From a bacterium endosymbiont of Escarpia laminata (GTDB taxonomy: Bacteria; Pseudomonadota; Gammaproteobacteria; Chromatiales; Chromatiaceae), in assembly GCA_003660235.1 (NCBI GenBank), contig QGON01000040.1:1-33229 (forward strand): a stretch of 33,229 nt of DNA. The letters are read 5' to 3'. Position numbers and translations under genes: made by a program. Positions 1 to 33,229 of the stretch are shown here, in pieces; within the stretch, counting starts at the first letter, position 1, and each line of letters begins with the position of its first letter. The notes under the pieces are model-generated. The model saw nothing but the letters and a program-made list of their open reading frames with translations, ran no database searches and had not been told where the DNA came from.

Positions 1-79
1 CTGTCACCTGTCACCTGTCACCTGTCACCTGTCACCTGTCACCTGTCACCTGTCACCTGTCACCTGTCACCTGTCACCT
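1..79. repeat. Heptanucleotide tandem array (CTGTCAC)n
   Basis: Eleven perfect copies of the 7-bp unit CTGTCAC occupy 1-77, followed by a two-base partial copy. The array touches the window edge, so its full length is unknown. Because 7 is not a multiple of 3, each reading direction meets every frame; on the minus strand the unit gives Val-Thr-Gly-Asp-Arg-stop, which supplies the last residues and the stop codon of the neighbouring M16 gene at 60-62. Confidence 0.97.
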
Positions 80-1385
80 TTTTTCCCACCCGAACCGTCA
101 CCATCCGATCCGGATGCACCCGCCGGCGGAACGCACTGCGAATCTGGTCGGCAGTCACCACCTCGATCTTCCCGGTAAAGGTGTCGAGATAGTCCAGAGG
201 CAGGTTGTAGAAACCGATCACCGCCAGGTATTCCACGATCTTGCTGTTGGATGAGATGCGCAGAGGAAATCCTCCGGTGATGTTCTGCTTGGCTGCGATC
301 AACTGCGCTTTCGTCGGCCCATCCTCAACAAACTCCAGCAGGGTATCGGTCAATACCTGCAATGCCAGCTGCGCTTGCGAGTTCTTGGTCTGCAACCCCA
401 GTTGAAACAGGCCAGGCTGGCGCATCAGCAGAAAATAGCTGTAGACGCTATAGGCGAGTCCCCGCTTCTCCCGCACCTCTTCACTCAACAGTGAGACCAG
501 ACCGCTGCCACCCAGGATGTGGTTGCCGACATAGAGGGGGAAGTAGTCCGGATCACCCCGCCGGATACCCGGCTGAGCCACATAGATATGGGATTGGGTG
601 GAGGGAAACTCGATAGTTTCCACCACCGCCTTCTTCAGTGCCGGAACCGGTGGCAGCTGCGGCGAATGTTCACCCGGCTTCAATCCACCGACCACCCGTT
701 GCGCAATTGCTTCCGCCTGCGCGCGATCCACCGCCCCCACAATGGCGACCAGTGCATTACGCGCCACATAGAGCCGTTTGTAGGTGGCCACAATCTCCTT
801 GCGGGTCAGCGCCTTCACCGATGCGGTGGTGCCTTCCGAATCGGCCGCATAAGGGTGGTCGCCATACACCAGACGATAGAGCCGCTTCTTGCCGGTGGTG
901 CCCGGCGACTGCTCATCCTGCAGCAGACCGGCGAGGGTTGCCTGCCGTTCCCGCTCCAGATCTTCCGTATTGAACCCTGGCTGAGCCAGCACCGCCGCCA
1001 GGGTATCCAGTGTGGTATCCAACGCATGCTGTTCGGTGAGGCTGCGCACCGATGCCCAGGCCATATCACGCAGGGAACCCGTATTCAGACTGGAACCCAC
1101 ATTCTCCAACCGTTCGGAGATCTCATTTGCACTCCAATCACCCGCGCCTTCAGTGAGCAGCGTATTGGTCAGGGAGGTCACACCCGGATTGTCCCCGTCG
1201 CGGGCACTTCCCGCATCGAACACTACTCGCACGTCGACCATCGGTATCTCAGGGGCGGGAACATAGAGCACCTTGGCGCCGTTTGCGGTCTGCCAGGTCT
1301 GTATGACCGGCCCTGCCAGCAGACTGCCCGAGAGCAGCCAACCAAGGATCAGCAGCAATAGTTTTGAAAAAAACTTACTTTCCAT
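60..1385 (-). CDS. Exported M16 peptidase-like protein lacking the zinc site
   Basis: A 441-residue protein with an N-terminal signal peptide (about residues 1-24, ending SLLAG) and two M16 (pitrilysin/insulinase) domains. The zinc motif HxxEH is replaced by N74-T-L-L-T78, so it should not hydrolyse peptides by itself. The C-terminal half keeps the Arg/Tyr substrate-binding segment (REKRGLAYSVYSYF), as in non-catalytic subunits of heterodimeric M16 peptidases. Its ATG at 1385 lies inside the end of the upstream active M16 gene (11-bp overlap), which supports translational coupling and a heterodimer in the periplasm. The last five residues and the stop are encoded by the 7-bp tandem array, so the native C-terminus may have been replaced. 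Confidence 0.9.
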   Translation of the reverse strand: MESKFFSKLLLLILGWLLSGSLLAGPVIQTWQTANGAKVLYVPAPEIPMVDVRVVFDAGSARDGDNPGVTSLTNTLLTEGAGDWSANEISERLENVGSSLNTGSLRDMAWASVRSLTEQHALDTTLDTLAAVLAQPGFNTEDLERERQATLAGLLQDEQSPGTTGKKRLYRLVYGDHPYAADSEGTTASVKALTRKEIVATYKRLYVARNALVAIVGAVDRAQAEAIAQRVVGGLKPGEHSPQLPPVPALKKAVVETIEFPSTQSHIYVAQPGIRRGDPDYFPLYVGNHILGGSGLVSLLSEEVREKRGLAYSVYSYFLLMRQPGLFQLGLQTKNSQAQLALQVLTDTLLEFVEDGPTKAQLIAAKQNITGGFPLRISSNSKIVEYLAVIGFYNLPLDYLDTFTGKIEVVTADQIRSAFRRRVHPDRMVTVRVGKKVTGDR

Positions 1386-2739
1386 GTCGACCTCCAGCAG
1401 CGCGACCCTGTTTCACCCCATCCATCGGCTGGGGATCGAGTTTCGCCACAGTCAAATTGTCTTCAATCAGATATTTCCGGGCCACCTGCTGGACCTGCTC
1501 AGCAGTAACCGCCTTCAGATGATCCACATACTCGTCCGCCAGTCGCCAGTCGAGCCCCACCGCCTCCAGACGGCCGATCAGCATCGCCTGGTAGAAGACC
1601 GAATCCTTCTCGAATACCTTGGCCGCAACGATCTGATTGCGCACCCTTGCCAGCTCATCCTGACTGACCAGCTCCGTCTTGAACCGTTCCACCTCAGCCA
1701 GAAGTTCCGCCTCGATCTTAGCGATATCCTTGCCCGGCACCGGTGTGGCGTCCAGCATCAACATACCCGGCAGACGGGAGAAGGCACTGTAGTCCGCATC
1801 CACCGCCGCAGCATTCTTGCTGCCCCGGATCAGGTTACGGGTCAAGCGAGCGCTGCTGCCACCATCCAGCACATAGGAGAGCATCTCCAGCGCATAGGGC
1901 TCCCACGCCTCATCGGCCTTGCCGATCACCGGTGTTTTGAAACCCAGCAGGACATAGGGCTGCCGCGCCGGCGCCTTGACCACGAAGCGTTTGATACCCC
2001 GCTGTTTCGGTTCGACACGGGGCTTGGGCTGGTCGACCTTTTCCGCCTTCAACGGGCCAAAATACTTTTCCGCCAAGGCGAACACTGCCTTGGGTTCCAC
2101 ATCACCCACCACCACCAGGGTGGCGTTGTTCGGGGCATACCATTTGCGGTACCAGGCCTGCAGATCCTCCACCTGCATCGCATCCAGATCTGACATCCAG
2201 CCGATAACGGGGATACGGTAGGGGGAGGCTTCATAGGCACCCGCATTGAACTGCTCATAGGTGAGGGACTGGGGTTTGTCCTCGGTGCGCATGCGGCGCT
2301 CCTCCTTCACCACCTCGACCTCTTTGGCAAACTCTTCCGCCGGCAGGGTCAGATTGCGCATGCGATCCGCCTCCAGCTCGAAGGAGACATGCAGTCTGTC
2401 CTTGGACATGGTCTGAAAGTAGGCGGTGTAGTCACGGCCGGTGAAGGCATTCTCGCTGCCACCGTTGGCGGCAATGATCCGGGAAAACTCTCCCGGCGGG
2501 TGCTTTTCAGTCCCCTTGAACATCATATGTTCCAGCACATGGGAGACACCCGTTATACCACCATGTTCGTAGCTGGAACCGACCTTGTACCAAACCTGGG
2601 AGACCACGATCGGCGCCCGATGGTCCTCTTTTACGATCACCTTGAGACCATTTTTCAGTTGGTGTTCATGGACTTGGGCCTGTACCGCCAGTGCACTCAC
2701 AGAGAGTGTCAGGGCCACAGCAAAAAGCAGTCGATTCAT
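1375..2739 (-). CDS. Exported zinc-dependent M16 peptidase
   Basis: A 454-residue M16 peptidase. The ATG at 2739 is chosen over an in-frame start 24 bp upstream because an AGAGG ribosome-binding site precedes it and the protein then opens with a clean signal peptide (MNRLLFAVALTLSVSALAVQA). The inverted zinc motif is intact: H67-V-L-E70-H71, with a downstream Glu in EVEVVKEERR as likely third ligand. Two M16 domains of about 200 residues follow the signal. The partner gene overlaps its 3' end by 11 bp and lacks the motif, so the pair resembles heterodimeric bacterial M16 proteases. The physiological substrate cannot be read from sequence. Confidence 0.93.
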   Translation of the reverse strand: MNRLLFAVALTLSVSALAVQAQVHEHQLKNGLKVIVKEDHRAPIVVSQVWYKVGSSYEHGGITGVSHVLEHMMFKGTEKHPPGEFSRIIAANGGSENAFTGRDYTAYFQTMSKDRLHVSFELEADRMRNLTLPAEEFAKEVEVVKEERRMRTEDKPQSLTYEQFNAGAYEASPYRIPVIGWMSDLDAMQVEDLQAWYRKWYAPNNATLVVVGDVEPKAVFALAEKYFGPLKAEKVDQPKPRVEPKQRGIKRFVVKAPARQPYVLLGFKTPVIGKADEAWEPYALEMLSYVLDGGSSARLTRNLIRGSKNAAAVDADYSAFSRLPGMLMLDATPVPGKDIAKIEAELLAEVERFKTELVSQDELARVRNQIVAAKVFEKDSVFYQAMLIGRLEAVGLDWRLADEYVDHLKAVTAEQVQQVARKYLIEDNLTVAKLDPQPMDGVKQGRAAGGRHGK

Positions 2740-2993
2740 CAATAAAACCTCTGTGCCAGCCAAAAAAGCAGATCAAAACAGGGTAAATCTGTTTTACATG
2801 CACTTGTCGGCTTGTAAGAATGTCCGTTCGTAAAGTGTGGAACAACTCATCAAGAGCCGTTCGGCACTTCGTTTTTGTATTAGATTGATATCCCAACGGC
2901 ATTGTTCCAAAGCTTGCCGGGATTGTCCAAACAGAAAATTATGAGTGCAGAGAACCGATAGAGTTCCTCACACCAAGCAGGAAAACCTCTTAC
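2740..2993. other. Divergent intergenic region, M16 pair / ftsY
   Basis: This 254-bp spacer must carry promoters for both directions. A 7-bp inverted repeat, AAAACAG (2775-2781) and CTGTTTT (2789-2795), lies 36-56 bp upstream of the M16 start and could be an operator or hairpin. For ftsY, TTGCCG followed after 17 bp by AATTAT (about 2914-2942) is a weak sigma-70 candidate. Neither promoter is convincing by eye. Confidence 0.4.
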
Positions 2994-3980
2994 ATGTTCG
3001 GATTTGGAAAGAAGAAAAAAGCGGAGCAGGCAGCAACGTCTGAACCATCTCCACAAGAGAAACAGGGACTCTTCTCACGTCTCAAAGAGCGTCTTGCGCG
3101 CACCCGCCACAACCTCACCGACGGCCTGGCCGACCTGGTGCTGGGCCGCAAGACCATCGATGATGAACTGCTGGAAGACCTGGAGACCCTGCTGATCACC
3201 GCCGATGTGGGCGTCGATGCCACCAGCCGCATCATCGACGACCTGACCGGGCGGGTCAAACGCAAAGAACTCGACAATCCCGAAGCGCTGAGCCGTCTTC
3301 TCAAGACGCAACTACTCGACATTCTGCAAGCTTGCGATGCACCCCAGGCAAAAGCGGAACAGGATAAACCCCTGGTAGTGTTGATGATTGGCATCAACGG
3401 TGCGGGCAAGACCACCACCATCGGCAAGCTGGCGCGCAAGCTCCAGATGGACGGCGAGAGCGTGATGCTTGCCGCCGGCGATACCTTTCGCGCCGCCGCC
3501 GTTGAGCAGTTGCAGGCCTGGGGCGAACGCAACGAAGTGCCGGTGATCGCCCAGCACACCGGCGCCGATTCCGCGTCGGTCATCTTCGATGCCCTGAAGG
3601 CCGCCACGGCCAGGAAAATCGACGTGTTGATCGCCGACACCGCCGGCCGTCTCCACACCAAGACCAATCTGATGGACGAATTGGCCAAGATCGCCCGGGT
3701 AATGAAGAAGATCGACCCTTCTGCCCCCCACGAGGTGCTGCTGGTGGTCGATGCGGGCACCGGACAAAACGCGGTCAATCAGGCGGTACAATTCAACGAG
3801 ACGGTTGGACTGAGCGGCATCGTCATCACTAAACTGGACGGCACCGCAAAGGGCGGCGTGATCTTCGCCATCGCCGACAAGGTAAAGGTGCCGATCCGTT
3901 TTATCGGCGTCGGCGAGGCCATCGAAGACCTGCGGGAGTTCGATGCCAAAGAGTTTGTGGACGCCCTGTTCGAGCAGTAG
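2994..3980 (+). CDS. ftsY: Signal recognition particle receptor FtsY
   Basis: A 328-residue SRP receptor GTPase that docks SRP-bound ribosomes at the inner membrane. After a short Lys-rich N-terminus comes the four-helix N domain (about residues 25-105), then the NG GTPase domain with P-loop GINGAGKTTT, the DTAGR motif and TKLDGTAKGG. It lacks the long acidic A domain of the Escherichia coli protein, as in many other gammaproteobacteria. AGGA lies 11 bp upstream of the ATG. ftsE starts 5 bp after its stop, so ftsY-ftsE-ftsX form an operon, as in E. coli. Confidence 0.98.
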   Translation: MFGFGKKKKAEQAATSEPSPQEKQGLFSRLKERLARTRHNLTDGLADLVLGRKTIDDELLEDLETLLITADVGVDATSRIIDDLTGRVKRKELDNPEALSRLLKTQLLDILQACDAPQAKAEQDKPLVVLMIGINGAGKTTTIGKLARKLQMDGESVMLAAGDTFRAAAVEQLQAWGERNEVPVIAQHTGADSASVIFDALKAATARKIDVLIADTAGRLHTKTNLMDELAKIARVMKKIDPSAPHEVLLVVDAGTGQNAVNQAVQFNETVGLSGIVITKLDGTAKGGVIFAIADKVKVPIRFIGVGEAIEDLREFDAKEFVDALFEQ

Positions 3981-3985
3981 ATCTG

Positions 3986-4657
3986 ATGATTCACTTCGAT
4001 AACGTCAGCAAGCGCTACCCCGGCGGGCATACCGGCCTGGCTGGCGTCAGTTTCCGTATCGAACCGGGAGAGATGGTCTTCCTCACGGGCCATTCAGGCG
4101 CAGGCAAGAGTACCCTGCTTAAACTGATCGGCCTGCTGGAACGTTCCAGCGGCGGCCAGGTGCACGTCAACGACCGCAATCTCACCCGTCTGAAGAGCAG
4201 TCAGATTCCCTATCATCGGCGCGAGGTGGGGATGATCTTCCAGGATCACCGGCTGCTGAACGACCGTACCGTCTTCGACAACGTGGCACTGCCGCTTGTC
4301 GTTTCTGGCCTGGGGTACAAGGAGATCTCCCGCCGCGTGCATGCAGCACTGGATAAGGTCGGGTTGCTGAACAAAGAGAAGGCTGCGCCGATCACCCTTT
4401 CCGGCGGCGAACAGCAGCGGGTCGGCATCGCCCGCACGGTAGTGAGCAAACCCCCACTGGTGCTGGCGGACGAACCCACCGGCAACCTGGATCCGAAACT
4501 CTCCCAGGAGATCATGGAACTGTTCGGATGGTTCAATCAGGTCGGCGTCACCCTGCTCATCGCCACCCATGATCTCGACCTGATCTCCCGCATGGACAGG
4601 CGCATCCTCACCCTGCACAACGGACAGCTGGTGCAGGACACCGGGAAGACAGAATGA
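3986..4657 (+). CDS. ftsE: Cell division ATP-binding protein FtsE
   Basis: A 223-residue ABC ATPase that works with FtsX at the divisome to activate peptidoglycan amidases through their activators. Visible motifs: Walker [11 protein letters not shown]-loop in IFQDHRLL, signature [13 protein letters not shown], Walker [13 protein letters not shown] and switch His in [10 protein letters not shown]. Its TGA overlaps the ATG of ftsX (ATGA), the usual coupling for this pair. Confidence 0.98.
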
Positions 4658-5616
4658 GCAGGGGGCGCAACAATCCGATGCAGCGCCGTCCGGGATTTCG
4701 TCCCGATATCTGGCTGCAGCGCCATCTTCAGGTGGCACTGGCCAGCCTGGGACGACTTATGAACGCTCCCCTGGGCACCCTGATGACCGCCGCCGTGATC
4801 GGTATCGCCCTTGCCCTGCCCATCGGCCTGCACGTTTTGCTCAACAATCTGCAGAATGTCAGCGGTGGCTGGGAAAGCGGTGCCAGCATCTCCCTTTTCC
4901 TGCAGCAGGAGATCAGCGACAAGCAGGCCACCGCGCTGAGCAAAAAACTCCGTCTGCACCAACGCATCGAATCGATTCAGGTCATCTCCAAGGCATCGGC
5001 GATGGCGGAGTTTCGCCGTCTGAGCGGATTTGGGGACGCCTTGAAGGCCCTCGACAGCAACCCGCTGCCCGCTCTGCTGGTAATCCTGCCAAAGCGCGAA
5101 TACAGCACACCCGAGACGGCCCAATTGCTGGTGCGTGAACTCGGCCTGCTGCCGGAGACCGATATCGTCCAGCTCGACCTGCAGTGGGTACGGCGTCTGC
5201 AGGCGATCACCGAGATCGCCCAGCGAGCGGTGCTTGTACTCGCCACCCTGCTGGGACTGGCGGTGCTGCTGATCATCGGCAATACGATCCGCCTGGAGAT
5301 TCAGAACCGGCACGCTGAAATCGAGATCACCAAACTGATCGGCGCCACCAACGGCTTCATCCGCCGCCCCTTCCTCTACACCGGCCTCTGGTACGGACTC
5401 TTCGGCGGCATCATCGCCTGGCTGCTGGTCGCCATCTCCATCCTGCTCATCAGCGGCCCGGTGGCGGAACTGGCGATGCTCTACCAGAGCGCCTTCGACC
5501 TCTCCTCCCTGGATATCACCACCACCCTGCTGTTGCTTACCGGCAGCGCCGGACTGGGCCTGTTAGGCTCCTGGATCGCGGTGGGGCGGCATTTGAGTGC
5601 GATTGAGCCAAGTTAG
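4654..5616 (+). CDS. ftsX: Cell division protein FtsX
   Basis: A 320-residue integral membrane partner of FtsE. A cytoplasmic N-terminus of about 40 residues is followed by a first membrane segment (about 40-63), a periplasmic extracellular loop of about 125 residues, and three further segments (about 191-211, 245-270 and 292-313), the FtsX/MacB-like topology. The start overlaps the ftsE stop by 4 bp. In E. coli and many relatives rpoH follows directly; here rpoH is displaced to 17455. Confidence 0.97.
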   Translation: MSRGRNNPMQRRPGFRPDIWLQRHLQVALASLGRLMNAPLGTLMTAAVIGIALALPIGLHVLLNNLQNVSGGWESGASISLFLQQEISDKQATALSKKLRLHQRIESIQVISKASAMAEFRRLSGFGDALKALDSNPLPALLVILPKREYSTPETAQLLVRELGLLPETDIVQLDLQWVRRLQAITEIAQRAVLVLATLLGLAVLLIIGNTIRLEIQNRHAEIEITKLIGATNGFIRRPFLYTGLWYGLFGGIIAWLLVAISILLISGPVAELAMLYQSAFDLSSLDITTTLLLLTGSAGLGLLGSWIAVGRHLSAIEPS

Positions 5617-5628
5617 AGTGAATGTCTG

Positions 5629-5653
5629 TGATCGCTCCAACAAACAGCGATCA
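5629..5653 (+). terminator. Hairpin after ftsX (terminator-like)
   Basis: A perfect 8-bp stem TGATCGCT (5629-5636) with AGCGATCA (5646-5653) and a 9-base loop begins 13 bp after the ftsX stop. It has no following T-run, so intrinsic termination is uncertain; it could also stabilise the 3' end of the mRNA. Confidence 0.45.
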
Positions 5654-5866
5654 GTATCGGCTAATCCGTAGTATGTGCTGAGCGTAGCGAAGCGCATCTG
5701 TCACGATTGACATCCTTCGTTTCACTCGGTAATTGCACCAGCCTCCGCTGTTCCATTTCAAGTTATCCATAGTCCTGCCGACAAGGTTTCAGGGGAAGAA
5801 GCGTGTAGATCAATCCACTCACCGCTTCGCTCTATTCTGATGGGCTAATGAGCAGGAGATGACCGA

Positions 5867-6721
5867 ATGCATCGCGGACAAAAGAACCTGATTTGGGACA
5901 AACTGAGTACCCTCTTTCTGCTCACCCTTCTGACACCCGGTTCGCTACTGGCAGCGTCCCTGACGGTGGCCGGCACCGGCGATAGCCAGGCCCTGCTGCG
6001 TAGCATTGCCAAAGCCTATTCCACGGCGCATCCTTCCGAAAAGATTGTGATCCCCGACAGCATCGGCTCCCGAGGCGGGATCCGCGCCCTGACTCTGGGC
6101 AAGGTGCCCATGGCGCGCATCGCCCGGCCCTTAAAGCCAAACGAGGCCAAGCCTGGCCTCAACCAGCACCTCTTCGCCCGCTCGCCAGTCGTGATCGTGC
6201 TCAATCCCTCAGTGAGCGGTCTCAGCGGCCTCTCCAGTGAACAGGTTGTCGGTATCTTCTCCGGCCGCATCACCCGGTGGGAGGATGTGGGCGGTCCACA
6301 GGGGAAGATCTATGTGGTGGAACGTGAGGCAGGGGATTCATCCCGCAGTGTACTGAAAAAGCAGATGCCCGATTTCAAGGATTTCAAACCCGTGGGCAAG
6401 GTCTTTTTCAACACCCAGCAAGCGGCAGACGCTATCGCCTCCCACGCCAACACTATCGGTTTTCTGCCCCTGTCAGAGGCGATTCAGCATAACCTCAGCA
6501 TCATGGCCGTAGATGGAGTTCAACCCAACGAAGCCAGTGTGCAAAGCGGCGCTTATGCCTACGTAACCCCCTTCTATCTGATCTCCCAGGGCCGGCCCGA
6601 GGGATTGGCTCTTCGGTTTCTCGACTACATCTACAGCGACGCCGCGCAGGAACTTATCCGCGAAGCCAGCGTCATTCCGGTCGCCCGGCAAGGGCCTGGT
6701 CCGGCAGGGGCGACCGAGTGA
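5867..6721 (+). CDS. PstS-like periplasmic substrate-binding protein
   Basis: A 284-residue protein with a signal peptide (about residues 1-30, ending SLLAA) and the PBP-like fold of phosphate-binding proteins: an N-terminal LTVAGTGDSQALLRSIAKAY segment, a central SPVVIVLNPS strand, the SSEQVVGIFSGRITRWEDVGG segment typical of PstS relatives, and a C-terminal LRFLDYIYSDAAQELI helix. No pst permease genes follow. Instead its TGA overlaps the GTG start of a Cache-domain hybrid kinase by 4 bp, so its likely job is to present a ligand to that sensor; the ligand (phosphate, another oxyanion or something else) is unknown. AGGAG precedes the ATG. The 250 bp upstream holds the ftsX hairpin and a possible TTGACA (5707-5712) without a clear -10. 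Confidence 0.85.
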   Translation: MHRGQKNLIWDKLSTLFLLTLLTPGSLLAASLTVAGTGDSQALLRSIAKAYSTAHPSEKIVIPDSIGSRGGIRALTLGKVPMARIARPLKPNEAKPGLNQHLFARSPVVIVLNPSVSGLSGLSSEQVVGIFSGRITRWEDVGGPQGKIYVVEREAGDSSRSVLKKQMPDFKDFKPVGKVFFNTQQAADAIASHANTIGFLPLSEAIQHNLSIMAVDGVQPNEASVQSGAYAYVTPFYLISQGRPEGLALRFLDYIYSDAAQELIREASVIPVARQGPGPAGATE

Positions 6722-9700
6722 GCAGAAAAATCGTTAAAGCCAGCGCCTTCAGATTTAACTCCCTGCGCAGCAGGCTGGCTCTATTGCTGACGCTTGTCAT
6801 CCTGGCAGTAGGGCTGCTCATGGCCGCCATCAGTTACCAGCATTTAGCGGTACATATCGACGAGGCGCATCCTAATGTGATGAAGCTCCATGCCGAATCA
6901 GTGGCCGGCAAGATCAAGCTGTTCCTGCGAGAGACCGGGAACATTGTGCGCCAGATCGCCACCAATCCAGCCGTGGAGAAGTACTTTACCAGTGACAACG
7001 TTGTTGCCCTGGAGCGCTATCTTACACAGTTTAGTGAAAGTTACCCGGTTATTGCCTATATCAATTCCACCGGCCAGGAAGAGATCAAGATCGTCGGCGG
7101 TCAGTCCATTATTGACGACATGGTCGATGTCGCCACCACGCCCGCCTTCAAACGCGCTGCATTTGCTCCCAACAAATACGTGGTGGGCGAGTCCCACCAT
7201 GGGGAGCTACCGGAGACACCCCTGCTGGACGTAGCCTACCGTTACGTCAATTTCTTTGATGAGGTAGTCGGCACGATCCGGGCCTCCATCCCCCTCACAA
7301 AGATTCGTAAGATCGTCCATGAAACCCCCCTGGGGAAAGGGGGTTTCTTCATTGTTACTGATGCCTACGGGAAGATCGTCTACAGCCCCTGGAAGGAGGA
7401 CCTGACTACTCAGCTGCATGCCCATAGGGATATAGGACTGGCCCTGGCGGAGCAATTGCAGCAAGGCAATTCAGTCTCCGGGTTCTATGAGCTGTTTGGT
7501 GGGGATTATTTTGTGGTGGGAAACTCGCTAGCTGAATACGGCTGGCAGGTATTCGCAACCATGCCACAGGACAGCTACCTGACGCCTCTGCATGAATTGA
7601 GAGACCAATTGCTGCTGACCACCAGCGCTATCATGCTGCTGGGATTCCTGCTGGCGCTCTACCTCAGCAAAGAGACAGCCAAACCCCTGGTCAAATTCAC
7701 CCAGCTCATCTCCGGCATTGGCGGGCTCACAGATCTGTCGGCCCGCGTTGATCATCCCGGCAAGGACGATGAGCTAGGGCAGTTGGCAAAGGCCTTCAAT
7801 GAGATGTTAACGCGGCTGCAAGCTACCCATGTCGAGATCGAAAATCACCGACGCTTCATCGATCGAATCATGGATTCCATGGATGAAGGGGTGATTGTTC
7901 TCAACAGGCGTGGCCAGATAGAACTGGTCAATCGGGCTGCTCAGGGTCTTACGGGAATGACAGAAGAAAAGCTGCTGGGCGGCGTAATGCGCGGCCTGTT
8001 CGCCGAATCAGCCTGTTTTGCCACCCGCAGTAATGATTCGCAATCCCTGCTGGGTAGCCGCGAGGATAATATCAAGACACTGGACGGGCGACAGATTCCA
8101 GTCATAGTCTCAGGATCTCTGATGGACGGCGACGGCGACGGCGACGGCGACGAGATTAAGGGAATTGTACTGGTGCTACAAGACATCAGTGAACGCAAGC
8201 GTGCTGAAAAACACCAACTTGCCAGGCAGCAGGCTGAGGAAGCAAACAAAGCGAAATCAAACTTCCTCGCCACCATGAGTCATGAGATACGCACCCCCAT
8301 GAACGGGGTATTGGGGATGCTGCACCTGCTGGAGAAGACGCAACTGAGCGACACTCAGAGACGCTATATCACGACCGCGAGCCACTCCAGCGAACTGCTG
8401 CTCTCGGTTATCAATGACATTCTGGATTTTTCCAAGCTGGAGTCCAAAAAGCTGGAACTTGAATCTCTGGCATTCAATCCGATTGTCCTGATCGAGCAGA
8501 CGGCGACGATGCTGGCCAAATCGGCTCACCAAAAAGGCCTTGAATTGATCTGCTCCATAGCACCGGAGGTTCCCTGTGCGATCAAGGGTGACCCCACGCG
8601 CCTGCGCCAGATCCTGACCAACCTTGCCAACAACGCCATCAAATTCACCGAAGCCGGTCAGGTGGCCCTCTATGCCTCCTATACGGACGAGCGGATTTAC
8701 TTTGGCGTTGTCGACACCGGCATCGGCCTGAATGAGGAACAACAAAAAAGCGTATTCGAGGCATTCACCCAAGCCGACAACACCCACACACGCAAGTACG
8801 GCGGCACCGGCCTGGGACTGGCGATCAGCCACGCACTGGTAAAGTCCATGGGCGGCTCTCTCGAACTGACCAGTGCGCCGAAAATCGGCTCTGATTTTCA
8901 TTTTGATCTGCCTGCCGTGGAACCGGACGAGGAGAGCTGTCGTCTCGTGCCCCCTGAATCCTTGTCCTCGAAACGCATCTTGCTGGCAGACGATCAGGTA
9001 AGTACCCGGAACGTCATTGAACGCATGCTGAAAACCTGGGATTTGCAAGAGATTGGCCAGGCAAGCACGGGGAGCGATGCGGTGACCCAAGTCAGAACCG
9101 CAGCAGCCGATAATAAACCCTACGATATCGTCCTTCTGGATGTGGCCATGCCTGGGATCGCGGGCAGCGAACTGGTACAGGCCATCTGCTCCAAAGCCGG
9201 ATCACATAAACTCCGCATCGTGGAGTTGCGTACCCTGAATCAAAGTGAAGAGCCGGTGCCGGGAGTGGATGCCTGGATAAACAAACCGATCAGCCAGTCG
9301 GATCTCTTTGGTACCCTGCTTGAACTCTACGGCGAATCGATCGCTGCTCATGGTTCAAATCATGCAAAAGATGCCCAGGAGTGGTGGTTTGGCGGCAGCA
9401 AACTCTTGTTGGCGGAGGACAACCCCGTCAACCAGGAGGTGGCGACCGAGATACTGACCAGCGCCGGCTTCAGCGTCGATATCCGGGAAAACGGGGCGGA
9501 GGCAGTCGCTGCCGTGCAAGAGAACTCCTACGATGCGGTACTGATGGATATTCAGATGCCTGTCATGGATGGTCTCACTGCGGCCCGGAAAATTCGCGAA
9601 CTCGGCGATGATTACGCGGATCTTCCCATCCTTGCCATGACCGCACACGCACTGACCGGTGATAAGGAGAAGAGCCTGGAAGCGGGAATGAACGGACACA

Positions 9701-10401
9701 TCACCAAGCCCATCAATCCCCACGCCATGTTCAGCGAACTTGCCGAATGGATTGCTCAGAGCAAAAAACCGCAGCAATCCGATCAGGGACAAGAACAGAC
9801 AGAGAGTGAACCACTGCCGGAACTGCCAGGCATAGATACAGCGGATGCCCTTGATCGTATTGGTGGCAATCAGAGCGCCTACCGAAGAATACTCAGGAAC
9901 TACCGCGACATGAACATCGACCTGGTGGATCGCATCGCAGCGGATATCCGCAGTGAGGAGTTAACCGAAGCCGCACATACGGCTCACTCCCTCAAAGGCA
10001 GCAGCGGCAACATCGGCGCAAAACAGGTCCATCAAAATGCCGCCTCGGTGGAACAACACTGCCGCAACGATCGACCTGCCCAGGCGCTGGAAGCGTTGGA
10101 AAAGCTGCACATCAGTCTACAGCAAGTAATCGACGGACTGACTCAACTGGATGAACCCACAGACGAGTCGACTCCCATTGAGAACAACGCCGATATTGAT
10201 CCCGATGAACTACAGAACTTACTGCGACAACTTGAAGGGTATCTGGATACCGACTTGAGGCAGGCAGGGGCCTTGCTGAAAGAGGTCCAACAAAAAGTGA
10301 ACGGTACAGAATTCAGTCACTCTTTGACCGAGATAAAGCAGGCATTGAATGATTTTGATATCGATGCCGCCAAAGCAATTATAGGACGCATCAGGCTGTA
10401 G
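6718..10401 (+). CDS. Membrane hybrid histidine kinase (Cache-HAMP-PAS-HisKA-HATPase-REC-REC-HPt)
   Basis: A 1227-residue sensor kinase starting at GTG, coupled to the PstS-like gene. Order by eye: membrane segment (about 18-40), extracytoplasmic Cache-type sensor (about 45-295), second membrane segment (about 297-318), HAMP (to about 370), PAS (about 378-505), HisKA with phospho-acceptor H522 in ATMSHEIRTPMNG, HATPase with N-box around N638-N639 and GGTGLGLA, receiver 1 (probable D808), receiver 2 (D944 in VLMDIQMP), HPt (H1090 in AHSLKGSS) and a C-terminal helical tail. It is built for a multistep phosphorelay without its own DNA-binding output. The PAS region carries an Asp-Gly repeat from a hexanucleotide microsatellite. 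Its C-terminal part is nearly duplicated in the kinase at 11068. Confidence 0.93.
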   Translation: MSRKIVKASAFRFNSLRSRLALLLTLVILAVGLLMAAISYQHLAVHIDEAHPNVMKLHAESVAGKIKLFLRETGNIVRQIATNPAVEKYFTSDNVVALERYLTQFSESYPVIAYINSTGQEEIKIVGGQSIIDDMVDVATTPAFKRAAFAPNKYVVGESHHGELPETPLLDVAYRYVNFFDEVVGTIRASIPLTKIRKIVHETPLGKGGFFIVTDAYGKIVYSPWKEDLTTQLHAHRDIGLALAEQLQQGNSVSGFYELFGGDYFVVGNSLAEYGWQVFATMPQDSYLTPLHELRDQLLLTTSAIMLLGFLLALYLSKETAKPLVKFTQLISGIGGLTDLSARVDHPGKDDELGQLAKAFNEMLTRLQATHVEIENHRRFIDRIMDSMDEGVIVLNRRGQIELVNRAAQGLTGMTEEKLLGGVMRGLFAESACFATRSNDSQSLLGSREDNIKTLDGRQIPVIVSGSLMDGDGDGDGDEIKGIVLVLQDISERKRAEKHQLARQQAEEANKAKSNFLATMSHEIRTPMNGVLGMLHLLEKTQLSDTQRRYITTASHSSELLLSVINDILDFSKLESKKLELESLAFNPIVLIEQTATMLAKSAHQKGLELICSIAPEVPCAIKGDPTRLRQILTNLANNAIKFTEAGQVALYASYTDERIYFGVVDTGIGLNEEQQKSVFEAFTQADNTHTRKYGGTGLGLAISHALVKSMGGSLELTSAPKIGSDFHFDLPAVEPDEESCRLVPPESLSSKRILLADDQVSTRNVIERMLKTWDLQEIGQASTGSDAVTQVRTAAADNKPYDIVLLDVAMPGIAGSELVQAICSKAGSHKLRIVELRTLNQSEEPVPGVDAWINKPISQSDLFGTLLELYGESIAAHGSNHAKDAQEWWFGGSKLLLAEDNPVNQEVATEILTSAGFSVDIRENGAEAVAAVQENSYDAVLMDIQMPVMDGLTAARKIRELGDDYADLPILAMTAHALTGDKEKSLEAGMNGHITKPINPHAMFSELAEWIAQSKKPQQSDQGQEQTESEPLPELPGIDTADALDRIGGNQSAYRRILRNYRDMNIDLVDRIAADIRSEELTEAAHTAHSLKGSSGNIGAKQVHQNAASVEQHCRNDRPAQALEALEKLHISLQQVIDGLTQLDEPTDESTPIENNADIDPDELQNLLRQLEGYLDTDLRQAGALLKEVQQKVNGTEFSHSLTEIKQALNDFDIDAAKAIIGRIRL
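8125..8151 (+). repeat. In-frame hexanucleotide microsatellite (GACGGC)4
   Basis: Four perfect GACGGC units plus a GAC half unit encode alternating Asp-Gly within a predicted loop of the PAS domain of the membrane hybrid kinase. Slippage here would change loop length by Asp-Gly pairs without breaking the frame. Confidence 0.9.
9764..9910 (+). repeat. 147-bp identity island shared by the two hybrid kinases, copy 1
   Basis: This stretch, covering the receiver 2 to HPt linker and the first HPt helices, is base-for-base identical to 13061-13207, while the flanks differ at many positions. A second island, 10172-10259, is identical to 13469-13556 (88 bp). The patchwork suggests gene conversion or a recent partial duplication. 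Confidence 0.9.
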
Positions 10402-10463
10402 GCGCCTACATCTAAGGATCAATTACAAACTATTTTCTAATATCGTTATCAGGAATGGAAATC

Positions 10464-11075
10464 ATGGACTTACACAAGACTGCAGTAATTTTAATCGGCT
10501 ACCAGAACGACTATTTTGCTGAGGACGGCATCCTGCAAGGAGTAATCGAAGAACCCGGACGGGCCTCTACCGTTCTGGCAAACACCATCGCCCTGATCGA
10601 ACGGCTTCGACCAACGCCGGTTCACCTGATATCGACACCTATCGTTTTCACGCCCGACTACTCTGAACTGGTCGAACCGATGGGTATCCTCAAGGTGATT
10701 AAGGATGTCGAAGCATTCAAACAGGGTACCAAAGGGGCCGAAAACATCCCGGAATTTCTGGAGTTCGGAGAGCGAATTCTTGAGGTCCCGGGCAAAAGGG
10801 GACTCAATGCCTTTTCGAACACACAGTTGAACGACATACTCCAGGAAAAAGAGGTCACCGATGTCGTGCTGGCGGGTGCGGTCACATCGATATGCATAGA
10901 TTCTACGGGCCGGGCCGCTTTCGAGAACGGGTATACGATTCACATCCTCAGCGATTGCACGGCTGGGCGCACCTCCGTCGAGCAGTCGTTCTACTGTGAG
11001 ACGATCTTTCCGCTCTATGCTGAAGTGATCGATAGCACAACTTTGCTTGCACGCGGCGGAGTCATCGATGGCTGA
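10464..11075 (+). CDS. Isochorismatase-like cysteine hydrolase homologue lacking the catalytic Asp
   Basis: A 203-residue protein of the isochorismatase/nicotinamidase fold. The ATG at 10464 is preferred because AGGA sits 10 bp upstream; another ATG at 10455 adds three residues. The family triad is Asp-Lys-Cys. The nucleophile Cys (C144 in VTSICIDST) and Lys (K111 in VPGKRGLNAF) are present, but the Asp of the usual VIDMQNDF motif reads Gly (G12 in LIGYQNDYF). It may be a ligand-binding pseudoenzyme or use another acid. It lies between two hybrid kinases, 62 bp after one, and its stop overlaps the start of the next by 8 bp, which ties it to the signalling operon. Its substrate is not predictable. 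Confidence 0.85.
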   Translation: MDLHKTAVILIGYQNDYFAEDGILQGVIEEPGRASTVLANTIALIERLRPTPVHLISTPIVFTPDYSELVEPMGILKVIKDVEAFKQGTKGAENIPEFLEFGERILEVPGKRGLNAFSNTQLNDILQEKEVTDVVLAGAVTSICIDSTGRAAFENGYTIHILSDCTAGRTSVEQSFYCETIFPLYAEVIDSTTLLARGGVIDG

Positions 11076-13704
11076 CGTGCATGATCGGCGACCGGATCCA
11101 TCCGAGCTGGAGTTACAGGTCCGGTACCATCTCATGGAAGAGCTTTCGCGCTCTGAGAGCCGGTACCGGACGCTGATCGAACACCTGCACGAGATTGTTT
11201 TCCAAGCCGACGACCAATTCTGCTTCACGTTTCTCAACCACGCCTGGAGCACAGTGACGGGCGGCGCTGTGACTGAAGCCACTGGCCTGCCAATCGTCAA
11301 CTTTATTGCCGAATCGAGTCGGGAAACCTGGAAGGCATTTCTCAAGGAGCACCGGAAAGGCACACTGAAGGGCAACATTCCGGAGTTGTGTCTGCGCCAC
11401 GCCGATGGTGGACATCGTTGGGTGACGTATTACATCGAAAGAGATAATTTGGAAAGCGACTGGATAGGCTCGATGCACGACATCAGCGAGCGCAAGCAGG
11501 CTGAAAAACTACAGCTTGCCAAAGAGCAAGCGGAGGACTCCAATCGGGCGAAATCGAATTTTCTTGCCACCATGAGCCATGAGATCCGAACTCCCATGAA
11601 TGGGGTGTTGGGGATGTTGCATCTGCTTGAGAAGACAGCTCTGGACGAGAAACAGCAACGCTACGTGAATACGGCAGCCAGCTCCAGTGAATTGCTACTC
11701 AGCATTATCAACGACATCCTGGATTTCTCGAAACTGGAATCCCAGAAGCTGGAACTGGAATCAATCGCCTTTAACCCTATTTCCCTGATAGAGGAAACGG
11801 CTGTGCTGTTGGCCAAAAGCGCCCACCAAAAAGGCTTGGAACTGATCTGCTCAATAGCCCCTGAGGTTCCGTGTCTGATTAAAGGGGATCCCACGCGTTT
11901 ACGACAAGTCCTGACCAATCTTGCCAATAACGCCATAAAATTCACCGAAGACGGCTATGTGACTCTTTACTCCTCCTATCTGGATGACCGGCTTTACTTC
12001 GGTGTTGTTGATACCGGTATTGGCCTGACGGATGAACAGCAGCAAAAGATATTTGCGGCATTCAGCCAGGCAGACGATTCTCATACTCGCAAATATGGTG
12101 GCACTGGCCTGGGGCTTGCAATCAGTCAGCGCCTGGTGGAGGCAATGGATGGCTCTCTTGAGGTAGCCAGTGCGCCGGGAATCGGCTCGAATTTCTACTT
12201 TGATCTCCCGGTCGAGTGGCTATCTGAAGAATCCTGTCGCTTGACGCCCCCGGAATCGCTGTCCAGCAAACGCATTTTGATTGCAGATGATCATGTAGCT
12301 GCACAGGCTGCGATTGAGCGCATGCTCAAAAGCTGGGGTATAGCGAAGATCGGGCTGGCAAATGATAGTAATGATTCACTGGCTCAACTCCAGGCTGCAG
12401 CAGCCAGCCACCAGGACTATGACATTATCTTGCTGGATATGGATTTACCCGGCATGGCGGGAACCGAGTTGGTGCAGGCCATCCACTTCCAAGCCGGGCT
12501 GTATGAACTGCGTATCGTAGCATTGTGTACCCTGGATCAAAGCGAGGAGCCGATGCAGGGTGTGGATGCCTGGATAAACAAACCGATCAGCCAGTCGGAT
12601 CTGTTTGACACACTGCTGGATCTCTACGGAGAATCAGTAGCCACTCGTGACTCAGACAATGCCAACAACACCCAGGAGTGGTGGTTTGGTGGTCGCAAGC
12701 TCTTGTTGGTGGAGGATAACCCCGTAAACCAGGATGTGGCGAGAGAGATACTGGCCAGTGCTGGTTTCACTATTGATATCCGGGAAAACGGTGCGGAGGC
12801 CGTCGCCGCCGTGCAAGAGGGTTCCTACGATGCGGTACTGATGGATATTCAGATGCCGATCATGGATGGTCTCACCGCAGCCCGGAAAATCCGCGAGCTC
12901 GGCAGTGATTACGCGGATCTTCCAATCCTTGCCATGACCGCGCACGCACTGGCTGGCGATCGTGAGAAAAGCCTGCAAGCGGGAATGAATGGGCACATCA
13001 CCAAACCCATCGTTCCCAACGATATGTTCAGTGAAATTGCTGCATGGATCACACAGAGCGAAAAACCGCAGCAATCCGATCAGGGACAAGAACAGACAGA
13101 GAGTGAACCACTGCCGGAACTGCCAGGCATAGATACAGCGGATGCCCTTGATCGTATTGGTGGCAATCAGAGCGCCTACCGAAGAATACTCAGGAACTAC
13201 CGCGACAGAAACCTGGACGTGGTAGAGCGTATCACCGCGAATATCCACAACCAGGAACTGGCCAAAGCCGCGCACACGGCTCACTCCCTCAAAGGCAGCA
13301 GCGGTAACATCGGCGCCAATCAAGTCCATCAATATGCCGCCTCGGTGGAACAACACTGCCGCAACGATCAGCCTGCCCAGGCGCTGGAAGCGCTGGAATA
13401 TCTACGCACCAGTCTGCAGCAGGTGATCGACGGCTTGGCTCAACTGGATGAGCCCGCAGACGAGTCGGCTCCCATTGAGAACAACGCCGATATTGATCCC
13501 GATGAACTACAGAACTTACTGCGACAACTTGAAGGGTATCTGGATACCGACTTGAGACAGGCAGGGGTCTTGCTGAAAGAGATCCAGCAAAAAGCGAAAG
13601 GCACAGAATTCAGCCACTCTTTGAGCGAGATAGAACAAGCATTGAATGAATTTGACATCGATACTTCTAAAACCATTATTGGACGCATTTGGAAAAAGGC
13701 GTAA
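11068..13704 (+). CDS. Soluble hybrid histidine kinase (PAS-HisKA-HATPase-REC-REC-HPt)
   Basis: An 878-residue kinase with no membrane segment. The ATG at 11068 is chosen because GGAG lies 7 bp upstream; an in-frame TTG at 11047 would extend it by seven residues. Order: PAS with PAC-like end (about 25-150, ending IGSMHDISERKQAE), HisKA with H171, HATPase (NLANNAIKF, DTGIGL, GGTGLGLA), receiver 1 (probable D457 in ILLDMDLPG), receiver 2 (D593 in VLMDIQMP), HPt (H739 in AHSLKGSS) and the same helical tail as its neighbour. From HisKA onward it closely resembles the 6718 kinase, including two stretches of perfect DNA identity, so one arose from the other by tandem duplication with a different sensory front. 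Its start overlaps the isochorismatase-like gene by 8 bp. Confidence 0.93.
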   Translation: MADVHDRRPDPSELELQVRYHLMEELSRSESRYRTLIEHLHEIVFQADDQFCFTFLNHAWSTVTGGAVTEATGLPIVNFIAESSRETWKAFLKEHRKGTLKGNIPELCLRHADGGHRWVTYYIERDNLESDWIGSMHDISERKQAEKLQLAKEQAEDSNRAKSNFLATMSHEIRTPMNGVLGMLHLLEKTALDEKQQRYVNTAASSSELLLSIINDILDFSKLESQKLELESIAFNPISLIEETAVLLAKSAHQKGLELICSIAPEVPCLIKGDPTRLRQVLTNLANNAIKFTEDGYVTLYSSYLDDRLYFGVVDTGIGLTDEQQQKIFAAFSQADDSHTRKYGGTGLGLAISQRLVEAMDGSLEVASAPGIGSNFYFDLPVEWLSEESCRLTPPESLSSKRILIADDHVAAQAAIERMLKSWGIAKIGLANDSNDSLAQLQAAAASHQDYDIILLDMDLPGMAGTELVQAIHFQAGLYELRIVALCTLDQSEEPMQGVDAWINKPISQSDLFDTLLDLYGESVATRDSDNANNTQEWWFGGRKLLLVEDNPVNQDVAREILASAGFTIDIRENGAEAVAAVQEGSYDAVLMDIQMPIMDGLTAARKIRELGSDYADLPILAMTAHALAGDREKSLQAGMNGHITKPIVPNDMFSEIAAWITQSEKPQQSDQGQEQTESEPLPELPGIDTADALDRIGGNQSAYRRILRNYRDRNLDVVERITANIHNQELAKAAHTAHSLKGSSGNIGANQVHQYAASVEQHCRNDQPAQALEALEYLRTSLQQVIDGLAQLDEPADESAPIENNADIDPDELQNLLRQLEGYLDTDLRQAGVLLKEIQQKAKGTEFSHSLSEIEQALNEFDIDTSKTIIGRIWKKA
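13061..13207 (+). repeat. 147-bp identity island shared by the two hybrid kinases, copy 2
   Basis: Identical to 9764-9910. The bases just outside the block differ (A against G on the left, T against G on the right), which defines the edges. The companion 88-bp block is 13469-13556, matching 10172-10259. Confidence 0.9.
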
Positions 13705-13719
13705 AGGGAAGAGACGGCA

Positions 13720-14829
13720 ATGAACACAGAAAAGAAACGCATCCTTATCGTGGACGATTCGGCAGATGACATCCACTTCGTAATGGAAAGCTTCTCAAAT
13801 GATTATGCGGTGTTGGCCGCCACCAGTGGCGAAAAGGCGTTGCAGATAGCGGACAGAGAGCCTCACCCCGACGTCATCTTGATGGATGTGGAGATGCCGG
13901 GTATGAATGGATATGAGACCTGCCGGCGTTTGAAGGAAGCCGAGTCCACACAGGATATAGACGTGATTTTCGTATCATCCCACGATACAACAGAAGAAAA
14001 ACTTGCCGGTTACGATGCGGGCGGCAGCGACTACCTTATCAAACCAGTTCAGCCGGAAATGTTGCTACAGAAGGTCAAGCTGGCCATTAATAACAGGGCT
14101 GAGCGTGAGGCATCAGCGGAGGAAACCACCTCGGCCATACAGACGGCAATGACTGCTCTCTCTAACATCGGCGAACAGGGTGTGATCATTGATTTTATGC
14201 GGCGTAGTTTTTTGGTTGACAACAGTAAAACCCTGGCAAGACTGATCGTGGAAGCCACCGCCAGTTATGGACTGGAAAGCAGTGTGCAGATCAACAACTC
14301 CGGGAAGCCCGTCTATGCAAGCAGCAGTAAGTCTATACCACCGCTGGAACAGGAACTCCTGTCAAGACTCACGAAAGAGACACGGATCCTGGAAAGCGGC
14401 AGCAGACTGATCTTTAATTTTGGCGCTGTCTCGCAACTTATTAAAAATATGCCGAATGATGATGAGCGGCACGGCAGGCTGCGTGATCATCTGGCCATTC
14501 TGCTGGAAAGCGCTGAGGCTCGTGCCAAAACATTGGCCATTCAGACAGAACTTGCCAGTGTTGTGGCTGACTCCAATCAAACACTACTGGAAATTGAGGA
14601 TCTACAGAAAACACAGCAACAGTCAGGCATGCAGATCATGGATGATGTACTGCGGAATATTGAAACAGCATTTTTCACTTACGGACTGACCGAAGATCAG
14701 GAAAAAAAGATCACAGATATCGTGCAGCTTGGCGTGGATAAATCGCTGACGAACTTAGAGCAAGGTCTCAAACTCAATCAGCAATTTCATGCAATCATCG
14801 ATCGTCTGGCACAATTTTCATCCATGTAA
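13720..14829 (+). CDS. Response regulator with unrecognised C-terminal domain
   Basis: A 369-residue protein starting 15 bp after the soluble kinase. Residues 1-125 are a standard receiver: acidic pair in ILIVDDSADD, phospho-acceptor D56 in VILMDVEMPG and Lys in YLIKPVQPEM. Residues about 140-369 contain no helix-turn-helix, GGDEF, EAL or HD-GYP motif that I can see. They appear mixed alpha/beta at first (NSGKPVYASSSK, SRLIFNFGAV), then a long helical stretch from about residue 250 that may form a coiled coil. It is the natural phosphate acceptor of the two HPt-bearing kinases. Output is probably by protein contact rather than DNA binding, but that is inference. Confidence 0.85.
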   Translation: MNTEKKRILIVDDSADDIHFVMESFSNDYAVLAATSGEKALQIADREPHPDVILMDVEMPGMNGYETCRRLKEAESTQDIDVIFVSSHDTTEEKLAGYDAGGSDYLIKPVQPEMLLQKVKLAINNRAEREASAEETTSAIQTAMTALSNIGEQGVIIDFMRRSFLVDNSKTLARLIVEATASYGLESSVQINNSGKPVYASSSKSIPPLEQELLSRLTKETRILESGSRLIFNFGAVSQLIKNMPNDDERHGRLRDHLAILLESAEARAKTLAIQTELASVVADSNQTLLEIEDLQKTQQQSGMQIMDDVLRNIETAFFTYGLTEDQEKKITDIVQLGVDKSLTNLEQGLKLNQQFHAIIDRLAQFSSM

Positions 14830-14856
14830 CCAGTGAATACGAGTGGACTGCGTCCA

Positions 14857-14892
14857 TCTCTCCCTCCCCATCAGGCGGATAGAGGGGAGAGA
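14857..14892. terminator. Hairpin between convergent genes
   Basis: TCTCTCCCTC (14857-14866) pairs with GAGGGGAGAGA (14882-14892) with one bulged G and a 15-base loop. It lies between the stop of the response regulator gene and the stop of the convergent transporter gene, where a bidirectional terminator is expected. No clear T-run follows on either strand. Confidence 0.5.
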
Positions 14893-14897
14893 CAAGA

Positions 14898-16217
14898 TCA
14901 AGCGCTAATCCGCCGTACCGTACTGGGCGTAGCACTCGCCTGCGCCTTGATGGTTACATCCTCCTTCTGACGCTTGGTGGGAATCTTAACCGTGGAGATG
15001 ATAACTGCGGCGATGAGACTCAAGACGCCGGTGATGATGAAAGCAAGCAGATAGTTGTTCATGTCTCCCAGGTAACCGCCGAGCATGGGACCGACGGTAC
15101 CACCCAAGCCATAGGCAAGAAACACATAGCCGTAGTTCTGGCCAAAGAACTTATGTCCGAAGGTGTCTGTGGTGATGGCGGGAAACAGCGCGAAGTTGCC
15201 GCCAAAATTAAAACCAATGAGCGCGGCGAACAGGTAGAGCGAGTATTCGAACCCAGCCACATAGGGAAATACGATAACGAACACCCCCTGACTGGCCGCC
15301 ATAATGATCAGCGAGGTCCTACGCCCCCGATGATCGCAGTTGACCGCATGGCCGATGATGTCACTGATCTTGCCCCAGCCGATGCGCCCAAGCGCATTGA
15401 AGATGGCGAACACCACCATCGCAGTACCGGCGGTCGCGTCGGCCAGCGTTTCAGCCATACCGGACGCTGTGAGGGCCTGACTCGGAAACTGCTTCATCAG
15501 ACCGATACACATCAGACCTGCGGTGGCACCGATGGCAAAGGTGGAGAAGATCGACCAGTAGTGAGTGGTTCTGATCATCTCCTCACTGCGGAAATCAAAC
15601 TTACTGCCTTTCTGATCCGGCTTCGGCGGTACGAACTCTGGAGGAAAACTCATCCACAGGCTGCCGATCAGTACCAATACCATGAATAACCCACCGTAGA
15701 TCATGAAGGTGGTACCTATACCATAGTCAGCAATCAGACCGCCCCAGGTACCCGCCAGCTTTACCCAGATCATGGCTCCCAGCCCAAAACCGGCTACTGC
15801 AACGCCGGTGATTAGGCCCTTCTTGTCCGGGAACCATTGCATACCGACCGCAATGGGCACCACATAACCGAGCCCGATGCCCGCACCGCCCAGGAGTCCG
15901 ACGCCGATCAGGGTCGGCCAGAAACTCTCTCCGCCCATAACACCGGCAAGCAGATAACCGGCACCCAGCATGATGCCGCCGGCAGCCGTCAGCTTGCGGG
16001 GACCGAATACGTAGAGCTTACGCCCCGCATAGACCATCACCAGCGCAAAGGCCACCAGCCCTACTGTGAACGGCCACTGGGTATCGGATGTCGACCAACC
16101 TGAAACCTGCAACGGTTTCGCAAATACTGACCAGGCATAGATCGCGCCGAGAGAAAGCTGTATTAACAGCGCTCCAAATATCACCCACATTCCGTGATTA
16201 CTTTTACTGCTCGACAT
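14898..16217 (-). CDS. MFS transporter, oxalate/formate antiporter (OFA) family
   Basis: A 439-residue membrane protein with about twelve hydrophobic segments and a central cytoplasmic loop near residues 195-215. The N-terminus (HGMWVIFGALLIQLSLGAIYAWSVFAKPL) is typical of the OFA branch of the major facilitator superfamily, as is the following W-x-x-S-D-T-Q-W-PF stretch. The family moves small carboxylates such as oxalate/formate; many members have unknown substrates, so transport of a small organic acid is an inference. It is monocistronic, convergent with the signalling operon, and ends with a short charged tail. Confidence 0.9.
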   Translation of the reverse strand: MSSSKSNHGMWVIFGALLIQLSLGAIYAWSVFAKPLQVSGWSTSDTQWPFTVGLVAFALVMVYAGRKLYVFGPRKLTAAGGIMLGAGYLLAGVMGGESFWPTLIGVGLLGGAGIGLGYVVPIAVGMQWFPDKKGLITGVAVAGFGLGAMIWVKLAGTWGGLIADYGIGTTFMIYGGLFMVLVLIGSLWMSFPPEFVPPKPDQKGSKFDFRSEEMIRTTHYWSIFSTFAIGATAGLMCIGLMKQFPSQALTASGMAETLADATAGTAMVVFAIFNALGRIGWGKISDIIGHAVNCDHRGRRTSLIIMAASQGVFVIVFPYVAGFEYSLYLFAALIGFNFGGNFALFPAITTDTFGHKFFGQNYGYVFLAYGLGGTVGPMLGGYLGDMNNYLLAFIITGVLSLIAAVIISTVKIPTKRQKEDVTIKAQASATPSTVRRISA

Positions 16218-16335
16218 CGTCTTTTGTTACCTTGATGAAAGCAGCGGATACTACTGGATCTATATAACGGTTCTGTGACAAAAACTTGAGTTGAGAAACA
16301 GAAGGTGATTAGTTACAAAGCTCAGCAGATCGGTA

Positions 16336-16396
16336 GGAGCGGCGCCCTCGCCGCGATCCAGGCTTGAACCGTGGCATCGCGGCGGGGCGCCGCTCC
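16336..16396. repeat. REP-like palindromic element
   Basis: The left arm (16336-16357) begins GGAGCGGCGCC and the right arm (16376-16396) ends GGCGCCGCTCC; the arms are complementary over about 21 bases with one extra base. The same core occurs once more, as a single half, at 23831-23850. This resembles the dispersed REP elements of gammaproteobacterial chromosomes. Confidence 0.75.
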
Positions 16397-16500
16397 AGTA
16401 GGGAAGCTGTCTTTGCTTTCCCTGTTCACCAGCGGGTGAGTCAATTTGTGAACCCCGCTGAGCTTTGTATCCAATCACCATTGGATTTGGCCATTTCAGC

Positions 16501-16506
16501 TATAAT
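16501..16506 (+). promoter_or_regulatory. -10 box upstream of the PEP-CTERM gene
   Basis: A perfect TATAAT lies 40 bp before the ATG of the PEP-CTERM protein. No good -35 hexamer sits at 16-18 bp; TTGGAT at 16481 is 14 bp away. The CCAAT/ATTGG palindrome at 16471-16484 overlaps the -35 region and could be an activator or repressor site. Confidence 0.45.
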
Positions 16507-16545
16507 TAGCACAGTAAGCTGATTGAATGCAGGGGGAATGGACAG

Positions 16546-17157
16546 ATGAAGCTTTCAATGAATATCCGACTGTTTTTGGCTACCCTGATTCTGCTGGTAC
16601 CAACGCTGGGCCATGCAGCCATAATCAGCTTCGACGGATTTACGCCTGGCTCTACCTTCGGTATGGGAACAGTGCTTTCAGAGGCCGGATTCGACTTCAC
16701 TCAGGTTGTGGGCGGCATCAGCGGCAGTCCACGGTTTGTTGATGTGGGCGGTGGAAATATTGGCATTGAGGATTCGATCGATGATGTGTATGGACAATGG
16801 ATCGGATTCAGCCGGGACGACGGCGGTGATTTCACTTTCGATTCAGTCACCGGCCTGAACCGGATCACCGGTCTGACTCCAGTTGAGGGCATCTGGGTCA
16901 ACGGGTATCTGGGTGGCGCTCTGGTGGCCCAGGACAAATTTTTACCAACCACTGACACCCCCACCTTGTTTGCCGCCAGCAACCTGCTGGGCCTGATTCT
17001 GGATGAGGTGAAGATTGCCCACAGCTATTATGTGCCTTTCAACGAGGATGTGGTTCTGACAGCAGTGCACTTGACCCAGATACCAGAGCCCGTAACCTGG
17101 CTGATCTTTACCGTCGGGCTGCTGGGATTGGCTCGAAGTAAAGAAAAACGGCTGTAA
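16546..17157 (+). CDS. PEP-CTERM sorting domain protein
   Basis: A 203-residue exported protein. It has a signal peptide (about residues 1-25, ending GHAA), a Gly/Asp-rich beta-type body of about 150 residues without a known enzymatic motif, and a C-terminal sorting signal: PEP motif in QIPEPVTW, a hydrophobic helix (LIFTVGLLGLA) and a basic end (RSKEKRL). PEP-CTERM proteins are processed by an exosortase and are often linked to exopolysaccharide or biofilm matrix; no exosortase lies in this window. AGGGGG is 9 bp before the start. Immediately downstream, on the opposite strand, lies the tail of a second PEP-CTERM gene. Confidence 0.92.
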   Translation: MKLSMNIRLFLATLILLVPTLGHAAIISFDGFTPGSTFGMGTVLSEAGFDFTQVVGGISGSPRFVDVGGGNIGIEDSIDDVYGQWIGFSRDDGGDFTFDSVTGLNRITGLTPVEGIWVNGYLGGALVAQDKFLPTTDTPTLFAASNLLGLILDEVKIAHSYYVPFNEDVVLTAVHLTQIPEPVTWLIFTVGLLGLARSKEKRL

Positions 17158-17158
17158 A

Positions 17159-17322
17159 TTATGCCGTTTTGAAACGCTTGCAGCCAATGCCAGCCAGGCC
17201 AATACACATTGAAAGAGCGAAGATACTGGGTTCTGGAATGCTGTGCGGCCCTTGGCTGAGCTGGAACCCGGTGACGCTTCAGTTTTATTTTTGACGATTT
17301 TTCCAAAAAAAACGTCCCCTTT
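17159..17322 (-). pseudogene. Remnant C-terminus of a second PEP-CTERM gene
   Basis: On the minus strand the frame ending at TAA 17159-17161 reads a Ser/Gly-rich linker, then IPEPSIFALS, a hydrophobic stretch and a basic end (CKRFKTA): a complete PEP-CTERM sorting signal. The frame is open only back to a stop at 17323-17325 and has no plausible start codon, so it appears to be a truncated leftover. It lies tail-to-tail with the intact PEP-CTERM gene, one base after its stop, and its other side borders the rpoH leader. Confidence 0.7.
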
Positions 17323-17395
17323 TCACGCACCTGGAACTTGTCACCTTACTTTCAGCAACGGAACCATCCCCCTAAACTCCGGTCATATTCTAGAG

Positions 17396-17422
17396 TTGGC
17401 ACTCCCCATCGGAGAGTGCTAA
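17396..17422 (+). promoter_or_regulatory. CIRCE element (HrcA operator) upstream of rpoH
   Basis: TTGGCACTC (17396-17404), nine bases, then GAGTGCTAA (17414-17422). The CIRCE consensus is TTAGCACTC-N9-GAGTGCTAA, so only one base differs and the spacer is exact. It ends 32 bp before the rpoH start codon. By established knowledge this is the binding site of the heat-shock repressor HrcA; its presence here predicts HrcA control of sigma-32 transcription. Confidence 0.9.
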
Positions 17423-17454
17423 TATCAAATTTGAGAAAAACACTGAGGTATTCA

Positions 17455-18306
17455 ATGGGTAAGGAACTCGTGATTCCCATGTCGCTGCCCACCGGCAGCA
17501 TCGACGCTTACATCAGCGCGGCTTATCGTCTGCCGATTCTGAGTGCGGAAGAGGAGCACAAGCTCGCTGTGCAACTGCGGGACAATAAAGACCTGGCGGC
17601 AGCCCGTTCGCTGGTCATGGCCCACGTACGCTTTGTGGTACGTATCGCACGCGGTTACTCCGGTTACGGCCTGGCCCTGCCCGACCTGGTGCAGGAAGGC
17701 ACCGTGGGGCTGATGAAGGCGGTCAAACGCTTCGACCCTGACATGGGCGTGCGTCTGGTCTCTTTTGCAGTACATTGGATCAAGGCGGAGATCCACGAGT
17801 TCATCCTGAAAAACTGGCGCATCGTCAAGGTGGCTACCACCAAGGCCCAGCGTAAGTTGTTCTTCAATCTGCGCAGCTCCAAAAAGCGTCTTGGCTGGTT
17901 CTCCCAAGAGGAAGTCGAGGGTGTGGCGAAAGATCTGGGCGTAAAGCCGGAGACCGTACTGGAGATGGAGTCCCGTCTGTATGGACAGGATATCGCCTTC
18001 GATGGTCCTGGTAGCGATGACGAGGATGGCCTGGTAGCCACCCCCGCCGGCTACCTGCGGGATATGAGTCTGGAGCCCGCCTCCAGGGTTGAGGCCGTAG
18101 ACAACGAAGATCACATGAAACAGCAGCTGCTCGCCGCCCTAGGTGACCTCGACGAACGCAGCCGCGCCATTCTTGAGACACGTTGGTTGGGCGAGAAGAA
18201 GGCCACCCTGCACGAATTGGCTGACCGTTTCGGCGTCTCTGCCGAGCGTATCCGTCAGATAGAGAAGAGCGCCATGGGCAAGCTGAAGGGCGTGCTTGCC
18301 GCCTGA
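17455..18306 (+). CDS. rpoH: RNA polymerase sigma-32 factor RpoH
   Basis: The heat-shock sigma factor, 283 residues, close to the 284 of E. coli. The ATG at 17455 is set by GAGG 7 bp upstream and by the N-terminus [27 protein letters not shown]; a longer open frame from 17338 crosses the CIRCE element and is not family sequence. Visible are region 2 ([46 protein letters not shown]), the RpoH box QRKLFFNLR, and region 4.2 ([28 protein letters not shown]). It is normally adjacent to ftsX but is separated from it here by about 11.8 kb. Confidence 0.98.
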
Positions 18307-18320
18307 TCGATCACTGTTGT

Positions 18321-18343
18321 AGAGACGGCATTTTGCCGTCTCT
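18321..18343. terminator. Hairpin between convergent rpoH and bioD
   Basis: A 10-bp perfect stem AGAGACGGCA (18321-18330) with TGCCGTCTCT (18334-18343) and a three-base loop, 14 bp after the rpoH stop and overlapping the bioD stop codon (18342-18344). It is well placed as a bidirectional terminator, though T-runs are poor. Confidence 0.65.
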
Positions 18344-19061
18344 ATTGACAGCTACGCTTACAACTTCCGCTCAGCTCCGTGGCCGCAACACACCTGTCAA
18401 GACACTCTCCCACAGCTTCCGCAGTCGGCCGCTCCATGTAAGGTATCTCTCCCAGACAGGGTGCAGGCATCCAGCTACAGAGGGTTTCAAGGTTTTCCCG
18501 CTGCGCATCCATATCCGGATCGATATGGTTGCCCACCCATCCTGCCAAACGCAGGCCAGAGCCCAAAATACTCTCTTCCGTGAGCAGGGTGTGGTTGATA
18601 CAGCCCAGCTTCAGCCCTACCACCAGGATCACCGGCAGATCGAGCAGCCGCACCAGATCGGGCAGGGTGACACCGTGACCCAACGGCACCCGCCAGCCGC
18701 CCACACCCTCCACAATGACCCGGTCAGCCTGAGTAGACAGTTCGACATAATCAGCTTGAATCTTCCTCAGACTGATCGGTCTCCCTTCCGACTTTGCTGC
18801 CAGATGAGGTGCGATAAACGCTTCATAGGCGAAGGGATTGACCTTTTCGTAGGGCAGTTGGATATCGGATTGGGCCTGAATTCTGAGCGCATCGTCGTTG
18901 CGCAGCCCTTCCGGGGTCGGGTCTGCACCTGCGGCCACCGGCTTCAAACCCACTACGCTGAGTCCCTCCGTCTGCAGCCGATGCATCAGTCCCAGAGTCA
19001 CCTCCGTCTTGCCGCAACCTGTGTCGGTACCGGTGATAAAAAAACCTTTATTGAAATTCAT
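18342..19061 (-). CDS. bioD: Dethiobiotin synthetase
   Basis: A 239-residue ATP-dependent enzyme that closes the ureido ring of dethiobiotin from 7,8-diaminopelargonate and CO2. The start at 19061 gives the family N-terminus with P-loop GTDTGCGKT (residues 11-19) and overlaps the bioC stop by 4 bp; a longer frame to 19130 reads into bioC and is rejected. VIVEGVGGWRVP is the second conserved nucleotide/substrate motif. It is the last gene of the bioB-F-H-C-D operon. bioA, needed for the preceding step, is not in the window. Confidence 0.97.
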   Translation of the reverse strand: MNFNKGFFITGTDTGCGKTEVTLGLMHRLQTEGLSVVGLKPVAAGADPTPEGLRNDDALRIQAQSDIQLPYEKVNPFAYEAFIAPHLAAKSEGRPISLRKIQADYVELSTQADRVIVEGVGGWRVPLGHGVTLPDLVRLLDLPVILVVGLKLGCINHTLLTEESILGSGLRLAGWVGNHIDPDMDAQRENLETLCSWMPAPCLGEIPYMERPTAEAVGECLDRCVAATELSGSCKRSCQ

Positions 19062-19924
19062 AGACTCTGTTTCAAGATATCGAGAGGAATGGAGGTCACC
19101 CCATCCTGGGTGCGCTGCTGGGGCGCCCATGCCAATCCGTAAACCACCTCGTAACTGGCGGGCAATCGCCCATCGTTGCGAAAAACCTCATAGGCGGTGA
19201 ACATTGCCTGTAGCCGACCCTTGCCGGTCAGTCCCTGTTGCCGCCCACGGGTGACATTATGCGCGCCCAACGCCTTGAGATCACGCATCAGTCCCGGCAC
19301 ATCCTCGTAAGTCAGCTGCATACGATCCACATCCACCACCGGATCGGAGAAACCCGCCCGCAACATAACGTCGCCGATGTCGTGCATATCGGGAAAAGGG
19401 CTGACATGGGGATAACCATCCACCTCGGCCCAGCTCTGGCGCAGCTCTTTGAGGGTATCCGGACCAAAGGTGGAGAACATCAGCAGGCCATTGGGACGCA
19501 ATACCCGCAGGAACTCGCTGAAGGTCTGCTCCAGATTGTTGCACCACTGCAAGGCAGCATTGGAGAAGAGCAGATCCACACTCTGATCCGCCAGCGGCAA
19601 CTGCTCCGCATCGGCGCAGAGACAGCGTGGACGCCTGAACAGGGAACCCCGTTTACGCGTCCGCTGCAGCATCGGCAGGGCAAAATCCAGCGCCAGGATG
19701 CGTGCCTTCCTGTACTGCTTGGCAAGTGCAGCAGTGGCCTCCCCGGTACCTGCCCCCACATCCAGCACCACGGACGGTTGATGGCGGATATAACTCAGGC
19801 GTTCGAGCATCCGCCGGGCGGTCTCCCGCTGCAATACCGCCACCTCATCATAACTGGCGGCAGAGCGTTCAAAGGCCCGGCGGGCCTGACGCTTGTCGAT
19901 ATGAGCGACGGGCTTACTGCTCAC
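19058..19924 (-). CDS. bioC: Malonyl-ACP O-methyltransferase
   Basis: A 288-residue SAM-dependent methyltransferase that caps malonyl-ACP as a methyl ester so that fatty acid synthesis can build the pimeloyl chain. It opens with the BioC-type segment (DKRQARRAFERSAASYDEVAVLQRE), followed by SAM motif I VVLDVGAGTGEAT (about residue 55) and LLFSNAALQWCNNLEQTFSEFLRVLRPNGLL. The ATG at 19924 lies inside the end of bioH (11-bp overlap) and the stop overlaps bioD by 4 bp. Confidence 0.96.
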   Translation of the reverse strand: MSSKPVAHIDKRQARRAFERSAASYDEVAVLQRETARRMLERLSYIRHQPSVVLDVGAGTGEATAALAKQYRKARILALDFALPMLQRTRKRGSLFRRPRCLCADAEQLPLADQSVDLLFSNAALQWCNNLEQTFSEFLRVLRPNGLLMFSTFGPDTLKELRQSWAEVDGYPHVSPFPDMHDIGDVMLRAGFSDPVVDVDRMQLTYEDVPGLMRDLKALGAHNVTRGRQQGLTGKGRLQAMFTAYEVFRNDGRLPASYEVVYGLAWAPQQRTQDGVTSIPLDILKQSL

Positions 19925-20690
19925 TGCTTCTCTCCAAAAAGGTTTCTATCAGCGCCAACGTCTCATCCTGATGGGAGAGAAAAGGCGCATGGGCCGCAGC
20001 GGAAATTCTATGCACTTCCGCCTGGGGCAACATAGCCAGCAACAGATCTGCGGCGGCGGCCGGAACCAGCGTATCCCGCTCGCCATAGAGCCAGAGTGTC
20101 GGCATCTGCAGAGCAGCCAGATCCTCTCGCAGATCAACATTTTTCAGCAGCGACAATCCTGTCTCCAGGGCTGTAGGTTGCGGCTCAGGCTTCTCCATCA
20201 GACGGACCTTGAGGGCGCGCAATGTGGTGCGGGCCTCATCACTGCCACGCACCTGCAGGGCGAGAAAACGCTCCAGCGTCTTGCGATGATCCTGCTTCAG
20301 GGATGTGGCAAACTGTTCGAGGGTCTTGTCTGCCATGGCATGGGGCCAGCTTTGCCCCTGCACAAACCGTGGGGTTCCCGCCAGGGAGATCAACCTCTGC
20401 ACCCGTTCCGGCTGATCCAGCGCAACCTGCAGCGCAACCTGCGCCCCGAGAGACCAACCGATCCAGACCGCTCGCGCCGGGGCCACTGCAAGACAGGCAT
20501 CCGCCCACTCCCTGAGACTGCGCTCACCGGCGAAGGGACTGTCACCATGTCCCGGCAGATCAATTAGGATCACTCGCCGATTTTCGGCCAGACGTTCGGC
20601 AACACCGCCCCAGACCGCCGAGTTCATGCCCCAACCGTGCAGCAACACCAGCGATCCCCCCCGACCAAGGGTTTCCAGGCTGAGTTTCAT
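19914..20690 (-). CDS. bioH: Pimeloyl-ACP methyl ester carboxylesterase
   Basis: A 258-residue alpha/beta hydrolase that removes the methyl group from pimeloyl-ACP methyl ester, ending chain elongation. The triad is visible: nucleophile S80 in GWSLG, D206 in GERDTLVP and H234 in AHAPFLSH, almost exactly the E. coli positions (82, 207, 235). [12 protein letters not shown] forms the oxyanion region. The start overlaps the bioF stop by 4 bp. In E. coli bioH stands alone; here it is inside the bio operon. Confidence 0.96.
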
Positions 20691-21850
20691 CTGTCCACTT
20701 CCGGCAGTTCCGCCAACACTTCCAGCAGCCGTTCCAACTGGGCATCACTATGGCTTGCACTGAGGGTGATACGCAGCCGCGCACTGCCCTCCGGCACAGT
20801 GGGGGGACGAATGGCGGAGACCAGAATCCCCTGCGCCTCCAGATGGCGGCTCCAGGTCAACGCCCGACCAGCGCTACCCGCCACGATTGGCTGGATTGGT
20901 GTCTCCGATGCCACCAGGGAGAGACCAAATCCCGCCACCTGCCCCCTGAAACGGGTGATCAACTTTTGCAGACGTTCGCGACGCCAGGACTCCTCCTGCG
21001 CAATCTGCAGACTGACCAGCGTCGCTTCGGCCAGGGCCGGTGGGGTGGCAGTCGTATAGACATAAGAACGCGCCTGCTGAATCAAGGTCTCGATCAGGAC
21101 CTCGCTGCCTGCGACAAAAGCGCCAAATGTCCCCAGCGCCTTGCCGAGAGTACCCATCAGGATCGGCACCTCCTTTTCACTCAGGCCAAAGTGGCTGGTG
21201 CAGCCGCCTCCGGTTTCACCCAGCACACCGAGGCCGTGGGCATCGTCCACCATCAGCCAGGCGTTATTTTGCGCAGCCAGCCGGGCCAAGTCCGGTAGGG
21301 GCGCAAGATCGCCATCCATGCTGAAGATGCCATCGGTGACGATCAAACGCCGTCCCTCCCCCTCCGCCCTCAACTGCCGTTCCAGGCTGCTGGCATCGGC
21401 ATGCTGATAGCGTTTCATCCTGGCTCTGGAAAGCACTCCGGCATCCACCAGTGAGGCGTGATTGAGCCGGTCTTCGAAAAGCAGATCGCCGCGTCCCAAA
21501 AGGGCGGATACCACACCGAGATTGGCCATATAACCGGTGGAGAAGAGCAGCGCCCTGGGCCGTCCGGTAAAGACCGCCAGCGCCTCTTCCAGCGCCTCAT
21601 GGGCACGACTGTGACCGCTGATCAGATGTGCTGAGCCACTGCCCACACCATAACGCCCGGCGCCCTGCTGCAACGCCCGGATCACCTCTGGATGGTTGGC
21701 CAGCCCAAGGTAATCGTTGCTGCAGAAAGAGAGCATCGGACGGCCATCCACCAGTAACTCAGGCTGCTGCGGACCATCGACCGTCCGCCGGGCGCGATAG
21801 AGATCGTCCCGGCGGCGTTGGTTCAGGTTTTGTTGGAGAGTAATAAACAT
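20687..21850 (-). CDS. bioF: 8-amino-7-oxononanoate synthase
   Basis: A 387-residue PLP enzyme that condenses pimeloyl-ACP with alanine. PLP lysine K237 sits in [13 protein letters not shown]; also visible are [15 protein letters not shown], the His-containing [12 protein letters not shown] and the [13 protein letters not shown] motif. The ATG at 21850 is used because homologous sequence starts there; it lacks a Shine-Dalgarno sequence because a 19-bp inverted repeat begins at the start codon. An in-frame ATG at 21886 would lie inside the repeat element. Confidence 0.95.
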
Positions 21851-22003
21851 AGGCGAAAGGTTAAAGGTCAAAGGCGGCCGTGCCATTGGATGGGCCGCAC
21901 TTTGTAGCCAGGATGCCCGATCCGCTACGCTTGATCGGGCCTACACTTTTCCTGGTAACAATAACCACGATGAAGCTCAGTCGCCCTTTAACCTTTCGCC
22001 TAT
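21849..22003. repeat. 155-bp inverted-repeat element between bioB and bioF (MITE/BIME-like)
   Basis: ATAGGCGAAAGGTTAAAGG at 21849-21867 is repeated in perfect inverse orientation at 21985-22003. Between them are two hairpins: GCGGCC/GGCCGC (about 21875-21897) and GCCCGATC/GATCGGGC (about 21915-21940), the second resembling a common gammaproteobacterial REP core. The left end shows degenerate 7-base steps (AAAGGTT AAAGGTC AAAGGCG). The inverted repeats overlap the bioF start codon and the bioB stop codon, so the whole intergenic region is this element. Confidence 0.75.
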
Positions 22004-23010
22004 CCCAACCCCGCCTTCCTGCAAGGCGTCTTCGCAGCCTTCACTTCTGACTCAACGACCTGTTCCATCTGCATACCCAGGCGGTCAAACAGGATCCGGT
22101 CGCTGTTTGTTTCCGGGTTGTCGGTAGTGAGTAAGCGCTCACCATAGAAGACGGAGTTGGCCCCGGCGAGAAAACAGAGCGCCTGCATCTCATCGCTCAT
22201 TTCATTGCGTCCGGCGGAGAGCCGCACATAGGATACCGGCATCAAGATACGCGCTACCGCGATGGTGCGGATGAACTCAAACGGGTCCAGCGCATCGGTA
22301 CCGAAAAGCGGCGTACCCTCTACCTGTACCAGCAGATTGATCGGCACCGATTCCGGGTGTTTCTTGAGGTTGCACAACTCTCGCAACATGCTCGCCCGGT
22401 CACGGCGGGACTCGCCCATACCCAGGATGCCGCCGGAACAGATATTGATGTCGGCGTTGCGAACATGGGCCAGCGTTTCGAGCCGGTCCTCGAAGGTGCG
22501 GGTGGTGATGACGTTGCCGTAGAACTCCGGCGAGGTATCCAGGTTGTGGTTGTAGTAGTCGAGTCCCGCCTCATGCAGTTTGACTGCCTGGGGTTGTGTC
22601 AGCATGCCCAGGGTCAGACAGGTCTCCATGCCGAGATCATGCACCGCCTGCACCATTTCGATGACCCGCGCCAGGTTTTTGTCTGTAGGATTGCGCCAGG
22701 CCGCGCCCATGCAGAAACGGCTGGCACCCTTGGCCTTGGCCGCTTCCGCCGCCTCAACCACCTCGTCCAGGGGCAGCAGCTTCTCTTTCTCCAGGTCGGT
22801 GCTGTGTTTCGCACTCTGCGAACAGTAGCCGCAATCCTCCGAGCAGGCGCCGGTCTTGATGCTGAGCAGACTGCTCACCTGCACCTGATTGGGGTCGAAG
22901 TGGGCACGATGGGTGCTCTGCGCACGGAACAGCAGATCGTTGAAGGGCAGATTCAGCAACGCTTCGATCTCGTCGAGGCGCCAGTCATGGCGTAGAATGG
23001 TTTCGTTCAT
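22000..23010 (-). CDS. bioB: Biotin synthase
   Basis: A 336-residue radical-SAM enzyme that inserts sulfur into dethiobiotin. The [4Fe-4S] cysteines are C56, C60 and C63 in [12 protein letters not shown]; the [12 protein letters not shown] segment and the C-terminal [19 protein letters not shown] segment match the family. The ATG at 23010 follows the family N-terminus; an open frame to 23073 runs through the promoter and is rejected. It is the first gene of the operon, with a sigma-70 promoter and BirA-like operator upstream. Its C-terminal codons reach the inverted-repeat element. Confidence 0.97.
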
Positions 23011-23018
23011 GGCGATCT

Positions 23019-23042
23019 TTGCGGGTTGACCAAATCCCGCAA
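23019..23042 (-). promoter_or_regulatory. Leader hairpin before bioB
   Basis: In the bioB leader TTGCGGG and CCCGCAA form a perfect 7-bp stem around a 10-base loop, ending 8 bases before the start codon, where the ribosome would bind. No good Shine-Dalgarno sequence is seen, so the hairpin may affect translation. Confidence 0.4.
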
Positions 23043-23069
23043 TAGTAAGGATCGAGCGCCCCCTGTCAA
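23042..23069 (-). promoter_or_regulatory. Sigma-70 promoter of the bioBFHCD operon
   Basis: On the minus strand TTGACA (complement of 23064-23069), a 16-bp spacer and TACTAT (complement of 23042-23047). The -35 hexamer lies inside the BirA-like half-site at 23063-23071, the usual geometry for repression. Confidence 0.7.
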
Positions 23070-23095
23070 CCAAGGATGGTTATGAAGGTTTACAA
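23063..23095. promoter_or_regulatory. BirA operator between bioB and comF
   Basis: On the plus strand CTGTCAACC (23063-23071), 15 bases, then GGTTTACAA (23087-23095). The gammaproteobacterial BirA box is TTGTAAACC-N14-16-GGTTTACAA: one half is perfect and the other matches seven of nine. It overlaps the bioB -35 box and also the first codons of comF. Confidence 0.85.
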
Positions 23096-23792
23096 CTGGA
23101 TAGATTTTGCACTAAACAGGCTCTACGCCTCCCGCTGCCGTCTCTGTGGAGACCAAGGGGCGCCGGGGCGGGATCTCTGCCCTGACTGCAAAAAGGATCT
23201 CTCTCACAACGCGCACTGCTGCAGGATCTGCGCCATCCCCCTGCCCCCCGCCGCACCTGAAAACACCTTATGCGGATCATGCGGCCACCGACAACCCAAC
23301 TTTGAGCAGTGTCTTGCCGCCTTGGTCTATGATCAGGAGGCAGGCCAATTGGTCAGTGGCCTGAAATTCCGCAACCAGCTCGGCAACGCCCGGCTGTTGG
23401 GGAATCTGCTCTGCAACTACCTGGAGACAAGAATCGATGAAAAACCGGACTTTATCCTGCCGGTGCCCCTGCATCGAAGCCGTCTGAAAACACGCGGCTA
23501 TAACCAGGCGCTGGAGATCGCCAGACCAGTGGGACGCCGATTCGGCATCCCTCTCCGGCCGAAAGTCTGTGTCAGGAATCGGGCCACGGAGGCACAGGTG
23601 GACCTGGACAAGGGCGACCGGGGGAAAAATATACGCGGCGCCTTCAGCGTAAAAAAGCCGGTGACAGGTTGCAGGATCGCACTGCTCGACGATGTGGTCA
23701 CTACCGGCAATACCGTCTCTGAACTGACCCGGGTTTTACGGCAGGCCGGAGCGGCCAGGGTGGATGTTTGGGCAGTGGCGCGGACGCCTTAG
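23082..23792 (+). CDS. comF: ComF family phosphoribosyltransferase-like protein
   Basis: A 236-residue ComF homologue, linked in other bacteria to DNA uptake and use of taken-up DNA. An N-terminal zinc-binding part has Cys pairs C19-x2-C22, C33-x2-C36 and later C46/C47-x2-C50, C64-x2-C67. The C-terminal part is a type I PRTase fold with the PRPP loop ALLDDVVTTGNTVSE and RNRATEAQVDLDKGDRGKNIRGAF. The ATG at 23082 is chosen because AAGGA sits 5 bp before it; an ATG at 23076 adds two residues. It is divergent from bioB and next to the biotin genes, as often in gammaproteobacteria; its start lies inside the BirA operator. Confidence 0.93.
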   Translation: MKVYNWIDFALNRLYASRCRLCGDQGAPGRDLCPDCKKDLSHNAHCCRICAIPLPPAAPENTLCGSCGHRQPNFEQCLAALVYDQEAGQLVSGLKFRNQLGNARLLGNLLCNYLETRIDEKPDFILPVPLHRSRLKTRGYNQALEIARPVGRRFGIPLRPKVCVRNRATEAQVDLDKGDRGKNIRGAFSVKKPVTGCRIALLDDVVTTGNTVSELTRVLRQAGAARVDVWAVARTP

Positions 23793-23830
23793 CGCTTGGG
23801 TCTAATTCATCACAGCTGGTTGCGAAACGT

Positions 23831-23850
23831 CGGCGGGGCGCCGCTCCTAC
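23831..23850 (+). repeat. REP-like half element
   Basis: CGGCGGGGCGCCGCTCCTAC repeats the right arm of the hairpin at 16336-16396 and extends it by TAC, which the left arm there also carries in inverse form. It lies between the convergent comF and gspB genes, a typical place for REP sequences. Confidence 0.65.
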
Positions 23851-23890
23851 AACCACCAGCTTGCGACTGGGTTATTTATTCGTATCAGCG

Positions 23891-24526
23891 CTACTGATTG
23901 CCGATCGGCAGCTTGAATCGCTCACCCATGTGCTCAAGTACCACTCCATCCGTCAGAATCTCCGACAGTAACGGACCTGCGGCCAGATAGTCTCCTTCCC
24001 GGTACTTCTCCAGGTTGATCAACACGTAACGACGTTTGGGCTGGTCATTGTAACTATGCACATCGATATTGAGCTCTGGCAGATTATCCACAAATCCCGG
24101 CGGCAGCTCGCTGATCGATTTTGGTGGGCTCTGGAGTACAGGGGCCGGAGATTCCTTAACAACTGGCGTCGTGAACGAGGGAGATTCCGGTTCAGGTGGC
24201 TGGATTTTCAGTTTCTGCGCAGTGGCCACCTGTGGCTGTAGAGGCACAGGCTTTTGCGGCTGCGGAGCAGAGAACGCCGGTGCCTCCGGTCTGGCAGGCT
24301 GCATGTCGGGTACCAACGCCGGACCAGACACCATCTGCTGCGGATCCTCCTGTCCCAAATAGAGACCCAACAGCAACATGCCCAAGCCCAGGAATACCAG
24401 CGCCGCGATACCGAACCATCGGGATTGCCCCAAATCCTGCTGGGTGTTGACTGCACCGAGCCGGGGCACCTGACCAATCCGATGCTGGCGCTCCGCTTTT
24501 TTCAGGGCATCGAGAATCAGCGACAT
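23891..24526 (-). CDS. gspB: GspB/ExeB-type general secretion pathway protein B
   Basis: A 211-residue inner-membrane protein. The N-terminus MSLILDALKKAERQHRIGQVP is the usual GspB cytoplasmic segment; a membrane span follows (about residues 37-58), then a Pro/Gln/Glu-rich periplasmic linker, then the conserved C-terminal domain (LPELNIDVHSYNDQPKRRYVLINLEKYREGDYL...GVVLEHMGERFKLP). ExeB works with ExeA to insert the type II secretin through peptidoglycan. Its ATG directly follows the TAA of the ExeA-like gene. Confidence 0.92.
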   Translation of the reverse strand: MSLILDALKKAERQHRIGQVPRLGAVNTQQDLGQSRWFGIAALVFLGLGMLLLGLYLGQEDPQQMVSGPALVPDMQPARPEAPAFSAPQPQKPVPLQPQVATAQKLKIQPPEPESPSFTTPVVKESPAPVLQSPPKSISELPPGFVDNLPELNIDVHSYNDQPKRRYVLINLEKYREGDYLAAGPLLSEILTDGVVLEHMGERFKLPIGNQ

Positions 24527-26296
24527 TTAGCCTTCGCCCCCTTCACTGGTTACAACAGCTCTCAGGGTTGGAGTGTCGACTGTGAGCTGCACATTGTTCA
24601 GGGTAATCATGGTCTGCTGCCCTGCAACACCGTCTGAGGACAACCCATGTTTGGACTGGAAGCGTTTCAGTTGCTGCCGCAACTCCGCATTGAATGCATC
24701 CCGGCCGATCACGACTGGGGGTTCCAAACCCTCGGCTTTGGCAAGCTGCCCCCTCAGCCAAGTGACAGGGACACCTGTCGAACCCGGCCCCACCAAGGCT
24801 GATTTTGTTCTTGGGCGCCACAGAACCACATAATCACCAGGCCAGAGGGGAGCGATGTCTACCCGTTTCAGCCGCCGGTCACCCTCACCGTAATCCACCG
24901 TTAAGTTCTCCCCCTGCATGGATTTGAGAAGGATATAACGTTGCCGGTAACCCAATTTTAACTTGAGCAGCAGCGGCCTGTTGATGCGCTCCAGATCCTC
25001 CCAGCCACCAACACCGGTGAGACAACGCAAACCCAATGGCGGCGCCTCTTTGCAGGCGGTCTCTGATGAGAGCAGCCTGATACGTTTGCCCCACAACTCA
25101 AACAGTCGCAAATGCACCGCCCGTTTGCTGTCGGCCACATGTGCGATCTGCCCCTCCAGATCAACCTTCAGAACCGCTTCAGGCAGGGTGTCGATTACTT
25201 CAGGTACGAGAGGGACTGTTACGGCCGATGCAGATTCCGGCTGCGACAGCACCGAGACGACTTTCGCTCCAGACTCAGGCGGAATCACAGGAGAGACTTC
25301 CGGTTCCGGGGAGGGCAGAGGCAATTCGTGCTCTACCTTGGCAGGCCGCTCCAGCACCTCCGCAACCACCTCACCCGACTCCGGCACTGAGTCTGTAAAT
25401 AGTGGCATCAGAAACCAGGCGATGGCCGTAGTGGAGAACACGATCAGCAGGACGGGCATGAGACGGCGGAGTTTTCCCAACACCATGCTGGAGCCTCTGA
25501 CCTCTCTGGCCGCACGCCAAACCAACCTGGGGCCAGCCCGCTTGGCGCCAGTGGTAAAGATCGCCAACAGGGTCCGCTCGCAGAGGGTGTTGATGACTCG
25601 CGGCACCCCCTTGGACAGGTGATACACCAGGCGCAACGCTGACGAGGTAAAGAGATCTTCACGGGTTCCCGATACGGTAAGCCGGTGCCGGATATAGCGG
25701 ACAGTCTCCCGGCGGGATAACGGAGAGAGGTGATAGCGTGCTGTAATGCGCTGGGCAACCTGGCGCATATCCTTGCGTGACAGCAGCTGCTGCAACTCCG
25801 GCTGACCCACCAGAATAATACGCAGCAACTTATGTTGCGCAGTCTCCAGATTTGTCAGCATGCGGACCTGTTCAAGTACCCTGGGACTCAGGTTCTGCGC
25901 CTCGTCCACCACCAGGACCGTATTACGCCCGGCCGCATGCGTCTTCAACAGATGGTGGCTCAGATTATCGGTCAGTTGCTTGAGGGAGTATGGGGGACCC
26001 ACATATTGAATACCCAGCTCGTCGCAGATAGCCGCCATGAAAGCGCGACGCGAAAGTCGGGGATTGAAGATCAGGGCGATATCGACGTTTTCGAGATTCT
26101 GCTCCAACAGACTGCGCACCAGCATGGTCTTGCCGGTACCGACTTCACCGGTCAGCTGCACGAAGCCGCCATTCGGCCCGGTTCCGTAGATCAGGTGAGC
26201 CAGACTCTCCTCATGCCCACGACTCAGATAGAGATAGCGGGGGTCAGGCGTAATGGAAAAGGGATTTTCCTGAAACCCGAAATCGCTAAACTGCAT
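24527..26296 (-). CDS. exeA: ExeA-like AAA ATPase with peptidoglycan-binding domain
   Basis: A 589-residue protein of the ExeA/GspA family. N-terminal AAA domain: Walker A GEVGTGKT (residues 50-57), Walker B VLVVDEAQNL (about 126-135), then RITARYHLSPLSRRETVRYIRHRL. One membrane span (about 279-300, PVLLIVFSTTAIAWFLMPLF) leads to a Pro/Glu-rich linker and a C-terminal PG_binding_1 domain (about 525-572, ending FQSKHGLSSDGVAGQQTMITLNN). It is thought to use ATP and peptidoglycan contact to assemble the secretin. It lies three bases after the Sel1 gene and immediately before gspB. No other type II secretion genes are in the window. Confidence 0.93.
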   Translation of the reverse strand: MQFSDFGFQENPFSITPDPRYLYLSRGHEESLAHLIYGTGPNGGFVQLTGEVGTGKTMLVRSLLEQNLENVDIALIFNPRLSRRAFMAAICDELGIQYVGPPYSLKQLTDNLSHHLLKTHAAGRNTVLVVDEAQNLSPRVLEQVRMLTNLETAQHKLLRIILVGQPELQQLLSRKDMRQVAQRITARYHLSPLSRRETVRYIRHRLTVSGTREDLFTSSALRLVYHLSKGVPRVINTLCERTLLAIFTTGAKRAGPRLVWRAAREVRGSSMVLGKLRRLMPVLLIVFSTTAIAWFLMPLFTDSVPESGEVVAEVLERPAKVEHELPLPSPEPEVSPVIPPESGAKVVSVLSQPESASAVTVPLVPEVIDTLPEAVLKVDLEGQIAHVADSKRAVHLRLFELWGKRIRLLSSETACKEAPPLGLRCLTGVGGWEDLERINRPLLLKLKLGYRQRYILLKSMQGENLTVDYGEGDRRLKRVDIAPLWPGDYVVLWRPRTKSALVGPGSTGVPVTWLRGQLAKAEGLEPPVVIGRDAFNAELRQQLKRFQSKHGLSSDGVAGQQTMITLNNVQLTVDTPTLRAVVTSEGGEG

Positions 26297-26299
26297 GGC

Positions 26300-26719
26300 T
26301 CAATCGCAATCCTCTTCCAGGTTTTGCGCTTTGGCCAGTTTGTCAGCCAACTCCAGCCATTGGATTGCCACAGTCTCATTGAGTGCGACGCCCTCACCGG
26401 AGATATACATCTGTCCCAGGTTCGCGGCCGCCTGATAGGAGCCGTTTCCTGCTGCCTGCTTCAGCCACTCCACTCCCCGCGAATCACTCTTTCTCACCCC
26501 CTGTCCGTAGAGATAGAGCATGCCGAGGTAGTACTGAGCATCCACCACGCCTTCCTCCGCCAGGTCTCTGAAGGACGTGTAGGCACTTTTGTAGTCACCC
26601 GCTTCAAACGAGGTCATTGCCGCTTCATAGGCATCACTCCCCGCAACGGAGAGAAAAGGCGTCATGAGCAGAAACAGCAGCGTAACGCCGCGAATAATAT
26701 TTTTCGCCATCAAATTCAT
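26300..26719 (-). CDS. Exported Sel1-repeat protein
   Basis: A 139-residue protein with a signal peptide (about residues 1-27) followed by a TPR-like start (YEAAMTSFEAGDYKSAYTSFRDLAEEG) and two Sel1-like repeats (VDAQYYLGMLYLYGQGV and YQAAANLGQMYISGEGVALNETVAIQWLELA). Such helical repeats mediate protein contacts. Its stop lies three bases before the exeA start, so it is the first gene of this set and may assist secretin assembly; that role is inference. An ATG at 26710 is an alternative start. Confidence 0.88.
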   Translation of the reverse strand: MNLMAKNIIRGVTLLFLLMTPFLSVAGSDAYEAAMTSFEAGDYKSAYTSFRDLAEEGVVDAQYYLGMLYLYGQGVRKSDSRGVEWLKQAAGNGSYQAAANLGQMYISGEGVALNETVAIQWLELADKLAKAQNLEEDCD

Positions 26720-26853
26720 CGACTATCGATTCTCTCCCGGCTGCCAACGATCCCATACAACAAGGAAACATAACACCTCTCAGCCACAGGTGCATAGAGA
26801 AGCCATGCTTTTGTACTAATAGTAGTAAATGGGTGCAGGATGCTTGTCGATTT

Positions 26854-26889
26854 TTTTAGCCGCGACAATGGACGAAATCACGGCTAAAA
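26854..26889. terminator. Hairpin downstream of the sulfur globule-like gene
   Basis: TTTTAGCCGCGA (26854-26865) pairs with TCACGGCTAAAA (26878-26889) with one mismatch (a G-U wobble on the minus-strand transcript) and a 12-base loop, about 24 bp after the stop of the minus-strand gene at 26913. A strong 12-bp stem, but without a T-run after it on the minus strand, so it may act as an RNA-stabilising structure rather than an intrinsic terminator. Confidence 0.5.
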
Positions 26890-26912
26890 CCATCAGCTCA
26901 GATTAACGACAG

Positions 26913-27197
26913 CTACTTTTCAGCCAGCTGTGGTACTTCCAGTGTTGGTGTCAAAACCGGCGTGTATACCGGGTAATAGGAAGGGTAGTAGCCATAGTGG
27001 TAGGGATAGTAGCCATAATTTCTATATCCATACCAAGGCCGGTACCAATTGCGCCCCCAGCCTGAACCAGAGAAGCCAAAGGAGAAACCGAAGCCACCCC
27101 ATCCATTGCCGCCCCACCAGGCATCTGCGGTGGATACCGGTAGTGCCACAAGTGCTGCCACTGCTGTTGCAGTCAGGAATTTGCGCATTGTCTTCAT
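26913..27197 (-). CDS. Sulfur globule protein-like, Trp/Gly/Tyr-rich secreted protein
   Basis: A 94-residue protein with a signal peptide (cleavage probably after STADA) and a mature part made almost only of Gly, Trp, Phe, Tyr, Pro and Ser: it starts WWGGNGWGGFGFSFGF and continues with YGYRNYGYYPYHYGYYPSYYP. This is the pattern of the small structural proteins that coat periplasmic sulfur globules in Allochromatium and related sulfur oxidisers. A perfect AGGAGG lies 7 bp before the ATG, in keeping with high expression. The neighbours include rhodanese and thioredoxin-like exported proteins, which fits sulfur metabolism. The exact type (SgpA, B, C or D) cannot be told by eye. Confidence 0.82.
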   Translation of the reverse strand: MKTMRKFLTATAVAALVALPVSTADAWWGGNGWGGFGFSFGFSGSGWGRNWYRPWYGYRNYGYYPYHYGYYPSYYPVYTPVLTPTLEVPQLAEK

Positions 27198-27439
27198 AAT
27201 AAAACCTCCTGCGACATACTGCTGTCACTTTTTCCCGTCCACACTTAAACCGTACACCTTCTATGGAAAAACACATTGAGGTACGTCACCTATATTAGAG
27301 AATGCTTATAGAAATAACCTATAGGTTCTTCCGTCTGGAGCGCTGGACTAATGACTGCTTTCTTCCAAGGGTGACGCCCGGACTTTTCATGGATACACTG
27401 CGCCGACAACGATTCACACCACAATTTGAGGATTTTCCT

Positions 27440-27694
27440 ATGAAATTCATACCCTGCCAGGGCGGAGACAACTGCACAGAAGGCGGCACCCACTGCCAGG
27501 GCTGCGGGCGCAGCCATGAAGAGATCGCCGAGACCAAAAAACTGATCGATGCACTGGTGCAATTTACACAAAAGATGGATTTTGAGAATGTCGAAGAGTT
27601 CACCAGCTTCGTCGCTGCCAGGGCCGCAGGAAAGTACCGCATGCAGCAAGGCGGCGGTATGGGTTTCGGCCTCAACATCCTGCCCGGCAGCTGA
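27440..27694 (+). CDS. Small four-cysteine protein, DUF1289-like
   Basis: An 84-residue protein. The ATG at 27440 is chosen over an open frame from 27302 because GAGGA sits 7 bp before it and the conserved part begins here. C6, C12, C19 and C22 in a spacing like CxxxxxC-x6-CxxC, followed by GRSHEEIAE, resemble the DUF1289 motif (C-x-C-RT-x2-EI), suggesting a small metal or Fe-S site. The C-terminus is Gly/Met-rich. There is no signal peptide, so it is cytosolic. Function unknown. Confidence 0.75.
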   Translation: MKFIPCQGGDNCTEGGTHCQGCGRSHEEIAETKKLIDALVQFTQKMDFENVEEFTSFVAARAAGKYRMQQGGGMGFGLNILPGS

Positions 27695-27768
27695 CGGATA
27701 GCCACTTCGGGAACCAACACGGTTCCCGGCAGTCACATTTCAAACAGGCCAATACGCGAAGAAAAACC

Positions 27769-28671
27769 ATGATGAAGCCCTTTGCCCTCTCTCTCCTCCT
27801 CATCTTCACCACAACCTTTGCGCTGGCGGCTCAACCGCTGGTCACACCGGAATGGGTGCATAACAATCGCGAGAGGAGCGGGGTCGTAATCCTCGACCTG
27901 CAGAACGCCAAGGCCTATCAGCGATACCACGTTCCCGGCGCGGTGAACTCCAGCTACGGTGACTGGCGGCGCGAGTCGGTGAAAAAGATACCCCAGATCA
28001 TGACGCCTCCCGCGCAACTGGAGAAGCTGATCGGCCGTCTGGGTATAGACAATGATACCCACGTCGTACTGGTCACCACCGGGAACGGCGCTGGAGACAT
28101 GGCGAGCGCCACACGAGTCTACTGGACCTTCAAGGCACTGGGGCACGATCAGGTCTCCATCCTCGACGGGGGGCTGATCAACTATGCACAGAAGCGGGCC
28201 TACCCGCTACAGAACGGTCGCAACCAAGCTGAGCCGAAGGACTTCAAGGTCAACCTCAGGGCCGACTACATCCCCGACGCCCAAGGGGTAAAAGCGGCCC
28301 TCGAAAAGGGGGCGATGGCGGTGGACAACCGCAGCCGCGCCGAATACATGGGCATCTACTCCGGCAGCGGCAAGGAACGTCCAGGCAGTCTGCCAAAAGC
28401 TGTCAATATCTCCTACGACTGGCTGACCGCCAATGGCGGCGCAACATTCCATAACATCGACAACCTGAAAAAGATCTATGCCGCCAATCAGGTGCCGCTG
28501 AGCGGCCCACAGATCAACTATTGTCATACAGGCCATCGCGCCGCCCTTGGCTGGTTCGTTTCCCACGAACTCTTGGGCAACAAGCAGGCCCGTCTTTACG
28601 ATGGATCGACCGCCGAATGGGCGCTTGACCACGCCCTGCCCATGGAACAGAAAGTCCAATTAAAACATTGA
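27769..28671 (+). CDS. Exported tandem-rhodanese sulfurtransferase
   Basis: A 300-residue protein with a signal peptide (about residues 1-21, ending ALAA) and two rhodanese domains. The first (about 25-140) has AYQRYHVPGAVNSSYGDWR but no catalytic Cys; the second (about 165-300) has C252 in NYCHTGHRAALG, the CxxGxRA active-site loop. Rhodaneses carry persulfide sulfur on this Cys, so a periplasmic sulfur-transfer role is likely. It is the first gene of a set followed, 10 bp and 3 bp apart, by a TlpA-like thioredoxin and an SSP411 fusion. An ATG one codon later (27772) is also possible. Confidence 0.92.
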   Translation: MMKPFALSLLLIFTTTFALAAQPLVTPEWVHNNRERSGVVILDLQNAKAYQRYHVPGAVNSSYGDWRRESVKKIPQIMTPPAQLEKLIGRLGIDNDTHVVLVTTGNGAGDMASATRVYWTFKALGHDQVSILDGGLINYAQKRAYPLQNGRNQAEPKDFKVNLRADYIPDAQGVKAALEKGAMAVDNRSRAEYMGIYSGSGKERPGSLPKAVNISYDWLTANGGATFHNIDNLKKIYAANQVPLSGPQINYCHTGHRAALGWFVSHELLGNKQARLYDGSTAEWALDHALPMEQKVQLKH

Positions 28672-28681
28672 GGACCAGACC

Positions 28682-29230
28682 ATGCGCGCCTATCTATCAA
28701 AACTCCTTATCACACTATTGTTAATGAGTCTGACTCAAAGCGTCCTGGCCAACGACCGCACCGCACCGGAGTGGGATATCTCCGAATGGATCAACGGTGA
28801 TGGCACCACCCTGGCCGCACTCAAGGGCAAGGTGGTGGTGATCGACTTTTTCCAACTCTGGTGCCCTGGCTGCAACAGCTTCTCGGTACCGTTGATGGCC
28901 AGATGGGAGCAGCAGTTTGCCGACGAGATCGCAGCGGGCAATCTGGTGATGCTGAGTATCCACACCGTGTTTGAAGGGCACGACTACCAGAATCCGAAAA
29001 AGCTGCGCGCCTATCTCAAACAGAAAAAGATCCAACACCTGGTAGGAGTCGATCGGCACGTTGACGACGATGAAATCCCGGAAACCATGAAACGATACCG
29101 CACCCGCGGCACACCGGAGATGGCCATCATCGACAAGGAGGGTCGTATCCGTTTCCAGCGATTCGGCAGTTTTGATCCGGCAAGCGGCGCGCAACTGATC
29201 AACAAGTTGCTGGCAGGGGATCCCGGGTAA
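28682..29230 (+). CDS. Exported TlpA-like thioredoxin-fold protein
   Basis: A 182-residue protein with a signal peptide (about residues 1-23, ending SVLA) and a thioredoxin fold. The redox motif is C61-P-G-C64 in FFQLWCPGCNSFSVP, and the cis-Pro loop is TRGTPEMAIIDKEGRIRFQRFG. The insert between the CxxC and the cis-Pro (HTVFEGHDYQNPKKLRAYLKQKK) is like TlpA/ResA proteins. It probably reduces or exchanges thiols in the periplasm, perhaps the rhodanese persulfide made by the gene upstream. Confidence 0.9.
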   Translation: MRAYLSKLLITLLLMSLTQSVLANDRTAPEWDISEWINGDGTTLAALKGKVVVIDFFQLWCPGCNSFSVPLMARWEQQFADEIAAGNLVMLSIHTVFEGHDYQNPKKLRAYLKQKKIQHLVGVDRHVDDDEIPETMKRYRTRGTPEMAIIDKEGRIRFQRFGSFDPASGAQLINKLLAGDPG

Positions 29231-29233
29231 CCC

Positions 29234-31636
29234 ATGATAAAGCGACTCATCCCAACCCTGCTGCTCTGGCTCTCACTCGGCAGCACGGCTTTTGCTACAA
29301 CACACGCCAGCTACACGGTCACGAGGCCTATGGAAATCGATCAACAACTCAAAGCCGCTTACGAGACCAAGGGAGAGGCTTACAAACCCCGCACCGAACA
29401 CTTAAACCCAGACGGCTCACCCATCTATATCAACCGCCTGATTCTGGAAGACTCCCCCTATCTGCTGCAACATGCGCATAATCCGGTGGATTGGCATGCC
29501 TGGGGGGAAGAGGCCTTTGAAAAGGCAGAACGTGAGAACAAGCCGATCTTTCTCTCCATCGGCTACTCCACCTGCCACTGGTGCCACGTCATGGAGCGGG
29601 AGAGTTTCGAGAACCTCCAGCTGGCCAAAATACTGAATGAGCATTTCGTGGCCATCAAGGTGGACCGGGAGAGCCATCCCGACGTAGACGAGGTCTACAT
29701 GACCGCCGTGATGCTGATGACCGGCCATGGTGGCTGGCCGATGTCGAGCTTTCTCACCCCGGAGGGCAAACCCTTCTATGGCGGCACCTATTTTCCACCC
29801 AACCAGTTCGGACAGCTGCTCTCACAGATTCAGCAGGTCTGGCGCGACAAAAAGGCCAGCGTCCTCGATCAGGCAGATCGAGTGGCTGAAGCAGTAAAAA
29901 CAGCCAACAACCACAAGGGCACAGCCAAGGCACTCGATAAGACCGCTATCGCCGCTGCACTCAAGACGATGATCAGCAGTTTTGATGAACTGCAGGGCGG
30001 CTTCAGCGTGGCTCCAAAATTCCCCCACGAACCCTGGTTATTGCTGCTGTTGCAACAGGCGGAACGCAGTAACGATTCAGCGGCGCTGGAGGCGGCGGAG
30101 GTCACCCTCGATGCGATGGCCCGGGGGGGAATCTACGACCAGGTGGGGGGCGGTTTTCACCGCTACTCCACAGATAACGAATGGCTGGTGCCGCACTTCG
30201 AAAAGATGCTCTACAACCAGGCTCATCTCGCTCGCGCCTACCTGCATGCATGGCGGCTCACCGGCAAGGAGAAATACCGTCGCGTGGTCACCCAGACTCT
30301 CGATTACGTCATGCGAGAGATGACCTCACCCAACGGCGGTTTCTACTCAGCCACCGACGCCGACAGTGAGGGTGAAGAGGGGGCCTTCTTCATCTGGACA
30401 CCCGCCCAGATTCGTGACGCCTTGGCGCCGGAAGATGCCGACCTGGCAATCGATCTCTATAACATCACAGACAGTGGCAACTTCGAAGGAAAGAATATCC
30501 TCCATCTGCTGTCAGACCTGGAGAGTTATGCCGAAACAAACAAGATGGATCTTGCCGCCCTGCAGATGCGGGTCGATCATATCAATACAGTATTGCGCAA
30601 GGTACGCGAAGGCCGGGAACATCCGTTAAGGGACGACAAAGAAGTCACCGCCTGGAACGGCATGATGATCACCGCCTTTGCACAGGCCGCCGACCTTCTT
30701 GCTTCAAAGACTTACCGGAAGGCCGCAGAACATGCGGGTGAGTTTATCTGGCAGCAAAATCGAAAAGCTGCCGGCAAACTTTGGCGGGTACACCTCAATG
30801 GACAATCCTCGGTTGCCGCGGCACAGGAGGATTACGCCTATCTGGCTGAAGCACTGCTTTATCTCTACGATCTGAGCGGAGACAAAAAGTGGCTGCAACG
30901 GGCGCAGGAGATCGCAGATGCCATGGTCGGCCGGTTCAGCGACAAACAGAACGGCGGCTTCTATATGAATGAAGAGGACAGCAACTTCAGCGCAATGGGA
31001 CGCCCAAAGGACAGCGGCACCGACAGCGCCATCCCATCCGGGAGTTCAGTGGCCCTTAAGTCGCTACAGATGCTCTGGGTGCGCACCGGCAAGCTGGACT
31101 ATCGCACTCACGCCAATAACCTGATCGGCAGTTTCGCCAGCGCCATTGAACGGCATCCCAACGGCTACACTTACATGTTGAGCGCCATCGATGATCTACA
31201 GCATGGGGAGTTGAGCGCCCGCCGATATGCCGCACAAGGCGGTATCCGCCTCATGGGCAAGACCAAGATACTCAAGAGAGACAAACAGCTGTTAACCATC
31301 ACCATCACCATTCCTGAGGGCTGGCATCTCAATGCCAACCAGCCCTTGAGCAGAAATTTGATCGCCACTGAGGTCAACCTGGCCGACAGCAGCGGACAAT
31401 GGAGCATGGGCCCCGTCACCTACCCTGAACCCTCGTTACAACAGCTGGCTTTTCAAAGTGATCCGCTCTCCGTTTATGCAGGAGTGATTACACTACAGGC
31501 GATGCTGACACCCACAGCTGACACGGCTGCACTCAAGACAGCATCCATCGATGTAAAATTACAGGCCTGCAGCAACGAGGTCTGCCTGCCGCCGGAGACA
31601 CTGCAACTCCATATTCCCATCCTTCCTTCAATCTGA
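29234..31636 (+). CDS. Exported SSP411/YyaL-type protein fused to a DsbD-alpha-like domain
   Basis: An 800-residue protein with a signal peptide (about residues 1-22). Residues about 65-230 are the thioredoxin-like DUF255 domain ([24 protein letters not shown]...[16 protein letters not shown], with C114-H-W-C117, then [24 protein letters not shown]). Residues about 240-665 are the alpha/alpha-barrel part ([48 protein letters not shown]). Residues about 680-800 resemble the N-terminal domain of DsbD, with C779 and C784 before [11 protein letters not shown]. Most YyaL relatives are cytosolic and end before this domain, so export plus the DsbD-alpha tail suggest a periplasmic thiol-exchange enzyme. 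The substrate is unknown. Confidence 0.88.
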
Positions 31637-31744
31637 GTGGTGTCCCGGATTTATTAAGGGGAACTCCCCCCACGGGCTGTAGCTTCATCGCGTAGTTTCC
31701 CCTATGTTACAGCCGCACACCATTGGTTAGACTCTGGCACGATT
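31637..31744 (+). promoter_or_regulatory. Spacer before the carbonic anhydrase homologue
   Basis: 108 bp with a small GGGG-AA-CTCCCC-type hairpin at about 31660-31670 that may end the upstream transcript. No promoter stands out. Confidence 0.3.
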
Positions 31745-32542
31745 ATGAACATGCAATCAGTGATTAAATTTTTCGCTCTGGCCACCTTTCTCTCACTGTC
31801 GCTGAATCTCAGCGCACGCGACTCGGCTGCACGCTCAGGGCAAACCGGGAAAGGGATTGATCAGTCTTGGAGCTATAGTGGAGAAACGGCTCCGGAAAAA
31901 TGGAGTACTCTCTCCAGCACATTCAGCGCGTGTGGAGCAGGCCAAGCGCAATCACCAGTGGATATCCAGGGCACCATAGAATCCGAGCACCTGCCACTCT
32001 CTTTTTTCTACCGCACCAGCATCCTGTCAATCCGACGCTCTAGCCACGGCATTTCACTGGATATGGAAAGCGGTGGATTCATGAAGATGGAGGGAGAACG
32101 TTTTCAGTTGCGCAGTATTGATCTGCATATACCAGGCGAACATACTTATCTGGGCAGGGCTGCGGACATGGAGATTCAGCTCAACCATATCGACAGTAAT
32201 GGCGATCCGGTGATACTCGCGATTCCGGTAAACGCGGGCAGGCGCAACAACCTGATGGTCAAGCGAATCGCCCGCCACCTGCCACAGGAAAATGGTGGCC
32301 GAAGATACAGTCGCCAGATCGGCATCAACGCAATCTTTCTGCTGCCAACCAATCGAAGTCATGTACTCTACAATGGGTCACTGACGACACCTCCCTGTAA
32401 AGAATCTGCTCGCTGGATCGTCTTCAAAAACCCGATCGAGATACCCAAGCAGCTGCTGCGAAAATTTATCGATGCCATCGGCTACAATGCCCGTCCTGTA
32501 CAACCTCTGAATGGGCGTATGATCTGGACGAGCATTCATTAG
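31745..32542 (+). CDS. Exported alpha-carbonic anhydrase homologue, zinc ligands partly lost
   Basis: A 265-residue protein with a signal peptide (about residues 1-24) and an alpha-CA domain (WSYSGETAPEKW, QSPVDIQG, then SLTTPPC near the C-terminus). In active alpha-CAs the zinc is held by two His in FHFHxPSE and one in MExHxVH. Here the first segment reads S-I-D126-L-H128-I-P-G-E-H and the second M-E-I-Q145-L-N-H, so two of three ligands are replaced (Asp and Gln). It is probably acatalytic, a binding or structural protein, as with CA-related proteins in animals. It lies 108 bp after the thiol cluster. Confidence 0.9.
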   Translation: MNMQSVIKFFALATFLSLSLNLSARDSAARSGQTGKGIDQSWSYSGETAPEKWSTLSSTFSACGAGQAQSPVDIQGTIESEHLPLSFFYRTSILSIRRSSHGISLDMESGGFMKMEGERFQLRSIDLHIPGEHTYLGRAADMEIQLNHIDSNGDPVILAIPVNAGRRNNLMVKRIARHLPQENGGRRYSRQIGINAIFLLPTNRSHVLYNGSLTTPPCKESARWIVFKNPIEIPKQLLRKFIDAIGYNARPVQPLNGRMIWTSIH

Positions 32543-32842
32543 TTCTACTTTGTCAGATTCCATCAGGTAACTTCTCAAAAACCCGTGGCAAGCAGTAAAT
32601 AATTACAAAAAGCACTTGACAGGATTTTGGGGCAAAAAACTAAAAATCCTGTCATGGCACAACTCTGGTTTGGAAACTGTCATGGCTGATCTTGTAGCGC
32701 GCACTATGCCATTTTCATTCTTATTTCGTACAGGCTTGAGGAATGCTTTTTTTATCTCCTTAAAATGACTCCTGCGAAGTCAAATTTGAGTTTCAAAACC
32801 GGTGGTAGAATAAGGCTTATTCAGTGATTACTTTAAAAGTCC
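32543..32842. other. AT-rich spacer with inverted and direct repeats at the insertion sequence edge
   Basis: No gene is seen. The region holds a 12-bp perfect inverted repeat, TGACAGGATTTT (32617-32628) and AAAATCCTGTCA (32643-32654), and a 10-bp direct repeat CTGTCATGGC (32649-32658 and 32677-32686). These may be the left end or regulatory region of the mobile element that follows; the end cannot be fixed without the other side. Confidence 0.5.
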
Positions 32843-33229
32843 GTGAAAAAGCTGCCTCCTCTACCCGACATTCCAGAACAAGATCAAACGCCTGTTGTTA
32901 AGGCGTTACTCGGTCTGGTTGAGCAGTTAATTGAACGTGTGCAGCAACAGGATGAAGAAATAGCCTTGCTTAAAGATGAAGTCAATATTCTTAAGGGTGA
33001 GAAAAAACGGCCCGTCTTTAAAGGTAGCAAACTGGACAAAAACACCGAACCCGATACCTCATCAGAATCACCCCCTAAAAAACGTCCAGGGTCTCGCAAA
33101 AAGAAAAAGACCCAGAAGCTGGTGATTCATGAAGATAAAGTGATTAAGCCTGATGTGCCCGTTCCACCGGGTTCACGATTTAAAGGCTATCGAGATTTTG
33201 TTGTGCAGGACTTGAATATTGGTACGCAT
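32843..33229 (+). CDS. IS66-like transposase, N-terminal part (cut by the window edge)
   Basis: An open frame of 129 codons from GTG 32843 to the window end without a stop. It starts MKKLPPLPDIPEQDQTP, continues with a coiled coil (VEQLIERVQQQDEEIALLKDEVNILKGEKKRP), a Lys-rich linker and PPGSRFKGYRDFVVQDLNIGT. The coiled-coil Leu-zipper plus the KGxKxRP segment are usual at the start of IS66-type transposases. Codon use is AT-richer than in the genes before it, as expected for a mobile element. The catalytic DDE part lies outside the window. Confidence 0.75.
   Translation, partial: MKKLPPLPDIPEQDQTPVVKALLGLVEQLIERVQQQDEEIALLKDEVNILKGEKKRPVFKGSKLDKNTEPDTSSESPPKKRPGSRKKKKTQKLVIHEDKVIKPDVPVPPGSRFKGYRDFVVQDLNIGTH
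32843..33229 (+). mobile_element. Partial insertion sequence (IS66-like)
   Basis: The transposase start and the drop in GC content after 32.5 kb mark the left part of an insertion sequence. Its left boundary probably lies within 32543-32842 and its right end is beyond the window. The family call rests only on the N-terminal layout of the transposase. Confidence 0.6.

Follow-up and report, generated by a model that had tools for sequence, protein, structure and literature searches.

A candidate sensor-swapping site in a deep-sea tubeworm symbiont, with interchangeable inputs on one phosphorelay chassis

Two proposed input cassettes on a common phosphorelay chassis

The five genes A to E of the window (the whole stretch of 33,229 nucleotides that was analyzed) comprise a common phosphorelay chassis and two input cassettes that plug into it. 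We think it fairly probable that in deep-sea tubeworm symbionts this cluster retains a single signaling chain and that its plug-in sensors are exchanged. The pseudo-enzyme of the type encoded by gene C, which travels with signaling proteins in many bacterial phyla, probably serves these proteins as a detachable sensor component. On a bolder generalization, which we rate as an even call, pseudo-isochorismatases across phyla would be detachable sensing subunits that use one conserved docking helix to reach histidine kinases (HKs), GGDEF-EAL proteins and some Ser/Thr kinases, and tubeworm symbionts would swap such cassettes at a fixed cut at HisKA, retuning one phosphorelay.

The five open reading frames, proposed in a first-pass annotation of this DNA, were all verified on the forward strand at the coordinates that it gave. 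They lie between two anchors, as follows:

2994..5616, forward strand: left anchor, with ftsY (2994-3980), ftsE (3986-4657) and ftsX (4654-5616); Pfam SRP54, ABC_tran and FtsX
5867..6721, forward strand: gene A, encoding a periplasmic binding protein similar to PstS that probably serves as the input partner of B; Pfam PBP_like_2
6718..10401, forward strand: gene B, membrane dCache-HAMP-PAS-HisKA-HATPase-REC-REC-HPt hybrid kinase by Pfam; chassis part at 8231-10401
10455..11075, forward strand: gene C, pseudo-isochorismatase, with Gly15 at the catalytic Asp position and Lys114 and Cys147 kept
11047..13704, forward strand: gene D, soluble hybrid kinase with the order helix-PAS-HisKA-HATPase-REC-REC-HPt; the ATG at 11068 is its probable start
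13720..14829, forward strand: gene E, terminal response regulator, with REC (D56) and about 240 further residues
14898..16217, reverse strand: right anchor, MFS transporter; Pfam MFS_1

The tight packing described earlier was confirmed with the starts used then or with alternative in-frame starts: A and B overlap by 4 bp, the gap from B to C is 62 bp if C starts at the ATG at 10464 (53 bp with the ATG at 10455), C and D overlap by 8 bp, taking the ATG at 11068 for D, and D and E are 15 bp apart. Pfam agrees with the earlier domain reading of a binding protein, a Cache kinase, a PAS kinase, an enzyme-like protein and a lone REC protein. Gene B has hydrophobic segments starting at residues 20 and 298 and matches dCache_1 (40.5 bits, with a cut-off of 45), HAMP, PAS, HisKA, HATPase, two REC domains and HPt. 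Gene D matches PAS, HisKA, HATPase, two REC domains and HPt, and has no hydrophobic segment above threshold. All residues of a multistep His-Asp-His-Asp phosphorelay are present, namely, the HisKA His, the REC Asp, the HPt His and the Asp of a separate REC, with the phospho-acceptor motifs MSHEIRTP in B and D, AHTAHSLKGSSG in the HPt domains of B and D, and DVILMDVEMP in E. The relay resembles the HisKA-HATPase-REC-HPt order of BarA and TorS, which are the best NCBIfam profiles (BarA, 462.5 bits for B and 476.5 for D against a cut-off of 890; TorS, 443.9 for B and 457.3 for D against 676.5). Unlike BarA and TorS, B and D carry two REC domains and a common tail after HPt, and the neighboring regulator has no recognized DNA-binding domain.

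A multi-input phosphorelay is a reasonable functional reading, and to this extent the multicomponent phosphorelay of the first-pass annotation stands, but the five genes are not one conserved system. Among 55 genomes searched, only the window's own was found to carry the Cache half of B (E ≤ 1e-20), and four, this one included, carry a member of the C subfamily (E ≤ 1e-15); conserved co-occurrence of A to E was rejected. Only subunits of the cluster recur, each elsewhere with other partners: the kinase chassis with E, A with a membrane HAMP sensor, and C with a helix/PAS partner.

Inputs differ at a single chassis site

The chassis, consisting of HisKA-HATPase-REC-REC-HPt and the terminal regulator E, occupies a single site adjoining ftsX and/or the MFS gene in five of six genus genomes. 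ftsX is present in all six (in G001, its C-terminal half only) and the MFS gene in five, the exception being G004, where it was not found and where the array is split across contigs. The inputs at this site vary between the genomes, and the limits of the variation can be read from the DNA itself. In blastn comparisons with G002, G005 and G004, homology stops at position 5894, after the first nine codons of gene A, and restarts at 8231, 8251 and 8233, respectively, at the start of HisKA. This delimits one further feature:

5895..8230, forward strand: putatively exchanged input cassette 1, running from the tenth codon of gene A through the Cache-HAMP-PAS half of B; blastn breakpoints

This 2.3-kb block, a PstS-like protein and a Cache-HAMP-PAS half-kinase, stands in place of the ethylbenzene-dehydrogenase-like (EB_dh) protein and different sensor half of G002, G005 and G004. 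The corresponding inputs in G001 are YfiR with CHASE8, plus a PAS kinase, and G004 has Tll0287-like and MHYT-PAS inputs beside its EB_dh-like type.

A cassette would be a sensor half-kinase, often accompanied by a partner protein as the primary sensor, and recombination would swap cassettes over the stretch from the start of the partner gene to HisKA. The differing inputs could instead be ordinary ancestral paralogues that were lost differentially by lineage, and the multikinase arrays of G001 and G004 would allow for loss from a larger ancestral array. We regard this as quite improbable, given that B and the three EB kinases share 87 to 91% identity in the kinase core, from HisKA onward, and are unrelated upstream (37 to 39% in the input half), that the breakpoints nearly coincide in three comparisons and the leader and the first nine codons are similar, and that the input half of B has no match in five congeners at an E value of ≤1e-20. 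Read as exchange, the site provides a concrete, testable natural case at nucleotide resolution and points to the start of HisKA (residue 505 of B) as a natural cut point for chimeric kinases. In PMC4603909, shuffling of kinase inputs is described as rare, and domain loss followed by gain is deemed more probable than direct shuffling. The present case resembles the shuffling treated there in that related kinases carry differing inputs; unlike the view expressed there, here close relatives differ by a partner gene and a half-kinase, at one site and with sharp limits.

In cassette 1, the PstS-like protein A would report to the Cache domain of B. Gene A has a hydrophobic N terminus, matches PBP_like_2 with an E value of 2.3e-30, has 1twy as its closest solved chain and falls below the curated PstS models (TIGR02136, 105.6 bits with a cut-off of 206.6; TIGR00975, 26.9 with a cut-off of 205). 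Its matches outside the genus adjoin a HAMP signaling protein in five of five cases (one GGDEF-EAL protein, two HKs and two methyl-accepting chemotaxis proteins [MCPs]); in two of these five neighbors, Pfam found no Cache domain. Periplasmic binding proteins paired with sensors are represented by TorT-TorS and LuxP-LuxQ, and partner-plus-sensor pairs also by YfiR-YfiN of the YfiBNR system. Gene A follows the former pattern, since it adjoins a Cache-HAMP membrane sensor and homologous pairs end in an HK, a GGDEF-EAL protein or an MCP. The latter logic of a partner plus a sensor half recurs in G001, where the gene before that of a CHASE8 sensor encodes a YfiR-like protein; unlike in YfiR-YfiN, the output in this case is a hybrid kinase carrying the common tail, and the YfiR type is absent from the window. 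PstS is cited in PMC9796306 as acting with a chemoreceptor in P. aeruginosa. What sets A and B apart from the TorT-TorS, LuxP-LuxQ and PstS pairs is that the whole pair varies among congeners as a block ending at HisKA.

Identical tracts between the kinase tails

B and D had been said to carry the same REC-REC-HPt tail, and parts of their tails are indeed identical at the DNA level:

9764..9910 in B, forward strand: candidate conversion tract of 147 bp, identical to 13061-13207 in D
10172..10259 in B, forward strand: second identical tract of 88 bp, identical to 13469-13556 in D

None of 5,000 shuffles gave a run as long as the 147-bp tract (longest shuffled run, 71), which rules out chance and is consistent with gene conversion. 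Among seven same-genome kinase pairs tested in this way, four gave 0 of 5,000: B/D, the Tll/EB pair of G004, and two pairs of G001, D/fragment (observed run of 84 with a longest shuffled run of 81) and PASk/fragment. The other three gave 153 (G004 EB/MHYT), 173 (G004 EB/D) and 368 (G001 CH8/PASk) of 5,000 and lend weak or no support to nonchance runs. The between-genome pair of the D kinase of G004 and the CH8 kinase of G001 gave 28 of 5,000. Partial homogenization of the tails by gene conversion would keep the kinases compatible with E.

Gene C encodes a pseudo-isochorismatase that travels with signaling proteins

Gene C belongs to PF00857 (Isochorismatase; E value of 8.5e-34, 117.6 bits with a cut-off of 27), its sole Pfam match, with no other domain, heme binding included, at an E value of ≤1. 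Its solved relative is 3kl2. Isochorismatase-like cysteine hydrolases use an Asp-Lys-Cys catalytic triad. In C this triad is incomplete, with Gly at the Asp position and Lys and Cys kept, which justifies the earlier label of pseudo-isochorismatase. The subfamily comprises 80 loci in ten named phyla, 29 of them in cyanobacteria. All 80 have Gly, Lys and Cys, the loci having been gathered with two search patterns, one of which included the Gly; the same Asp-to-Gly change is found in four loci outside the genus retrieved by BLAST without a peptide pattern. As a control, 30 PF00857 loci in relatives have Asp (25), Asn (1) or Gly (4) at the catalytic position. The 26 Asp or Asn loci have no helix or PAS partner within 1.5-kb flanks, and the four Gly loci all have a PAS partner, with the helix above threshold in three. 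No PADLOC match that would suggest an anti-phage role for C was found at an E value of ≤0.01.

At most of the loci, a signaling partner is encoded directly after C. By rule, the outputs at the 80 loci are HKs (42), hybrid HKs (15), GGDEF/EAL proteins (6), Ser/Thr kinases (3) and a Ser/Thr kinase with an HK (1); seven loci have no same-strand signaling partner, and six more are unclassified. The partners share a 22-residue helix, ELxxQIQYRLIExL, located ahead of the PAS domain, which is their best-kept part. In D it is represented by

11101..11166, forward strand: candidate helix of D on which C would dock, SELELQVRYHLMEELSRSESRY; profile match and model of the L114 fusion

The helix profile aligns positions 1 to 37 with 11101-11211, D itself being a row of that profile. 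The co-occurrence of helix and C is apparent from sequence comparison, with a match in 68 of 80 C loci and none among the 143 other sequences fetched that lack C (E ≤ 1e-2); the 12 C loci without one at this threshold include five GGDEF-EAL and four Ser/Thr kinase loci. Among 369 genomes of the class, the five with a profile match starting at position 1 or 2 are exactly the five that have C. Moreover, C is naturally fused to a kinase at two loci, L114 and L186. In a model of the L114 fusion (pTM of 0.66), the helix stretch is helical (pLDDT of 75 to 80), the linker at 201-210 has a pLDDT of 58, and the C-PAS arrangement shows no confident docking interface.

Most likely, C is a catalytically impaired sensing subunit that docks on the helix of D. 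In cassette 2, cytosolic C would sit on the N-terminal helix beside the PAS domain of D and bind a small ligand, possibly one with an amide or carbamoyl group, without normal turnover, thereby altering the activity of D. Since two of the three triad residues, Lys and Cys, persist, some chemistry could remain in C. It might instead be a working enzyme of the amidase type that generates or removes the ligand of the D PAS domain, acting as a metabolic partner rather than a bound subunit. The invariance of Lys and Cys agrees with this alternative, as do the best NCBIfam profiles (biuret amidohydrolase, an unnamed hydrolase and RutB, all far under cut-off) and a carbamoyltransferase open reading frame near 21 of the 80 loci; the fixed loss of the catalytic Asp, the fusions to a kinase and the strong conservation of the partner helix make it unlikely.

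A docked sensing subunit would have parallels in H-NOX/HnoK and NosP/NahK, in which stand-alone sensor proteins are encoded beside kinases or diguanylate cyclases. Like these, C is a small cytosolic protein that adjoins and probably regulates an HK or GGDEF-EAL protein, with variable output. It differs from H-NOX and NosP by its isochorismatase fold with the catalytic Asp lost, by the absence of a heme domain in Pfam, and by partners that have a common helix motif and include Ser/Thr kinases. No description of isochorismatase-like proteins paired with kinases was found among the titles and abstract openings listed by searches of an open-access library, which is no proof of absence. We propose that a pseudo-enzyme combined with a short helix forms a new kind of input that serves several classes of signaling output; many cyanobacteria are among its carriers.

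Gene E as the probable common terminal regulator

E had been described as a response regulator without a known output domain, and Pfam bears this out, with no match above cut-off in the approximately 240 residues after REC and no DNA-binding output domain of the OmpR/PhoB, NarL or NtrC type at an E value of ≤1. Its scores are far under the equivalog cut-offs of NCBIfam profiles. The C-terminal part is modeled as long helices around a mixed alpha/beta stretch (mean pLDDT of 88, pTM of 0.52), and solved-fold comparison of residues 140 to 369 gave match lists filled by REC. Because no recognized DNA-binding or enzymatic domain is present, E would act through protein contacts.

The best matches to E in congeners are 84 to 91% identical, with none that high in G003, and in all five genus genomes that have E it directly follows a chassis kinase. 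We infer that A most likely feeds B and that both B and D relay phosphate from His to Asp to His, through their REC and HPt domains, to Asp56 of E. This convergence is one element of the sensor-swapping site that we consider reasonably likely overall, with a fixed chassis and E, interchangeable cassettes, C docking on D, and both kinases acting on E. E might instead answer only one of the two kinases or be regulated mainly through its C-terminal domain; its 240-residue C-terminal part without an assigned function, the 127 REC matches in the genome, which could supply other targets, and an orthologue in G265 that does not adjoin a hybrid kinase all speak for this. We find it doubtful in view of the constant position of E after a chassis kinase in the genus and of the orthologues in G336 and G370, which also follow a D-type chassis kinase with the same tail. 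Convergence of B and D on E remains our preferred reading. E also has two PADLOC matches (residues 2 to 134 and 4 to 65), both in or around the receiver domain.

Gene content and relay residues

The window is contig 25 of 71 in a 4.25-Mb genome (G000). Its genus comprises vestimentiferan symbionts, including the endosymbionts of Lamellibrachia barhami (G001) and L. anaximandri (G004). The first-pass annotation had described five packed genes, and an ORF and domain check agreed with it on both ORFs and domain content: all on the forward strand, these encode a PstS-like protein (A), a dCache hybrid kinase (B), a pseudo-isochorismatase (C), a helix-PAS hybrid kinase (D), and a terminal regulator (E). 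All relay residues sought in B, D, and E are present. The predicted structure of E shows long helices flanking a mixed alpha/beta stretch, with no recognized output domain, and E probably acts through protein contact.

Probable exchange of input halves at the ftsX-MFS site

DNA homology (blastn) between the window and genus genomes G002, G005, and G004 spans ftsX and the leader up to position 5894, nine codons into gene A, interrupted by gaps in G005 (approximately 100 bp) and G004 (20 bp); similarity with G002 is still recognizable around the start codon. Homology restarts at 8231 (G002), 8251 (G005), and 8233 (G004), at the beginning of HisKA (residue 505 of B). Compared with the kinases that accompany an ethylbenzene-dehydrogenase-like protein in these three genomes, B shows 37 to 39% nucleotide identity in the input half, the part before HisKA (the G004 comparison covers 108 codons only), and 87 to 91% in HisKA-HATPase, 86 to 89% in REC1, and 90 to 91% in REC2. 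The input half of B has no match at an E value of ≤1e-20 in 54 other genomes searched. The PAS-associated kinase of G001 (G001_PASk) and the Tll0287-like kinase of G004 (G004_Tll) likewise share 89% identity in the kinase core and differ in their inputs. The core of the G004 copy of D matches that of D at 95% identity, but HPt matches at only 74% and the tail at only 69%, and there the G004 copy is closer to the CHASE8 kinase of G001 (83%).

The array, lying between ftsY-ftsE-ftsX on the left and an MFS gene on the right, is contiguous with both anchors in G000, G002, and G005. In G004 it is spread over two contigs, one carrying ftsX, and a search for the right anchor found no MFS gene. The array of G001, enlarged and partly duplicated, adjoins the MFS gene, and half of ftsX is left past a TonB receptor gene. 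Orthologues of E (84 to 91% identical) close the arrays of G001 (twice), G002, G005, and G004, the last copy interrupted by a contig end; G003 has none at this level of identity. Across the genus, the kinases upstream of E have core and tail in common to varying degrees but not their inputs.

Array content at the ftsX-MFS site
G002 and G005: ethylbenzene-dehydrogenase-like protein and one kinase
G004: ethylbenzene-dehydrogenase-like protein and kinase, C and D, Tll0287-like kinase, MHYT-PAS kinase
G001, first part: TonB receptor, YfiR-like protein, CHASE8 kinase, PAS ORF and kinase, C and D, E
G001, after the first E: MFS-gene fragment, kinase tail fragment, second E

The MFS-gene fragment between the two E copies of G001 (L042, 7115 to 7750; G001:C1:73079-73741) looks as if the array had grown through tandem duplication. 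Only the C-terminal half of the G001 ftsX is kept (L103, 3972 to 4940), and ORFs near it resemble, by eye, insertion-sequence genes.

Among the genus genomes, the HPt-plus-tail segment at ≥64% identity is confined to this locus, with two copies in G000, four in G001, one in G002, four in G004, one in G005, and none in G003; the next best matches reach ≤38%. Next to its MFS gene, G003 has a 38-bp stretch that matches the ftsX end, and no array was found there in this assembly of about 210 contigs. The flanks of that MFS gene (L101, G003:C157, 166 to 5625) hold closely packed genes in place of the array. Its neighbors encode a TIR-domain protein (800 amino acids) and ARMT1-like, isochorismatase-family, and AIR-synthase-like proteins; the isochorismatase-family protein has the ordinary Asp, and PADLOC returned a single match, SAVED_TIR (27 bits), to the TIR protein.

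Within the window, the kinase cores of B and D are approximately 66 to 80% identical, with about half of the four-fold sites equal, and identical tracts of 147, 88, and 41 bp lie beyond the core. None of 5,000 codon-column shuffles gave a run as long as 147 bp (longest, 71), which makes this a candidate gene-conversion tract; such shuffles on other kinase pairs had a mixed outcome.

Gene C belongs to a subfamily without the catalytic Asp

Gene C was found at an E value of ≤1e-28 in 5 of 369 genomes of the class, its own included. A scan of genome contigs retained the best 80 of 181 relatives, which with the window divide into Cyanobacteriota (29), Pseudomonadota (20), Planctomycetota (11), Verrucomicrobiota (6), Myxococcota (4), five single-row phyla, and 6 rows without a phylum. 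The two samples overlap, since the best 80 include the records behind G001, G004, G012, G223, and G375. In a quick tree, the C of the window clusters with L112, L113, and a fusion protein from Desulfogranum (SH-aLRT, 97), a grouping suggestive of transfer between distant lineages.

All of the best 80 of 181 loci have Gly at the catalytic Asp position, and all have Lys114 and Cys147. The search used two patterns, one containing the Gly: 44 of these loci matched that pattern alone, 33 both, and 3 the other alone. The Gly is present in those three and in all four loci found by BLAST outside the genus. The solved relative 3kl2 has Glu at this position. A PF00857 control gave 33 matches in 28 relatives, 30 of them as loci with 1.5-kb flanks; these carry Asp (25), Asn (1), or Gly (4). 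The Gly loci are members of the C subfamily, and within these flanks a helix (3) or PAS (4) partner is confined to them.

Signaling partners of C and their common helix

Under a fixed same-strand rule, the partners at the best 80 of 181 loci are histidine kinases (42), hybrid histidine kinases (15), GGDEF/EAL proteins (6), Ser/Thr kinases (3), and a Ser/Thr kinase with a histidine kinase (1), with 6 unclassified and 7 loci without a partner. The last two groups include Ser/Thr kinases behind a second isochorismatase-like gene (L162 and L184) or upstream (L177), and histidine kinases (L118 and L174). C and kinase form one ORF in L114 (Desulfogranum mediterraneum; 859 residues) and L186 (727 residues). 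On the quick tree, output class (histidine kinase with hybrid kinase, GGDEF/EAL, or Ser/Thr kinase) changes at least five times, with six labels set by hand and unlabeled rows uncounted.

In Phycisphaerales, a second, divergent isochorismatase-like gene stands behind C (L162, 3708 to 4271; L179, 1554 to 2186; L184, 860 to 1492), followed by a Ser/Thr kinase in both scanned loci (L162 and L184).

At the N terminus the partners have a stretch in common, conserved best in a helix with the consensus ELxxQIQYRLIExLSxSERRYR. A 22-residue profile built from 24 partners (E value, ≤1e-2) finds it at 68 of the best 80 of 181 loci: ≤400 bp downstream in 61, fused in 2, and elsewhere in 5, including the Ser/Thr-kinase loci L156, L166, and L177, where it lies behind the kinase domain. 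Among 160 other fetched sequences (the window being one of them), several of which overlap, 13 have the helix, all with C; 4 have C and no helix over threshold, and none of the 143 without C has it.

With a 37-position profile, 41 of the 369 genomes yielded 43 matches. The five starting at model position 1 or 2 fall in G000, G012, G145, G223, and G375, the five genomes with C (hypergeometric, 1.8e-11, for this post hoc criterion); the remaining 38 begin no earlier than position 6 and cover mainly the generic PAS cap. Because the start position was chosen after the table had been seen and four of the five genomes had contributed rows to the profile, what carries information is that such matches are absent elsewhere and that G145 has one. 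In G318, a relative of the partner matches only from position 8 onward and is missing the front of the helix; a search of the 3.1 kb around it found no C, and the 369-genome search (E value, ≤1e-28) gave no match in G318.

Close to 21 of the best 80 of 181 loci, on either side, there is an ORF for a NodU-type carbamoyltransferase (L140, 9512 to 13300, and 20 others of L112 to L191; median, about 1,260 amino acids), and the one representative scanned also has a methyltransferase domain. Biuret amidohydrolase and RutB, which act on ureido compounds, are two of the best NCBIfam profiles of C. From these profiles and the carbamoyltransferase ORFs, an amide or carbamoyl ligand of C might be guessed.

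Genes A and E elsewhere and the proposed relay

Gene A occurs at an E value of ≤1e-30 in 6 of 369 class genomes, that of the window included. In all five others, the next same-strand gene encodes a HAMP-bearing signaling protein (a dCache-PAS-GGDEF-EAL protein, a dCache kinase, a kinase, and two chemoreceptors), two of them with no Cache domain in Pfam. Beyond the genus, orthologues of E stand behind a D-type chassis kinase (HisKA-HATPase-REC-REC-HPt) in G336 and G370 (57 to 58% in the C-terminal part) and not in G265 (44% in that part).

A and the Cache domain would form one periplasmic input and C with the helix-PAS part of D one cytosolic input, both passing through the same REC-REC-HPt tail to E. 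Pairs of a binding protein and a sensor, detachable sensors in the cytosol, and domain shuffling are already familiar types. As far as searches of an open-access library show, what is new are a pseudo-isochorismatase and helix module spanning output classes and the replacement of a partner gene with half a kinase at one site.

A second locus with a paralogue of E

A paralogue of E, approximately 36% identical, ends another array of the same habit; that of G003 is DNA-colinear with that of G000.

Array content at the second locus
G000: ABC_sub_bind protein, CHASE kinase, and kinase
G002: PstS-like protein, dCache kinase, and kinase, behind remnants of G000-type genes
G001: TonB receptor, YfiR-like protein, and CHASE8 kinase

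A REC-HD (Pfam HD_5) gene on the opposite strand adjoins the paralogue (L047, 6432 to 7493; L055, 9419 to 10480, the latter assigned by position and length), and this neighbor may hint at a link to c-di-GMP.
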